In this document: piece after piece, positions 1 to 58,832 of the stretch | Layout of the letters: every line of letters begins with the position of its first letter | Numbering within the stretch: position 1 is the first letter of the stretch | Origin: an uncultured bacterium | GTDB lineage: Bacteria; Cyanobacteriota; Vampirovibrionia; Gastranaerophilales; Gastranaerophilaceae | Length of the DNA stretch: 58,832 nucleotides | Assembly (NCBI GenBank): GCA_902783785.1 | Contig: CACZSH010000008.1 | Span: 1 to 58,832, forward strand | Reading direction: 5' to 3' | The notes under the pieces: model-generated | What the model was told of the DNA's origin: nothing | Seen by the model: the letters and a program-made list of their open reading frames with translations, nothing else | Database searches by the model: none | Program-made: the position numbers and the translations under genes

Positions 1-1
1 A

Positions 2-2137
2 TCTAATGAAGACGAATTAGTTGCATTGGATGAAGCAGATGATTATATAAATGAAGATTATGTTAATCATACACAATCTAATGAAGAAGAATTAGTTGCA
101 TTAGATAAAGCAGATGATTATATAAATGAAGATTATGTTAATCATACACAATCTGAAGATGAAGAATTAGTTGCATTGGATGAAGCAGACGATTATGTAA
201 ACGAAGATTATGTTAATCATACACAATCTGAAGATGAAGAATTAGTTGCATTGGATGAAGCAAACGATTATGTAAACGAAGATTTTGTAAATCATGTGCA
301 ATCAGACGAAGAGGGCATTGTTACGTCTGATGAGACCGGTGATTATAAAAATGATGATTTTGCTGACGATTCTAAACTTGATACGGATGATATTATTGGC
401 TTAGATGATATAAACAGTCATCCTTCTGATTATAATAAGTCTAATGATGCTGAAGAGGATGATTTAATTATTCCTGCTGATGAGGATTTGTCTCTTGATT
501 TTGATGAGGATTTTTCAGGAGATATGGATTTACCTGATTTAGATGGCTTTTCTGTAGATGATTCTGCGACAAATTCAAATATATCTAATGAAAGTTTTGA
601 AAATGAACATCTTATTTCTGATGGTGAGGATTCATTAGTACAAGTTCAAAAACAAAATTTCGAACAGCCTGTCCAAGCTTCTTCTGTTCCATCTCAAAAA
701 GAAATTAAACCTTTTGAAGATGATGATGAAGATATTGGCGATTTGCCTGTATTGAAAATTGTCAAAGAATCAGAAGATACTTATAAAAAGAAACTTTATA
801 AAACTCCTAAAATTGATGATATTGATATGGAAAATGTCAATTTAGATGATTTTGATGATTATGAATCAGAAGATAAAGAAGAAAATGAAAAACAAACTCA
901 AGAAATTGATGAAATGATGTCTGATTTGGATAGCCTTCTTAATAGTGAAAATATTTCTCTTGAAGGTGTTGAAGATATTTTAACGGATGAAGACTTGAAT
1001 GAAAGTTTAAGACAACTAGAAGAGGAAGAAAATCTAAAAAGACAACAAGAGGAAGAAGTTTTAAAAGCTCAGCAAGAAGCACAAGCTGAATTTGATAAAC
1101 AATTTGAAGAAGATAATCAGGAAACTGTCTATAGTGAAGAACAATATCAAGAATCTTCTGAGGCTGAAAATGTAAATTCTGAAAATGAACAAGGAAATGC
1201 TGACTCTTCAAGTATGAGTTTGGATGACTTTTTAAATTCATCTTCATTCAATGATATGAGTACAAATGATGAGAATAGTGATAATATTGATAACAAACAA
1301 GGATTAAATGATATATATAAGGATGAAAGTATATTATCGCAACAGTCTATAGCAGATGACAATCCTGAAAGATTATTGACAGATGAGGCAACAATGGTAG
1401 ATAATTCTGCAAATTTATATGATGAGCAATCAATTGATACAGAATCAATAAAACCAAAACCAAAATCAAGAGCTCCGCAACTCGCAGTTGTATTAGTTGT
1501 TTTAATGTGTGCTTGTGTTTATGTGAATAAAGATATTATTATGGATAATTTTAATATATCTTTCCCTAAAAAAGCAGAAGAAGAACCTGTCCCTGAATTT
1601 GATTTAAATAGTTTAAAAGAACCTCAGCCGGTTTCTCCGGATGCTGAACAAGTTCCTGTAGAAACACAACAAACGGAAGAAAATCCTATTCCTTCTCTTC
1701 CTCAGCCTACAGATATGCCGGATACACCGCCGGCTCCTGTTGCAGCTTCTGCTCCTGATGCACCTCAAACACCTTCTCATGTTCCTCAAAATACTTCTAA
1801 TAAAATTACTAAGCTATCTTGGGAAGTTCCTGAAAATTTGGCTAATAATGATAAAATTAGACGTTATCTTCAAATCGCAGGTAGAACATTGAAGTTGTCT
1901 TTGCAAAATGATTTGTTGGTTGCTACAGAATTACCGTTTTCTAATAAAATTATGTTAGATTTAAAGATTGTGCCATCAGGGAATCTTGTCTCTTCTGATT
2001 TTATTATTTCAAGTGGTTCTAAACAAATTGATAATATTGTGTTACAAAGTGTTAAAGATACTTTAAAATACGTCAGACCACCTTTAGGCGAAATTCAGTC
2101 ACCGAATTCTAATATTACACTTATTATTAATTTTTAG
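2..2137 (+). CDS. Acidic-repeat membrane protein with C-terminal TonB-like domain (5' end cut off)
   Basis: The reading frame is open to the left window edge, so the true start lies upstream. It begins with near-identical 25-residue acidic repeats (core ADDYVNEDYVNHTQS). A long Asp/Glu-rich, low-complexity region follows, then a single hydrophobic segment (about nt 1477-1532), a Pro/Ala-rich linker, and a terminal domain of about 105 residues (nt 1805-2137). The last domain reads like the TonB C-terminal fold: a helix, paired strands, then V-x-SG-x-x-x-D and a final RPP. The likely topology is a very acidic cytoplasmic N-part, one membrane span and a periplasmic TonB-like domain, the reverse weighting of a normal TonB, whose cytoplasmic part is tiny. 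No ExbB/ExbD is nearby. The sigma-like and NTPase genes follow after 50 and 14 bases. Function unknown; the TonB-like assignment rests on pattern only. Confidence 0.75.
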   Translation, partial: SNEDELVALDEADDYINEDYVNHTQSNEEELVALDKADDYINEDYVNHTQSEDEELVALDEADDYVNEDYVNHTQSEDEELVALDEANDYVNEDFVNHVQSDEEGIVTSDETGDYKNDDFADDSKLDTDDIIGLDDINSHPSDYNKSNDAEEDDLIIPADEDLSLDFDEDFSGDMDLPDLDGFSVDDSATNSNISNESFENEHLISDGEDSLVQVQKQNFEQPVQASSVPSQKEIKPFEDDDEDIGDLPVLKIVKESEDTYKKKLYKTPKIDDIDMENVNLDDFDDYESEDKEENEKQTQEIDEMMSDLDSLLNSENISLEGVEDILTDEDLNESLRQLEEEENLKRQQEEEVLKAQQEAQAEFDKQFEEDNQETVYSEEQYQESSEAENVNSENEQGNADSSSMSLDDFLNSSSFNDMSTNDENSDNIDNKQGLNDIYKDESILSQQSIADDNPERLLTDEATMVDNSANLYDEQSIDTESIKPKPKSRAPQLAVVLVVLMCACVYVNKDIIMDNFNISFPKKAEEEPVPEFDLNSLKEPQPVSPDAEQVPVETQQTEENPIPSLPQPTDMPDTPPAPVAASAPDAPQTPSHVPQNTSNKITKLSWEVPENLANNDKIRRYLQIAGRTLKLSLQNDLLVATELPFSNKIMLDLKIVPSGNLVSSDFIISSGSKQIDNIVLQSVKDTLKYVRPPLGEIQSPNSNITLIINF
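17..316 (+). repeat. 75-bp in-frame tandem repeat, four copies plus a decayed fifth
   Basis: Units begin at 17, 92, 167 and 242, each 75 bases and 25 codons, and each starts with codons for L-V-A-L-D. A decayed fifth unit (I-V-T-S-D-E) begins at 317. Copies are almost identical at nucleotide level, including synonymous sites, which indicates recent slippage or unequal recombination. More copies may lie left of the window. This is coding repeat, not a CRISPR array: there are no unique spacers. Confidence 0.9.
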
Positions 2138-2187
2138 ATTGTGTTATTATATTCTTGTGAATATTTTGCTTAGTTGAGAGTTTTAAG

Positions 2188-2760
2188 TTGGAATTATCAC
2201 AAGAACATATCGAATTATTGGAAAAATTTATTAAATCCGATAGAAAATTTGTCGGTAATGAGGATTTGTATGAAGATTTTTTTGCGGAATCCTCTAAGCG
2301 TGCTGTCTCGTTATTAGATACAATTACAGACACATCTGCTACTGTTCCGTATTTAAAAAAAATTGTGTCAACTTCAATTATTCTTGTATTGAAAAATCAA
2401 GGCCGTGTTAGAAGAACTCATGATAATTTTGTTTCTACGAATGAAATCAGTTTAGATGCTAATTATCCTTCCAATAATAAAAATTTTCAGAATACACTTG
2501 TAAATTATTCTTTTATAGATATTTCGCCTACTCCTGAAGAAGTTGTTATTCAAAAAGATATTTTGCAAAGAGTTTATGATGCTGTTGTTGTCGCTCATAG
2601 TGCTAATATATCAAAGCAGTTTTTAGATTTATATGATTTAAGATATGTTCAATGTAAAAAACAGTCTGAGATTGCTAAAATTTTAAATTTATCCCAATCA
2701 GAAGTCTCTAAGCGATTGTTTGAATTGATGGAGCAAGTTAAACTTGCATTAGGTAATTAG
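2188..2760 (+). CDS. Sigma-70-like RNA polymerase sigma factor (TTG start)
   Basis: The 190-residue product ends in a helix-turn-helix that looks like sigma region 4: a D-L-R-Y stretch, then QSEIAKILNLSQSEVSKRLFEL. The middle (YLKKIVSTSIILVLKNQGRVRR) could be a weak region 2, followed by a variable linker. I chose the TTG at 2188 because no ATG fits and a GAGAG Shine-Dalgarno-like sequence lies 8 bases before it. It sits 50 bases after the TonB-like gene and 14 bases before the NTPase gene, so co-transcription is likely. No anti-sigma factor is recognisable, unless the acidic membrane protein upstream plays that part, which is speculation. It could also be a non-sigma HTH protein. Confidence 0.6.
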   Translation: MELSQEHIELLEKFIKSDRKFVGNEDLYEDFFAESSKRAVSLLDTITDTSATVPYLKKIVSTSIILVLKNQGRVRRTHDNFVSTNEISLDANYPSNNKNFQNTLVNYSFIDISPTPEEVVIQKDILQRVYDAVVVAHSANISKQFLDLYDLRYVQCKKQSEIAKILNLSQSEVSKRLFELMEQVKLALGN

Positions 2761-2774
2761 GTGAAGGGTTATTT

Positions 2775-5700
2775 ATGATTTGTCCGAAATGTAAAAAAGA
2801 AATACCTCCTAATACTATTAATTGTCCACATTGTAGTACAAAAATCGGTACTATATGTAAAAAATGTGATACGTATAATTTTATTTATAATAAAGCTTGT
2901 ATTGAATGTGGCACAGAATTATTAAGATTTTGTCCTGAATGTAAAGCTGCAAATTTCCCTACAGCTAAAGTATGTAGAAAATGCGGTTTTGATTTTGAAA
3001 AAATTAAAAATAAATCTAGTATAAATTCTAATATTTCCGATAAAAATTCTGAAAATAATTCATCTAATGTTGGTTTGCCGAAACAGTTTGTTGTTCCTCA
3101 TATGAGTAACAATAGTAATAGTTCTGACAATGGCGAGATCAAAAATTCAAAACTTAAAACTTCATTTGAGCTTCCTGCTGTTGCAAAATCAGAGGATGAT
3201 TTATTTTCTCCTGTGAAAAAATTTATTGATAATTCTCGAAAACCTGTTGTAAATACTAGAAGAACTCTTGAAAGTAAAGCTAAAGATAAGAAAAAATTAA
3301 AACTATCTGCAAATAAAAAGAGTATTAATTATGAATTGCAGTATCAGTTGGACATGTTACAAAAGCAGTTATCAGGTTTACAAGATAGTCTTGAAAATTT
3401 ACCATATCAATTGGGGCAAGCTGAATCTCTGGAAAATGCAGAGATGAAGATTCGAAATAAAGAGGCTTCAAAGAAAAATGCTTCTGATGATAATAAACGA
3501 AATACAACCGTTGTAAGACCAAAACAGAGAATTTCTTTTAAAGATAAAATTGAAAAGAAAATTATAGATAAGAAAAAATTAGCTCATCAAAAAAATAATT
3601 CTAAATTAAAAAAAGGAATTTTGCCTCTTAAGCAAAATAAATTGCCAAATAGACATAATACAGAAACCGTTCCTTTTAAAAAATTTCCGGAAATTAGATT
3701 AAAATTGTCTAAACCGAAAGAGGAGGTTAAACAAGATTCTACTATTAATGTTAAATATACTCCAAGCTTGTTTACACAACAAAGTGCAAAAAGTGTATTA
3801 ATAAATTTAATTTTAAATACTGATGTTAAAGTAATAGGTTTAAATGGTATTCATGGCATTGGTAAAAATATTGTTTTAAAAGCAACAATGAATGAATTGA
3901 AAGATAATCAAATTGTTTGGCTTATTGGTAAAGGCGGACCTTCTGTTCAAAATACTCCTTTTGGTTTATTTCAAGATATTCTTTTAAATTTCTTTAATTT
4001 ACCAAACTTTTGTGTTGATATTGAACAATTAAAAAAAGAGTCGTTTACTTTCTTCAAGCAAGAGTTTTCATCTCTTTCTGTTTCTGAGATTTCAGATTTG
4101 ATGAATTTCTTGTATCCTCAAAATGTTGATTATTATGAAAATATTTTTAAAAACAAGATTAGAACTTTTACTTTATTGAAAAAAGTATTTGAAATTATTT
4201 GTTCAAGAGTTAAAACAGTATTTGTCGTTGATAACCTTGAATATATTGATGCTACATCTTTTGAATTTTTGAAAATACTTATTTCATCGGAATTTAATGT
4301 TAATACTGTAAAATTTTTAGTTCTTTTTTCTGATGATAAATCTATAAAAAATTATTTATATTCAAAGGATTTAAAAGATTCTGATTATACGGATATTTCG
4401 TTAGTTCCTTTCAATGATAGCCAGACAGAAACTTTTATTGATGGGTATAGTCCTATTTTTGCTACTATCACTCAAAAAATGAGAGAGACTATTCAAAATG
4501 TTTCTGAAGGTAATCCAGCTTATATTGAACAAATTTTAAATTTGATGATTGATACAAGTAGAAATTATATTACTTTTACTTTACCGGGAACTTTTGAAGA
4601 GATTGTAAGAGCACGTTTAAATATTCTTAAAAAAGAAAATATTATGTGTTACGAACTTCTTTTAGCTTCTGCTACGCTTGGTTTAAAGTTTTATCCTGTT
4701 ATTCTTAATCAATTGTTTAAAATTGATGACAGAACTTTTGTTGATTTATTCGGAAGTTTGATAAGACTAAATTATATTTCACCAATTAATGAAATTTCTT
4801 ATGAATTTAAAAATGTTCGATTGTGGAAAACAATTTTAGATATTGCTAAAAATGAAAGAGCATTTTTGAATTTGAATAAAAAATTATTTGCGATTTTATC
4901 TGATTTTAATTTGTCATCTCATACTTTGCTGGCGCAAATGGCGTTAAATATTCATCAAAAACTGCCGGCTCTTAATATTTGGTCTGATTTAGTGAAAATT
5001 TCGTCCTATATTGGTGATGTGAATATGTATATTAAAGCACAGCAAATGTCTTTAATATTAGTAAAAAATATTCAAGGTGCAAATAGTTCTCTTATTATCA
5101 ATAATATTAACGAACGTTTAGGTAAGATTTTATCATATTCAAAACCGGATCTTGCTATTCAGTATTTAAATAAAGCTATTGAAACAGTTGTTAAGCTGGA
5201 TGATCCTCTAAAAATATTTGAGTTAAATGCTTATTTACTTGATTGTCATAATAAATTAAATAATTATTATGAGATTATAAAATGTGTTAATTTTGCGGTT
5301 TATAATGTTGATGATTCTCATGAACTCGAAATTGCAATGTTAAAATCTCGAAAGTTATATTCTTTATTGAGAATTGGAAATTATACGGAATTGATTGAGC
5401 TTATTGATTCTGAAATTATGCCTGTATTAGAAAAATATTTAGATACTGCTCAGCCTCATGAAGTAATTTCAATTAAAGATTTATTTTCAACTTGGTTAAA
5501 AACTTATTTGATTTGGGCAGAAGCACTTTGTTTGCAAGGTAATAATAGGGTATTTAGCGTTGTTGAAACTATTTTTGAAATTTTATTAAAAAATAAAGTA
5601 TCTGATAAATTGTATATTGCTAAGTTAAAGCTTATTTTGGCTATGGCATATTCTATCAGAGGCAATAGTGAAGAATCAGAAAAGGTTATTGGAGAAGTTT

Positions 5701-6440
5701 CTGAATCCAATCCGGATGAAATTTTAGATGACGCGTCTATTATTCGTATGAATTTAATTCATATTCTAAATCTTATTTTTAGTGGTAAATTTGATGGCTT
5801 GCAAGAAGATTTGTTTAATCTTGTGTCTTTTGTTAATAATGTTGATGATAAGATTACTAAAAATATTTTAAAAGCTCTGTTAGGTAAAGTTTTAAAAGAA
5901 GATAAAAAATATAAAAAGGCGTTAGCTATATACTCAGAACAAGTTTCATATTTTGCAAAAGAAAAAAATGCGTTAGGTGTTTTATTATGTTGGTATTTAA
6001 TTGCAGAAGTAACATTGATAACTGATGGACCTAAAAAATCTCTTGATTTTGCCTTAAAAGCGTTGGATATTGCACAAAGTCCTAAAATTCAAAATTTCTA
6101 TTTTATTATTGCTTTAAATAAAATTATTGCAAGAGATTATTTGGTTTTAGGTGATTTAGATAGTGCTCGTATTTATATTGAAAGTGCAATTGGTGTTGCT
6201 CGTCAATTTGATTTGTTGGATTTGTTATGTGAGTTATATATGTTATATGGCAGATATTTGCATGAAATGATTAGTACGAGTGAAAAGAATGCACGAGATT
6301 ATGCAGTAAGCTCATTTAGAATGTATGATAAAGCTTATAACCTAGCTCATAAAATAAACAATTTAATTGTCGCAAACACTGTTATAAAAGCTAATGCAGA
6401 GTTAAGACGTGATTGTCAAAAATTGGGTATTGAACTTTAA
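2775..6440 (+). CDS. Double zinc-ribbon / STAND-like NTPase / TPR-like helical protein
   Basis: This 1221-residue protein starts with a double zinc ribbon: C-x2-C pairs at about residues 3-6, 17-20, 28-31, 39-42, 50-53 and 64-67. A basic low-complexity linker with a short coiled coil (about 190-215) follows. An NTPase domain has a Walker A-like GIHGIGKN at 358-365, where the usual Ser/Thr is Asn, and a Walker B-like VFVVDNLEYID at about 482-492. The second half is helical with TPR-like pairs (for example PDLAIQYLNKAIE and KSLDFALKALDIAQ). The layout resembles STAND/AAA_16 signalling ATPases found in multidomain regulators, but no cyclase, kinase or DNA-binding output domain is present. SD GTGAAGGG precedes the ATG. 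It is the third gene of the 5' operon; substrate or partner unknown. Confidence 0.7.
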   Translation: MICPKCKKEIPPNTINCPHCSTKIGTICKKCDTYNFIYNKACIECGTELLRFCPECKAANFPTAKVCRKCGFDFEKIKNKSSINSNISDKNSENNSSNVGLPKQFVVPHMSNNSNSSDNGEIKNSKLKTSFELPAVAKSEDDLFSPVKKFIDNSRKPVVNTRRTLESKAKDKKKLKLSANKKSINYELQYQLDMLQKQLSGLQDSLENLPYQLGQAESLENAEMKIRNKEASKKNASDDNKRNTTVVRPKQRISFKDKIEKKIIDKKKLAHQKNNSKLKKGILPLKQNKLPNRHNTETVPFKKFPEIRLKLSKPKEEVKQDSTINVKYTPSLFTQQSAKSVLINLILNTDVKVIGLNGIHGIGKNIVLKATMNELKDNQIVWLIGKGGPSVQNTPFGLFQDILLNFFNLPNFCVDIEQLKKESFTFFKQEFSSLSVSEISDLMNFLYPQNVDYYENIFKNKIRTFTLLKKVFEIICSRVKTVFVVDNLEYIDATSFEFLKILISSEFNVNTVKFLVLFSDDKSIKNYLYSKDLKDSDYTDISLVPFNDSQTETFIDGYSPIFATITQKMRETIQNVSEGNPAYIEQILNLMIDTSRNYITFTLPGTFEEIVRARLNILKKENIMCYELLLASATLGLKFYPVILNQLFKIDDRTFVDLFGSLIRLNYISPINEISYEFKNVRLWKTILDIAKNERAFLNLNKKLFAILSDFNLSSHTLLAQMALNIHQKLPALNIWSDLVKISSYIGDVNMYIKAQQMSLILVKNIQGANSSLIINNINERLGKILSYSKPDLAIQYLNKAIETVVKLDDPLKIFELNAYLLDCHNKLNNYYEIIKCVNFAVYNVDDSHELEIAMLKSRKLYSLLRIGNYTELIELIDSEIMPVLEKYLDTAQPHEVISIKDLFSTWLKTYLIWAEALCLQGNNRVFSVVETIFEILLKNKVSDKLYIAKLKLILAMAYSIRGNSEESEKVIGEVSESNPDEILDDASIIRMNLIHILNLIFSGKFDGLQEDLFNLVSFVNNVDDKITKNILKALLGKVLKEDKKYKKALAIYSEQVSYFAKEKNALGVLLCWYLIAEVTLITDGPKKSLDFALKALDIAQSPKIQNFYFIIALNKIIARDYLVLGDLDSARIYIESAIGVARQFDLLDLLCELYMLYGRYLHEMISTSEKNARDYAVSSFRMYDKAYNLAHKINNLIVANTVIKANAELRRDCQKLGIEL

Positions 6441-6445
6441 GAATT

Positions 6446-7591
6446 TTATTCAATAGGAAGTGTTATTATAAAGCACGCCCCTTTATTTTTCTCACTATCA
6501 ACTGTTATTTTACCGTTTAAAAGTTTTAAAAATTCGCTTGTAATTGTTAAACCAAGTCCTGTTGAAGATTCTTTTTGAAGGTTTGTATCTTTTATTTGTA
6601 CAAATTTTTTAAATATTTTTTTCTGATTTTTCTTTTCTATACCAATTCCGTTATCTTTTACGATTAGTCGTAAATTTGATGATTTTTTGTCTTTCTTTAT
6701 TTCAATAATTATTTTATCTTTAGTGAATTTAATGGCATTACTTAGTAAGTTAAATAATATTTGTTTAATTTTCTGGTAATCAGTATTAATATCAATATTT
6801 TCAATGTTTTGAGTAAGTGTTATATTTTTTTCTTTAAATAGCGGATATAGAATTGTTATAACTTCATTTAGTGCTTGAGTTATATCAAAATGCTGTTTCA
6901 CTATTTGATTGGAGCCATTTTCTAATTTTGAAATATCAAGTAATTCATTTATCATTTCCAAAAGATGTAGAGAAGATATTTGAATATTATTTATGTATTT
7001 TATTTGTGTTTGGTTGAGTTCACCGGTTTTTGGGTTTGTTAATAACTCAGAAAATCCCAAAATAGAATTTAGCGGGGTTCTTAATTCGTGTGAGATATTT
7101 GATATAAAATCAGTTTTAAATCTTTCTTCATTTTTTGCGTTTAAAACAGCTTTTGAAAGAGCATTTATTTGTGTGTTAATTACTTCTGTTAATTCTTTGT
7201 CTTTTATTTTATAACTGAGTATTTTTGTTAAAGCTTTTAAAATAGTTTTGTCATCTTTAGAAAATCGATATTTTTCAAACAAAATGATCCCATAAACTGC
7301 ACCTTTTACATTCAAATAGGTTATGTAGTGATTTTTATTTGATATAATATCTAATTGTTTAACTTTTTCATTAAATAAATCTTTTGATATTTTTGTATTA
7401 ATTTTTATAGTAGTATGAGTACTTGGATATTTTTCTTCAAGTACATTTGGAGAAAGAAAATATACTTTTATATTTTCTATATTTAAATAAGACGATATAT
7501 TATCAAATAAATTTTTTGATAATATATCGTCTACTTCAATAATATTATTAAATATTTCAATAAAATGTTCTAACTTATTTTTTATCGGCAT
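6446..7591 (-). CDS. Soluble sensor histidine kinase
   Basis: The 381-residue protein has no membrane span. Residues 1-150 look like a GAF-type sensor region. A HisKA domain carries the phospho-acceptor in FISNISHELRTP (His168). The HATPase_c domain follows with an N box (NLLSNAIKF), G1 (DNGIGIEK) and G2 (STGLGLTI). All catalytic motifs are intact, so autophosphorylation is expected. Its start lies 17 bases inside the end of hpt, so translation is probably coupled. No response regulator lies nearby and the cognate partner must be elsewhere. The signal cannot be predicted. It converges with the NTPase gene, the two stops being 6 bases apart. Confidence 0.88.
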   Translation of the reverse strand: MPIKNKLEHFIEIFNNIIEVDDILSKNLFDNISSYLNIENIKVYFLSPNVLEEKYPSTHTTIKINTKISKDLFNEKVKQLDIISNKNHYITYLNVKGAVYGIILFEKYRFSKDDKTILKALTKILSYKIKDKELTEVINTQINALSKAVLNAKNEERFKTDFISNISHELRTPLNSILGFSELLTNPKTGELNQTQIKYINNIQISSLHLLEMINELLDISKLENGSNQIVKQHFDITQALNEVITILYPLFKEKNITLTQNIENIDINTDYQKIKQILFNLLSNAIKFTKDKIIIEIKKDKKSSNLRLIVKDNGIGIEKKNQKKIFKKFVQIKDTNLQKESSTGLGLTITSEFLKLLNGKITVDSEKNKGACFIITLPIE

Positions 7592-8123
7592 TTTCTACAT
7601 ATCCGATGTACGGTAAATTTCTATAGAATCCTAAATAATCAAGTCCGTAACCTACTACAAATTTGTTGTCAATAACAAAGCCGTGATAATCTGCATCAAC
7701 ATCAGTTTGTCTTGAAACTTTTTTATCAAGTAAAGAACAGAATTTTGTTGACTTTGTTTTGAAATTTAAATCAATAAAATCGAGCAAAAACTTTGCAGTT
7801 AAACCTGTATCAATTATATCTTCAACAATTAAGACATTTTTTCCGTTCAAATCCGGTAAAGATATATCAACAGCATTTACTTTACCTGTTGATTTAAAAC
7901 CATGTCCATAGCTTGATAATCTTATAAATTCCATACAGACAGGCATTGTAAGATGTTTAGATAAATCTATTGCAAAGAACACAGAACCTTTAAGAACAGA
8001 TATCAAATAAACATCTTCTCCTTTGTAAAAATCATTTAGTTCTTCTGCAAGTTCCTTTATTCTATTTTGTAGTTCTTCTTCCGTAAATAATGGTTTTAAA
8101 TCTTTTACTTGTAAATCTAACAT
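7575..8123 (-). CDS. hpt: Hypoxanthine phosphoribosyltransferase
   Basis: Purine salvage enzyme that joins hypoxanthine or guanine to PRPP, giving IMP or GMP. The PRPP-binding loop VLIVEDIIDTGLTA lies at residues 97-110, with the acidic pair Glu101-Asp102. The upstream LKGSVFF motif and the C-terminal VGYGLDYLGFYRNLPYIG are typical of the Hpt family, as is the length of 182 residues. It follows tilS by 5 bases and overlaps the kinase gene. The tilS-hpt pairing is also common in Firmicutes and several other phyla, supporting both calls. Confidence 0.95.
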   Translation of the reverse strand: MLDLQVKDLKPLFTEEELQNRIKELAEELNDFYKGEDVYLISVLKGSVFFAIDLSKHLTMPVCMEFIRLSSYGHGFKSTGKVNAVDISLPDLNGKNVLIVEDIIDTGLTAKFLLDFIDLNFKTKSTKFCSLLDKKVSRQTDVDADYHGFVIDNKFVVGYGLDYLGFYRNLPYIGYVENADKK

Positions 8124-8128
8124 CCTTT

Positions 8129-9472
8129 TTATATTCCTTCCTCTCTTTCATATAAGGATAACACATAATTAGGCTTTGATACAACCTTGATTTTGTCATT
8201 TAATCCATACGGTGGAGCCCAAAGTATTTCATTTTCTTTGCATAAAAATATTAAATTATCTTTTTCGTGTTGTTTCACTTTTTTTTCATTTAAGTACTTT
8301 TTTAATTTCTGTGTTCCTTTTAAACCCAATGGCTGAATAATGTCCCCTTCTTCTCTTGTTCTGAGCGTAAAATTTAAAGGCTCTTTTATTTCAACATAAG
8401 CTTTCATTTCGCTGTCATTCGGAAAGATTTTAGGTGTATCTCCTTCGCATTTTTCTATTTTAAAAATAAATTTACCAAGTTTGTATTCACCTTCTTTATT
8501 TATATTAACTTTTTCTTTTACTTTTTCAACTTTTTTAATTATTTCTATTGAAGTTTTTGATACAAATAGCCATAAATTAGTTGTCAAAGAAGTTTTAGAA
8601 CCGCATTGTTTATCTTTATTATTTTCTATAAATTCTAAAACCTCATTTATTCTTTTTAAATCGTAATCAATATTGCTTCTTGTATATATATTTAATAAAA
8701 TTCGTTTTTGTATAGCTGAAGACAATTTTGTAAATTTATCTGTAATTATTATATTATTTTTGGTTATTTTTTTTTCAATTTTATTTATTAATTCTTCTAA
8801 AAGATTTTCTTCATCTTCTGCTAAAACTGACAGATTATAAACTGCATCCTGATATTTTGAATTTATTTTATCAAATTTAGGTAAAATTTCATTTCTTATA
8901 TAATTTCTGTTGTAATTATTATCAAAATTAGTAGAATCCGTAACGTATTCAAGATTATTTTTTTTACAGTAATTTTCTATTTCTTCCCTTGATATTGATA
9001 TAAGAGGTCTGATATAACAGTCCCTTCTTTCTCTAATAGAGCTTAAACCTTTTATTCCTGTTCCTTTTATTATTCTGTAAATTAGCGTTTCAATTTTGTC
9101 ATTTTTATTATGTGCAAGCAATATTGCATCAGCATGTATATCTTTTTTGCACTGTTCAAAAAATTTGTATCTCAATTCTCTTGCATTAGTTTCAGTTTGT
9201 TTTTCATCTTTTGAAAGGGTTTTTGTAATAATTTTAAGATTTCTTTCATTTGCATAATTTATGCAAAATTCCATATCGGATACTGAATGTTCTCCTCTCC
9301 AGTTGTGGTTTAAGTGGCATAAGATTAGTTCAAATCCATATTTTTTTGACAATTGATAAACTATATCAGAAAGGCAAACAGAATCTGCTCCACCAGATAG
9401 TCCGATTAGCAAAATATTGTTTTTATTTGTAAGATTATATTTATTTAAAGTGCTTTCTACAATATCTAACAT
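8129..9472 (-). CDS. tilS: tRNA(Ile)-lysidine synthase
   Basis: TilS modifies C34 of the CAU-anticodon tRNA(Ile) to lysidine using ATP and lysine, so that it reads AUA rather than AUG, which matters in an AT-rich genome with many AUA codons. The PP-loop SGGADS is at residues 26-31, followed by CHLNHNWRG and AHNKNDKIET. The C-terminal domain has RTREEGDIIQPLG and QKLKKYLNEKKV. At 447 residues it is full length. Its ATG lies in the last codons of the Clp N-domain gene (7-base overlap), and hpt follows after 5 bases. Confidence 0.95.
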   Translation of the reverse strand: MLDIVESTLNKYNLTNKNNILLIGLSGGADSVCLSDIVYQLSKKYGFELILCHLNHNWRGEHSVSDMEFCINYANERNLKIITKTLSKDEKQTETNARELRYKFFEQCKKDIHADAILLAHNKNDKIETLIYRIIKGTGIKGLSSIRERRDCYIRPLISISREEIENYCKKNNLEYVTDSTNFDNNYNRNYIRNEILPKFDKINSKYQDAVYNLSVLAEDEENLLEELINKIEKKITKNNIIITDKFTKLSSAIQKRILLNIYTRSNIDYDLKRINEVLEFIENNKDKQCGSKTSLTTNLWLFVSKTSIEIIKKVEKVKEKVNINKEGEYKLGKFIFKIEKCEGDTPKIFPNDSEMKAYVEIKEPLNFTLRTREEGDIIQPLGLKGTQKLKKYLNEKKVKQHEKDNLIFLCKENEILWAPPYGLNDKIKVVSKPNYVLSLYEREEGI

Positions 9473-10833
9473 GAATGCTTATTTATTTCATTAATAATAC
9501 CTTGCTTGATTTCAACTGCATCTGCACCTAAATGTTCTAGCGTTTTCATTGCAACTGAGTCAGGTATCATGGTTATTGCTTGTAATAGGTGGTGAGCTTC
9601 TATTCTTTTTTTATTTTCTTTTTTTGCTGCAGTCCAAGCCAGTTCAAGAATTTTCTTTGCATTATCTGTAAATGTTACTTCACTTTCTGTGTAATCATTT
9701 CCATAACCAACGTAGTTTTCTACCGTTAATCGGACATCTTTTATTGTTATTTCCAGTTCACTCAAAACTTTTGCGGCTATATTTGATGCTTCTCCTAAAA
9801 TTCCTATTAAAAACATTTCAGTTCCAACTACTGTTTTTCCAAGTCTGTGTGCTTCTTGTTTAGCAAGTTTCATTATTGTTAAACCTTCGCTCATAGATTT
9901 TTCAATAGGTTTTAAAATATCTTCTTTTAATTTATTTTCAGATATATTTAATTTTTTGAATATATCATAGGCTATACCTTTTTTTAATTTTAGCATTCCA
10001 AGTATAACGTGTTCTGGGGTTACTTCTGATGAACCTAATTCCTTTGCGATTTGAAGTGCACTATTCATTATTATAAAGGCATTAGGAGTAAACACGATTT
10101 GTTGGCCTTCAAATTCAGATTGTCTCTCAGGTATTTTATTTAGCTCTTCTTCAAATAATTCTGATGTTATACCATTATTTTCCAAAATTTTTGTTAATTC
10201 TGAATTTTTATCTTCTAGTATGGCTGATATTATTTGGTCTGTACCTAAAATTTCAAATTTTGATGAGTGTAATTTATTTACGGCTCTTTCAAATATTTTT
10301 GATGCTGTATCTCCGTCAAAAAGTCTTTCGGCTGTTCTATATTTTTGTTCTTCAACTGTTAATTCATATTTTTCAGGGTGTTCTAATTTTTTTATTTTCT
10401 TTTGTACCAGTCTTTTTAATAAATCTTTCGCTTGTTCTGTATTAAAATTAAACTTGTCAAGAATTCTGCCTATGTATGAATTTTTGTTGTCCAAAGCTGC
10501 AAGAAAAATATGTTCATATAGTACAAATTTATTATTTGATAATGTCGCTAACTCAAGTGCATATTTTAATAAATTTCTTGATGATTCACTGAATTGCGGA
10601 TTTTGTTTTGTGTTTGTTGCTTTTTCAAAACGTAATTTTTCTTCTGTAGCTTTATAAAATTTTTCATAGTCTATGTTATACATTTTAAAAATTTTTAGGG
10701 AAATTCCCCTAGACTCTTTTATTATTGCCAAAAAAATGTGTTCTGGCTGAATTAAAGAATGGTTCATTCTTTTAGCTTCTTTTTGAGCCAGTGTTACTAC
10801 GTTTATTGCTTTTTCTGTATATTTTTCGAACAA
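9466..10833 (-). CDS. Three tandem Clp N-domains, no ATPase module (TTG start)
   Basis: All 455 residues are Clp_N repeats: six half-repeats at about 1-70, 78-145, 175-235, 247-310, 318-375 and 387-452, forming three complete domains. Each half has the pattern A-x-x-A-x-x-x-A, then a PEH/GTE-like turn and a hydrophobic helix (IQPEHIFLAI, VLYEHIFLAA, VTPEHVILGM, VGTEMFLIGI). The third domain (318-455) is the closest to the N-domain of ClpC. There is no Walker A, Walker B, UVR motif or ClpP loop, so it cannot be an unfoldase. It may bind ClpC substrates, phospho-arginine marks or adaptors, or cap ClpC; that is inference. The start is TTG with SD AGAGGG 4 bases before it and a MFEKYTEKA opening like ClpC. 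Co-directional with a lone ClpX zinc finger in the same gene run. Confidence 0.88.
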   Translation of the reverse strand: MFEKYTEKAINVVTLAQKEAKRMNHSLIQPEHIFLAIIKESRGISLKIFKMYNIDYEKFYKATEEKLRFEKATNTKQNPQFSESSRNLLKYALELATLSNNKFVLYEHIFLAALDNKNSYIGRILDKFNFNTEQAKDLLKRLVQKKIKKLEHPEKYELTVEEQKYRTAERLFDGDTASKIFERAVNKLHSSKFEILGTDQIISAILEDKNSELTKILENNGITSELFEEELNKIPERQSEFEGQQIVFTPNAFIIMNSALQIAKELGSSEVTPEHVILGMLKLKKGIAYDIFKKLNISENKLKEDILKPIEKSMSEGLTIMKLAKQEAHRLGKTVVGTEMFLIGILGEASNIAAKVLSELEITIKDVRLTVENYVGYGNDYTESEVTFTDNAKKILELAWTAAKKENKKRIEAHHLLQAITMIPDSVAMKTLEHLGADAVEIKQGIINEINKHSC

Positions 10834-10894
10834 TTTTCCCTCTTTTTAATTTTATTATATTGTAAGTATGTTATGCTATTTTATTGATATAAAA

Positions 10895-11167
10895 TTAATC
10901 TTCTTCATCAAAACTTTCAATATATTCTGATACTCTATCAAATTCTTCATCATCATCAATTGTTTCAAAAGAATATCCGTCTGCTTCTTGTATTAATCGC
11001 ATTAGAACTATTTCGTTATCGTTTTCTTCTTTATCTTTTTCATCTCCAGGTAATAAAAGGGCATATTCTTTATCTTCGAATTGAATAATATCAAATAATT
11101 CAAATTTAATTAAGTTTCCGTTTTCATCTATTGTTTCAACAATACTTTTTTCTTCATCTTTTGACAT
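10895..11167 (-). CDS. DUF1292 (YrzB-type) acidic small protein
   Basis: A 90-residue acidic protein with the DUF1292 pattern: ETIDENGNLIKFELFDIIQF, EYALLLPGD, then IVLMRLIQEADGYSFETIDDDEEFDRV. Function of the family is unknown. In Firmicutes the DUF1292 gene yrzB directly follows yqgF/ruvX, and the same neighbour pair is seen here, 22 bases apart. This supports an old functional link or simple operon conservation. SD GTGAGA lies upstream of the ATG. Confidence 0.8.
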   Translation of the reverse strand: MSKDEEKSIVETIDENGNLIKFELFDIIQFEDKEYALLLPGDEKDKEENDNEIVLMRLIQEADGYSFETIDDDEEFDRVSEYIESFDEED

Positions 11168-11189
11168 TTTATTCTCACTTTCTTTTTTT

Positions 11190-11591
11190 TTATTTATTCA
11201 AATATTGTTCTAGTATAATACAAGCACTTTCCATATCAACAAGTCCTTTTTCTTTTTTAAAATCAATTTTCTTTTCTCTTAAATTTTCTTCTGCATTTTC
11301 ACTTGTTAATCTTTCGTCTTCCATTATAACTTTGTAATCTGATTTTAATTTATTTGCAAATTCTAAGCAATCATCTGCTTGATGGCCTTGTGTTCCATCC
11401 ATGTTTATTGGTAATCCTACTACTATTGTTTTAACATTGTTTTCTTTTGCAATTTTTTGTATTGTATCAAGTGCTTCTTGTTCAGGCTTTCGTGAAATAT
11501 AGGAATGGGGAATGGCTATAACATGTAAATAATCACTTAGTGCTATACCTATTCTTTTTGTTCCTACATCTAAAGCCATTACTTTATTCAT
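11190..11591 (-). CDS. ruvX: Putative Holliday junction resolvase / pre-16S rRNA nuclease RuvX (YqgF)
   Basis: RNase H-fold nuclease of 133 residues. It has ALDVGTKRIGIALSD with the first catalytic Asp, VVGLPINMDGTQG, and EDERLTSENAEENL with the second acidic site. The last conserved Asp lies in VDMESACIILEQYL. In E. coli YqgF matures the 5' end of 16S rRNA; a Holliday-junction resolvase role was proposed earlier. It starts immediately after the HEAT-like gene's stop codon, so the two are probably translationally coupled. Confidence 0.93.
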   Translation of the reverse strand: MNKVMALDVGTKRIGIALSDYLHVIAIPHSYISRKPEQEALDTIQKIAKENNVKTIVVGLPINMDGTQGHQADDCLEFANKLKSDYKVIMEDERLTSENAEENLREKKIDFKKEKGLVDMESACIILEQYLNK

Positions 11592-11592
11592 T

Positions 11593-13245
11593 TTATTCTT
11601 GAATCCATGCTTGTTCTATTTTAGCTATAACTTTTTCTGCTTGTTCTTTAGTTATCGTTATTTCGTCTTCGTAAGCAGTATTTCTTCTAAACAAATTTGC
11701 TGTTTTTTTCGTTTCATCAAGTTTAAATTTTATTGATACATAATATTCGTATATGCTTTTTCTTATTATGTTTTTGAATAGTTCTTGTTTTGCATCTTCG
11801 TCAAAATACAATGAATAGAATAAGTTACCCAAAACTTTTTCGCTTGCGAGATATTTTAGGTACGCTGTATTCATTATTCGTTTTGACCAAACTTTTTCTT
11901 CATCTTTATCTATTAGATTTTTTAGTTCTTTTTCTATTTCCTCATCTAAGTCTATATCATAGTTATTGTTTCTGAAATTACTATTTAACTTTTCTGTGAA
12001 ATCATAAAATTTTACTGAAAAATCTGTATCTATAAACCATTTTTGAGTTTCTTCGCATAGACAAATTGTCTTGATATTATCTTGTGTCAATTTTGTTTTT
12101 GTGTACTTATCTTCAAGTAAATATTCAATAGGTACCGGCTCAGTTGGAATATCATGTAGTAAATTTCTCCAGCATATATATTCATATGACATCAATTCCC
12201 CATGTTTATGAACAGTTTCTTCTGCTTTCATTAATAATGTTTTTAGTACTGTATGATTTATAAATACAGGTAGTTCGTTTCCGTAAAATCTGTCTACGAT
12301 TCTTTCAAATTCTTGTTTTGAAATTTGATTGAATCCAAAACAATCTACGATCCCCCATTTATCACTTACAACTGTAGCTACTATCTGAATAGTTTCATCT
12401 TCTCTTTCTCTTGAAAAAATTAAAGACTGATTGCCATGACCATCCGGATAGCTTGTGTATGATTCATATGGCTTAGATTCTGATAATACGTTTTTGTAAA
12501 AATCAATTGTATTATCTTCTCTTACTCCGGCAAGCTTTAGTGCTGAGATATTTCTCTTTATAGCCGGTAGAAATTCTTCATCTGCAAATTCTTTTGCTTC
12601 TAATAGAGCATGTAATGCTAACTGTGATTTTGATTGACCTAATTCTTCAAGTGCTATTTGTGCAACTCTTGAACTCGGATCGTGTAAAAATACAGGTATT
12701 AAAATATTTGCAAGTGCATCATTTGAATAATCTTCAGCCAATGATTGCACAAGTGTTTTCTTATCGCTATCTTGTAATGAATATAGAAAATCTAAAAAAT
12801 CTATTTGAGCTTCAGGATTCATTATTGCTACATGCAATAATTCTTTTGTGTCTGCATCAATAACGTCATCCGGAGATTCAAAATATTCATCTATATTTTC
12901 ATAATCAATTTTATTTCCTAAATCTTTCAAAAGATTTAATACAACAGTTTTTGAATAATCGGAAACTGTTGGACTTTTTAACGTATTCCATAAAGCATTT
13001 TCTAATTGGTCCATATCGCAAAGTCTCAGTAAAAGGAAACAATGGATATATGCTTTTTGTTCATTTGTTTTTACCAATTCTCTCATTAATGTGTCAAGAA
13101 TTGCTTTTTTATCATCTTGATGATCTAAAATATACAAGATATCGTCAACTTTTGATGCATCCTGAAGTGATTGTAAATTTTTGATTGCAGTTAAAATTTC
13201 TGCCTTGAGTTGAATTTTGTTTAATTGTTCTACATTATTAGGCAT
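11593..13245 (-). CDS. Uncharacterised HEAT-like helical protein
   Basis: I do not recognise this 550-residue protein as a named family. The first half is all-helical with HEAT/armadillo-like pairs (FLHDPSSRVAQIALEELGQSKSQLALHALLEAK). The middle has a mixed region around DKWGIVDCFGFNQISKQEFERIV. The C-terminus is charged and helical. No signal peptide or membrane span is seen, so it is probably cytosolic. Its ATG overlaps the stop of the ClpX-type zinc-finger gene (TAATG) and follows a strong GGAGGGG Shine-Dalgarno. Tight coupling to that gene and to ruvX suggests joint expression. HEAT proteins are usually scaffolds or adaptors; nothing more specific can be said. Confidence 0.7.
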   Translation of the reverse strand: MPNNVEQLNKIQLKAEILTAIKNLQSLQDASKVDDILYILDHQDDKKAILDTLMRELVKTNEQKAYIHCFLLLRLCDMDQLENALWNTLKSPTVSDYSKTVVLNLLKDLGNKIDYENIDEYFESPDDVIDADTKELLHVAIMNPEAQIDFLDFLYSLQDSDKKTLVQSLAEDYSNDALANILIPVFLHDPSSRVAQIALEELGQSKSQLALHALLEAKEFADEEFLPAIKRNISALKLAGVREDNTIDFYKNVLSESKPYESYTSYPDGHGNQSLIFSREREDETIQIVATVVSDKWGIVDCFGFNQISKQEFERIVDRFYGNELPVFINHTVLKTLLMKAEETVHKHGELMSYEYICWRNLLHDIPTEPVPIEYLLEDKYTKTKLTQDNIKTICLCEETQKWFIDTDFSVKFYDFTEKLNSNFRNNNYDIDLDEEIEKELKNLIDKDEEKVWSKRIMNTAYLKYLASEKVLGNLFYSLYFDEDAKQELFKNIIRKSIYEYYVSIKFKLDETKKTANLFRRNTAYEDEITITKEQAEKVIAKIEQAWIQE

Positions 13246-13523
13246 TAGTTGTTACCCCTCCACATTGCATCAAGAAGTCTTTGTGCTTCTGGTGATAAAT
13301 TTCTGTCGTTCATTATTAAATATTGTACTGCTATCATCACACAATCTGAACAAATATTTACGCCCGGACCTTTTACCATTTTTAATACTTGTGTATTTGG
13401 TCTTCCGCAAAAACTACAGTAAGTAAGCTCAGGTGCTTTTATTTCTTCTTCCTTGTGTGAAGTTTCATCTTTTATTTTTTTTGTATTTCGTTTTCCAAGT
13501 TTTACTACTTTTTCTTCTGACAT
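13245..13523 (-). CDS. Stand-alone ClpX-type C4 zinc-binding domain protein
   Basis: This 92-residue protein has a basic/acidic N-tail, then a ClpX-type C4 zinc finger: Cys36, Cys39, Cys58 and Cys61 in TYCSFCGRPN and GVNICSDCV. The AAA+ module of ClpX is absent and the next gene is in another frame with unrelated sequence, so this is not a frameshifted clpX. In ClpX this domain dimerises and binds substrates and the SspB tail. Alone it may recruit or compete for such partners (inference). SD AAAGGA precedes the ATG; a TATAAT lies at 13549-13544. It is the first gene of a minus-strand run that also contains three Clp N-domains. Confidence 0.85.
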   Translation of the reverse strand: MSEEKVVKLGKRNTKKIKDETSHKEEEIKAPELTYCSFCGRPNTQVLKMVKGPGVNICSDCVMIAVQYLIMNDRNLSPEAQRLLDAMWRGNN

Positions 13524-13649
13524 TTATTATTTCCTTTATTGTTATTATAATTGTATATTAAACTTTAAATTATTGCCAAATTTTTTAATTTAATTTAAAA
13601 TTAACTTAACATGGTTTGAATATTTAAATTTGTGTGAGGAATTTGTGTA

Positions 13650-14279
13650 ATGAAAAAATTTTTATTTATAATTTCAATTTTGTGTATTTCGTTGTTTTCT
13701 ACTGCTTGTGTTAATAATTTAGCGGTGCAAGAACTAAATAATAAAGCAAAAGTTTTTATGGATAAAGGTGATTATGAAAATGCAATAAGTAGATTGCAAG
13801 CAAGTGTTGATTTAGATGATTCTATCTTCGAAACACAGTATAATTTGGGTGTGGCTTATACGTATGCTGACAAGTATAATGAAGCTATTGAAACTTTTAA
13901 TAAAGCAATTACTTTAAAACCTAATATGGCTGAAACATTTTATTCTTTAGGAATAGCACAAGAAAATTTTGCAATCGATATTGTAAAGGGGCTGATAAAA
14001 GCCGATGGAAAGCCTTTTACAGCTGAAGAAATTGCTGAAGCTTCTGCTGAAGATAAACCTGTTTTATCTGATGAAGATATTGAGAAGATTAAGCTTTTGT
14101 ATAATAATGCAATTCAATCTTATGAAACATATCTTCAAAAAGCAGGAACTCCTAAAGACAAGGATAATGTTGAAGCTAAAATTTCTAATATTAAGGTAGA
14201 ACTGGAAAAAATTGAAAATCCTAATTTATCTGAAAGTGGTGATTCCAGCTCTTATAATCAAACTATTACTGTTGAATAA
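13650..14279 (+). CDS. TPR-containing lipoprotein
   Basis: The 209-residue product opens with a basic-hydrophobic signal ending LFSTAC, so Cys20 is the probable lipidation site. TPR units follow (YENAISRLQASVDLDDSIFETQYNLGVAYTYADKYNEAIETFNKAITLKP, quoted here only as its ends YENAI and TLKP). The C-terminus is acidic and Ser-rich. SD GTGAGG lies upstream of the ATG. It is followed after 6 bases by lgt, the enzyme that would lipidate it. Likely an envelope scaffold; partner unknown. Confidence 0.8.
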   Translation: MKKFLFIISILCISLFSTACVNNLAVQELNNKAKVFMDKGDYENAISRLQASVDLDDSIFETQYNLGVAYTYADKYNEAIETFNKAITLKPNMAETFYSLGIAQENFAIDIVKGLIKADGKPFTAEEIAEASAEDKPVLSDEDIEKIKLLYNNAIQSYETYLQKAGTPKDKDNVEAKISNIKVELEKIENPNLSESGDSSSYNQTITVE

Positions 14280-14285
14280 GTTTTT

Positions 14286-15077
14286 ATGTTTACATCTCCC
14301 GGTGAAATCTGTTTTTCTGTATTTGGGCTTGATATATACTATTACGGTATTATCATGGGGGTTGCTGTTTTGGTAGGGTCAATGTTTTCAAACTATATAA
14401 GAAAACATGATGGTTATGATATATCAGAAAAAGATTTTTATGATATAGTTTTAGTTTCTTTAATTTTTGGGTTTCTTGGTGCAAGAATATACTACTGCTT
14501 GTTTAATTTTCAGTACTACGCCTCTCATTTGAACGATATTTTTAATTTTAGAGAAGGTGGTCTTTCCCTTCATGGCGGAATAATTTTTGCTGTTATTTTT
14601 GCTAGTGTTTTTGCTTATATAAAAAAACTACCTATTCTTAAGCTTTGTGATATTTTTGCGTTTGGTTTGATTCTCGCTCAAGCAATTGGAAGATGGGGTA
14701 ATTTTTTTAATTCTGAAGCTTTTGGAAGACCTACAAACTTGTTTTGTAAATTATTTATACCAATTTCTAATAGACCATTTGAGTATATTGATTATCAATA
14801 TTTTCATCCTGCTTTTTTGTATGAGTCGATATTGGATTTACTGATATTTTTTGTTTTGTTTTTTGTTATTCGTAAAATTGCAAAAAAATATCATGGTTTT
14901 ATTTTTACTTCTTATTTATTTTTGTACTCAATAGCAAGAATTTTAGTTGAATCTGTTAGAATAGATAGTATTTTTTTTATTATGAATATTCCTCTACCTA
15001 TATTTGTTTCTGTTTTGTTTATTTTTATATCTTTTATTATGTTTATTATCTTGTATAAGAAATATTTTAAAAGCTAG
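14286..15077 (+). CDS. lgt: Prolipoprotein diacylglyceryl transferase
   Basis: Inner-membrane enzyme that moves diacylglycerol from phosphatidylglycerol onto the lipobox Cys. The Lgt signature motifs are present: YYGIIMG near the N-terminus, FREGGLSLHGG with His96, and GRWGNFFNSEAFG with Arg136, Asn139 and Glu143. The C-terminal part has the RILVESVR segment. About seven membrane spans are visible in 263 residues, the normal family length. It directly follows the TPR lipoprotein gene. It converges with the minus-strand genes ending at 15109. Confidence 0.95.
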   Translation: MFTSPGEICFSVFGLDIYYYGIIMGVAVLVGSMFSNYIRKHDGYDISEKDFYDIVLVSLIFGFLGARIYYCLFNFQYYASHLNDIFNFREGGLSLHGGIIFAVIFASVFAYIKKLPILKLCDIFAFGLILAQAIGRWGNFFNSEAFGRPTNLFCKLFIPISNRPFEYIDYQYFHPAFLYESILDLLIFFVLFFVIRKIAKKYHGFIFTSYLFLYSIARILVESVRIDSIFFIMNIPLPIFVSVLFIFISFIMFIILYKKYFKS

Positions 15078-15108
15078 ATAAGTTTTATTTAATGTGTTGA
15101 AATTTACC

Positions 15109-15531
15109 TTATAATTTTACATTTCTTTTTGGTATTATTTCACATTTTCCATAGCCTTTATATTTTGCTATATATGAGCGATTTGCATTAAGTACTTCTT
15201 CTCTGTCTATTGTTATTTCATTCGTTATTCTGTCAATTTTGTACAGTACATCTGTATAACCAAAAGAATATTTATATTTTATTTTGAATAACAAATATTC
15301 GTAGTTATAATCAACTACATTATCTACTTTTTTTACTTTTCCAAAGTGAACATATGATATAGTATTTTTATTATCATCATATTTTACGTGAATGTGTAAA
15401 TTATGTGCTACAACATCAGGTTTTTTGAGATTATATTCGTCAAATTTACACTGCAAATCAACAGCTTTTGCTGTATTATTGATTAATAAAAATAAGATGA
15501 GAGAAAATAAAAGTTTTAAAATATTTTTCAT
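15109..15531 (-). CDS. Secreted orphan protein
   Basis: A 140-residue product with a Sec signal peptide (hydrophobic FSLILFLLI, cleavage probably after NTAKA) and a strand-rich, Lys/Tyr-rich mature part with two cysteines (CKF near its start, CEI near its end), which could form a disulfide. No family recognised. It starts 1 base after the stop of the sensor kinase gene, so it is probably co-transcribed with it and may be periplasmic. Whether it feeds the kinase's extracytoplasmic domain is only a guess. Confidence 0.6.
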   Translation of the reverse strand: MKNILKLLFSLILFLLINNTAKAVDLQCKFDEYNLKKPDVVAHNLHIHVKYDDNKNTISYVHFGKVKKVDNVVDYNYEYLLFKIKYKYSFGYTDVLYKIDRITNEITIDREEVLNANRSYIAKYKGYGKCEIIPKRNVKL

Positions 15532-15532
15532 C

Positions 15533-17371
15533 TTATACTAAATCTTCTTCTTGATTTTTTTCAGGCATTTCATCGTTGTTTTCTTCTTGTGGTTTTGGAT
15601 TTATCGGTAATCTAAAACCAAAAGTAGAGCCTTCACCTTCTTTTGAATGAACAAAAACTTCTCCGCCATGATGTTTTTCTACTGAAATTTTTACCAAATG
15701 CAAACCTAAGCCTGTACCTTTTATAGAATGAGTTGCATTTTCAATTCTGAAAAATCTATCGAATATTTTCTTTTGATATTCTTCAGGTATACCAGGACCT
15801 TGGTCTTCTACCGAAACTTCAACAAAATCTCCGGTTCTAGCTCTTTCTGCTCTGATTTTTATTCTTGAACCGTCTGGAGAATATTTTATTGCATTTGATA
15901 AGATATTATTTATTACTCTGCTTATACTTTCATGATTTAAAGGTACTTCAGGTAAATCAGGTTCTTTCATTACTGATAAAGTAATCTTGTGTTCATGTGC
16001 CAAAATATCTAATTGGCTTACACATTCTTCGATTATATTAACGACATTTTCTTTTTTCTTTTCAAGTTTTATTTGTTGGCTTTGGTATCTTGAGAAATCA
16101 AGTATATCATTTACCATTCGGTTTAATCTTATTATTTCTTGATTCATTACACCGATAAATTCTTTTTGAGTATTAAAATCAAAATCGTTTCCGTAGTTAT
16201 AAAGTGTATCTATATAGCTTCTTAAAACAGTAACAGGTGTTCTTAATTCGTGTGAAACATTCGATATAAAGTGATTTCTTAAGTTGTCCATTTCTATTTC
16301 TTTTGTTACGTCAATAAGAATTATTATGTAACCGACATAATCTTTATTTCTCGAAAACATCGGTGATATTACAGATTTTATAATACGTTTATCAACTTCT
16401 ATATTAAATCCTAATGGTCTTTTTTCTATTATTTCAAGAGGAGTATCTTTAAATTGTTCAATCTTTTCTTTAAAGCACATTTCTCCGTTTGTATCGCAAT
16501 ATTGTTGAATTTTTGTTCCTAAAATTTCACTTTGTTCTGCTTCAAGTAATTTTCGGGCATGGTCATTTATAAGCACAATATTATCAAAATTATCGCAAAC
16601 TACAACACCGTTTGCAATTCCCATCAAAACAGCTTCTAATTTGTTTTTTTCAAGAGTTAGTTGTTCAATATTTTGTTCTTCATATTGGTGCAATTTATTT
16701 GACATATCATTGAATGATTCAAATAATTCTTGAACTTCACTACTTGCATCGCTGTCTTCAAGTTTGTATCCAAATTCTCCTGAAGTTATCTTTTTTACAC
16801 CGGTTAATATATGTCTTAATTCTTTTGAAATAAGCAAAGTATTAATAATAATGATAACCGCAAATGCTATCCACGTTATAATAAATACAACAAGCAAAGA
16901 AGCTCTTGTTGTACCTGAAATTTTATCTATTATGTTTCCTGATAATCCAATAGTTACAGAACCAACAACTTGGCTGCCGGAAATTGTCTTATTTACCATT
17001 GGAGAACTTACAGCGATAATTGAGCCTTCAAATTCTTTAGGAAAATCATTTTTACTTGAATAAATTATTTTTGATTTATTATCTTTAAATTCTATAAAAG
17101 CAATATCATCATTACTTTTTAGAATTGATACGGAATGAGTTCTAAGTGTATCATATTTATTTGTTTCAGGAATATCTTTTGTAACTTCAACGCTTTCAAT
17201 AGCAAGGGTTTTAGCAATTATTTGCCCGAAACTTTTATAAGCAAGATTCATATTTTTTTGTATGGCATTAATTGATAGTATTGCTATCAATATAATGATT
17301 AATGTACATGCCAAAAATCCATACAGAATCAGGCGATTTTGTGAACTCATCGACGATTTCTTCATTCCCAT
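15533..17371 (-). CDS. Membrane sensor histidine kinase, WalK/PhoR-like
   Basis: Architecture in 612 residues: TM1 about 13-35, extracytoplasmic domain 36-157, TM2 158-181, HAMP 181-235, PAS 242-355, HisKA with His374 in FISNVSHELRTP, and HATPase_c with NNILSNAIKYSP, EDQGPGIPEEY and GTGLGLHLVK. It ends in an acidic tail. All catalytic motifs are intact. The PAS-HAMP layout is that of WalK/PhoR kinases that sense envelope or phosphate state, but the input is unknown and no response regulator gene is adjacent. I start it at 17371 (MGMKK) because a strong promoter places the transcript start at that codon. The FlhA-domain gene is divergent from it. Confidence 0.9.
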   Translation of the reverse strand: MGMKKSSMSSQNRLILYGFLACTLIIILIAILSINAIQKNMNLAYKSFGQIIAKTLAIESVEVTKDIPETNKYDTLRTHSVSILKSNDDIAFIEFKDNKSKIIYSSKNDFPKEFEGSIIAVSSPMVNKTISGSQVVGSVTIGLSGNIIDKISGTTRASLLVVFIITWIAFAVIIIINTLLISKELRHILTGVKKITSGEFGYKLEDSDASSEVQELFESFNDMSNKLHQYEEQNIEQLTLEKNKLEAVLMGIANGVVVCDNFDNIVLINDHARKLLEAEQSEILGTKIQQYCDTNGEMCFKEKIEQFKDTPLEIIEKRPLGFNIEVDKRIIKSVISPMFSRNKDYVGYIIILIDVTKEIEMDNLRNHFISNVSHELRTPVTVLRSYIDTLYNYGNDFDFNTQKEFIGVMNQEIIRLNRMVNDILDFSRYQSQQIKLEKKKENVVNIIEECVSQLDILAHEHKITLSVMKEPDLPEVPLNHESISRVINNILSNAIKYSPDGSRIKIRAERARTGDFVEVSVEDQGPGIPEEYQKKIFDRFFRIENATHSIKGTGLGLHLVKISVEKHHGGEVFVHSKEGEGSTFGFRLPINPKPQEENNDEMPEKNQEEDLV

Positions 17372-17406
17372 ACGAAAATTATAGCATGATACATTTTTTA
17401 TAGCAA
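17369..17406 (-). promoter_or_regulatory. Strong sigma-70-type promoter giving a leaderless kinase mRNA
   Basis: On the minus strand: TTGCTA at 17406-17401, a 17-base spacer, then TATAAT at 17383-17378 with an extended TGC just before it. The ATG at 17371 begins exactly 6 bases after the -10 box, where transcription should start. No Shine-Dalgarno sequence fits. Confidence 0.75.
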
Positions 17407-17446
17407 ATAGCTTTTTATCGTTTATTTTCGCTATTTTCTCTACTTT

Positions 17447-17483
17447 TTGACTTTTCTGGATTTACTATTATTAATAAAGTATG
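17447..17483 (+). promoter_or_regulatory. Candidate promoter, leaderless start of the FlhA-domain gene
   Basis: TTGACT at 17447-17452, a 16-base spacer, TATTAA at 17469-17474, then 6 bases and the ATG at 17481. No Shine-Dalgarno precedes the ATG. It is divergent from the kinase promoter and shares its 109-base intergenic region. Confidence 0.55.
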
Positions 17484-18119
17484 ATAGGAAAGTTGAAAAC
17501 ATTATTAAATATTAAAAAACCTAAGCAAGTACAAAAAACTTTGGATGAAAAAATTACTGATTTATTTGAGTCGTTGCAAGTTGATGCATTAGCAGTCTCT
17601 TTTGGTGATGATATTTTACCTTTTGCACAAAATATTGTTAATTGTATTGGTAAATTCCGTGTTGCTATGAAAGAAAAATCAGGATTTATAATTCCTCCTG
17701 TTAGGGTTATAAATGATAAAGATTGTCAAGAAAATGAAATACAAATTTTAGTAAGAGGTCATGTTGTATTCCAAGATTTTGCATTACCAACAAAGGATTA
17801 TGTATTGGAAACAATTTTAAATAATCTTGCAAAAATTTCTACTAAAAATATTTCCGATATTTTTACGAACGAAATGACCGAAAAGTACATTGATTTGGTA
17901 CAAAAAAATAATTCTTGGCTTATTTGGAATGTCATGAGAATTGTTCCTGTAACAGGCATAAAGCTAATTCTAGTTGATATTTTAAAAGCAGGTAAATCTA
18001 TTAAGGATATAGTTTTTGTTTTTGAAAAAATATGTGAATATGCATCAGAAAATAAGGATTTTATGTCGACAAAAGATCCTTCCAAAATTGCTGAATGCAT
18101 AAAAAAAGATTTAGTTTAA
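17481..18119 (+). CDS. Orphan soluble FlhA/SctV C-terminal (cytoplasmic) domain protein
   Basis: Residues 34-105 follow the FlhA cytoplasmic domain closely: L-A-V-S-F-G-D-D, then an R-x-A-x-K-x-x-G-F segment, IPPVRV at 71-76, an N-E-I-Q-I-L-V-R-G stretch, and VVFQDFALP. Residues 120-190 match the end of that domain (DIFTNEMTEKYIDLV ... IVPVTGIKLILVDILKAGKSIKDI ... FEKICEYA). The eight membrane spans of FlhA are missing, and so is the middle subdomain that normally carries PAFGLPA and the VVDPSTV segment. The 212-residue protein is therefore a soluble, shortened FlhA_C. In flagella this domain forms the nonameric ring that docks export chaperones. No other export gene is adjacent; FlhB and a FliA-like sigma factor lie 31 kb away. 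Native function here is unknown. Assignment is by pattern, without a profile search. Confidence 0.72.
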   Translation: MIGKLKTLLNIKKPKQVQKTLDEKITDLFESLQVDALAVSFGDDILPFAQNIVNCIGKFRVAMKEKSGFIIPPVRVINDKDCQENEIQILVRGHVVFQDFALPTKDYVLETILNNLAKISTKNISDIFTNEMTEKYIDLVQKNNSWLIWNVMRIVPVTGIKLILVDILKAGKSIKDIVFVFEKICEYASENKDFMSTKDPSKIAECIKKDLV

Positions 18120-18127
18120 TAAAATCT

Positions 18128-18691
18128 CTATTCTCCATTCAAAGACGATGCTTCTTCATTATCATTTGATGAAGTTGTATCGTCTTTCACTCCTTCATCT
18201 ATTTTTAGAACTCTCGCTAAGGCTTTTTTATCGCCTTTTATTTTAAAATATTCTTCAAATTTTGGTGTTGTTCTTAAATTATAAGAACGTCCGTTCTTAT
18301 CTTTTGTTTTTGAAATCATACCCATATCTACAAGTTCTTTTACGTGGTCATAAGCATTAGCTCCACGTAATTCTTTCAAGTATGATTGTCTGATAGGTTC
18401 TTTCAGCGCTATAACAGTTAATGTTTTTAGTACTGCAGGTTTCATTTCAGCAGGACAAAGTTTTTCAACTATATCCATATGTTCTTCTTTTACTTGTAAA
18501 ATATATCCATTTTCATCGTCTATTTCTAGAGCCCCATCACGTGATGCATAGTCAAATATTAGTTCAACTAAAGCTTCTTCTGCTTTTTCTGTTTCAATAC
18601 CTAATATCTCTGCAATTTCGTTTGCTTCTAAGGCTCTTGCCGTTGTAAACAATACGGCTTCTATTTTAGACTTCAGCTGCTCTTGTTCCAT
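18128..18691 (-). CDS. scpB: Segregation and condensation protein B
   Basis: Kleisin-partner (KITE) subunit of the Smc-ScpAB condensin. Two winged helices are visible: the opening KIEAVLFTTARALEANEIAEILG, shown here by its ends KIEAVLF and AEILG, and IALKEPIRQSYLKELRG followed by YNLRTTPKFEEYF in the second. An acidic Ser/Glu-rich tail ends it at 187 residues, near the family norm. The start overlaps scpA by 26 bases and follows AAAGGG two bases before the ATG. Last gene of smc-scpA-scpB. Confidence 0.93.
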   Translation of the reverse strand: MEQEQLKSKIEAVLFTTARALEANEIAEILGIETEKAEEALVELIFDYASRDGALEIDDENGYILQVKEEHMDIVEKLCPAEMKPAVLKTLTVIALKEPIRQSYLKELRGANAYDHVKELVDMGMISKTKDKNGRSYNLRTTPKFEEYFKIKGDKKALARVLKIDEGVKDDTTSSNDNEEASSLNGE

Positions 18692-19442
18692 TTCCCTTTA
18701 CCACATACAAATCTGAATAAAACTCTTCTTGTACCAATTCTATATCGCTGTCAACAGCCAAAAATAGCAATGCTAAATAAGCAACAACCTTGCTCATTCC
18801 TATGGATACAAGTTCATTTAATTCTATTTTATCTTTTTTATTAAATAATGTTTCTAATTTATTTTTTATATTATGAACAGAATCTTCTATAAAATTATCA
18901 TGTTCTAGGTTTATTAAATCTGCAGGTGTTATATTAGCATAAGAACGTACTCTTCTTTTTGCACGTTCGTGTGCATTTTTTAATGCCAATTTTTTATCTA
19001 ACATTTCGTAAAATTCAAGTTGTTTAATCAAGTCTTCCAAAGTAACGACTCTTTTTCTGTTTAATTTTACGCTTGTTCTTCTTTGCAATACCTCATCAAT
19101 TGATATAACATTTGTTGTGTTATAACTATGAAAATCATCTTCCATTGATATATCATCATTAATTTCTAAATCATTTGACTCTTCGGGAAGCCACTCTATG
19201 ATATCAAGTCCTTTAAGAATATTAGATTTTAATTTTAAAAGTATAGATGCAAATAAAAGTGTTCTTCCTGTAACCTTAAGGTTTTGAGATTTCGCCTCAA
19301 ATGTTTGCATTAAATATTTATCTGCAATATCTACAATATCAATATTCCATGGATTAATTTTTCCGGATTTTGCCATATCAACTAGCATTTCAATCCCATC
19401 TACATGGATATCCTGTTCTAATTGTAGTGCTTCTGCTGTCAT
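18666..19442 (-). CDS. scpA: Segregation and condensation protein A (kleisin)
   Basis: Kleisin that bridges the two Smc heads and binds ScpB. The N-terminal FDGPLDLLLxL-type region is altered here to HVDGIEMLVDMAKSGKINPWNIDIVDIADKYL, given by its ends HVDGIEMLVDM and VDIADKYL. A helical middle (GRTLLFASILLKLKSNILKG) and the C-terminal winged helix (VVAYLALLFLAVDSDIELVQ) follow. 258 residues is typical. SD AAGGA lies upstream of the ATG. Located 32 bases after smc. Confidence 0.93.
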   Translation of the reverse strand: MTAEALQLEQDIHVDGIEMLVDMAKSGKINPWNIDIVDIADKYLMQTFEAKSQNLKVTGRTLLFASILLKLKSNILKGLDIIEWLPEESNDLEINDDISMEDDFHSYNTTNVISIDEVLQRRTSVKLNRKRVVTLEDLIKQLEFYEMLDKKLALKNAHERAKRRVRSYANITPADLINLEHDNFIEDSVHNIKNKLETLFNKKDKIELNELVSIGMSKVVAYLALLFLAVDSDIELVQEEFYSDLYVVKGNGTRAAEV

Positions 19443-19474
19443 TTTTACTTATTCCTTTTCCTAATACGTTTTAA

Positions 19475-22400
19475 TTAATCTTTTAATTTAATTCCTGATA
19501 CTTTTGTTTTACCCTTTTCTTTTTGAGTAACACCTAATGTTCTATTAGCTGATTCTATCATAGGCGGACGATGACTAACTACTATAAATTGCGTATTTTC
19601 TGATTGTTTTTTCACTAATCCTGCCAATTTTTCTACATTTATATTATCTAAACTTGCATCAACTTCATCTAATGCATAAAATGGTGCAGGCAAATATCGT
19701 TGAATTGCAAATACAAATGATAGAGCCGTTAGCGTTTGTTCTCCACCTGACATACTTTCTAATCTTTGAACTTGTTTATCTCTAGGCTGAGCATCAATTG
19801 TTAAGCCTCCGTTTAACGGATCTTCAGGATTGCCTAGTACAAGTGTCCCTTCACCGTCTGAAAGTTCATGAAATACCTCTTTAAAATGAATATTTATTTC
19901 ATTGTATGCTTTTAAGAATGCTTCTTTTTTTAATTGTTCGTATCCTTGCATTCTGTCCAGAATTTGTAATCTTTCTGTTGTTAATGTTTCAATTTGAGTT
20001 TTTAATTCTTTTACTCTCTCTGATATTGCTTCGTATTGAACAATTGCTCTCATGTTTACATCGCCAAGCTCATCCATACGTTTTTGAAGTCTTTGAATTT
20101 TTGCATTAATTTCATCTATCGAAATTGTTACAGGTTCAAGTGTGTTTAAATTTACACCACTTTCTTCAAGTTCTCTTTTTGATGTTTCAAATTCTGGTTC
20201 AAGCTCACGTCTGCGTGCTTTAAAAGACTCTATTTGTTCAGCAAGTTTTTCTATTTCTGTTTCTGAAATTCTTCTTTTTTCTTTTATATCCAAAAGGTCT
20301 TTTTCTATTTGTGATTTTTCATTTAGTAGAGAATCTAAAACTTCAGAAATTTTGCTTATTTCATCTTCTAAAGTTTCAAGATTTTTATTTAAATCAACGA
20401 TTTCTTGATTGTAAGTTTCTTTATCTGTTTCAAAATTTTTAATATTTTTTTCTAAATTAGAAATTTCGTCATAACGAGATTGAATAACACTGTTATCAAA
20501 ATTATTTTGTCTTTGAATTTCATTGATGTTACTATTTACTGTATTAATTTTGTCATACAATCTTTTTATTTCATTTTCTATATCTTCTGTTTGAGCTTTT
20601 AAATTTTTTAATTCTTCGTCATTCATCAGATTTTCAAGTTCTGAAATTTTTGTTTGAATTTCAGTTATTTTATCCAATAATTCAAGATGTTTTTCTTCTT
20701 CTTTATCAAGGTTTTTTTCTAATTTTTCTATTTCAGATTTTGAATTATTTATAAAATCAAGTTTTTCCTGAAGAGTTTTATTATTACCTTCGTTATTTCT
20801 TAAAAGGTTTTGAAGCTCCATAGAAGTTTTATTGTATTCATTTAGAGAACTTGAATAAGTTTCTCTTGTTTTGTTAGCTTTTTCTTCAAGTTCAGTCTTT
20901 TTTGCCTCAAGTTTGTGCCAATTATCTTCCATTTCAGAATATTTCTTCATGTATTTTTCAATTTCTTCATCATCATTTTGGCTAAACTTCATTCTATTTT
21001 CTTTCAAAGAACCACCTGTAACAGAACCTGATTTTTCAAATAATTCTCCTGAAAGTGTTACCATTCTGTATTTACCGCTTAATTTATGGGCAGTTTCTTG
21101 ATTTTCAACAACAAGAGTATCTCCCACCGCATGATAAAAAGCATCTATGTATTGGTCATCAAAATCTATTAAATTGATTGCGTAATCTATAACACCTTTG
21201 TCTTTTGGTAAAGTTAATTTATCAGGAGCTTCTTTTATTCTGTTTAGAGGAATAAATGTTGCTCTGCCGGCATTAGAAGATTTTAGAAGTTCTATAGCTA
21301 CTGATGAAACATAGTAATCGTCAACGACGATATTTGCCATTCTTGCCCCAAATGCAACTTCTAAAGCTGTGGCATATTCTTTATCAACTTTACCAAGTTG
21401 TGATAATGGTGCATGAACCCCTTTTAAGTTCGCTCTCATAATTGTTTCAACGGCTCTGTTAGCATTTGATGCTTCATTAGCCGATTTTTGAGCTTTTAAC
21501 TCAGTTAATTTATTATATGCAGCCCTTACTTTGTATTGTGCATCAGTTATTTCGTCTTTTATATTATCTATTTCTTGGAGAGTATCTTTTTGAATTTTCT
21601 TTAACTCTTCAAGTTCTTTTCCTAATTCTTCATGTTGAACTTTTATTTTATCTTCATTTGCCGAAAAGTTTTCTTTAAATTCATTCAATTTTTGAATTTC
21701 ATTTTCTGCTTTTTCAAGTTCATTTTTTAATGTTCCTAATTTAGCTTCTTTAGGATATTTTTCTTGTAATAAATTATTTAATTTTTCTTGAAGATTAGAA
21801 AGTTCAAGTCTTAAAGATGCATGATTTTCCATAAACTTACTCGCCGTTTCATCTAGACCTGCTTTTTGTTCTAATATTTTCTTTAATTCATCTTTTTTAT
21901 CAAGAATATTATCTTCAAGAGATTTTATTTCTTCTTGTTGAAGTTCTATCTTTAACTTGTTATCTTCTATTTTTTTCTTTTGCTCTGCTATACCGTTTTT
22001 TTTGTTTTCTATTGATTTTTCACTATCCAAAATTTGTTTATCGGTATAATTTATAGCATTCTTTTTATTTTCAATACGTCCTTTTATTTCTTCTTTTTTT
22101 CCTATAAGTTCAAGACGTTTATCTTCACCTTTTTCTTTCAATTCAGCAGAAAGTTCTTCATATTTTGTACTAATCAATTTTAGTTTTTCATCTAAATCAA
22201 CTTTATTTGATTCTTCTTCTTTTTTCTTTTTACCGAATTCTAAAATATTTTCGTGAGCTTTTTCAAGATTTCTTTTAATATCAAAATACTTTACTGCGCT
22301 AATTTGGCTTTCATACGAAGATTTTTCTTCTTTTAATTTTTGGTATTTTTGTGCTACTTCTTTTTCTTCTTCCAACTGCTTAAGTAGTTCTTCTTTTTCA

Positions 22401-22972
22401 TTTAAAATCAATGTTGAAGCTTCAACACGTTGTTCAACTGTATCGAGCTCATTTTTTGCCTGATCTATTCTTCTATCAAAATCAGCAACTCCTGCAATTT
22501 CATCTATAAGTTTTCTTCTGTCAGTTGAATTACATTTTATGATACTTGTTACATCACCTTGCATAATAATGTTATAGCTATTTGATGTTAGATTGTACTT
22601 TTCTAAAATAGTATGTATTTCGGTTAATGTTGCAACTTTATCATTTAAGTAGTATGTACTTGTAAAAGTTCCGTTAGAAGCTTTTCTTATTCTTCTTGCA
22701 ACTGAAAAATCATCTTCTTCTCCTGTCTCAGAAAAATTCACTTTTACATAAGCTTCATTTCTTTTGTTAAAAGTCGAAATAAGATGAGAGACATTCTCTG
22801 CTCTAAGCGTACGAGTGCTAGACAGTCCTAATGCAAATAAGATACTGTCCAAAATATTACTTTTGCCTGAACCGTTTGGACCTGATACCGTTGTAAACCC
22901 TTTTAATAACGGTATATCCACTTTCGTCGCAAAAGACTTAAAATTGTCAATTTCAAGTTGTTTTACGTACAT
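19475..22972 (-). CDS. smc: Chromosome partition protein Smc
   Basis: Condensin ATPase that compacts and segregates the chromosome. From the ATG at 22972 the product is 1165 residues. It has Walker A GPNGSGKS at 31-38, two long coiled coils, a hinge (GVHAPLSQLGKV ... ALEVAFGARMANIVV ... SGSVTGGSLKE), the ABC signature LSGGEQTLTAL and Walker B YALDEVDASLDN. The longer reading from TTG 22984 is rejected because MYVKQLEIDNFKSF is the usual Smc N-terminus; the GGGTAGG just before it is the likely Shine-Dalgarno. Its own promoter is seen at 23033-23004. scpA and scpB follow, so one operon can make the whole complex. Confidence 0.96.
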   Translation of the reverse strand: MYVKQLEIDNFKSFATKVDIPLLKGFTTVSGPNGSGKSNILDSILFALGLSSTRTLRAENVSHLISTFNKRNEAYVKVNFSETGEEDDFSVARRIRKASNGTFTSTYYLNDKVATLTEIHTILEKYNLTSNSYNIIMQGDVTSIIKCNSTDRRKLIDEIAGVADFDRRIDQAKNELDTVEQRVEASTLILNEKEELLKQLEEEKEVAQKYQKLKEEKSSYESQISAVKYFDIKRNLEKAHENILEFGKKKKEEESNKVDLDEKLKLISTKYEELSAELKEKGEDKRLELIGKKEEIKGRIENKKNAINYTDKQILDSEKSIENKKNGIAEQKKKIEDNKLKIELQQEEIKSLEDNILDKKDELKKILEQKAGLDETASKFMENHASLRLELSNLQEKLNNLLQEKYPKEAKLGTLKNELEKAENEIQKLNEFKENFSANEDKIKVQHEELGKELEELKKIQKDTLQEIDNIKDEITDAQYKVRAAYNKLTELKAQKSANEASNANRAVETIMRANLKGVHAPLSQLGKVDKEYATALEVAFGARMANIVVDDYYVSSVAIELLKSSNAGRATFIPLNRIKEAPDKLTLPKDKGVIDYAINLIDFDDQYIDAFYHAVGDTLVVENQETAHKLSGKYRMVTLSGELFEKSGSVTGGSLKENRMKFSQNDDEEIEKYMKKYSEMEDNWHKLEAKKTELEEKANKTRETYSSSLNEYNKTSMELQNLLRNNEGNNKTLQEKLDFINNSKSEIEKLEKNLDKEEEKHLELLDKITEIQTKISELENLMNDEELKNLKAQTEDIENEIKRLYDKINTVNSNINEIQRQNNFDNSVIQSRYDEISNLEKNIKNFETDKETYNQEIVDLNKNLETLEDEISKISEVLDSLLNEKSQIEKDLLDIKEKRRISETEIEKLAEQIESFKARRRELEPEFETSKRELEESGVNLNTLEPVTISIDEINAKIQRLQKRMDELGDVNMRAIVQYEAISERVKELKTQIETLTTERLQILDRMQGYEQLKKEAFLKAYNEINIHFKEVFHELSDGEGTLVLGNPEDPLNGGLTIDAQPRDKQVQRLESMSGGEQTLTALSFVFAIQRYLPAPFYALDEVDASLDNINVEKLAGLVKKQSENTQFIVVSHRPPMIESANRTLGVTQKEKGKTKVSGIKLKD

Positions 22973-23003
22973 TTTCCTACCCAAAATCTATATAGACTTT
23001 TTT

Positions 23004-23033
23004 ATATTATCAGTCGAATTTTGTTCATGTCAA
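23004..23033 (-). promoter_or_regulatory. smc promoter
   Basis: On the minus strand: a perfect TTGACA at 23033-23028, an 18-base spacer and TAATAT at 23009-23004. The predicted leader before the ATG is about 25 bases and includes GGGTAGG. Confidence 0.7.
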
Positions 23034-23038
23034 ATTGC

Positions 23039-23458
23039 TTAATGTTTTTTCATAACTTTATCAAAGACTTCTTTAAAAGGAATTATTGGAATAAGTTGAT
23101 ATCCGCAATCTTCAGAAAGAGCTCCACCCATTTTAAACAATTCTTCTTGCGGGTATCTTCTACATATTCCAGGTCGTGTTTTATGAATTTTACATTTATG
23201 TGTTTCTTCGTCTAAATTTCGACATTTAAATACTAAACCTGTTTCATCTTTGTCTATTATATCCAAGTACGTATAAAATGGATGTAGTTTTTGTAATTTT
23301 TTAAATTCAGATTCTTCTTTTATTACGCCTCTTGCGTGTTTTACATATATTTTTTGGCAGCATTTTCCACAGCCCTTACAAGAACCTATTCTATAATATT
23401 TTCGGCGTAGAATTTTTGTATAAAAAAACTTTTTTATTTCTTTTAAAAAGTTTTTCAA
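23039..23458 (-). CDS. YkgJ-type cysteine-cluster protein
   Basis: The 139-residue product has the C-x2-C-x2-C-C cluster (CKGCGKCC), a second cysteine in FKCRNLD, and C-x-I-x-x-x-R-P-x-x-C-R-x-Y-P (CKIHKTRPGICRRYP). This is the YkgJ/CxxCxxCC family, thought to bind zinc or an Fe-S cluster; its reaction is not known. The C-terminal part includes a further Cys in SEDCGYQ. It is 3 bases after the TPR gene, and the smc promoter lies just behind its stop codon. Confidence 0.85.
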   Translation of the reverse strand: MKNFLKEIKKFFYTKILRRKYYRIGSCKGCGKCCQKIYVKHARGVIKEESEFKKLQKLHPFYTYLDIIDKDETGLVFKCRNLDEETHKCKIHKTRPGICRRYPQEELFKMGGALSEDCGYQLIPIIPFKEVFDKVMKKH

Positions 23459-23461
23459 TAT

Positions 23462-24679
23462 TTATCCGGCCTTTCTTACACACATAGTATATTTTGCTTT
23501 TAGATGAGAATATTGTACAGAATTTTCATCACAAAGTTTTAATGTTTGTTCATAAATTAACGATGCTTCTGCATATCTTTCTTCTGCTATGAGTTTAACA
23601 GCTTGTTTCGCAAGTTCTTCTATAACTTTTTCTTCTGGATTTAGATAATAATTTATTTTTTGAATAATTGGAAGATAAATGTGTTTGTCATCTGGTTTTA
23701 GCATTATATAGTTTTTGTATTCTACCCTTGCATGGTAAAAATCATTATCGTGATATAAATTGGAAGCATTTTCTAAATGCTTTTCTACTAAGTATGGATT
23801 ATTATTTATATGATTTTTTAATTGGTGTAATCTGTTTGTTACTTTTGTTAGTTCTACATTGTTATCTACTATGTAATCACTGTATCTCGCATAAAAGCAA
23901 TATGCATAATCGAATTGACGGGAACAATCATAAGATATTGCAAGATTTAACATTGTTTTTGGGTATGAATCGTCTATAAAATATGATTTTAACCAATACT
24001 TTATTGCTTGTTCATAGTTATGATCCATAAAAAACAATGAACCTATATTAAAATTAGTTTTACTATAATTAGGATAGCTTGCAAGAGCTTTTATATAGCA
24101 GTCCAGAGCTGCTTTTAAATTAGATATTTGTTGAAATTTTGCTCCTTCTTTCAAATATTCATTTGCTGTTTCTTTATATCCAATTATTTTATTTTCTATA
24201 AAATAATATTCTTCATTTTTATTTTCTTCGTATCTTAGGTATCTTTCATAGTAGCGAATGGCTTCACTGCGCATTTTTGCATCGGTGTATGCTACTGCTA
24301 TATTTAAGTTTACCTTTGCATCATTAGGTTCTATTGTTAATGCTGTTAACCAGTTCTCTATAGCTTGTGAAATATTTCCTGTTTTGTAGTATAGATTTCC
24401 TATATTACTGTATGCATATTTATTTACATTATCTAATTCAATTACTTTTTTCCAATATTCAAGTGCATATTTATTTTTGCCTAATTTGTAATAACAGTTT
24501 CCTAATTCTAAATATAATGATGGACTTGTATAATAGTTAGACAAATCTTGATACATTTTTAGGGCAATACTATATTCCCCCTTTTTATACATAGCCAAAG
24601 CAGCGTTTAGAGCATCTTTGTGAGTATTACTATTATCTGCACTATAAAAATTTGGATTATTTGCTACATTTTCTATCAT
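23462..24679 (-). CDS. TPR-repeat protein
   Basis: 405 residues made almost entirely of TPR units, e.g. YSIALKMYQDLSNYY, ALEYWKKVIELD, YSNIGNLYYKTGNISQAIENW and NIGSLFFMDHNYEQAIKYW. There is no signal peptide, so it is probably a cytosolic scaffold. It follows the small orphan gene by 15 bases and precedes the YkgJ-type gene by 3. Function unknown. Confidence 0.82.
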   Translation of the reverse strand: MIENVANNPNFYSADNSNTHKDALNAALAMYKKGEYSIALKMYQDLSNYYTSPSLYLELGNCYYKLGKNKYALEYWKKVIELDNVNKYAYSNIGNLYYKTGNISQAIENWLTALTIEPNDAKVNLNIAVAYTDAKMRSEAIRYYERYLRYEENKNEEYYFIENKIIGYKETANEYLKEGAKFQQISNLKAALDCYIKALASYPNYSKTNFNIGSLFFMDHNYEQAIKYWLKSYFIDDSYPKTMLNLAISYDCSRQFDYAYCFYARYSDYIVDNNVELTKVTNRLHQLKNHINNNPYLVEKHLENASNLYHDNDFYHARVEYKNYIMLKPDDKHIYLPIIQKINYYLNPEEKVIEELAKQAVKLIAEERYAEASLIYEQTLKLCDENSVQYSHLKAKYTMCVRKAG

Positions 24680-24694
24680 AAAATAGTTTTACCA

Positions 24695-25054
24695 CTAACT
24701 AAAATTTATGTCTAAATCTTTTAATAATTTTTTATTATTAATTAATTTATCTGTATTAAATCTTTCAAAAGGATCTTTTACTCCATTTGCAAAGAGTTCT
24801 GACATTCTTTCTTCATTTGGTGCCAGTTGCATTACCATATTTGTAAAATTTTTAATATCTAATTCTCTTTGGTATAGATAAAATGCTTCTTTTGAAATAG
24901 ATGTTTCGTCTACTAAATAATTTTTATTTGATTCATAAGGGTTTGTATTGCTGCCTGATATCGGATTTGTAGCACCTAATGCTTCTGCTTGTTCAGATAA
25001 TTGTGAACCTAGTAAATTATTTATATTATTATCATTGTTAATTCCGTGTATCAT
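24695..25054 (-). CDS. Small orphan protein (start revised)
   Basis: I do not recognise this 119-residue protein. The ATG at 25054 is preferred over an upstream TTG at 25069 because the TTG region reads TTGGAGATTAGG, which supplies a GGAG Shine-Dalgarno 8 bases before the ATG. The N-terminus is Asn-rich (NNDNNINNLLG), then comes helical sequence (AFYLYQRELDIKNFTNMVMQL). No signal or membrane span. It leads the TPR and YkgJ-type genes. Confidence 0.55.
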   Translation of the reverse strand: MIHGINNDNNINNLLGSQLSEQAEALGATNPISGSNTNPYESNKNYLVDETSISKEAFYLYQRELDIKNFTNMVMQLAPNEERMSELFANGVKDPFERFNTDKLINNKKLLKDLDINFS

Positions 25055-25219
25055 TGCCCTAATCTCCAATCACATCTTTATTATGCACTATATCAAAATT
25101 CATGTTATCAACTGTTTAGAGGATATCTTACATGATTTTTATTATTTTTGTTTTGATTTGATTATTTTTTATATTTTTTATACTATTAAGTCGTAAATTA
25201 AAAGAAAGAAGGCGTGTGC

Positions 25220-26485
25220 ATGTTAGATATTAAATTAATTAGAGAAAATCCTGAAAAAATTAATGAATTGTTAAAAAGACGTAATCCAGATTTATCAATA
25301 AACGAAGTTATTGCGGTTGATGAAGAAAGAAGATTAATACAAGCTCAAGCTGACGAATTAAGAGCAAAACGTAAAAATGAATCTCAAAAAATCGGTTTAA
25401 TGAAAAAAAATGGTGAAAATACTGATGCTATTCAAGAAGAAGTTAGAGTTTTAGGTGATGAAATAAAACAACTTGAAGAAAAGCAAAACGGATTGGATGA
25501 AAAACAAAGAACTTTATTATTGAATATTCCGAATATTCCAGATGAAACAACTCCTATTGGGGCCTCAGATGCAGATAATGTTGAAGTTTCTAAATGGGGA
25601 GAACCAACAAAATTTGATTTTGAATTTAAAGCTCATTGGGATTTATGCGAAGAAAAAAATCTTGTTGATTTTGAAAGAGGTGTTAAATTATCTCAATCAA
25701 GATTCACTCTTTATAGAGGAAAAGGTGCAAGACTTGAAAGAGCAGTTATCAATTTCTTCTTAAATGAACATACGGAAAGACAAGGCTATGAAGAAATTTT
25801 ACCGCCATTTATGGCAAATGCTGCAACCATGACAGGTACAGGTCAACTTCCTAAATTTAAAGAAGATATGTATAAGTGCGTTGATGAAGATTTATATTTA
25901 ATCCCGACTGCAGAAGTACCTGTTACAAATATTTATTCAGGTGAAATTTTGTCGGAAGACGATTTACCTAAATATATGACAGCATACACTCCATGTTTTA
26001 GACGTGAAGCAGGTTCAGCAGGTAAAGACACAAGAGGTTTAATAAGAGTTCACCAATTTAATAAAGTTGAACTTGTTAAGTTATGTACTCCTGAATCATC
26101 ACCTGAAGAACATGCAAAACTTACAAGAGATGCGGAAGAAATGCTTGAACTATTAGGTTTACCTTATAGAAAAGTTGCTTTATCAACAGGTGATATTGGA
26201 TTTTCTGCAAATAAATGCTGGGATTTAGAAGTTTGGATGCCATCTTATAACGCTTATAAAGAAATTTCAAGTTGCTCTAATTTTGGTGATTACCAAGCAA
26301 GAAGAGCAAATATCAGATATAAAGAAAAATCTACAGGAAAAACAAGATTTGTTCATACAATAAACGGTTCAGGTCTTGCTGTCGGCAGAACAGTTGCAGC
26401 TATAATTGAAAATTTCCAACAAGCAGACGGAACAATTATCATTCCTGAAGTTTTAAGACAATATACAGGCTTTGATAAAATTTAG
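25220..26485 (+). CDS. serS: Seryl-tRNA synthetase
   Basis: Class II synthetase charging tRNA(Ser). It has the N-terminal tRNA-binding coiled coil (about 25-110), motif 1 around [23 protein letters not shown] (its ends EEILPP and LPKF), motif 2 [22 protein letters not shown] (ends CFRREAG and RVHQF) and motif 3 near [21 protein letters not shown] start it at ATG 25220 ([12 protein letters not shown], 421 residues) rather than at the GTG 6 bases upstream; GAAGG lies before it. A perfect rho-independent terminator follows. Confidence 0.96.
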
Positions 26486-26509
26486 TTATTTTTAACTTTA
26501 TCTATACTT

Positions 26510-26540
26510 AAAAAAGGACAGTTTTAATCTGTCCTTTTTT
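26510..26540 (+). terminator. Rho-independent terminator of serS
   Basis: A perfect 11-bp stem, AAAAAAGGACA at 26510-26520 pairing with TGTCCTTTTTT at 26530-26540, with a 9-base loop. The 3' arm doubles as the T-tract. A TATAAT follows only 3 bases later. Confidence 0.88.
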
Positions 26541-26543
26541 GTT

Positions 26544-26558
26544 TATAATTGTATTATG
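26544..26558 (+). promoter_or_regulatory. -10 box with leaderless start
   Basis: TATAAT at 26544-26549, then 6 bases, then the ATG at 26556. There is no Shine-Dalgarno and no clear -35; the -35 position falls inside the serS terminator loop. Confidence 0.55.
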
Positions 26559-27014
26559 AGTATTATCATTTCTAAAAATCTTGAAAATAAGCTTTCACCT
26601 ACATTATCGGATTATTTTATTTCATTCTTTCTTATGATGTATGGATTATTTTTTATCATATGGTTTTGTCAGGATAATGTAGCCGATAAATATTATTTGA
26701 CTATCTTCAATATAATTATTTTTGGTATATTTCCTCTAATTGTTGCACTTCCGGTATTATTCACAAAAAAAAGTTATATCAATTATGAACAAAAGTATAT
26801 TCGTATTGATTCAAGAATTATCCCATTTTCTGATATATCAACTTTTAGTTATAAGAACGCATTTACTACTTTAAAAAATCCACTTGCATCAATTTTTGTA
26901 TTAAATTTAGTTACAGGTGAACAAATCAAATTTAGCTGTTATTTTAAAGGCTCTAACTTTAGAGTTTGTGATATGCTAAAAAAAGCTGAATTAATTCATA
27001 GCAATTGTCTTTAA
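26556..27014 (+). CDS. Small inner-membrane protein
   Basis: 152 residues with two membrane spans (about 22-40 and 50-69) followed by a strand-rich cytosolic part (YIRIDSRIIPFSDISTFSYKN, ends YIRID and SYKN; then IFVLNLVTGEQIKFSCYFKG). The plan of two spans plus a PH-like beta domain is seen in several bacterial families, but I cannot name one. It is bracketed by serS and the helicase gene, the latter having its own Shine-Dalgarno. Confidence 0.6.
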   Translation: MSIIISKNLENKLSPTLSDYFISFFLMMYGLFFIIWFCQDNVADKYYLTIFNIIIFGIFPLIVALPVLFTKKSYINYEQKYIRIDSRIIPFSDISTFSYKNAFTTLKNPLASIFVLNLVTGEQIKFSCYFKGSNFRVCDMLKKAELIHSNCL

Positions 27015-27096
27015 CTTTTGAATTGTAAAAAATAATTTATATTCTGACTCCAATTAAATATTTTGTTATTCTTGTATTGGTAGGAGAAAAAGTTAT

Positions 27097-29391
27097 ATGT
27101 CATATGGATTTCCGTTTGAACTGGATGATTTTCAAAAAGATGCAGTAAATTATATTGATGAAGGTAAAAGTGTTGTTGTTTGTGCCCCAACTGGTGCGGG
27201 GAAAACAGTTATAGCCGAACATGCTGTCCATAAAGCTCTTGAAAATGGAACAAGAGTATTTTATACAACACCTCTTAAGGCACTTTCTAATCAAAAATTT
27301 AACGATTTTGGTACAAAATATGGTTATGATAAAGTAGGTCTTTTAACAGGTGATACATCTATTAATAGAGGCGGACAAATTGTTGTTATGACAACGGAAG
27401 TTTTTAGAAACATGCTTTATGGTACAAACTTTGGTGATGTTGCTGACAATTTGAAAAATGTGAAATATGTTGTTCTTGATGAAGTTCATTATATGAATGA
27501 TGAAGAAAGAGGTACTGTTTGGGAAGAAAGTATCATTTACTGTCCTGTAAATATTCAAATAATAGCTCTTTCTGCAACAGTTCAAAATGCTCAAGAACTT
27601 ACTGATTGGATAAATACGGTGCATTCTGAGACAAAACTTGTTAATACAGATTTTAGACCTGTGCCTTTAAGATTTTATTATTTTGATTCTTCTCAACCGA
27701 ATAGAATTTTGCCTCTTTTATCACCCGGTGGAGGGTTAAATAAAAAAATTCAACCGGAGAAAAAGCAATTTGGTCGTAAGAAGACTCCTCAAAGAAGTGT
27801 TGTAAAAGACATTATTAGAAATCTTCATGACCAAAATATGCTTCCTGCAATTTATTTTACATTTTCTCGCAAGAAATGTGATGAACAAATGGAAAGATGT
27901 GCTAATTTATGCCTTGTTACTCCTGATGAGCAAAGACAAATAAAAGAAATTGTCGACGAATATTTAATTGATAACTATTATTTGGCAAAAAATAAACACT
28001 TAGATTATTTATATTGCGGTGTAGCCTCCCACCATGCCGGACTTCTTCCTGCATGGAAAGTGTTAGTTGAAAAATTATTTCAAAAAGGTTTAATCAAGGT
28101 TGTATTTGCTACTGAAACTCTTGCGGCAGGAATTAATATGCCGGCTCGTTCAACTGTTATAAGTTCTATTAGTAAAAGAACAGATAGCGGACACAGAATG
28201 CTTACAGCAAGTGAATTTTTGCAAATGTCAGGTCGTGCCGGAAGAAGAGGAATGGATGAAGTAGGTTATGTTACTATTGTCGGAACACCTTTTCAATCTC
28301 CGGATGAAGTAAGAGATTTGGTACTTAGCGATGCAAATCCTCTTGAAAGCAGATTTACTCCAAGATATTCCATGGTTTTAAACTTGCTTCAAAGATTTAA
28401 TTTAGATGAAGCTAAACAGCTTATTTTAAAAAGTTTTGGATATTTTTCTTCGTCTTCAAGACTTACTCCTCTTTTAGAACAAAAGGAACATTTTGTATCT
28501 AATATTGAGAGAATTAATGATTTTAAATGTTATAAAAAACTTACAACTAAAGATTTAATCGAATATAACAAAGTTCGAAGTATATATGTTCAAAACAGGG
28601 AAACTTTTAAAAAAATAAAAAAACAAGAAGCAAAGGCTAAACGTGCTTTGACTGAAGATGCAATTAAGTTTGGAGAAGAAACTAAGGCTATGTTACATAA
28701 AATGCAAAGCTTTCCTTGTGATGCTTGTAAGTTGTATAAAAAACACATGAAAGATATAGAAATTTTAGAAAGATATACTTCTCGCTTAAATAAATTAGAT
28801 AAAGAAATTGAAAAACAAAAAGATATTTTTTGGAATAATTTCTTAGCAAATAGAGCTGTTTTAGTTGAATTTGGATACTTAAAAGATGATTATCCGACTG
28901 AAATCGGAAAAACAGTTTCTCAAATAAGAGCAGAAAATGAATTGTTTTTGTCAGAAATAATTTTTTCTGATATTTTAAACGAACTTTCGCCTGCAGAATT
29001 AGCTTCTGTTATATGTGCCGTTACTACAGAAGAACTCAGAACAGAAAATTATTCTGTATTGCCTCTTTCTCATAAAGTCAGAAAGGTCATTAATAAAATA
29101 AGAGATATAAGAAAGAAAATTGATAGAGTTCAAAAAGAGCATGGAGTTGAAACAGTAATGAATATTAACCCGTATTATTCTGCTTTGATTGAAATGTGGG
29201 TTAATGGTGCAGAATGGGATAGTATTGTTAATGAAACGGATAAAGGTGAAGGCGATATTGTTCGTGTATTTAAAAGAACTATTGATGTTTTAAGACAATT
29301 ATGTACGGTTGATAATGTACCTCAAGAAGTGGTTTTCACCGCTCGTGAAGCTATAGATTTAATCAATAGAGAACCTATTGACGTTGATTAA
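27097..29391 (+). CDS. Ski2-like DExH-box RNA helicase
   Basis: 764 residues. Walker A APTGAGKT at 30-37, TTPLKALSNQK, DEVH at 128-131, SATVQNAQELTDWI, HHAGLLPAWK, ATETLAAGINMPAR and QMSGRAGRRGMDEVGYV are the ordered Ski2/Mtr4 motifs. A coiled-coil insert with CDAC follows and a C-terminal helical (DSHCT-like) domain ends it. Homologues in cyanobacteria and chloroplasts (ISE2 type) take part in RNA processing. A role in RNA decay or rRNA maturation is likely here. SD AGGAG precedes the ATG. Confidence 0.9.
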   Translation: MSYGFPFELDDFQKDAVNYIDEGKSVVVCAPTGAGKTVIAEHAVHKALENGTRVFYTTPLKALSNQKFNDFGTKYGYDKVGLLTGDTSINRGGQIVVMTTEVFRNMLYGTNFGDVADNLKNVKYVVLDEVHYMNDEERGTVWEESIIYCPVNIQIIALSATVQNAQELTDWINTVHSETKLVNTDFRPVPLRFYYFDSSQPNRILPLLSPGGGLNKKIQPEKKQFGRKKTPQRSVVKDIIRNLHDQNMLPAIYFTFSRKKCDEQMERCANLCLVTPDEQRQIKEIVDEYLIDNYYLAKNKHLDYLYCGVASHHAGLLPAWKVLVEKLFQKGLIKVVFATETLAAGINMPARSTVISSISKRTDSGHRMLTASEFLQMSGRAGRRGMDEVGYVTIVGTPFQSPDEVRDLVLSDANPLESRFTPRYSMVLNLLQRFNLDEAKQLILKSFGYFSSSSRLTPLLEQKEHFVSNIERINDFKCYKKLTTKDLIEYNKVRSIYVQNRETFKKIKKQEAKAKRALTEDAIKFGEETKAMLHKMQSFPCDACKLYKKHMKDIEILERYTSRLNKLDKEIEKQKDIFWNNFLANRAVLVEFGYLKDDYPTEIGKTVSQIRAENELFLSEIIFSDILNELSPAELASVICAVTTEELRTENYSVLPLSHKVRKVINKIRDIRKKIDRVQKEHGVETVMNINPYYSALIEMWVNGAEWDSIVNETDKGEGDIVRVFKRTIDVLRQLCTVDNVPQEVVFTAREAIDLINREPIDVD

Positions 29392-29405
29392 TATTTATTT
29401 TAGAC

Positions 29406-29426
29406 TTTGTAACGAAATATTACAAA
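29406..29426. promoter_or_regulatory. TTTGTAA-N7-TTACAAA palindrome, possible operator
   Basis: TTTGTAA at 29406-29412 and TTACAAA at 29420-29426 form a perfect 7-bp dyad with a 7-base centre, 78 bases before the ATG at 29505. A nearly identical element with the same spacing lies at 33938-33958, before another orphan gene. It could also be a weak hairpin ending the helicase transcript, but it is AT-rich and lacks an adjacent T-run. Confidence 0.45.
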
Positions 29427-29504
29427 ATTATTTTTCATGTATCAATAAATTTTATCAAAAATCCTTTATATACATGTGTTAGTGTAGTAAGGGAAATAAA
29501 TTTT

Positions 29505-30122
29505 ATGGCAATTCAAGCAATCAATCAAGCAACTCAAATGCCTAAAGCTAATACCCAACAAAATGTTAATTTTAATGGGTTTTTAGATAGTAAAGCATTT
29601 GAAGCAGTTGCAGAATTTGCAGGAAAGAATTCAGCAACATTTAATGCTGCTTCTTCATTATTAATGGCTGGTGTCTTAAGACCTGCAGCTATTATGGCTT
29701 TACCTGCAAAAGACGAACAAGAACAAAAAAATAAAGGTATTGCAGCAGCTCACGCTATTGCATCAGGTTTAATCGGTTTTGCAATTACTTCTACAGTTAT
29801 GAAACCGATTTCAGCAGGTTTAAGTAAAGTAATGGGTAATACAGAAAAATATTTACCAAAATTACATGAAAAAATGCAACAAAACCCATTATTAGAAAAA
29901 AATGTTAAAAAAGTAATGCAGTTTGGTCCAGATATTATTTTAGCTGTACCAAGAGCATTATTGACTTCAAAATTATCTCACGTTGTTGAAGGTGCTTTAT
30001 TTGGTAAAAAGAAAAAAGCTGCAAAAGCTGAAGCAGCTGCTCCTCAATTGGCAGCTCAACCTGTTCAACAAGTTCAATCTGAACGTCCTGTTTTAGATGG
30101 TTTTAAAGGAGGTAGCAAATAA
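29505..30122 (+). CDS. Lineage-specific protein with NVNFNG motif (first of pair)
   Basis: I know no family for this 205-residue protein. The N-terminus is polar and carries QNVNFNGFLD. Helical, Ala-rich hydrophobic segments follow (about 48-62 and 83-103), with KKKKAAKAEAAAPQ and a Gln/Pro tail. There is no Sec signal. The next gene begins within its stop codon (TAATG) and shares the VNFNG motif, so the two are likely co-expressed and perhaps partners. SD AAGGGA is present. The NVNFNG motif may be a localisation or export tag; that is inference. Confidence 0.65.
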   Translation: MAIQAINQATQMPKANTQQNVNFNGFLDSKAFEAVAEFAGKNSATFNAASSLLMAGVLRPAAIMALPAKDEQEQKNKGIAAAHAIASGLIGFAITSTVMKPISAGLSKVMGNTEKYLPKLHEKMQQNPLLEKNVKKVMQFGPDIILAVPRALLTSKLSHVVEGALFGKKKKAAKAEAAAPQLAAQPVQQVQSERPVLDGFKGGSK

Positions 30123-30697
30123 TGAATATTTCACCTATTAATAGTGCAGTTACATCTCCTAAATCAAATGTAAATTTCAATGGTATTATGGATAAAATGG
30201 CAGAAGGCGTTGCTAAAGGCTATTCAAAAGTTGGTAATACGGATACTTTTTGTAAAGCAATGGATAAACTTGGCGGAAGTGATAAATTGATGCTTCACTT
30301 GTCAACTGCAAGTTCTGCTGTTACATCAGGTTTATACATTTACAAAAATTTAACTGATAAAAAGAAAACTAAAAATGAAAAAATAACTTCTGCTTTGAAC
30401 CAAGCTTTAACATTCGGTATTTCAACAGCATTGAGCTATGGTGTATCAAGTGCATTGGGTAAAGCTTCTAAAAACTTATGCGGTAAATTCGGTGAAGCAG
30501 TTTCAAAACGTGGTTATGACCAAAAGAAAATTGATATGTTAAAAGACGGTGCTAAAAATGCTATTGACTTAGTAGTATGTTCTTCTATCAACAGATTTGT
30601 TGTTCCGGTAGCTGTAACACCTGTTGCAAATAAATTAGGTGCAAAACTTTGTAACTATTTAGATGCGAAAGATGCAGCAAAAGCTGCTAAAGCTTAA
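30122..30697 (+). CDS. Lineage-specific protein with NVNFNG motif (second of pair)
   Basis: A 191-residue orphan opening MNISPIN and carrying KSNVNFNGIMD near residue 16. It has Ser/Ala-rich helices (SSAVTSGLYIYKNL; ALTFGISTALSYGVSSALG) that could be membrane-interacting, and an Ala/Lys tail. Translation is coupled to the preceding gene by TAATG overlap. Similar composition and the shared motif suggest the two are distant paralogues. A bidirectional terminator follows. Confidence 0.65.
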   Translation: MNISPINSAVTSPKSNVNFNGIMDKMAEGVAKGYSKVGNTDTFCKAMDKLGGSDKLMLHLSTASSAVTSGLYIYKNLTDKKKTKNEKITSALNQALTFGISTALSYGVSSALGKASKNLCGKFGEAVSKRGYDQKKIDMLKDGAKNAIDLVVCSSINRFVVPVAVTPVANKLGAKLCNYLDAKDAAKAAKA

Positions 30698-30737
30698 TTA
30701 TTAATTAAAAACTAAACTTATTACACACACTATAGAG

Positions 30738-30772
30738 AAAAGAGAGCCGATTATAAAATCGGTTCTCTTTTT
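30738..30772. terminator. Bidirectional terminator between the NVNFNG pair and dus
   Basis: AAAAGAGAGCCGATT at 30738-30752 pairs with AATCGGTTCTCTTTT (30757-30771) with one G-T pair and a 4-base loop, and T-runs occur on both strands. The dus stop codon lies within the stem, so the element probably ends both converging transcripts. Confidence 0.85.
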
Positions 30773-31731
30773 TGTTTTATTATATTCAAAATTTCGCATA
30801 TTTCTTTTAAATCTTCGCTTATCATTAATTTAGAGCGTAGTTTTGTTGCCTGATGAATTTTGTTTATGTAATGTGGATAAAATTTTCTCATAAATTTTAT
30901 TCCTGTGTTTTCTCCCCTCATTTCTATTTCATAATTTAGATGAGATATGGCTTGTTCTATTTTTTCTTCTATAGTTGGTGGAGAGAGTTTTTCTCCTGTT
31001 TTAAAATAATGTTCTATTCTATATATTAAACTCAAATCTCCCAAGGTGCCTCTTCCTATTGCAACCCCGTCTGCATGTGATTTTTCAAGACATTCTTCTG
31101 CTGATTCAATAGAATTTACGTCTCCGTTTGCAAAAACCGGGATATCCACGTTTTCTTTTAGTAGTCGAATTTTTTCCCAATCTGCTGTTCCTGAGTACAT
31201 TTGTGAGCGTGTCCTACCATGAATTGTTATAAATTCAGCTCCGGCTTCTTGCATTTGTTGTCCGAATTCTACGTAATTTAGTTCATCAAATGTATATCCA
31301 AGTCTGAATTTTACGCTTAGTGGTATATTTATTACTTCTTTTACAGCTTTTACTATTTCTGTTGCAAGTTGTGGGTTTCTCATTAAGGCGCAGCCATCTT
31401 GACCTTTTACTACTTTATTTACAGGACAACCCATGTTTATATCTATTATGTCTGCAAATTTTTCTAAATATTTTGCGGCTTCTGCCATCATCTCCGGCTT
31501 GTGTCCGCTAATTTGGTATGAAACAGGGCTACTTTTTTCATTTTTCTTTTCTATGATATTACCTTTGACTTGTCTTAAAAATTCTGAACTTATCATTTCT
31601 GTTGTAAGCAGTGATTCTTTAGTATAGTTACGTATTAAATCTCTCATCATAAAATCAGTAATCCCTGCCATTGGTGCCAGGGATACTTTAGTTTTTATTA
31701 GCTCTTTTATTCTATTATTATTGGTTCTCAT
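30751..31731 (-). CDS. dusB: tRNA-dihydrouridine synthase (DusB-like)
   Basis: FMN enzyme reducing uridine to dihydrouridine in the tRNA D-loop. Seen: APMAGITDFMMRDL, the catalytic-Cys region MGCPVNKVVKGQDGCALM, FRLGYTFDELNYVEF, the IHGRTRSQMYSG phosphate-binding segment, PVFANGDV and AIGRGTLGD. 326 residues is the normal length. It starts 14 bases inside the end of the secreted TPR gene, so the two are probably one transcript. DusB is chosen by overall pattern; the exact Dus type is less sure. Confidence 0.92.
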   Translation of the reverse strand: MRTNNNRIKELIKTKVSLAPMAGITDFMMRDLIRNYTKESLLTTEMISSEFLRQVKGNIIEKKNEKSSPVSYQISGHKPEMMAEAAKYLEKFADIIDINMGCPVNKVVKGQDGCALMRNPQLATEIVKAVKEVINIPLSVKFRLGYTFDELNYVEFGQQMQEAGAEFITIHGRTRSQMYSGTADWEKIRLLKENVDIPVFANGDVNSIESAEECLEKSHADGVAIGRGTLGDLSLIYRIEHYFKTGEKLSPPTIEEKIEQAISHLNYEIEMRGENTGIKFMRKFYPHYINKIHQATKLRSKLMISEDLKEICEILNIIKQKREPIL

Positions 31732-33856
31732 AGGCTTTTAAATCAATTATTCTCGATAAAGCATACGCTTTATACTCGTCATCGGTTTTATTTTCTTTTA
31801 CAAATTTTTTGTAATATGTTAGTGCTTGAGGATATTCATTTTTTGTATCATAAATTATTGCTATTAAATAGTTTGCAACTACTAGAGTAGGATTGTTTAC
31901 AAAAGATTTTTTATATTCTTCTATTGCTAAATCATAGTTCTTTTGTGTATCATAAATAAGCCCTCTGTAATAGTGCGCATATGCGTTATTTGGGTCTTCT
32001 GTAAGAACTTGGCTTATTATTTTTAACGCTTCTTCATGTTGGTTGTTGTTATATTTTTCGATAACTTTATTAATCAGTGTTATATTATTTTGTTCGATTA
32101 CTGATGCTAATAATTCTTTTGCTTTTTCGTTTTTAGAATTATATTTAATTGCATCTTGTAAATATATTTTAGCTGAAGTCCAATTTTCAAGTTCTGTATA
32201 TAGAACTCCTATATAGTATGCAATATCTGAATTTTTTGGAGTATATTCAAGCGCTTTTTTGTAATACTCAAGTGCTTGATTTATATTATTTAAACTTTTA
32301 TAGCATGCTGCAATTGCTAATGTTGTTTCTGCTGATTCAGGTTTTATTTCTAAATATATATCTAATGCTTGTTGATATTCATTGTTATTAAAATAGTTGC
32401 TAGCTTGAATGTATTTTTGGTTATTTACATCTTTACTAATTTCTTTTAAACGTTGTTGAACTTGTTGGTTCCCAGGAAATTTTTGTCTTGCTGCAATTAA
32501 AGTATTTACAGCTTCCGCATCATTTTTATTTTGGGCGTGTGCAAGAGCTATATTTATATATATTTCCGGATTTGAATCATATTTTAGTACTTCATCGTAA
32601 TACGTAAGAGCTTTAGCGGCATTGTCTGTTGCATGTAGTTCTTTTGCATAATTATATAATGTAGTTAAAGCTGATTGAGTTGGAGTTTGATTACCGTAAG
32701 ATATCAATTTTAATAATTCTGCAGGTGTTACTAAGTCAGCATTTAGAGTTATTAATCCTCTTTGAGCATTAATATTATTTCCATCTAGTTTTAATGCTTG
32801 TTGATAAGCTTCTGTTGCTTTTATTTTATTTTTACTTTTTAAGTATAAATTCCCAAGTAAACTATATGTATCAGCACTGTTTGGATTTATTTTTAAAGCC
32901 TTATTAAAGTATTCTATTGCTCTATTTGTATTATCTATATCTAAATAATAATTACCAAAGCTTCTTATTACAATTTCATTATTTGGGCTCATTGATTCGG
33001 CTTTTTTATAATAAGTTAAAGCTTCTTTTTCTTTTCCTTGTTTATGTAATACATTTGCTAAGTTCAAAATAGCATTTAAACTGTTTGGATTATCTTGCAT
33101 TTTTTTGCTATATAATTTTTCTAAATTAATCAATATGTACTTAGGATTTATTGATGTTTCAAGGGCTTTATTGAATTCATTTATAGCTAGATCTTCTTGA
33201 TTTGTTTTCATTAACATTTGAGCATAACTATTATGTAAACCGGAATCATCCTGTGCCACTTTTAATGCGTAGCTATAAAAATCACCTGCTCTTCTAAAAT
33301 TCCCTGTTCTGCTTTTAATGATATCTGCAATGTTTCTATTTGCATTTTTTATTATATTTGTATCACCGATTAAAGACGCTCTATAAAATTCATATGCGGC
33401 TGCTGCATAATCATTTAGTCCGTTATTTCTAATTTCATCTGCTTTTTTGTAGCGAGAATATGCTGATTTATCAAATTTTGTTTCTTCAAAACACTTTTCA
33501 AGATTGGTTTTTACATCTGCTGTTACTTGTGATGAAATTTGCATAGTTTGTGATGTCGCATATACTTCTAAATAAAATAATGCTGCACGATAGTCATTAG
33601 CAGCTTTTTCATAGTCTTTAAGAGTATTTATATAATAAGTTGCTCTATCTAAGTGTGAATTTATTAAACCTATTCTTGCAGAATTATCTAAGTTATTTAT
33701 TCTCATTGCTTTTTGGTATTCACCAATAGCATTTGTGTATCTGCATTGTTTTCTATATTGTTCTGCTAAGTTATAGTGCTCAGCAAATGTTCCTTCTGCA
33801 AAAACGTTTGGCGTAAATATTAGAATGCTTAATAGGGTTATTATAAACTTTTTCAT
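31718..33856 (-). CDS. Exported TPR-repeat protein
   Basis: 712 residues with a Sec signal (FIITLLSILIFTPNVFA, cut before EGTFAEHY) and then TPR units to the end (YTNAIGEYQKAMRINNLD, ALTYYKKAESMSPNNE, AIEYFNKALKINPNSAD, ATEAYQQALKLDGNN). It is probably periplasmic or surface-attached and may organise envelope complexes. SD CAGGAG precedes the ATG, and a TATAAT lies at 33895-33890. It is followed by dusB with a 14-base overlap, an unexpected pairing. Confidence 0.83.
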   Translation of the reverse strand: MKKFIITLLSILIFTPNVFAEGTFAEHYNLAEQYRKQCRYTNAIGEYQKAMRINNLDNSARIGLINSHLDRATYYINTLKDYEKAANDYRAALFYLEVYATSQTMQISSQVTADVKTNLEKCFEETKFDKSAYSRYKKADEIRNNGLNDYAAAAYEFYRASLIGDTNIIKNANRNIADIIKSRTGNFRRAGDFYSYALKVAQDDSGLHNSYAQMLMKTNQEDLAINEFNKALETSINPKYILINLEKLYSKKMQDNPNSLNAILNLANVLHKQGKEKEALTYYKKAESMSPNNEIVIRSFGNYYLDIDNTNRAIEYFNKALKINPNSADTYSLLGNLYLKSKNKIKATEAYQQALKLDGNNINAQRGLITLNADLVTPAELLKLISYGNQTPTQSALTTLYNYAKELHATDNAAKALTYYDEVLKYDSNPEIYINIALAHAQNKNDAEAVNTLIAARQKFPGNQQVQQRLKEISKDVNNQKYIQASNYFNNNEYQQALDIYLEIKPESAETTLAIAACYKSLNNINQALEYYKKALEYTPKNSDIAYYIGVLYTELENWTSAKIYLQDAIKYNSKNEKAKELLASVIEQNNITLINKVIEKYNNNQHEEALKIISQVLTEDPNNAYAHYYRGLIYDTQKNYDLAIEEYKKSFVNNPTLVVANYLIAIIYDTKNEYPQALTYYKKFVKENKTDDEYKAYALSRIIDLKAYENQ

Positions 33857-33937
33857 ATATTTGTTCTCCTGTTTATTATTAATTATTGTATTATAATAAT
33901 AATTTGATTAATATAGTTTTGTTGGGTATTTGTGTTT

Positions 33938-33958
33938 TTTGTAAACAAATGTAACAAA
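33938..33958. promoter_or_regulatory. TTTGTAA-N7-TAACAAA near-palindrome, possible operator
   Basis: TTTGTAA at 33938-33944 and TAACAAA at 33952-33958, the same arms and 7-base spacing as at 29406-29426. It lies between the divergent exported-TPR gene and the orphan gene starting at 34027. Confidence 0.4.
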
Positions 33959-34026
33959 AATATCACTTATTGAAATCGTGCAATTTAATTTGTTTTTATA
34001 TAAGTGTAGAAATAGAAGAGGTGTTT

Positions 34027-34551
34027 ATGGCATACGCTGGTGCTTTATGTTTATTACAAACTTATAAAATGCAAAAGACTGATTCTGATTACAAATTGAT
34101 GTCTTATCAAAATGAAATTGCAGATGCAGCGTATGATTCTAGTGCTATAAATAATCTATTTACTGCAAAAAAGGCTGAGTTGAGAGCGGCTTGCACAGTA
34201 AACACTTCTAATGATCATAAAAATGCTAATGGTCAAGCTATTTATAGTGACGATCATAGTTATGTTGCTAATGATAAATTATGTCAAGAGTATTACGTTA
34301 TTGATGAAACAGATGCTGATTTTGCTGATAATAGACAAAATGAGCAATATCAAGAAATATTAGCTGATTTAAATAATTGGTTAAATCATAAGCTTGCTGA
34401 TGTTCAAGCTGAAGAGCAAGTTTGGCAAACAAAATTAGAAAAAGAACAAGTAACAAATGCTATGTTACAAACAAATATTCAAAACTTTGAACAAATGGTT
34501 CAAAACAATATCGCTTCTTCGCACACATATCATGCTGGTGGCGGTCAATAA
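34027..34551 (+). CDS. Small orphan helical protein (start revised)
   Basis: 174 residues from the ATG at 34027 (MAYAGALCLLQTYKMQ), which has AGAGG 5 bases or so before it; an upstream in-frame TTG at 33970 has no such support. The protein is helical, with a coiled-coil C-terminal third (LADVQAEEQVWQTKLEKEQV, then Gln/Asn-rich) and a GGGQ end. It has no Sec signal. No family recognised. Its size, lack of signal and coiled coil would fit a substrate of a type III-like exporter, but nothing shows this. A GNRA-loop terminator follows. Confidence 0.6.
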   Translation: MAYAGALCLLQTYKMQKTDSDYKLMSYQNEIADAAYDSSAINNLFTAKKAELRAACTVNTSNDHKNANGQAIYSDDHSYVANDKLCQEYYVIDETDADFADNRQNEQYQEILADLNNWLNHKLADVQAEEQVWQTKLEKEQVTNAMLQTNIQNFEQMVQNNIASSHTYHAGGGQ

Positions 34552-34582
34552 TTATCTTCTATTTCATACAAAATTTAAAACT

Positions 34583-34604
34583 GAGGCGAAAGCCTCTTTT
34601 TTTT
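34583..34604 (+). terminator. Rho-independent terminator
   Basis: GAGGC at 34583-34587, loop GAAA, GCCTC at 34592-34596, then eight T. TATAAT follows 3 bases after the T-run. Confidence 0.88.
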
Positions 34605-34606
34605 GA

Positions 34607-34621
34607 TATAATTATTTTATG
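34607..34621 (+). promoter_or_regulatory. -10 box with leaderless start
   Basis: TATAAT at 34607-34612, 6 bases, ATG at 34619. No Shine-Dalgarno and no recognisable -35; the preceding terminator occupies the -35 position. Confidence 0.55.
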
Positions 34622-35599
34622 TTGAGTAATGGTGAAAAATTAGGCGCATTTATTGTTCCTACCGGTGTAGCTGCATCTATCGGAGGCTTTGCCGGTGATG
34701 CAAGTGTTTATGCCAAAAAATTTTCTAACATTTCTAAATTGATTGTTAATCCTAATGTTGTAAATGCTGGTTGTTTTTCCGGAATAAATGATAATATGTT
34801 TTATGTTGAGGGTTTTTCTTTAGATAGCTTTTTTAAAAAAGAAATTTCTATTTTGCCTTCAAATAATAATAAAATTGGTGTAATATTTGATAAATCTATT
34901 CCTCAAAAGGTGTTAAATATTCATATTAATACTATTAATGCTGTCAAAACTGTTTATGGCATTGATATTTATGGTTATGATGTTACCGAAAATGAAGTAG
35001 GTATAGACTTTTATATTAATGAATATAATATTTCTATCGGAACTGTTAATAATCTAGAAACTATTAAGAATTCTGCAAAAAGACTTTTATCTTGCGGATG
35101 TAATGCAATAGCAATTTGTTGTTTATTCAAGGATGGGGATGATGAAAATTATTCTTTAAATGGTGGAGTAGATCCTATTGGTGGAGTTGAGGCTATTGTT
35201 TCGCATTATGTTTCTAAGGAATTAAAAGTTCCTTGTGCACATTCTCCAGCTTTTTGTGACTATCAAATTTATTCAGATATAGTTGATAAACGTGCTTCTG
35301 CAGAATATATTACTCCAACTTTTTTACCTTGTGTTTTATTAGGGCTTAATAATGCGCCTAAAATTGTATCTTACTCAAAAAATTATATATCTTTAGATAA
35401 TTTAGACTATCTTGTTATGCCTCATAATTCTTTGGGTTCTATTCCTGTATTTGAAGCATTGAAAAATGGAATAACGATATTTTCCGTTAAAGAAAATTCG
35501 ACCGTATTAAATGTTACAAGTGATAATCTATTTAAAAATAGTGGTATTATTGTATTAGATACTTATGAGCAAGTTTTGGAGCAGGTAAAACTTTTATGA
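34619..35599 (+). CDS. DUF3326 family protein
   Basis: The 326-residue product opens with FIVPTGVAASIGGFAGDASVYAKKF (ends FIVPTG and GGFAGDA) and SKLIVNPNVVNAG, the hallmark start of DUF3326, a family I know mainly from cyanobacteria and plants' relatives and whose function is not established. Further segments are GGVDPIGGVEAIVSHYVS and LVMPHNSLGSIPVFEALKNG. It is cytosolic with no membrane span. The next gene overlaps it by 4 bases (ATGA). Confidence 0.75.
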   Translation: MLSNGEKLGAFIVPTGVAASIGGFAGDASVYAKKFSNISKLIVNPNVVNAGCFSGINDNMFYVEGFSLDSFFKKEISILPSNNNKIGVIFDKSIPQKVLNIHINTINAVKTVYGIDIYGYDVTENEVGIDFYINEYNISIGTVNNLETIKNSAKRLLSCGCNAIAICCLFKDGDDENYSLNGGVDPIGGVEAIVSHYVSKELKVPCAHSPAFCDYQIYSDIVDKRASAEYITPTFLPCVLLGLNNAPKIVSYSKNYISLDNLDYLVMPHNSLGSIPVFEALKNGITIFSVKENSTVLNVTSDNLFKNSGIIVLDTYEQVLEQVKLL

Positions 35600-36855
35600 A
35601 AATTTGTGGGATAAAACTAAAAGCTATATCTCAAGCCGAAGTCGTTATTGCTTTGGTTATTATGAGCTTGGTGATACTTGCTTCAAAAAATATAACTGAA
35701 AGTAAATTTAATTATGCAAAAAGAGTTAGAGCATATGCAGCTTGGAATAATTTAAGTAAAATATCAAGTTCAGCTTTAAGTGATGGAGTTCTTGTAGAAG
35801 ATGTTTATACCTATAAAATGATTTCTCCTGTGTATAAAACCACAGAAAGAGGTTCATATTTGCCCGATATTTTAAATGAACTTGGTACACAGGCAACACA
35901 TATTAATGGTGGTTTTTATGATAGGATAGTTGAGCATTATAATATTTTAGAAAGTGAAGCCGGTCCAACATTTACTTGTAATAATTGCGGAACTGATGGA
36001 TTTTTTACTAATATTAAGCCTACCTTATACTTATCTAACGGTATGACATTGTTTATATCTCCAATGTCTTATTCTTATGCTATGCGTGAGGTTGCAACTA
36101 CGGGTATTGTTAATGACTCCTTTAAAAAAGACTTAAAATGTTTAAACGGTTTACCGGGTTCTGTTTCCGGTGATGCTGCTTGTAATAGAGTATCAGAAAT
36201 ATCCGGATTGTGTACACCGATTGAAGGTAAATCAGCACCTGTTGCACCTTGGTCAACTGAGTATACTGCAGCAAATATTACATCTTATTTTAGAGGAATT
36301 GCGGAATGCCCTGCTTGTTCTAATACTGCGCAAACTGTAAAAAAATATGAGGCTGTTCCTATTTTTGAATATTATCATGTGCTTTTTAAAAGTTTAAAAG
36401 CAACCCCTGTTTGTACTACAAAAAGTGAGTCTTTTTTGAATGAATCATTTTCAAGATTTTTGGCTGGTAGTTATTATGTTGTTTTTGTTGATTCTGACGG
36501 ACCGCGTTCAGGTTCAAATACTTTGAATGATGATGTATTTGAATTTTATGTTTTATTGAATGGAGAAGTTTTACCTATTTCTACAAAAATGAGAGCTGGC
36601 GATTTTCTATTGGCTAATTTATACAAAACTACAAATGCAGGTGTTCGTTCTATTGTTACATCGGGTGTGCCTCTACCTAGGGTAATGTGCCATTATAAGT
36701 TTGCAAATAATGTCTTTTCTTATTTTAGTACAAATTTTATTCCAATTCGTAATTATTGTCCTGCTAATTCTGTTCAGTGTCCAAATGATGCTGCTGGTTG
36801 TGATTATGTGCCATTAAGAGCAAATGTTTCTATTAGAGGTCGTTCTAAAAAGTAA
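35596..36855 (+). CDS. Type IV pilin-like / pseudopilin-like protein
   Basis: The N-terminus has a short basic leader and then AISQAEVVIALVIMSLVILA, a hydrophobic helix with Glu at +5 if cleavage is before Ile, as in prepilins, though the usual G-F-T-L is replaced by A-I-S-Q. The remaining 390 residues are soluble, with several Cys pairs (FTCNNCG, CPACSN, CPANSVQCPN) suggesting disulfides in an exported globular domain. 419 residues is long for a pilin and suggests a minor pilin or tip adhesin. No pilus assembly gene is adjacent. It overlaps the DUF3326 gene by 4 bases. Confidence 0.62.
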   Translation: MKICGIKLKAISQAEVVIALVIMSLVILASKNITESKFNYAKRVRAYAAWNNLSKISSSALSDGVLVEDVYTYKMISPVYKTTERGSYLPDILNELGTQATHINGGFYDRIVEHYNILESEAGPTFTCNNCGTDGFFTNIKPTLYLSNGMTLFISPMSYSYAMREVATTGIVNDSFKKDLKCLNGLPGSVSGDAACNRVSEISGLCTPIEGKSAPVAPWSTEYTAANITSYFRGIAECPACSNTAQTVKKYEAVPIFEYYHVLFKSLKATPVCTTKSESFLNESFSRFLAGSYYVVFVDSDGPRSGSNTLNDDVFEFYVLLNGEVLPISTKMRAGDFLLANLYKTTNAGVRSIVTSGVPLPRVMCHYKFANNVFSYFSTNFIPIRNYCPANSVQCPNDAAGCDYVPLRANVSIRGRSKK

Positions 36856-36862
36856 TTAGCTT

Positions 36863-39070
36863 TTAGAGAATATCTAGTGGATCTACATCTATGGCAAGTT
36901 TTATATCTTTTGGCATTATCATTTGAGATAAAAATTTTGAGATAAAATTATGTCCTTTTTCTTCAATTTTATTTTTTATAAGTATCTGATATCGATATTT
37001 ATTTTGTAATCTGCCAATAACACATTCTGTTGGTCCAAGTACTTCTAATTTTTCTTTTATACCAAATTTATCAACCATTATTCTTAATCTCATGGCTATT
37101 TCCATTGATGATTTTTCTGTTCTGAATTGGTTTTCAGAACTCAATATTAATCTTATGATTTTGCTAAATGGCGGATAATCAAAGTCTTCTCTTGCTTTTA
37201 TCTCAGTTGTATAGAAATCTTCGTAGTTTTGTTCTTTAGCGCTTTCCAGTGCATAAAAATCAGGATTATATGTTTGAAATAAAACTTTTCCTTTGAATTC
37301 GCCTCTGCCAACACGTCCTGCAACTTGTGTAAGAAGTTGAAAACCTCTTTCTGGGGCTCTAAAATCAGGCAAATTAAAGCTTGCATCTGCTGATATTACT
37401 CCGACAAGGGTTACATTCGGATTATCCAAACCTTTTGCGACCATTTGTGTACCGATTAAAATGTCTATTTCTTTATTTTGAAATCTGTCTAACAACTTTA
37501 TATGTTCATTTTTTCTGGATAAACTGTCGCTATCTAATCTCTCTATTTTTGCATCAGGAAACATTTCTTTTATTAAAAGTTCTACTTTTTGAATACCTAA
37601 ACCTGTATTATGAAGTGCATTTGAGCCGCATTCAGGACATTCATCAGGAAAACTTTGTGTACTTCCGCAATAGTGGCATTTAAAAACTTGTTCATCACTG
37701 TGCCATACAATCGGTATTGCGCAATTTTTACATTCTAAAACCGTTCCGCAGCTTTGACATTGTGTAAATGTTGAATAACCTCTTCTGTTCACAAGAATTA
37801 TGACTTGTTGATCTTTTTCTAGAGTCTCTCTTATTTCTGTTTCCAGTATTTTTGAAATTGTTCCTTTATATGCGGCTCTTTTGTGTTCTTGCATATTAAT
37901 AACTGATGTTTTTGCAAGCGGTACATTATTAAATCTGTGTTTGAGTTCAAATAATGTTCCTGAGTTTTTTGCTTTGTAGTAACTTACTATATCAGGTGTT
38001 GCAGAACCTAAAAGCAGTGGTGCATTATGAAATTCTGCAAGTTTTTGTGCTATAACTCTTGTATCATATCTTGGAGCCGGATTATTTTGTTTGTATGCAC
38101 TTTCGTGTTCTTCATCTATGATTATTAGTCCGATATTTTGTAGCGGTGCAAAGACTGCCGAACGTGCGCCTGCAAGTATTTTAATTTCATTTTTGTTTAG
38201 TTTTTGCCAAACATCATACCTTTCCCCTTCAGAAATAGAGCTGTGCCATATAGCAACATCATTTATTCCGAATTTTTTTGTTAGTCTTTTCGTAAGTTGA
38301 GATGCAAGTGCAATTTCGGGAGCTAAAAATAGTATATTTTTGCCTTTATCCAGTGTATCTTTTATTAATTTAAAATATACTTCTGTTTTTCCTGATGCCG
38401 TTACGCCATGAAGTAATATAGGAAATTTGTTATCAGAATTTATTTTTTTTGATATTTTTTCATAAACCTCTTTTTGTTCTCCGGATAATTCAAACAAAGG
38501 TTCTACTTTTTGCTCAAATATTTGCAGAGGATTTCTGTAAATTTCATCTGTTGTAAGTTTTATACAACCGTTTTCAATTAATTTTTTTATAGTTGATCTT
38601 GTTGTTTTAACCTCTTTTTCAAAGGTTATTAATTTTGTTTTACCTTTTTCTTTTAGTTGGTTAAGAATTATAAGCTGTCTTTTTGTTGCATTATTATCAG
38701 TAATAAATTCAATATATTCTTCTGATTTTGAATTATGCTCAAGCAGCTTTAGGGGAATTACCATATTTAATACCGTTACTAAATCTGTCATATAGTAATT
38801 TGCAACCCATTCTGTTAATTTTAGGTAATCCAAAGTAAATAATTGTGTTTCATCAATTATTTTATTAATTTTTTTTGCTTTTATTTCTTCAGGTAAATAA
38901 TTTGAAAACCCGACAACAAAGGCATTAATCAATCCTTGTCGTCCAAAAGGCACTAAAACTGCCTGACCTATTTTGATAATATCTTTTATTTCGTCAGGTA
39001 TTATGTAGGAAAAAGTCTTTACACCCAAGCCTTTTATATTTACCAGAACAAGGGCGTATTTATTGTTCAA
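36863..39070 (-). CDS. priA: Primosomal protein N' (replication restart helicase)
   Basis: Superfamily 2 helicase that reloads the replisome at stalled forks. Walker A HGVTASGKTE at 221-230, DEEH at 319-322, LLGSATPD, and a zinc-binding insert with paired cysteines (CQSCG, CKNC, CHYCGS, CPECGS) are all present. QVAGRVGRGEFKGKV is motif VI. 735 residues is full length. It is the last gene of nusB-ftsY-M14 peptidase-PC4-priA and starts 1 base after the PC4 gene's stop. Confidence 0.95.
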   Translation of the reverse strand: MNNKYALVLVNIKGLGVKTFSYIIPDEIKDIIKIGQAVLVPFGRQGLINAFVVGFSNYLPEEIKAKKINKIIDETQLFTLDYLKLTEWVANYYMTDLVTVLNMVIPLKLLEHNSKSEEYIEFITDNNATKRQLIILNQLKEKGKTKLITFEKEVKTTRSTIKKLIENGCIKLTTDEIYRNPLQIFEQKVEPLFELSGEQKEVYEKISKKINSDNKFPILLHGVTASGKTEVYFKLIKDTLDKGKNILFLAPEIALASQLTKRLTKKFGINDVAIWHSSISEGERYDVWQKLNKNEIKILAGARSAVFAPLQNIGLIIIDEEHESAYKQNNPAPRYDTRVIAQKLAEFHNAPLLLGSATPDIVSYYKAKNSGTLFELKHRFNNVPLAKTSVINMQEHKRAAYKGTISKILETEIRETLEKDQQVIILVNRRGYSTFTQCQSCGTVLECKNCAIPIVWHSDEQVFKCHYCGSTQSFPDECPECGSNALHNTGLGIQKVELLIKEMFPDAKIERLDSDSLSRKNEHIKLLDRFQNKEIDILIGTQMVAKGLDNPNVTLVGVISADASFNLPDFRAPERGFQLLTQVAGRVGRGEFKGKVLFQTYNPDFYALESAKEQNYEDFYTTEIKAREDFDYPPFSKIIRLILSSENQFRTEKSSMEIAMRLRIMVDKFGIKEKLEVLGPTECVIGRLQNKYRYQILIKNKIEEKGHNFISKFLSQMIMPKDIKLAIDVDPLDIL

Positions 39071-39071
39071 A

Positions 39072-39308
39072 TTATTCTTCCTCTGTCATAAATTCTTTTT
39101 TTGCTTCTTCAATTGCTTCGGAAAGTAAATCAAGATTTTCAGGAGAACATGTTACACCTTTTTTTGTTGGCAACCAGTTTGCACCGTCGTCTGTTGTGTA
39201 ATAAATTCTCATATCTAAATAACTTTTACCTTTGTATTCATTAATTGAAATTTGTAGTTGTTCAGTTGCGCTTCTTGGTACTGTTGCTATTATTTTTGGT
39301 TCTGCCAT
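39072..39308 (-). CDS. PC4/SUB1-like ssDNA-binding protein
   Basis: 78 residues matching the PC4 C-terminal fold: LQISINEYKGKSYLDMRIYY, then GANWLPTKKGVTCSPENLDLLSEAI (ends GANWLPTKKG and LSEAI). Bacterial PC4 homologues bind single-stranded DNA as dimers and may act in transcription or repair. The basic PTKKG turn and the aromatic W are kept. It sits directly before priA, which also deals with unwound DNA. Confidence 0.85.
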   Translation of the reverse strand: MAEPKIIATVPRSATEQLQISINEYKGKSYLDMRIYYTTDDGANWLPTKKGVTCSPENLDLLSEAIEEAKKEFMTEEE

Positions 39309-39344
39309 AATTTATCTCCTTTTTTTGTATTGTATCACGAATAA

Positions 39345-39962
39345 TTATAATGTTTCCAAATATTTAAAAATTTTAAAAACAGGTTCTTCTAAATCTTTTA
39401 TAGGAACTTCTTCACTCAATTCAAGAGTAATTGTCGGGATATTTCTTTCTTTTCCGCAATATGTTCCAAAACTTCCCGGTGTAGGGTATCCAATATCTTC
39501 TTCAACAGGATAATTTATAAATTCTGAACATTTTTCTGCAATTTCCTTGGCATCTCCGTCAAAGTTTACTACACAATACGGCGAATGCAGAGTTAAAATT
39601 ACTTTTGGCATATATTTTTCTAAAATTTTTAGAATAAATTTCGTTTCTATTTCGCTTGCAGAAGTTTCTCCGCCATAATATTGCTTATCTTCCGATTTTA
39701 TCCAATTTTTTGTCGGAAAGTTTCTGTTTAAATCAATATTATTCGCATTTTGCCTTGTGTTCAATTCTTTCCCGTCAGGATTTAGGCAAGGTATAAAAAG
39801 CAAATTGCTTGAGTTACTGTCTAAAAATTTGTTGATTAAAATTTCACCTTGTGGTTCATCTCCATGAAATACACCAATTACAAGTATATTCTTGTAATTT
39901 TCTTTTCCCAGTAGTTCAATTTTATTATTATTTTTTGATAAGGTTTGTTCTAATATTTTCAT
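39345..39962 (-). CDS. M14-family zinc carboxypeptidase (MpaA-like)
   Basis: 205 residues. The zinc ligands are HGDE (His33, Glu36) and His126 in LTLHSPYC; the catalytic Glu is Glu181 in TITLELSEE. CLNPDGKELNTRQNANNIDLNRNFP (ends CLNPDGKE and LNRNFP) is the substrate-binding stretch typical of the M14 group. No signal peptide is seen, so it is probably cytosolic, like MpaA, which trims murein peptides for recycling. The activity on murein peptides is inferred. It starts at the stop of ftsY. Confidence 0.85.
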   Translation of the reverse strand: MKILEQTLSKNNNKIELLGKENYKNILVIGVFHGDEPQGEILINKFLDSNSSNLLFIPCLNPDGKELNTRQNANNIDLNRNFPTKNWIKSEDKQYYGGETSASEIETKFILKILEKYMPKVILTLHSPYCVVNFDGDAKEIAEKCSEFINYPVEEDIGYPTPGSFGTYCGKERNIPTITLELSEEVPIKDLEEPVFKIFKYLETL

Positions 39963-40876
39963 TATTCAAATAATGCGTCAATAAAATCTTTTGTATTGAA
40001 ATCTTTTAAATCTTCCATTTTTTCGCCTATTCCGACAAGTTTAACAGGAAGTTTTAATTCTTTTGCAACAGATAAGATAATTGCACCTTTGGCTGATCCA
40101 TCAAGCTTTGTTAATGCAACTGATGTTAGATTAACAGCTTCAGTAAAAACTTGAGCTTGTGATATACCGTTTTGTCCTGTATTTGCATCTAATACCAGCA
40201 TTGTTTCTCTTAGTGTTTCAGGTGCATTTTTATCAATTACGGTTTTGATTTTTGTTAATTCTTCCATTAAGTTAAATTTATTTTGAAGTCTGCCTGCTGT
40301 ATCTATTAAAAGAACATCAAAGTGTTCATTTTTTGCTTTTTGTATAGATTCAAAAACAACAGATGCCGGATCAGCCTTGTCGTGTCTTATTATTTCTGCT
40401 CCTGCTCTTTTACTCCAAATGTCAAGTTGTTCTTCTGCGGCTGCTCTAAATGTGTCTGCTGCCGCTACAATTACTTTTTTACCTTTGCTTTTAAAATTAT
40501 ATGCCAGTTTACCTATTAATGTCGTTTTGCCTACACCGTTTACTCCGCATATAAAATAAGTATTTAATTCGTTATCTTTGTAATTTAACTCTGTTGAACC
40601 GGCGTCGTTTAGAACTTTTTCAAATTCACTTTTTAAATATTGTTTTACAACAGAGGGTTTGATTTTATCTTGATTTCTTAATTTATCAACAATTTCAGAT
40701 GCATAATTTACTCCTAAATCAGCACTTATTAATAAATCTTCCATATCATCAAGTACAAATTCAGAAAATTCTTCTTCTTCTGCAATGTTATTTACAACAC
40801 TCGAAACAAGTTTTTGTGTTGTGTTTGTTACTGCTTCTTTTATTGTTTTTATGCTGTTAGAAAAAAATCCAAACAT
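39962..40876 (-). CDS. ftsY: Signal recognition particle receptor FtsY
   Basis: SRP-GTPase receptor that docks ribosome-SRP complexes at the membrane. NG domain only: the N-domain helices (about 15-95), P-loop GVNGVGKT at 111-118, AAADTFRAAAEEQL, LIDTAGRLQNK, and TKLDGSAKG. The acidic A-domain of E. coli FtsY is absent; the 304-residue form resembles the short FtsY of cyanobacteria and Gram-positives. It follows nusB directly. Confidence 0.95.
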   Translation of the reverse strand: MFGFFSNSIKTIKEAVTNTTQKLVSSVVNNIAEEEEFSEFVLDDMEDLLISADLGVNYASEIVDKLRNQDKIKPSVVKQYLKSEFEKVLNDAGSTELNYKDNELNTYFICGVNGVGKTTLIGKLAYNFKSKGKKVIVAAADTFRAAAEEQLDIWSKRAGAEIIRHDKADPASVVFESIQKAKNEHFDVLLIDTAGRLQNKFNLMEELTKIKTVIDKNAPETLRETMLVLDANTGQNGISQAQVFTEAVNLTSVALTKLDGSAKGAIILSVAKELKLPVKLVGIGEKMEDLKDFNTKDFIDALFE

Positions 40877-41530
40877 CTATTTTAATTCTTCTTTTCTTAC
40901 TACTTTTGCTAAAATTCCGTTTACAAATGAAGCAGAATCTTCTGTTGAATATTTTTTAGCAAGTTCTATTGCTTCATCTATAACAACTTTCATTGGTGCT
41001 TCTTTTAGGTATACCATTTCAATGATTGCTATTCTCAAAATATCCTTATCTATTTTTACAAGTCTTGATATATCCCATCCTTTAGAGCATTCTTGGATAG
41101 TTTTATCTATTTCTTGGCTGTATTCTTTGTATTTATTAACTATTTTATTTATGTAATCTTTAACGTCAGATTGGCATTCAAGTGTCGCCATTTCTGCTAT
41201 TTCAAGAGCAAGCATTGCTTTTTCCGCAATATTTAACATTTCTTCTATTCTTCCTGAAAAGTCTGATGTTAGAGGTACCGGAATATTACTTACTTCTATT
41301 GGTCTTGAAAGATTGTTCGGATGGTCTGTTTCAAAGTTATCAACATATTCTTTCATTTCTAAAAGTCCGCCTACAGTTAATTGTAAGCTTTCTGTCGAAT
41401 TATTTGTTAAAATTCTAACTGATTTTAGCAACATTTCATCAACATCTTTTGACGAATATTCCGTTATTTTTTTATCAAACTGAGAAAATAAGATTAATGT
41501 TAATTCTCTCGCTGCTCTTCTTGCTTGCAT
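40877..41530 (-). CDS. nusB: Transcription antitermination factor NusB
   Basis: All-helical rRNA antitermination protein. It opens MQARRAARELTLILFSQFD, the NusB start, and the C-terminal half (SRLVKIDKDILRIAIIEMVYLK ... VVIDEAIELAKKYSTEDSASFVNGIL; quoted ends SRLVKID and VNGIL) is diagnostic. At 217 residues it is longer than the usual 140-160, with an inserted middle region (about 45-110). SD GAGGTAAACC precedes the ATG. First gene of the operon ending with priA. Confidence 0.9.
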   Translation of the reverse strand: MQARRAARELTLILFSQFDKKITEYSSKDVDEMLLKSVRILTNNSTESLQLTVGGLLEMKEYVDNFETDHPNNLSRPIEVSNIPVPLTSDFSGRIEEMLNIAEKAMLALEIAEMATLECQSDVKDYINKIVNKYKEYSQEIDKTIQECSKGWDISRLVKIDKDILRIAIIEMVYLKEAPMKVVIDEAIELAKKYSTEDSASFVNGILAKVVRKEELK

Positions 41531-41561
41531 GGTTTACCTCTTTTTCTTTATACTTTTATGC

Positions 41562-41585
41562 TATCATAAAAATTTTTTTATGATA
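41562..41585. promoter_or_regulatory. AT-rich palindrome between nusB and deoB
   Basis: TATCATAAAAA at 41562-41572 and TTTTTATGATA at 41575-41585 form a perfect 11-bp dyad with a 2-base centre. It lies in the region from which nusB and deoB are transcribed divergently, so an operator is more likely than a terminator. The regulator is unknown. Confidence 0.4.
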
Positions 41586-41640
41586 AGATTTAATTAAAGT
41601 TAAAGTAATTAGTGTTTATTTTATGAAAGGTGAATTATTT

Positions 41641-42816
41641 ATGAAAAGAGCAATCGTAGTTGTTATTGATTCAATGGGTATAGGTGCAATGCCTGATTGT
41701 AGAGATTTTGGTGATATTCCTGAATGTAATACATTAAAGAATGTTTGTAAATTTAATCATGGCCTAAAAGCTCCAAATCTTGCAAAATTGGGTTTAGGAA
41801 ATATTCAAGAGTTTGAAGGTATAGAAAAAGTTTCAAATCCTATTGGTCAATACGGTACTATGAAAGAAAAATCAAACGGTAAAGATACTACTACAGGTCA
41901 TTGGGAAATGGCAGGTATAGTTTTGAAAGAAGCTTTTAAAACATTTACAAACACAGGTTTCCCACAAGATATTATTGATGAATTTATTAAAAGAACTAAT
42001 TGTGGCGGAGTTTTAGCAAATAAGGCTGCAAGCGGTACTGCTGTTATAGCAGATTATAATGATGAACATCAAAAAACTAAATTCCCTATTGTTTATACAA
42101 GTGCTGACAGTGTATTCCAAATTGCTGTTGATATAGATTTAATACCGTTAGAAACTTTGTATGATTGGTGTAAAATTGCAAGAAAAATGTTTGATGATAT
42201 TAATGTAACTGTTTCTCGTGTAATTGCAAGACCTTACCACGTTGTAGACGGTGTTCCTACTCGTATTGGTAAAGATCGTAGAGATTATGTTTTAGCTCCG
42301 GACAGAGATACTATTCTTACTGATGTTGAAGCTAATAACGGTACTGTTATTGCTATTGGTAAAATCGAAGATATTTTCTGTAAACAAGGTGTTACTCATG
42401 CTATTCATACCGGTTCTAATACAGAAGGTTTGGAATTAACTTTAAAAGCTATTAATAATACTTTGGATTTAAAATCAATTGAATACAAAGCTGTTCCTAA
42501 TGCTGATAAATCATTTATATTTACAAACCTTGTAGATACTGATATGTTATATGGTCATAGAAATGATGCTGCAGGATATGGTAAAGCTATTGAAGAAATT
42601 GATACATATATTCCTAAATTTATTGATGCAATGAGTGATGATGATTATTTAGTTATTACAGCAGATCATGGTTGTGACCCTACTGTTCCGGGTACTGACC
42701 ATACAAGAGAGTATGTTCCTATTCTTATTTACAGTAAAAAATTAGAACCAAAAAATTTAGGAATGATTGAAGGTTTTGATTCTATTGCAAAATTTATAAA
42801 AGAATGGATATTTTAA
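41641..42816 (+). CDS. deoB: Phosphopentomutase
   Basis: Interconverts (deoxy)ribose 1- and 5-phosphates in nucleoside breakdown. 391 residues from the ATG at 41641 (MKRAIVVVIDSMGIGAMPD), with an SD AAGGTG before it; the ATG 18 bases upstream is part of that leader. Metal-site motifs are VVIDSMGIGAMPD, GKDTTTGHWEMAG (catalytic Thr), YTSADSVFQIA, and ITADHGCDPTVPGTDHTREYVP (ends ITADHGCDP and TREYVP). deoC, the next pathway step, is in the window but 8 kb away. Confidence 0.95.
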   Translation: MKRAIVVVIDSMGIGAMPDCRDFGDIPECNTLKNVCKFNHGLKAPNLAKLGLGNIQEFEGIEKVSNPIGQYGTMKEKSNGKDTTTGHWEMAGIVLKEAFKTFTNTGFPQDIIDEFIKRTNCGGVLANKAASGTAVIADYNDEHQKTKFPIVYTSADSVFQIAVDIDLIPLETLYDWCKIARKMFDDINVTVSRVIARPYHVVDGVPTRIGKDRRDYVLAPDRDTILTDVEANNGTVIAIGKIEDIFCKQGVTHAIHTGSNTEGLELTLKAINNTLDLKSIEYKAVPNADKSFIFTNLVDTDMLYGHRNDAAGYGKAIEEIDTYIPKFIDAMSDDDYLVITADHGCDPTVPGTDHTREYVPILIYSKKLEPKNLGMIEGFDSIAKFIKEWIF

Positions 42817-42837
42817 TTTGTTTGTTTTATCATGATT

Positions 42838-42866
42838 TTGTAGTGATAAGACACTATTAGTATATA
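42838..42866 (+). promoter_or_regulatory. Ferredoxin promoter
   Basis: TTGTAG at 42838-42843, 17 bases, TATATA at 42861-42866 (overlapping TATACA). The predicted leader contains AAGGAG before the ATG. Confidence 0.5.
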
Positions 42867-42885
42867 CAATAAAAAGGAGAGACAA

Positions 42886-43062
42886 ATGAACGTTAAAGTT
42901 GAAGACAGTTGCATAGCATGTGGTGCTTGCGAAGCAGTTTGTGGTGATGTATTTTCAGTAGAAGATGTTGCTAAAGTTAATCAAGCAAATGTTGCTGCTA
43001 ACGAAGATGCAGTTAAAGAAGCTGCTGAATCATGCCCTGTTGGTGCAATCGTTATTGAATAA
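42886..43062 (+). CDS. Small [4Fe-4S] ferredoxin
   Basis: A 58-residue protein with one cluster: C9-x2-C12-x2-C15-x3-C19 (CIACGACEAVC) and a distal Cys50-Pro (SCPVGAI). Of these five cysteines, Cys9, Cys12, Cys15 and Cys50 fit a single [4Fe-4S] ligand set, with Cys19 as a spare or as a remnant of a second cluster. A strong AAGGAGAG Shine-Dalgarno lies 5 bases before the ATG. It has its own promoter and a strong terminator, so it is probably expressed alone at a high level as an electron carrier. Confidence 0.88.
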   Translation: MNVKVEDSCIACGACEAVCGDVFSVEDVAKVNQANVAANEDAVKEAAESCPVGAIVIE

Positions 43063-43081
43063 TTTAACATTAAATAACAGT

Positions 43082-43112
43082 AAAAGGCGGAAACTTTTAG
43101 TTTCCGCCTTTT
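43082..43112. terminator. Bidirectional terminator, ferredoxin / ATP synthase operon
   Basis: A perfect 13-bp stem: AAAAGGCGGAAAC (43082-43094) and GTTTCCGCCTTTT (43100-43112), 5-base loop. T-runs lie on both strands, so it can end the ferredoxin transcript and the converging ATP synthase transcript. Confidence 0.9.
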
Positions 43113-43148
43113 ATTTTAATATTTATGTCAAAGATTTAAAGAACATTT

Positions 43149-44078
43149 TTATTTCAATGCATCTGCGCCTGATACGATTTCAACAAGCTCTTGTGTAATT
43201 GCCCATTGACGAGCTTTGTTATAATCAATTGTTAATACTCTTATCATTTCTTCTGCGTTATTTGAAGCTGCTGACATCGCCGTCATTCTTGATGCAAGTT
43301 CACTTGCTTGTGCTTCAAGTAATGCTTGGAATAGTAAGTTTGTTATGTACATTGGCACAATTTTTTGTAAAATTGCTTCTTCACTTGGTTCAAAAACCAT
43401 TAGAGGATCAATCTTATGTTCTTCCTCTGTTTGCAGATTTTCTTTATCAAGTGGAAGTAATGTCCAATTTTCAACAGAATAAGACATCATGTTCTTAAAT
43501 TTTGTTGTTATAATTTCGATTTTATCGATTTTCTTTTCAACATAGTATTGAGCAATATCTTCTGCTATCAAATTAGCACCTGTAGCAGTTACATTATTTA
43601 TTTCATCTACATATGTTTTTGCTATTTCAAAATCATAATAGTCATCATTAAGTTTTCTTTTTAATGCGCTTATGCCTTTTTGACCAACAATAAACAAATG
43701 TGTTTTTATACCTTTATCTTGATAAGATTTAATCGCACTTAGAGTTTGTCTTACTATGTTTGCATTGTAAGCACCTGCTAAGCCTTTATTCGAAGTAACA
43801 ACAAGAATGCCAACAGAATCAACAGGTCTTTTTGTTAAAAGTGCCGGATAATTCTCTATTGCAGATTTAACAGTTAATCCTGTCCCTGCTGCGGTTCCAC
43901 AAGCTGATAACATTTTTTTGAAAACATCAACCAACATGCTTGCAAATGGTCTGGCAGATTTAACTACTGACTCTGCCTTTTTAACCTTTGCCGCCGCAAC
44001 CATCTTCATGGCTCTTGTTATTTTCTTTGTGTTCTCAACACTTTGTATTCTATTTTTTATATCTTTTAAATTTGCCAT
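43149..44078 (-). CDS. atpG: ATP synthase gamma subunit
   Basis: Central rotor shaft of F1. It opens MANLKDIKNRIQSVENTKKITRAMKMVAAAKVKKAE (ends MANLKDIKNRI and MKMVAAAKV) and ends in a long helix with AMSAASNNAEEMI, both diagnostic. 309 residues, close to the cyanobacterial length. Last gene of the cluster, followed by a terminator. In cyanobacterial naming this gene is atpC. The regulatory dithiol insert of plant gamma is not seen. Confidence 0.96.
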   Translation of the reverse strand: MANLKDIKNRIQSVENTKKITRAMKMVAAAKVKKAESVVKSARPFASMLVDVFKKMLSACGTAAGTGLTVKSAIENYPALLTKRPVDSVGILVVTSNKGLAGAYNANIVRQTLSAIKSYQDKGIKTHLFIVGQKGISALKRKLNDDYYDFEIAKTYVDEINNVTATGANLIAEDIAQYYVEKKIDKIEIITTKFKNMMSYSVENWTLLPLDKENLQTEEEHKIDPLMVFEPSEEAILQKIVPMYITNLLFQALLEAQASELASRMTAMSAASNNAEEMIRVLTIDYNKARQWAITQELVEIVSGADALK

Positions 44079-44095
44079 TTTTATTTTCCATTATG

Positions 44096-45613
44096 TTATT
44101 TAACAAATGTATTTTTAAACGCTTCGAGATTTTTTGTTAAATCTTTTTTGTCTTCATCTGTTAATGCTTCACCTCTGTTCAATTTTTCAATTAATTGAGG
44201 CATATTTGCTGAGTAGTAATCAAACCAATCTTTTTTGAATTGGCTGATATCTTTATTTTCAATATCATCAAGCATTCCTTCATTAGCTGCATATAATATA
44301 CTTACTTGTTGTGCAACACTTAAAGGCATATATTGAGGTTGTTTTAGTACTTCTGTTAATTTTTGACCTCTTAATAATTGTTTTTTGGTTGCAGGGTCTA
44401 AGTCAGATGCAAATTGAGCGAATGCTTCTAATTCTCTGAATTGTGCTAAGTCAAGTCTTAACTTGCCTGCTACTTGTTTAATAGCTTTTGTTTGTGCTGC
44501 ACCGCCTACACGTGATACTGAAATACCGGCGTTGATTGCAGGTCTTACACCAGAGTTAAACAAGTTTGATTCTAAGAAAATTTGTCCGTCTGTAATTGAA
44601 ATTACGTTTGTAGGGATGTATGCTGATACGTCGCCTGCTTGTGTTTCAATAATTGGTAAAGCTGTAATACTGCCGCTTCCAAATTTTTCATTTAATTTTA
44701 CAGCACGTTCAAGTAATCTTGAGTGTAAGTAGAATACGTCCCCAGGATAAGCTTCACGTCCTGGTGGTCTTCTTAATAACAAACTCATTGCACGATAAGC
44801 TTGAGCTTGTTTTGTTAAATCATCATATATGATTAAAACGTGTTTTCCTTGTTCTAAGAAACCTTCAGCAATCGCTACACCTGAGAATGGCGCAATGTAT
44901 TGTAAAGGAGCAGCATCATTAGCTGTTGCTGAAACTATTATTGTATAATCCATAGCTCCATGGTTTTCTAATGTTTTAGCTAATTGTGCAACTGTTGATG
45001 CTTTTTGTCCGATTGCAACATATATACAAATAACATCTTGACCTTTTTGGTTGATGATTGTATCTATAGCGATAGCAGTTTTACCTGTTTGTCTATCACC
45101 AATAATAAGTTCACGTTGACCACGTCCAATTGGTGTTAGAGCATCAATTGCTGTTAAACCTGTTTGTAAAGGTTGATGTACAGATTTTCTTGCAACGATA
45201 CCTGGTGCAACTTTTTCTATTGGTAAAGTTCTATCTGAACTTATTTCACCTTTTCCATCAAGAGGAGCACCTGTTGGGCTTACTATTCTTCCGATTAAGC
45301 CTTCACCTACAGGCGCAGATGCAATTCTGCCTGTAGTCTTAACTGTCATACCTTCTTTGATGTGTTGATAATCACCTAAAATTACAACCCCAACATTGTC
45401 TTCTTCTAAGTTTAATGCTATACCCAAGGTTCCTTTTCCGTCTTGGAATTCTACAAGTTCGTTTGACATTACATTTCTTAGTCCGTACAATCTCGCAATA
45501 CCGTCACCAATTTCAAGTACGGTACCAACATTAGAGATTTCTGTAACAGAATCGTAATTTTCTACTTTTGTTTTGATGATTGATGTTATTTCATCAGGAT
45601 TAATTACTGCCAT
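44096..45613 (-). CDS. atpA: ATP synthase alpha subunit
   Basis: Non-catalytic nucleotide-binding subunit of F1. P-loop GDRQTGKT at 172-179, with KAPGI-type [36 protein letters not shown] (ends RPPGREA and SRLLER) and [17 protein letters not shown]. 505 residues, full length. It lies between delta and gamma, and the beta subunit gene is absent from the window, as in cyanobacteria, where beta and epsilon form a second operon. Confidence 0.97.
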
Positions 45614-45623
45614 TTTCTACCTC

Positions 45624-46181
45624 TTATTTTATCATTTCTTTACTTAAATTATCTATTTTGTGTCTTAGCGAATTATCTATAACGCTATCGCCAATTTTAA
45701 TTATTAAACCTGCTATAATTTCCGGATCTTGTTCAAAGTTAATTATTACAGATTTCTTTAATTTTTCTTCAAGTTTTCTTTGTAGTCGTTCTTTTGCTTC
45801 TTGTTTCATTTCTATAGCCGAAACTACATTCACTCTTTCCAAACCTTTAATTAAGTCAAGTTCTTGTTCATAAGCAAGAACTATATATTTAAAAGCTGAA
45901 AATCTACTTTTATCTATCAATACTTTTACAAAATTTTTAACAGTTGCACTTATTTTATTTGAAAAAATTTGTTCAACAATATCTTTTTTATCATCTATTC
46001 CTACAACAGGATTTGATAGAACTTCATTTAAATCTTGTGATATTTTTAGAGTATCACTTATTGTTTTTAAGTCATTCAAAATATCTTCTGAAGAAATTAT
46101 GCCTGCATTTTGTAATTCAATCAATGCTTTTGCATATCTCTTTGATACTATTAAAAATTTATTTTGTGCTAATTCTGTCAT
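45624..46181 (-). CDS. atpH: ATP synthase delta subunit
   Basis: Peripheral-stalk subunit joining b/b' to the top of F1. Helical 185-residue protein with ISKRYAKAL-like VSKRYAKALIEL, KNFVKVLIDKSRFS, and the C-terminal PEIIAGLIIKIGDSVIDNSLRHKIDNL (ends PEIIAGL and HKIDNL), all typical. It directly abuts b upstream. Confidence 0.93.
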   Translation of the reverse strand: MTELAQNKFLIVSKRYAKALIELQNAGIISSEDILNDLKTISDTLKISQDLNEVLSNPVVGIDDKKDIVEQIFSNKISATVKNFVKVLIDKSRFSAFKYIVLAYEQELDLIKGLERVNVVSAIEMKQEAKERLQRKLEEKLKKSVIINFEQDPEIIAGLIIKIGDSVIDNSLRHKIDNLSKEMIK

Positions 46182-46690
46182 TATAAATTTAACCCGTCTA
46201 AATTATCTATACTTTCGTTTATGTATTTATCGTGTAACGCTTCGTTATTAACAAGCGTATTTTTGATATGTGTTTCTGCAGTTTTTAATGAAGCTAAAGA
46301 AGCTTTTTTCATTAATTTTGTATATAAAACTTTTTCTTCTGCTTCAATTATTTTTTCAGCATTTTTCTTTATATTTTCTACTTGTTTTTGAGTGTCTTCC
46401 GAAATTTTTTCGCTCAATTTTTTTGCAGTAGAACCTGCATCCTGCAATATGGTTTCAACTTCTTCATTTACGTGTTTTACTTTTTCTTCCGCACTAACAA
46501 GGTTTGCTTCAGCTTCTGATTTTGCTGTTTTTGAATCTTCTATCATCTTTTTTATTTTTTCTTGTATTCCTGCAATTATTACACTTACATCAATTTTTTT
46601 ACATATGTAAGCCAATATAGCTATGAAAATTACAAAGTTAAATGTATTTGAATGGATTATTAATTCCCAAAATTTTATCAAATTTTCCAT
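46181..46690 (-). CDS. atpF: ATP synthase b subunit
   Basis: One membrane span (TFNVFVIFIAILAYI-like, about 17-30) and a long charged coiled coil (about 35-140). 169 residues. With the preceding b' gene it should form the heterodimeric stalk found in cyanobacteria and plastids rather than the b2 homodimer of E. coli. Confidence 0.9.
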   Translation of the reverse strand: MENLIKFWELIIHSNTFNFVIFIAILAYICKKIDVSVIIAGIQEKIKKMIEDSKTAKSEAEANLVSAEEKVKHVNEEVETILQDAGSTAKKLSEKISEDTQKQVENIKKNAEKIIEAEEKVLYTKLMKKASLASLKTAETHIKNTLVNNEALHDKYINESIDNLDGLNL

Positions 46691-46695
46691 TTATT

Positions 46696-47169
46696 TTATC
46701 CTTCTTGCATAATCTTATTTACTGCTTCTTCATCAATTGAGTCTATATTTGAAGTTTCTCCCAATATTTTTGATGAAATTGTTTCTGCAATACCTTTGAT
46801 ATGCTGTTTTAATTCGTTTGAAACATTGTTTGAAGTATTTGTTAAAGATTCTTTTTTTGCTTTAATATCTTCATTTGCAACATTTTTTGCATTAGCACAC
46901 ATTTCAGATTTCTCAGCTTTTGCTTTGTCTGTAATTTCTACCATTACTTTTCTTGCGTCAGTATTTGCTTTTGCTAATCTATCTGCTCTGTCTTTTATCA
47001 GATTTGTTGCTTTTTGGTTTGCTTTATCAGCTTCATCATAATTATCGTCAACAAATTTCTTTCTTTGTTCTACAATTTTTGCCAACGGATTGTACATAAT
47101 TATGTTCATTAATATTGCAAATACAATAAAACTTATTCCTGATACTAAAAATGTTGCGTTAAATTCCAT
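46696..47169 (-). CDS. atpF': ATP synthase b' subunit
   Basis: 157 residues: a membrane span (FLVSGISFIVFAILMNIIMYNP, ends FLVSGI and MYNP), the short PLAKIVEQRKKFVDDNYDEA turn and a coiled coil. Sequence differs from the adjacent b gene but the plan is the same, so it is the b' partner. The c-b'-b order is typical of cyanobacteria and their relatives. SD AAGGA precedes the ATG. Confidence 0.9.
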   Translation of the reverse strand: MEFNATFLVSGISFIVFAILMNIIMYNPLAKIVEQRKKFVDDNYDEADKANQKATNLIKDRADRLAKANTDARKVMVEITDKAKAEKSEMCANAKNVANEDIKAKKESLTNTSNNVSNELKQHIKGIAETISSKILGETSNIDSIDEEAVNKIMQEG

Positions 47170-47189
47170 ATCTTAATCCTTGTTAATGT

Positions 47190-47212
47190 GGGCTGTAATA
47201 AAATTACAGCCC
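47190..47212 (-). promoter_or_regulatory. Intercistronic hairpin between c and b' genes
   Basis: A perfect 9-bp stem (GGGCTGTAA 47190-47198 with TTACAGCCC 47204-47212) and a 5-base loop, in the 55-base gap after the c-subunit gene. No T-run follows on the transcribed strand, so it is probably an mRNA-stabilising or attenuating hairpin that raises c-subunit output. Confidence 0.65.
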
Positions 47213-47224
47213 TTAATCTTTATG

Positions 47225-47470
47225 TTAGCCTATCATACCTACTAATTTCATAGCGATAAATAAAGCATACAATGCGCAAGCTTCTGATAAAGCAGCACCC
47301 ATTAGGAAGAAACCTACAGCTTTACCGGCAATTTCTGGTTGTCTTGAAATACCTTCGATTAAACCTTTTGTTGCAATACCAATACCTAACCCTGCACCTA
47401 CTGCACCAAAACCGATTGCAATACCTGCACCTAATTGTGCTAATTCTGAAATTGTTTGTACGTCTGCCAT
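47225..47470 (-). CDS. atpE: ATP synthase c subunit
   Basis: Two-helix proteolipid of 81 residues. Loop ISRQPE at 41-46, and the ion-binding Glu63 in LSEACALY. The Gln that binds Na+ in helix 1 of Na+-type rings is replaced by Ile30, and the residue after Glu63 is Ala, not Ser. This points to H+ coupling. A strong AAAGGAG Shine-Dalgarno fits high expression. SD strength and the downstream hairpin fit a ring needing many copies. Confidence 0.95.
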   Translation of the reverse strand: MADVQTISELAQLGAGIAIGFGAVGAGLGIGIATKGLIEGISRQPEIAGKAVGFFLMGAALSEACALYALFIAMKLVGMIG

Positions 47471-47520
47471 TTTTTTTCTCCTTTTATTTTTTCTATACTT
47501 TGTTTTATTTAACCTAAAAC

Positions 47521-48204
47521 TTACTCTTCATTTACTGCCATCGAAATATACGCAATTGTTAGCATCATAAATACTAATGCTTGTACAAATGCTACAAATA
47601 CTTCAAAAAACATTATTGGTAACGGTAAGAAATATGCACATAAACTTAGCAATACTCCTACCAAAACTTCTCCTACAAATATGTTACAAAATAGACGAAG
47701 AGCCAAACTGAACGGTCTTGTAATCATATCCAATAAGTCTATTAAGAACATTACTATTCCAGGGAAACTCAATCCATGGTAGAAGAAATGTATGCCTTTT
47801 TCTTTTATACCAACAGCTAAATAATATATCAGAACGATTATTGCCATAGCTGCTGTCATGTTGATGTCATTTGTCGGAGATGCTAATTCACCTTGTTTCA
47901 AATGAATTAATTTCCATGGAAGCTGTCCCATTAAATTCGCTGTAACAATAAATAAAAATAAAGATGCAACAATAGGAATATGTTTTCTCCCTTGTTCTCC
48001 TATCATTGAATCAGTTAAGTTCCAGAAAAAACCCATAATACTCTCACAAAATGCTTGTAATTTTGTAGGTATTATTGATAATTTTCTTGTTGCTACCACA
48101 GCTATAACTAAAACAAATACCATGGCAATCCACATGGTCAAAATCGTATCCATATTGAATGTGTAATTGCCTATATTTGCTATCCAATGTCCTTCTGTAC
48201 TCAT
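47521..48204 (-). CDS. atpB: ATP synthase a subunit
   Basis: Membrane subunit with the half-channels. The essential Arg is Arg170 in ITRPFSLALRLFCNIFVGEV; the FLFIVTANLMGQLP segment and a C-terminal ALVFMMLTIAYI helix are also characteristic. 227 residues. First gene of the operon with a promoter in front; no atpI is found between it and birA. SD AGAGGA precedes the ATG. Confidence 0.95.
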   Translation of the reverse strand: MSTEGHWIANIGNYTFNMDTILTMWIAMVFVLVIAVVATRKLSIIPTKLQAFCESIMGFFWNLTDSMIGEQGRKHIPIVASLFLFIVTANLMGQLPWKLIHLKQGELASPTNDINMTAAMAIIVLIYYLAVGIKEKGIHFFYHGLSFPGIVMFLIDLLDMITRPFSLALRLFCNIFVGEVLVGVLLSLCAYFLPLPIMFFEVFVAFVQALVFMMLTIAYISMAVNEE

Positions 48205-48228
48205 AAGCCATCCTCTTATTTATTTTTT

Positions 48229-48257
48229 ATTATATGTTGCTAAAAAAAAAAATGCAA
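48229..48257 (-). promoter_or_regulatory. ATP synthase operon promoter
   Basis: Minus strand: TTGCAT at 48257-48252, exactly 17 bases, TATAAT at 48234-48229. The leader of about 20 bases contains AGAGGA. Confidence 0.75.
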
Positions 48258-48268
48258 AATTTTTTTGT

Positions 48269-48283
48269 TATAATATTTCCATG
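48269..48283 (+). promoter_or_regulatory. -10 box with leaderless birA start
   Basis: TATAAT at 48269-48274, 6 bases, ATG at 48281. No Shine-Dalgarno. The -35 position is a poly-A tract, overlapping the -35 of the divergent ATP synthase promoter. Confidence 0.6.
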
Positions 48284-49000
48284 GCTATTTTTTCTTTTGA
48301 AAAGTTGGATTCAACAAATTTATATTTAAAACAAAATTTTGAAAAATATAATAATTTTGATATTATTCTTGCGCATGCTCAAACAGGTGGTTATGGCCGT
48401 TTTAAAAGAGAGTGGATAGACTTGGGAAAAGAGAATATTTTTATGAGTATTTGTCTTAAATTTGACAAATTTACAGATAATTTGCTTTCGATTTCTCAGT
48501 ATGCTGCACTTATACTAGCTGAAACATTTGATAAATATTCTGTTACTCCTATTATTAAGTGGCCAAATGATATTTTAGTTAATTCTAGAAAAATTGCGGG
48601 TATCCTTGCTGAATCAGTTTTTGAAAATTCGAAATTTATCGGTATTGTGTTAGGTTTGGGGATTAATTTACATGCAAATAAAAATGATTTTTCTGCTATT
48701 AATCAATCTGCAACTGCTTTAGATATTGAATATGGTAAAAAAGTTGATAAATTAGCTTTTATTGAGGACTATATGAATCTTTTTGAAGCAAATTATTCAA
48801 ATTTTATTAACTTTGGTTTTTCTTTTTACAAACATGACTATGTATCTTATCTTAATTCTATTGATAAAGTTGTTACAATTACAAATAACGAAAATACTAT
48901 AACCGGTGTTGTTAAAGGTGTATCTGATAATGGGATGCTTCTTTTATGTATTGACAATATAATAAAAGAAATATCTGCAGGAGATATTTCTTTTATTTAA
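48281..49000 (+). CDS. birA: Biotin-[acetyl-CoA carboxylase] ligase (catalytic domain only)
   Basis: Transfers biotin to acyl-CoA carboxylase carrier proteins. From the ATG at 48281 (MAIFSFEKLDSTNLYLK) the product is 239 residues; the upstream in-frame start at 48167 lies within atpB and would add 38 unrelated residues. The biotinyl-AMP loop GGYGRFKREW, KWPNDI and KIAGILAES are seen. There is no N-terminal HTH, so it does not repress biotin genes as E. coli BirA does. Confidence 0.9.
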   Translation: MAIFSFEKLDSTNLYLKQNFEKYNNFDIILAHAQTGGYGRFKREWIDLGKENIFMSICLKFDKFTDNLLSISQYAALILAETFDKYSVTPIIKWPNDILVNSRKIAGILAESVFENSKFIGIVLGLGINLHANKNDFSAINQSATALDIEYGKKVDKLAFIEDYMNLFEANYSNFINFGFSFYKHDYVSYLNSIDKVVTITNNENTITGVVKGVSDNGMLLLCIDNIIKEISAGDISFI

Positions 49001-49017
49001 AAATATTCTTTCTAATA

Positions 49018-49686
49018 TTAAAAATCAACTTGATCTCTTGTTTCAAGATATTCTCTTACAAAATTTAGCGCAGATTGAACAATACGAGTTATTCTTGAAG
49101 AAGAAAGGCCAACTTGTCTGGCGATATCTTTAACTTGCATGTTTCTGTAAAAACGATATTCAACAATTGTTCTGTCTTTTTGTGGAAGTTGTGCAATTGC
49201 TTCCTTTATCATTCTTCCCATTTCAGTGATTTCTGCAGCTTCATCTGGCATTGCTTTAGTATCTTTTACGAAGTCGAAAGGGGAATCGTTATCCGAGTTT
49301 GCCATAGCTAAAGAATCAATGGAAAGAATCGTTTCATAAACAGCTTCTCTTACTTTTGAAGGTGTTACATTCATTTCACCATCTTCGCCTTCAGTGAATT
49401 CTTCTCCTTCTTCACCTTCTTTTTTATGTTTTAGCGAATACCATTTGTAACGATTTCTTAATTCATTTCTTATTGCCCATCTTACAGCAGTTCCAATATA
49501 GGCTGAATTATATTTTTCTAATTGTTCTTCTGTCTTATTCTTTATCATTGTTTGAACAGCAATAATACCAATGCTCACAAGTTCCTCATATTCTACCATG
49601 TGAGTAGGTATTCTTCTATGTTCAATTTTTGCAACTTTTTGAACAATATCTATGTATTCTTTTATTCGTTCGTTACTTTGTATCAT
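49018..49686 (-). CDS. FliA/WhiG-like sigma-70 family sigma factor
   Basis: 222 residues. Region 2 is VEYEELVSIGIIAVQTMI ... AYIGTAVRWAIRNELRNRYKW; region 4 is LPQKDRTIVEYRFYRNMQVKDIARQVGLSSSRITRI (ends LPQKDRTIVEYRF and SSSRITRI). The acidic EGEEGEEFTEGEDGE stretch lies in the linker. FliA-like by size and spacing, though a general-stress sigma factor cannot be excluded. It follows the FlhB gene after 25 bases in the same direction, a pairing typical of flagellar loci. No anti-sigma FlgM is seen. Confidence 0.78.
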   Translation of the reverse strand: MIQSNERIKEYIDIVQKVAKIEHRRIPTHMVEYEELVSIGIIAVQTMIKNKTEEQLEKYNSAYIGTAVRWAIRNELRNRYKWYSLKHKKEGEEGEEFTEGEDGEMNVTPSKVREAVYETILSIDSLAMANSDNDSPFDFVKDTKAMPDEAAEITEMGRMIKEAIAQLPQKDRTIVEYRFYRNMQVKDIARQVGLSSSRITRIVQSALNFVREYLETRDQVDF

Positions 49687-49711
49687 TAAGAGCTCTATTA
49701 AAAAATTTACA

Positions 49712-50773
49712 CTAACGTCTTGTTTTTCTTAAATTATATACAAAAAGTAAAATTTCTGCAACTGCCTTGTATAACTCAGGTGGTATAAGCTGATTAACTT
49801 CAACCATCCGGTACAATGCTCTTGCTACAGGCGCATTGTCTATTACCGGTACTTGATTTTCTTCTGCTATTTGTATAATTTGTCTTGCTATTAACTCAGA
49901 ACCTTTTGCTGTTAACATCGGCGAATCCATTGTTTCTTGATCATATTTTAGTGCACATGCAACATGTAGTGGATTACGAACTACAAAATCGGCTTCCGGT
50001 ACACTATCCATCATCCCTCTTCTTAGCATTTGCATACGTCTTTGTCTTAGTGCTGCTTTGACATTTGGGTCGCCTTCTGTATTTTTATATTCATCCTTTA
50101 TTTCTTTAAATGACATCTTTTGGTCTTTTAAAAATTTCCACTTAGTCATGCCGTAGTCTGCTGCGGCTATTACTAAGAATGCAATGCATGCTTTTGTGAT
50201 AAAATCTGTCATTAATTTCCCAAATTCTATCATTACTGCAAAGTTATTATCTATTTCCGCTAACTGCAAAATTGTTGGTAAATGCTGTGAATATACCATC
50301 CAGCCTATATATCCTAAAATAAGTACTTTTACAATATTTTTTACAAGCTCGAATGCAGTTTTTACGCTTATTAAATTTTTAAAATATTTTGTGGGATTTA
50401 ATTTGTCCAATTTTGGTATTAATGGCGCAGTTGCAATAAGTGGCCCAACTTGGATAAAATCTGATAGTATTGCTATAAGCCAAGCAACAAATAATATAGG
50501 ACCAATTATGAGTACGGTAGGTATTGTTGCCATTGTTAGTGCGTACATAGTTCCTATTACATCTAAATTCGCATTTGGTATTTGTTCATACAGTAGAACA
50601 TATAACTTAGTTATTTGATGCCATATAAACGGAGCTAATGCATTTATTGCCGAAAACATTACAAGAAGTGAAAGTGCAGTTGAAAAGTCTTTAGATTTAA
50701 CAACTTGTCCTTCTTGTCTTGCTTTTTTCAATTTCTGCGGTGTAGCATCAAACTGCTTATCTTCATCACCCAT
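49712..50773 (-). CDS. flhB: FlhB-type export-gate protein with variant NPLH site
   Basis: 353 residues. The N-terminus has the FlhB signature (EDKQFDATPQKLKKARQEGQV), then four membrane spans (about 36-52, 73-104, 140-162, 185-208), a basic linker (RQRRMQMLRRGMM), and the cytoplasmic domain. The autocleavage motif is NPLH at 267-270 instead of NPTH; the scissile Asn-Pro is kept. ALKYD, AKGSELIARQI, PVIDNAPVARALYR and LIPPELYKAVAEILLFVY complete the family pattern. FlhB switches flagellar export from rod/hook to filament substrates. No fliPQR or other flagellar structural gene is near; a free FlhA_C gene lies at 17.5 kb. SD AAAGGA precedes the ATG. Confidence 0.93.
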   Translation of the reverse strand: MGDEDKQFDATPQKLKKARQEGQVVKSKDFSTALSLLVMFSAINALAPFIWHQITKLYVLLYEQIPNANLDVIGTMYALTMATIPTVLIIGPILFVAWLIAILSDFIQVGPLIATAPLIPKLDKLNPTKYFKNLISVKTAFELVKNIVKVLILGYIGWMVYSQHLPTILQLAEIDNNFAVMIEFGKLMTDFITKACIAFLVIAAADYGMTKWKFLKDQKMSFKEIKDEYKNTEGDPNVKAALRQRRMQMLRRGMMDSVPEADFVVRNPLHVACALKYDQETMDSPMLTAKGSELIARQIIQIAEENQVPVIDNAPVARALYRMVEVNQLIPPELYKAVAEILLFVYNLRKTRR

Positions 50774-50814
50774 TATGATTTCCTTTAGTTGGTTATTTAT
50801 ATATTAATTAAAAT

Positions 50815-50848
50815 AAAGAATCCTTTCAAGTTAATGAAAGGATTCTTT
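50815..50848 (-). terminator. Terminator-like hairpin after deoC
   Basis: A perfect 14-bp stem (AAAGAATCCTTTCA and TGAAAGGATTCTTT) with a 6-base loop, between the stop of deoC and the start of flhB. Read on the minus strand it is followed by ATTTTAATT. Probable terminator separating the two genes. Confidence 0.75.
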
Positions 50849-50869
50849 AAAAAATTGTTTGTTGATATA

Positions 50870-51523
50870 TTATTCAGATACAATTTTAATGCCTGAACTT
50901 GTACCAATTCTGTCAGCACCGGCTTCAATAACTGCAAGTGCATCTGCTTTAGAGCGAACTCCACCTGAAGCCTTTACCATCATTCCGTGTGATGCTACTT
51001 TGTCATGCATTATTTTTACATCTTCCGGTTTTGCTCCAACACCACCTTTTACAAATCCTGTTGAAGTTTTAACTAAATCAGCTTTAGCTTCTATGCATAA
51101 ATCACATGCTTTAGCGATTTCTTCTTTTGTTAATAAGTCTGTTTCTAAAATTACTTTTAATAAAGTTTGTCCGCATGCTTCTTTCACTGTTTTTATATCT
51201 TTTACAATGTAGTCATAATCTTTACTTTTCATTGCTGTTACGTTCATAACCATATCTATTTCATCAGCACCGTCTTCAATTGCTGTTTTAGCTTCAAATG
51301 CTGTTACTTCAGATTTGCTTGCCCCTAAAGGAAATCCTACTACTGTTACGATTTTTACACCTGAACCTTCTAAGTGTTCTTTTGCCAATGATACATATGC
51401 AGGATTTACGCATACGCCCAAAAATTTGTGTTCTTTCGCTTCTTCAAATAATTTGATTAAATCATCTTTTGTTGCATCTTGTTTTAATAATGTGTGTTCT
51501 ACGTATTCATTAAGTGGTTTCAT
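50870..51523 (-). CDS. deoC: Deoxyribose-phosphate aldolase
   Basis: Class I aldolase splitting 2-deoxyribose 5-phosphate. VVGFPLGASKSEVTAFEAK, DGADEIDMVMNV, LKVILETDLLT, LVKTSTGF with the Schiff-base Lys, and VKASGGVRS are all seen. 217 residues, the short bacterial form. It completes the pathway from DeoB's product, though the genes are not adjacent. Its promoter was not resolved. Confidence 0.95.
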   Translation of the reverse strand: MKPLNEYVEHTLLKQDATKDDLIKLFEEAKEHKFLGVCVNPAYVSLAKEHLEGSGVKIVTVVGFPLGASKSEVTAFEAKTAIEDGADEIDMVMNVTAMKSKDYDYIVKDIKTVKEACGQTLLKVILETDLLTKEEIAKACDLCIEAKADLVKTSTGFVKGGVGAKPEDVKIMHDKVASHGMMVKASGGVRSKADALAVIEAGADRIGTSSGIKIVSE

Positions 51524-51660
51524 CTATAACCGTCCTTTCCTTTATATTATTATTCTAATATAAATACTTTTTTTGTATTATTTTTGTTAATAAAACTTAT
51601 TATTATTGTTTTTTAACCATTTATTTGCTATATTTTTTATTATCTAAGAGGGTTATTTTT

Positions 51661-53952
51661 ATGTTTGATATAATTTTTTCAAAATCAGAGGATACTGTTT
51701 CCAGATTTGATTCAAAATTAAATGGTTTTTATACTGCTTTAAAAGAAATTTATAATTACGAATCTGTTTCTGAAGAGCGTAAAAATTATCTTACTGATAT
51801 AATGAATGAATATGGATATTTGAATTATCCGCATATCAAGGCTCTTGAAGAATTATCTCCGGCTGAGACTTTATTTTGTTTAGAATTTAAATGGAAAAAT
51901 AACGGTGTTTTTTCTGCGGGTAATTTCTTATTTGAAAACAATCAAATAAGTGTATTGCAACGTAATAAAATTCGTACTTCTGATTGGATTTGTAAAGAGG
52001 GTCATGAGGTTAAATTAATTAATCTTCCTGCTCTTTCAAACGGTAATAATTCCAATGAGTGTGCAAAATTTATTGATTGGTTGAAGCAGTTATTGATTTT
52101 ACCAACTGGAAATATGAAATTTGGTATATTAGATACAACTATGTATTTAGTTCCTTTTCACCCTCGTGATTTTGGATGTGCTTATCTTCCTTTGGGTATG
52201 GAGGCTTCTGATACTCTTTATGATTCTATTATTGGTGAAAAAACAGGAATGGATGTAACTCAGCAAGTTGTAATGTTTATTAAAATGGCGCAATTGGCTG
52301 GTCATCCTGTTATATATGATATTTTGCCTCAGATATCAAGATTTTCTAAGTATGTTTTACTTCGTCCGTTTATTGCTCGCTGGTTTGATATTAATGATTT
52401 GATTTCTAAAATTACAAACAAGGTTGACGATGCTGTTTTGTCGTTGGCTAATAAGTATTCTAAATCTGATATCGAAATTGTAAAAGAACTTTATAAAGAG
52501 CTTTTAAATTCTGGTAATGGTACAATATCTGAACATTATAAAGAAATTTATGATGCAATTGATAGTCTTTTATTGCCATACAAAAAAGAAATTTCTAATA
52601 AAATGGCTGAAAAATCATATCAAGAAAAAATTTGTAAGCGTGTCGAGAAAATTATTTCTAAAATTAATGGTAAACCTGTTAGCAAGATGAAGTCTTTATC
52701 AGATTTGGTTAATGTTAAAGAAACAGTTGAAACACTTATTAAAGAAAATTTATGGCCTTTACCGGGTGGGGCATGGTGTTCTTCAGGTATGCCTGTATTT
52801 GATAAAATGTCTGAATCTAGTTGTTATCCTATGTTTTTACATTTTAATAAGGATGGCAATGATGTTACGGAGTTTGCTAATTTAGATTGTCAAACACCTA
52901 TTTATTTTGCGTATCTTGACAAAAATAAATACAACGAAAAAGTTATTGATACATATATTGAGTATCTTGATGAAATTCAAAAATTGTATAATGTTGATGG
53001 GTTTAGGGTTGACCATGTTGATCACATTGTTGATGAAATTTCTCAAAATGATGGATTCCCTATTAGTTATCGATGTCCGTCAAAAGTTTTGGGAAAAGTT
53101 AATTCTCATTTTAAGAAAAAATTTCCTTATTTTTCAACGCTTGCTGAATATATGTTGTGGGATAAATACTACAAAGAGTACCATATTGATATGAAATTTG
53201 ATTTGTTGTGGGGTGATGATATTGTGTCTCAATCTGACAAAACCCCTGCAGAAATTATAAAAGACAACCAATATTTGGCGAATTTTAACATTCCGCTTTA
53301 TAATAAATCAAAGCTTTCTGTTTTGAAAACTTATAATAATCAGGATGGTGAATTTGTTTCAATTGACAGATATCCTGCACAACTTGGCGAAAGTGGTGCT
53401 ATGTATAAGTGGTTTAAGTATAAGTTTTTACCTGGAGGAAAGTTTGCTTCTCGTCCTATGATGTATGTAGATGGAGATGAAAGTTTTACTCAAGTTGGTA
53501 TTGAGCATACAATTACTAACGAAGTTCCGATGAAGCGTGAAAAGAATTATTATTTTTATGCAAAATTTGATGCTATTAGCAGATTTGTTAAAACTCAAGA
53601 TATTATAATAAACGGGGAGGCGCAAATAATTGCAGAAGACAATGAGGGCTTTGCAACTTGGATGATTACAAAAGAACCTTTAAAACAAGCCTTTTTGATT
53701 ATTTCTAATTGTAATTCTCCTTTTGAAAAATTTAATAAACAATCTGAGGATGGTACATCATATACTGATGTTGTTGTTGGTCAAGATATTTACAATAAAA
53801 CGGTGAATATTCCTGGAGATTATGCTGCTGTCGCTGAGTATGTATTTGATGGTAAAGCATTTTCTAAAGTTGATTTTGCTTATCCTGAGAATTCTTTAAC
53901 GTTCCCAACTTTATATCCGGGTGAATTTAAAATTTTTGTTATTACAAAATAA
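51661..53952 (+). CDS. Divergent GH13-like (alpha-amylase superfamily) protein
   Basis: 763 residues from the ATG at 51661 (SD GAGGG); an in-frame TTG 36 bases upstream is rejected. The GH13 region II motif is DGFRVDHVDHI with nucleophile Asp451, and a region III candidate is TLAEYM with Glu496. Region I reads DILPQIS, lacking the usual His, and region IV (NHD) is not recognisable. A small strand-rich C-terminal domain follows. No signal peptide, so probably cytosolic and acting on glucans or sugar phosphates. Which substrate, and whether the active site is complete, remain open. Confidence 0.65.
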   Translation: MFDIIFSKSEDTVSRFDSKLNGFYTALKEIYNYESVSEERKNYLTDIMNEYGYLNYPHIKALEELSPAETLFCLEFKWKNNGVFSAGNFLFENNQISVLQRNKIRTSDWICKEGHEVKLINLPALSNGNNSNECAKFIDWLKQLLILPTGNMKFGILDTTMYLVPFHPRDFGCAYLPLGMEASDTLYDSIIGEKTGMDVTQQVVMFIKMAQLAGHPVIYDILPQISRFSKYVLLRPFIARWFDINDLISKITNKVDDAVLSLANKYSKSDIEIVKELYKELLNSGNGTISEHYKEIYDAIDSLLLPYKKEISNKMAEKSYQEKICKRVEKIISKINGKPVSKMKSLSDLVNVKETVETLIKENLWPLPGGAWCSSGMPVFDKMSESSCYPMFLHFNKDGNDVTEFANLDCQTPIYFAYLDKNKYNEKVIDTYIEYLDEIQKLYNVDGFRVDHVDHIVDEISQNDGFPISYRCPSKVLGKVNSHFKKKFPYFSTLAEYMLWDKYYKEYHIDMKFDLLWGDDIVSQSDKTPAEIIKDNQYLANFNIPLYNKSKLSVLKTYNNQDGEFVSIDRYPAQLGESGAMYKWFKYKFLPGGKFASRPMMYVDGDESFTQVGIEHTITNEVPMKREKNYYFYAKFDAISRFVKTQDIIINGEAQIIAEDNEGFATWMITKEPLKQAFLIISNCNSPFEKFNKQSEDGTSYTDVVVGQDIYNKTVNIPGDYAAVAEYVFDGKAFSKVDFAYPENSLTFPTLYPGEFKIFVITK

Positions 53953-53962
53953 ATGGGTTTCG

Positions 53963-54139
53963 ATGAAAATATTTTTAATAATATTAACCATAATATTCTG
54001 GGGTATTGCTTCGGTGATTCAGTTTATGATTCACAATAGAACAAGTGATACAGTTCCGCCTTTGGTTAGAAATTTGTTATTGATATTTGTTGCGTTAGGT
54101 TGTTTTACCTTTTGCTTGGTTACATCTACTGAAGACTAG
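53963..54139 (+). CDS. Small two-span membrane protein
   Basis: 58 residues (MKIFLIILTIIFWG start at 53963) with two hydrophobic spans: FLIILTIIFWGIASVIQF (about 4-21) and LLLIFVALGCFTFCLV (about 38-53). It starts 10 bases after the GH13-like gene's stop. No Shine-Dalgarno is clear. Its stop overlaps the stop of the converging TPR gene. Function unknown. Confidence 0.55.
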   Translation: MKIFLIILTIIFWGIASVIQFMIHNRTSDTVPPLVRNLLLIFVALGCFTFCLVTSTED

Positions 54140-54918
54140 ACTGAATGAATAACTGATAAATTATTTTTGCGTTTATTTTGATTTTTTATTTTCGTAATTC
54201 TTTCTTGAATATGTTCTCTGTGTTCAGATTTATTTTTTATAGTTAAGAATTTTCTGTAATATCTTATTGCATCCGTAAATCTTTTTAACTTATCAAAACA
54301 AATTCCAATACCAAGAATTGCTTTTTCATATTTTGGATTTATTTTTAATATTTGGTAGAATGTCATGCATGCTTCTTTATATTTTTCTAAGCTCATCAAT
54401 AAAGCAGCTTTGTGCTGATGCGCTTTAAAAAATTTGGGAGCTTCCTCATTGATTTTGTCGTAGATTAACAGAGCCATCTCTTCTTCTTCACATAGCTCGT
54501 GTGCTATTGCCAATTGTACTTGTGCATTTAAATTTGTATCATCCAACTTTATAGCGTTTCTTAATTCTTTTATTGATTTTTCTGCCTTGCCGTCAAGTAA
54601 TAAGCAAATTCCTAATTCATAAGAAATATCTTTATTTGAAGAATCAATTTGTTGAGCTTTTTCTAATGTACTTATAGCTTTTGAAAATTCTTGAAGATGT
54701 TTATATGAAAGAGCTAAACCGTAATATGCTTCTAAGTTTTCTCTATTTAGTAAAATTGCACGTATATATTTTGGAATGCTCTCTTTAAACATCATTGTCG
54801 ATCTAAGTGCATCAGCTTGTGAGCAAAGAACAAAAGATTCATCTTGATGCAATAAATCAGGACATGTCATATATTTGTTTTTCTTAATTTTATTTTTATC
54901 TTCTGTTTGTAGTGTCAT
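54136..54918 (-). CDS. TPR-repeat protein (start revised)
   Basis: 260 residues from ATG 54918 (MTLQTEDKNK), preceded by AGAGGA; 17 more residues would be read from an ATG at 54969 that has no Shine-Dalgarno. TPR units are visible: YYGLALSYKHLQEFSKAIS, ISYELGICLLLDGKAEKSIK, and YEKAILGIGICFDKLKRF. A Lys-rich C-terminus ends it. No signal peptide. Cytosolic scaffold of unknown partner. Confidence 0.78.
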   Translation of the reverse strand: MTLQTEDKNKIKKNKYMTCPDLLHQDESFVLCSQADALRSTMMFKESIPKYIRAILLNRENLEAYYGLALSYKHLQEFSKAISTLEKAQQIDSSNKDISYELGICLLLDGKAEKSIKELRNAIKLDDTNLNAQVQLAIAHELCEEEEMALLIYDKINEEAPKFFKAHQHKAALLMSLEKYKEACMTFYQILKINPKYEKAILGIGICFDKLKRFTDAIRYYRKFLTIKNKSEHREHIQERITKIKNQNKRKNNLSVIHSV

Positions 54919-54994
54919 TTCTTTCCTCTGTGTCTTTATTCTATTGATTTTTTTGAGGCATGGTATCAACCTGTAGTATGAATTTTATTGACCA

Positions 54995-55033
54995 TTGGAT
55001 TTATTTTTATTAGTGTGTTATAAATTTTTTATG
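54995..55033 (+). promoter_or_regulatory. Promoter with leaderless start of secreted-paralogue operon
   Basis: TTGGAT at 54995-55000, 18 bases, TATAAA at 55019-55024, 6 bases, ATG at 55031. No Shine-Dalgarno. The TTG at 54995, which could be read as a start codon, is thus the -35 element. Confidence 0.65.
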
Positions 55034-55846
55034 AGATTAATTTTGCTTATAGCTTTTCTTTTTTATGCACTGCCTGTATTTGCTGTTGATACAGTATCAC
55101 TTTCAGGTGTGCAAAAAAATAAGGTGCAAATTTCTAAACAAAAAGACAAAATTAAAGGTAGTCTATTAATAAAGAATGACGAACTTTTACAATCTTTAAT
55201 TGAAACTCAGCAAAAACAAGATTTAGCAGATATTGAAGCTCTTTGGAAGGGAACTGTTGAAAATAATAAAGTTATTGAATTTGCTTTGAAGAAACTTGCC
55301 ACTCCCGAAAGTCAAAGAAGAATACATTCTTCTTTAATGGCTAAAACGTTATCTGCTGTTGTTAGTGGAACATCTTTTGTTCCATCATTTATGGGTGCTG
55401 ATCCTGCTATACAAACTTCTGCATTTGCTGCAGGTAGACTTGCTCAAACTCTTTTGAATAAAAAACATGTTCCGCAAGAGGTGCCTCTTACTGATACTGA
55501 ACTTATTGAATTTGCAGGACTTGTTGAGTCTTTGCAGGATAAAATTATTATTGCTTATTATAACTATAAAAATTCTCTTATTATGCTAAAAGATACGCGT
55601 CAAAGAATGATTTTGTATTCTAAAAATTATTCTAATGCATTAGATAAAGGTGATATTTTAGATATTTCTATTTCTTCAAATTTGTATCAATCTATGCAAG
55701 TACAGGAATATGAGTCTGAAATGAATTGTGAAAAATATCATTTGGAGTTACAGCGTTTAGCTGGTAAAAAAGTTGTTGATAATTTAAATTTGTATATGTT
55801 TGATTATGATACAGCTTTATTTGGTGGAGGAAAAACAACAAAATGA
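55031..55846 (+). CDS. Exported helical protein, first of a tandem paralogue pair
   Basis: 271 residues with a Sec signal (ILLIAFLFYALPVFA, cut before VDTV). The mature part has long helices and the block DIEALWKGTVENNKVIEFALKKLATP (ends DIEALWKG and KLATP), which recurs in the next gene as DLSLLWKGAAVQSDTIKFALYKLANP (ends DLSLLWKG and KLANP). The C-terminal half (YYNYKNSLIMLKDTRQRM; YSKNYSNALDKGDI) resembles the helical hairpins of TolC-type proteins, but there is no beta-barrel segment. No known family found. The next gene overlaps by 4 bases (ATGA). Confidence 0.65.
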   Translation: MRLILLIAFLFYALPVFAVDTVSLSGVQKNKVQISKQKDKIKGSLLIKNDELLQSLIETQQKQDLADIEALWKGTVENNKVIEFALKKLATPESQRRIHSSLMAKTLSAVVSGTSFVPSFMGADPAIQTSAFAAGRLAQTLLNKKHVPQEVPLTDTELIEFAGLVESLQDKIIIAYYNYKNSLIMLKDTRQRMILYSKNYSNALDKGDILDISISSNLYQSMQVQEYESEMNCEKYHLELQRLAGKKVVDNLNLYMFDYDTALFGGGKTTK

Positions 55847-56733
55847 AACAACTTTACTTATTAATACTTTTGTTTGTTTTAGTGCTTCCTTCCGGATGTT
55901 TCGCTGTTACATTTGAAGAAATTGATTCTGTAAAAGAACATGCTTATCGTGTTGGAACAAGTGATGAGGTTGAATTAAGATATCAAGTTAGAGATAAAAT
56001 TAATCTTGATACTGTAAAAAAAGAAAATGATATTTTAGATTCTAGGGCTCTTACTTATGCTGATTTAAGTATTAAGAAAATATCAAAGGAAATCTCGAAT
56101 AATTTGGATTTAAAATCTAAAGATATGATGGAGGACTTATCTTTATTGTGGAAAGGTGCCGCCGTACAAAGTGATACTATAAAATTTGCATTGTATAAGC
56201 TTGCAAATCCTGATGCTGATAAACCAAACGAGCATTCAGTGAAAAAAGTTTTGTCTACAATTGCAAGTATGTCTACTCTTGTTGGTGCCGGTATTGGAAA
56301 CCCAATTTTATCTTCAGGGTCTTTTTTAGGTAGTAATTTGTTAGGTATTGCCTCTCAGGATGATAAGTCTATGAATTACAAATTTTCACGTGTTACTGAT
56401 GCTGATATGATAATTTTAGTTAGAAAAATTGATGAATTACAACAAGTAATTGTTAACTCTTATTATGATTATATGTCGGCTCGTAAGTTATTTGATTTAT
56501 ATATTCAGCAAACAAAGTCTTCATACAATAATTTTAGTTATGCAGAAAAAGGTGCATCTAGGGAAGTTATACTTGTTGCAGATGCATATTATCGTGAATC
56601 TGCTGACAGACAAATGCATGCTCGTAATGACTTTTATGCAAAACGTGCTGCTCTCGAACAGTTAGTTGGAAAAGAGATTTTTCAGCAATTTGAAAAAAAC
56701 TTAGATGTAAGGGAATCTGCCCGAAAAAAATAA
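55843..56733 (+). CDS. Exported helical protein, second of the tandem pair
   Basis: 296 residues, with a signal ending PSGCFA (cleavage after Ala; the Cys at that position leaves a lipoprotein reading less likely). The LWKGA...IKFALYKLANP block, the hydrophobic Ala/Gly/Ser middle, and the C-terminal YYDYMSARKLFDLY ... YAEKGAS hairpin align in order with the preceding gene. The pair probably arose by duplication and may form a hetero-complex in the periplasm or on the outer membrane. Function unknown. Confidence 0.65.
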   Translation: MKQLYLLILLFVLVLPSGCFAVTFEEIDSVKEHAYRVGTSDEVELRYQVRDKINLDTVKKENDILDSRALTYADLSIKKISKEISNNLDLKSKDMMEDLSLLWKGAAVQSDTIKFALYKLANPDADKPNEHSVKKVLSTIASMSTLVGAGIGNPILSSGSFLGSNLLGIASQDDKSMNYKFSRVTDADMIILVRKIDELQQVIVNSYYDYMSARKLFDLYIQQTKSSYNNFSYAEKGASREVILVADAYYRESADRQMHARNDFYAKRAALEQLVGKEIFQQFEKNLDVRESARKK

Positions 56734-56745
56734 TGTGATTGTATT

Positions 56746-56922
56746 ATGTGTAAAATGATTGAATTTATAAAAAAATTGTTTTCTTTTAAAATCTCCGATG
56801 AAGAAATTGCTGAGCACGAGTGGGTACTTTGCCCAAAATGCAATGTTAATGTAACAAAAGAGGATATCTTCGATAATAATGGCTTTTGTCCTAATTGTAA
56901 AACTAAAATCGTAATAGATTGA
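56746..56922 (+). CDS. Zinc-ribbon mini-protein
   Basis: 58 residues: a basic/hydrophobic helix (MIEFIKKLFSFKIS), then a zinc ribbon with CPKC at 29-32 and CPNC at 48-51. Start taken at ATG 56746; an alternative is Met4 at 56755. No Shine-Dalgarno is visible, so the start is uncertain. It lies 12 bases after the secreted pair. Role unknown. Confidence 0.5.
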   Translation: MCKMIEFIKKLFSFKISDEEIAEHEWVLCPKCNVNVTKEDIFDNNGFCPNCKTKIVID

Positions 56923-56926
56923 GCTT

Positions 56927-58690
56927 TTATGACAGGCGTCTAATCATTTCTTGTGCTTCTTCGTTATCAGCAAAAATTTCTACAGATCTTTCTGCATATT
57001 CAAGTGCTTTATCAGTATCCTTTAATTGCTCATAGCACTTTGCTAAATTCATTAACATCAGACTATTATTAGAATTTAATTTTAATATTGCTTCAAAAAT
57101 GTTTGCTGCTTGTTGAAATTCTCCGTTATTATAATATGTTAAAGCCAAGATGTTTTCTGTTTCAACATTCTTATTTATTTCGTATGAAGCAATCAAGTAT
57201 CGTTTTGCGCAATCATAATCTTTTATCATGAAGTAAGCTTTACCTAAAAGATATAACAAATAATCATCGTTAGATGCTTTTTGAACTGCTTTTTCAAGTA
57301 ATAATATGGCCGCCTCATTATCATTGAGTGCCATTTTATTTTTTGCTGCAAAAGTTAGAATACTTTTATTATCACTATTTGTTTCTAAAACTTTTTTGTA
57401 TATTTCTTCAGCATTTGTATATTCTCCAATTGCGTGTAAAAAATTTGCGTATTCAAATTGAATAGTAACATCATCAGGAGAAATTTCTAAAGCTTTTTCA
57501 AATTCGTCCTTTGCATAGTCAAACAATCTTTTATTTAGATATATTACGCCTAAATCTTTATGTGTGTGTGCATCATTAGGTTCCAGTTCAATAACTTTTT
57601 TGAAAATTCTTTCAGCGGTATCTGTGTCATTTGTTTTAACGCATAACATAGCATACTCGTGGTATAAATTTGCTGTTACGGAACCTTGCATTATTAGGTG
57701 TTCATATATATCTTTTGCATCTTCATATCGTCCGTTTCTTATATACATATTTGACAGTTTTTGTGCCATAATCACTGATTTTGGATTTCTTTTTACAAGT
57801 TTTTCCATCATCTCTATTGCTTCCTCGTCTTGTCCAAGGTGTTCGTGACAACAGGCTAAGTTATATAAGAAATTGTGCTTATCAGGAAATACTTCGGTTA
57901 AGTGTTTGTAATGTTCAATTGCTTTTTCATATTGATCAGATTTGTATTCTGATAATGCAAGAGCTGCAATATATTGGTCAGAAGGCTCGATTGCATAAGC
58001 TTGCTCAAAGTATTTACATGCTTCGGCATTTCTATTTTGTATTTGTAATATTGAACCTATGTTGTAGTATGTAAGTGGATTAACTATATCAAGTTCTGTT
58101 GCTTTTAAATAATTTTCTAAGGCTGCTTCGTGATTTCCTGCTGATAAATAAGCAGTTCCTAAGTTATTATATGTTTGTGCATTATTTGGATTTAGTTCAG
58201 CAGATTTTGAAAGATATAATATGCAATTTTCAACATCTCTTAATGCAAGGTAAGTTGTACCTACCAAATAATAACTTTTTGGATCTTCAGAATCTTTTTC
58301 TAGTGTTTTTAATGCTAAATCAATGGCCTTTTCCGGCTTATGCGTTTTTAAGTATACTATTGAAAGACTACTGTATGCATCCATATAATCTTCTCTAAGC
58401 TCAATTACTGTTTTGTATGCTGTTTCCGCATGGAGGTAATCTCCAATATTGTCGTAGCATGTACCCAAATAATACCAGCAAGTTGCATCATCTTGTTTGT
58501 ATTTTACTACTGTCTCAAAAATTGTTCGTCCTTCTTCATACAATTTTAGATTTACATTGCATAGTCCAAGTAATTTTAATAATTCAATATTGTGTTCATC
58601 AGTTTTTAATAAGTCTTCAATTTTTATTTTTGCTGTTTCAAACTGATTTTCACTTACTAATTCAGTTATTTCGTTTAAAATGTTATCCAT
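56927..58690 (-). CDS. Large TPR-repeat protein
   Basis: 587 residues, nearly all TPR units from residue about 35 on (ATCWYYLGTCYDNIGDYLHAE, PKSYYLVGTTYLALRDVENC, AQTYNNLGTAYLSAGNHEAAL). No signal peptide or membrane span. It may be an O-GlcNAc-transferase-like solenoid without the catalytic part or a scaffold. Its -10 box lies 7 bases before the ATG, giving a leaderless start. It is divergent from gyrA. Confidence 0.8.
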   Translation of the reverse strand: MDNILNEITELVSENQFETAKIKIEDLLKTDEHNIELLKLLGLCNVNLKLYEEGRTIFETVVKYKQDDATCWYYLGTCYDNIGDYLHAETAYKTVIELREDYMDAYSSLSIVYLKTHKPEKAIDLALKTLEKDSEDPKSYYLVGTTYLALRDVENCILYLSKSAELNPNNAQTYNNLGTAYLSAGNHEAALENYLKATELDIVNPLTYYNIGSILQIQNRNAEACKYFEQAYAIEPSDQYIAALALSEYKSDQYEKAIEHYKHLTEVFPDKHNFLYNLACCHEHLGQDEEAIEMMEKLVKRNPKSVIMAQKLSNMYIRNGRYEDAKDIYEHLIMQGSVTANLYHEYAMLCVKTNDTDTAERIFKKVIELEPNDAHTHKDLGVIYLNKRLFDYAKDEFEKALEISPDDVTIQFEYANFLHAIGEYTNAEEIYKKVLETNSDNKSILTFAAKNKMALNDNEAAILLLEKAVQKASNDDYLLYLLGKAYFMIKDYDCAKRYLIASYEINKNVETENILALTYYNNGEFQQAANIFEAILKLNSNNSLMLMNLAKCYEQLKDTDKALEYAERSVEIFADNEEAQEMIRRLS

Positions 58691-58703
58691 ACTTTACATT
58701 ATA
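58688..58703 (-). promoter_or_regulatory. -10 box with leaderless start of TPR gene
   Basis: Minus strand TATAAT at 58703-58698, then 7 bases and the ATG at 58690. No Shine-Dalgarno and no good -35. Confidence 0.5.
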
Positions 58704-58733
58704 TACGAAAAATTTTTAATTAAAATATATTTG

Positions 58734-58742
58734 TGTTACAAT
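58734..58742 (+). promoter_or_regulatory. gyrA extended -10
   Basis: TGT-TACAAT at 58734-58742 reads as an extended -10 (TGn plus hexamer). It lies 33 bases before the TTG at 58776, with AAGGAGG between. No good -35. Confidence 0.4.
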
Positions 58743-58775
58743 AGTCATGCTAAATAGGGGATAAGGAGGATTATT

Positions 58776-58832
58776 TTGTCACAGCAAAATATATTTCATG
58801 ACGGTAATATTATACCTGTTAATATAAGAGAA
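58776..58832 (+). CDS. gyrA: DNA gyrase subunit A, N-terminal 19 codons (3' end cut off)
   Basis: A TTG start 7 bases after a strong AAGGAGG Shine-Dalgarno. The visible residues read M-S-Q-Q-N-I-F-H-D-G-N-I-I-P-V-N-I-R-E; I-I-P-V-N-I followed by an acidic residue is how GyrA normally opens before the SYLDYAMSVI helix. Only 19 residues are in the window, so ParC cannot be fully excluded. Confidence 0.72.
   Translation, partial: MSQQNIFHDGNIIPVNIRE

Follow-up and report, generated by a model that had tools for sequence, protein, structure and literature searches.

A free-standing FlhA cytoplasmic domain retaining only subdomains D1 and D3 in Gastranaerophilales, with a possible link to a second, flagellin-independent export apparatus

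Proteins of the FlhA/SctV family (FHIPEP, PF00771; TIGR01398, TIGR01399) possess an N-terminal domain of about eight transmembrane (TM) helices. Among the components of the export gate, free-standing C-terminal domains are known for FlhB, as represented by the FlhX/FlhB-like proteins (TIGR00789). The cytoplasmic part of SctV is composed of SD1 (350–418 and 464–479), SD2 (419–463), SD3 (480–569), and SD4 (570–672), and the SctV ring is held by SD3-SD3 and SD3-SD1 contacts (PMC8223533). Flagellar chaperones dock at the cleft between D1 and D2 (PMC5932034). No described free-standing FlhA cytoplasmic domain was found in the literature searched. The protein analyzed herein, designated mini FlhA_C, resembles the FlhX/FlhB-like proteins in that a cytoplasmic domain of the export gate stands on its own, but the gate protein is a different one, and the FlhA_C fold is unrelated to that of FlhB_C. 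It has D1 and D3 in common with FlhA/SctV by sequence, profile, and fold, whereas it differs from them in lacking the TM domain, D2, and D4, and in being encoded by a stand-alone gene away from the export genes. A natural FlhA_C consisting of only D1 and D3 would show that the ring-forming core is separable from the docking parts, and such a protein would be a ready tool for testing the role of each subdomain.

The window, namely the whole 58,832-nucleotide stretch of DNA analyzed, is part of a 1.78-Mb genome with 97% completeness. The relatives named by protein searches were Candidatus Gastranaerophilales, many of the closest of which, among the matches listed, were from rumen samples. As summarized in Table 1, the mini FlhA_C gene forms an uninterrupted open reading frame, and lies between two genes of the opposite strand, scpB and one for a histidine kinase.

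Table 1. Positions of the mini FlhA_C gene, its predicted elements, and FlhB-2 in the window.
Feature	Position	Strand	Remarks
-35 box TTGACT	17447..17452	+	At -34 from the ATG of the mini gene; spacing kept in homologues at many different sites
Likely -10 box TATTAATA	17469..17476	+	Directly 5' of the ATG; homologues share an ATTAA-like stretch at -12 to -5
Mini FlhA_C gene	17481..18119	+	212 aa, D1 and D3 only; Pfam, NCBIfam, PDB sequence and fold matches, homologues
Predicted amphipathic basic N-terminal helix	17481..17513	+	Residues 1–11 of the mini protein
First part of D1	17559..17795	+	Residues 27–105; alignments to solved FlhA_C, model
End of D1 and D3	17805..18065	+	Residues 109–195; Pfam stretch 110–194 to FHIPEP 455–541; alignment A2
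FlhB-2	49712..50773	-	Second export system, proposed context of mini FlhA_C action, not adjacent; PF01312 over full length; found in flagellin-less relatives

In a search against Pfam, FHIPEP (PF00771) was the sole family above the cut-off (59.3 bits vs 29.1, E = 3.6e-16), the second-best match having an E-value of 0.05. The top NCBIfam model was FlhA (TIGR01398, E = 2.7e-15), and FlhA also ranked first when the PDB was searched with phmmer. A profile of twelve homologues, in which the numbering of Salmonella FlhA was anchored on the GYXLI motif, placed residues 33–98 on about 360–430 of Salmonella FlhA and the second half of the protein on about 472–575. These alignments, read against the published SctV boundaries, indicated that mini FlhA_C has D1 and D3 but neither D2 nor D4, the D2 gap lying just before residues 109–195 and D4 being missing after them. 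Both subdomains were likewise absent when the protein was aligned with the solved structures and with FlhA-1 and FlhA-2, the two full-length FlhA proteins encoded in the same genome, and the same composition was kept across the whole core mini family. Furthermore, an AlphaFold2 model was obtained with a mean pLDDT of 87 and a pTM of 0.77, only residues 1–15 being below 50, and all of its 50 best fold matches in the PDB were FlhA_C or SctV_C, with FlhA_C from B. subtilis at the top (E = 3.9e-11, TM 0.69). Judged from the sequence and predicted fold, mini FlhA_C is thus a homologue of the FlhA/SctV cytoplasmic domain.

These results agreed well with the initial annotation, which had described a free-standing, shortened FlhA_C aligning in order with FlhA/SctV: the stand-alone 212-residue gene encodes D1 and D3, the IPPVRV and SIKDI motifs are both present, and the profile search and structure prediction that it had proposed as checks pointed to FlhA_C, with no unrelated family exceeding the Pfam cut-off. 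Its description of a missing middle subdomain proved correct for D2, while the loss of D4 had been overlooked.

Neither an FlhA/SctV-type N-terminal TM domain nor any other membrane span was found in the 212 residues, as had also been noted initially; the lone hydrophobic 19-mer (residues 147–165) lies within folded helices of the model. The N-terminus carries hydrophobic residues at positions 2, 5, 8, and 9 in 23/23 homologues and Lys or Arg at position 6 in 22 of them, and the mean hydrophobic moment of the N-termini was 0.67, as compared with 0.48 or less in 2000 shuffles. This amphipathic and basic segment may hold the mini protein at the inner membrane, and several of its distant relatives have TM anchors.

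The view that the gene is transcribed from its own promoter was supported by the TTGACT box listed in Table 1. In 22 of the 24 core minis, a TTGAC motif starts exactly at position -34 relative to the ATG (an in-frame ATG being used for G255); the two exceptions have it at -35 and -55. Among 415 open reading frames in the same stretches, just one other gene family, in two genomes, showed it at -34. Given the usual spacer, the -10 box would be located at about -11 to -6 and the transcript would start at or beside the ATG; the mini transcript is therefore probably leaderless.

Profile searches of 383 genomes of the order, together with one genus-wide and one class-wide search, detected close homologues in about 28 genomes, and all the listed copies were intact. 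The closest unsaturated pair gave a dN/dS of 0.18, indicative of purifying selection. The mini family is accordingly real beyond chance, as confirmed by the intact homologues, this ratio, and the fold match, and the claim that the gene is not a pseudogene held on account of the intact frames, the selection, and the conserved promoter. The initial annotation had considered that its reading would be refuted by a full-length flhA elsewhere in the genome together with decay of the gene in relatives; two full-length flhA genes are indeed present, while the copies in relatives are undamaged and show purifying selection. The relic, one of the three roles originally listed, would be the decaying remnant of an flhA gene and could be imagined from these two genes and from the patchy presence of mini FlhA_C described below. 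It is nevertheless extremely improbable, being refuted by the dN/dS and intact copies and by a promoter and start that are conserved across different insertion sites.

The two full-length proteins differ in their surroundings and scores. FlhA-1 (851 bits) is encoded beside fliP, fliR, and flhB and passes the NCBIfam cut-off for FlhA, whereas FlhA-2 (727 bits), encoded with fliE, fliF, a 341-residue protein in the fliG position, and fliH, falls below the cut-offs of both FlhA and SctV. The 341-residue protein itself (L037:3311-4336, minus strand) had no Pfam match. The presence of FlhA-1 tracks that of flagellin, which was found in 37 of 56 relatives (24/41 among the good genomes), while FliP and FlhB were present in all 56. 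Genomes with two copies of FliP and FlhB were nearly all flagellated, and those without flagellin retained FliP-2, the lower-scoring FliP copy of about 220 residues. FliI above the cut-off was found exactly once in each of six flagellin-less genomes checked and twice in flagellated ones. The persistence of these FliP-2, FlhB, and FliI copies without flagellin indicated that a flagellin-independent type III apparatus is organized around FlhA-2 in this order. Its components (FlhA-2, FlhB-2, FliP-2, FliI-2, FliF, FliE, and FliH; at L037:413-6461, at the FlhB-2 gene of the window, and at other places) were near-universal in Gastranaerophilales. In the first report, Di Rienzi et al. counted two flhA genes among the flagellar ones and pointed out that MEL.A1 lacks filament genes (PMC3787301). 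The literature searched contained no account of type III systems in this order, and the second apparatus looks undescribed as a non-flagellar system; mini FlhA_C draws attention to it. Directly beside FlhB-2 in the window lies a gene for a FliA/WhiG-type sigma factor (49018–49686, minus strand), which could be a controller of the second export system.

Mini FlhA_C was present in 5/5 sampled genomes of one genus and in 17/65 of another, where the minis scored 211–314 bits and everything else 98 bits or less. A second genome of the window's own genus retained the last 24 residues (88% identity) beside scpB at a contig end, and in a class-wide sample of 240 genomes strong matches occurred in the same family only. 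The patchy presence in the 65-genome sample indicates that the apparatus works without the mini protein. Carriers included three flagellin-less genomes (G013, G019, and G047) and one lacking FlhA-1 (G375). In addition to FlhA-2, every carrier possessed a soluble FlhA_C paralogue of 491 residues (L038:7044-8519 in the window genome); G289 and G308 had a contig-cut FHIPEP gene instead of FlhA-2. The 491-residue paralogue resembles mini FlhA_C in being an FlhA_C homologue without a membrane span encoded by a separate gene, but it is a complete FlhA_C (D1–D4) with an extra N-terminal region and is near-universal in the order, having been found in 17/17 mini carriers checked and most other members. 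In the window genome, its gene follows genes for outer-membrane assembly (BamA/TamA-like) and OmpH-like proteins. In a phylogenetic tree, FlhA-1 stood apart at 100% support, and the core minis clustered together near the 491-residue family and FlhA-2 with moderate support and long branches, which places mini FlhA_C, with moderate support, on the FlhA-2 side rather than with the flagellar FlhA-1. An origin from FlhA-1 was rejected by the tree and by the occurrence of the gene without flagellin.

The retention of D1 and D3, which make the ring contacts, the absence of the D2 docking part, and a set of conserved residues specific to the minis and absent from FlhA-2 and the 491-residue paralogue (Q83, E84, N130, E131, E134, W149, G171, and K172) led us to propose that mini FlhA_C is an accessory subunit of the FlhA-2 ring. 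Through D1 and D3 it would join or cap the ring of the flagellin-independent apparatus, with Q83-E84, N130-E131, E134, W149, and G171-K172 possibly forming a new contact surface. Because D2 and D4 are missing, its presence would deprive the ring of docking sites, and a modulating role would be expected, in the simplest case that of a brake on export. A functional, membrane-associated accessory paralogue that modulates export in this manner is our favored, albeit tentative, interpretation, for which we would put the chances slightly short of even; both its binding to FlhA-2 and its effect on export are inferred. Of the roles initially listed, that of a regulator thus remains. Against the proposal, none of the mini genes shares an operon with export genes, and no neighbor is conserved. 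The neighbors of 30 copies included no case of flagellar or type III export genes, so that the context next to fliPQR or flhB suggested in the initial annotation was examined and not found, and an all-against-all comparison of the neighbors gave no conserved partner; one genus shared only the site beside gyrB, and another only prophage genes. FlhA-2 itself, moreover, lacks some of the ring-contact residues of SctV (SsaV contacts mapped by eye). This isolation from export genes and the many mini-specific residues would also be expected if the protein, although membrane-associated, had taken on a new function outside type III export, with the D1/D3 fold as a mere scaffold. We regard this as improbable, because the mini protein is limited, among the matches listed, to the order with the near-universal FlhA-2 apparatus, and because the subdomains kept are exactly the ring-forming ones.

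A distinct feature of the mini genes is their rapid divergence. In seven genomes of one genus, mini FlhA_C is located at the same site, divergent from gyrB, and the minis share 42–74% identity except for one pair with 98%, in contrast to 93–98% for GyrB; FlhA-2 and the 491-residue paralogue, measured in six of the seven genomes, were 95–99% and 91–93% identical, respectively. For the 98% pair (G394 and G395), the synonymous divergence was 0.02 in the mini gene but 0.76 in gyrB, 1.01 in FlhA-2, and 1.81 in the 491-residue paralogue. Around the mini ATG, the two sequences are about 99% identical between about -200 and +700; the identity drops to about 88% in gyrB and disappears on the opposite flank. 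These observations showed that a unit of about 0.9 kb had been exchanged between species. The genes upstream of gyrB (L205–L234) differ in almost every genome of this genus, the gene order being very unstable, and therefore no clean empty site could be defined.

Within our favored interpretation, the combination of fast divergence and interspecies transfer suggests a partner that changes, for instance a substrate or a protein of a competitor. It could also be supposed that mini FlhA_C is a conflict gene that travels on, or is disseminated by, mobile elements and either shuts the export machine against a phage or rival that uses it or shields FlhA-2 from an attacker. In addition to the exchanged block and the divergence, prophage genes adjoin the mini gene in G373 and G277 and lie near it in G255, and recombinase and type III restriction genes adjoin it in G013. 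We nonetheless consider this unlikely, to about the same degree as a new job outside export, since most copies are situated among ordinary chromosomal genes and no homologue was found in the phage genomes of INPHARED or IMG/VR, which also led us to reject a phage gene in general. In one genus (L085, L086, and L087), the mini gene was observed at the edge of prophage genes encoding a terminase, a portal protein, and a 76-residue membrane protein. A changing partner, together with the patchy presence, would also fit a dedicated adaptor, in which the mini-specific residues serve as a candidate new surface binding a strain-specific substrate or its chaperone and D1/D3 dock on the FlhA-2 ring to aid export. 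Such an adaptor appears a little more plausible than the conflict gene but is still doubtful, as the protein lacks D2, one half of the cleft in which flagellar chaperones are known to dock, as well as half of the site proposed for SctV (D3/D4), and no candidate substrate gene travels with the mini. A docking adaptor of the known kind, as considered initially, is unlikely, given that the flagellar cleft is formed between D1 and the missing D2 (PMC5932034). Returning to the accessory ring subunit, its most far-reaching form would be an exchanged, fast-diverging subunit that blocks or re-programs the flagellin-independent type III machine of gut Gastranaerophilales as a strain-specific switch. 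To this we give perhaps one chance in a few, and an arms-race-like evolution of an export-gate part, if true, would be surprising.

More distant FlhA_C-like proteins lacking D2 at the same place as mini FlhA_C showed varied N-termini. They included proteins of 238 and 249 residues with one TM helix in G026, a 335-residue protein with two TM helices in G047, and a soluble 285-residue protein in G025, with similar frames of about 277–302 residues elsewhere. A protein of about 595 residues in one genus (L044:9042-10823, minus strand) likewise has D1 and D3 without D2, but, unlike the minis, it keeps D4, carries TM segments, and has an N-terminal region resembling the fliG-position protein of the second system. 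G026, which possesses three mini FlhA_C genes, also encodes a TPR protein that carries the C-terminal domain of FlhB in free-standing form (L041:4793-5812).
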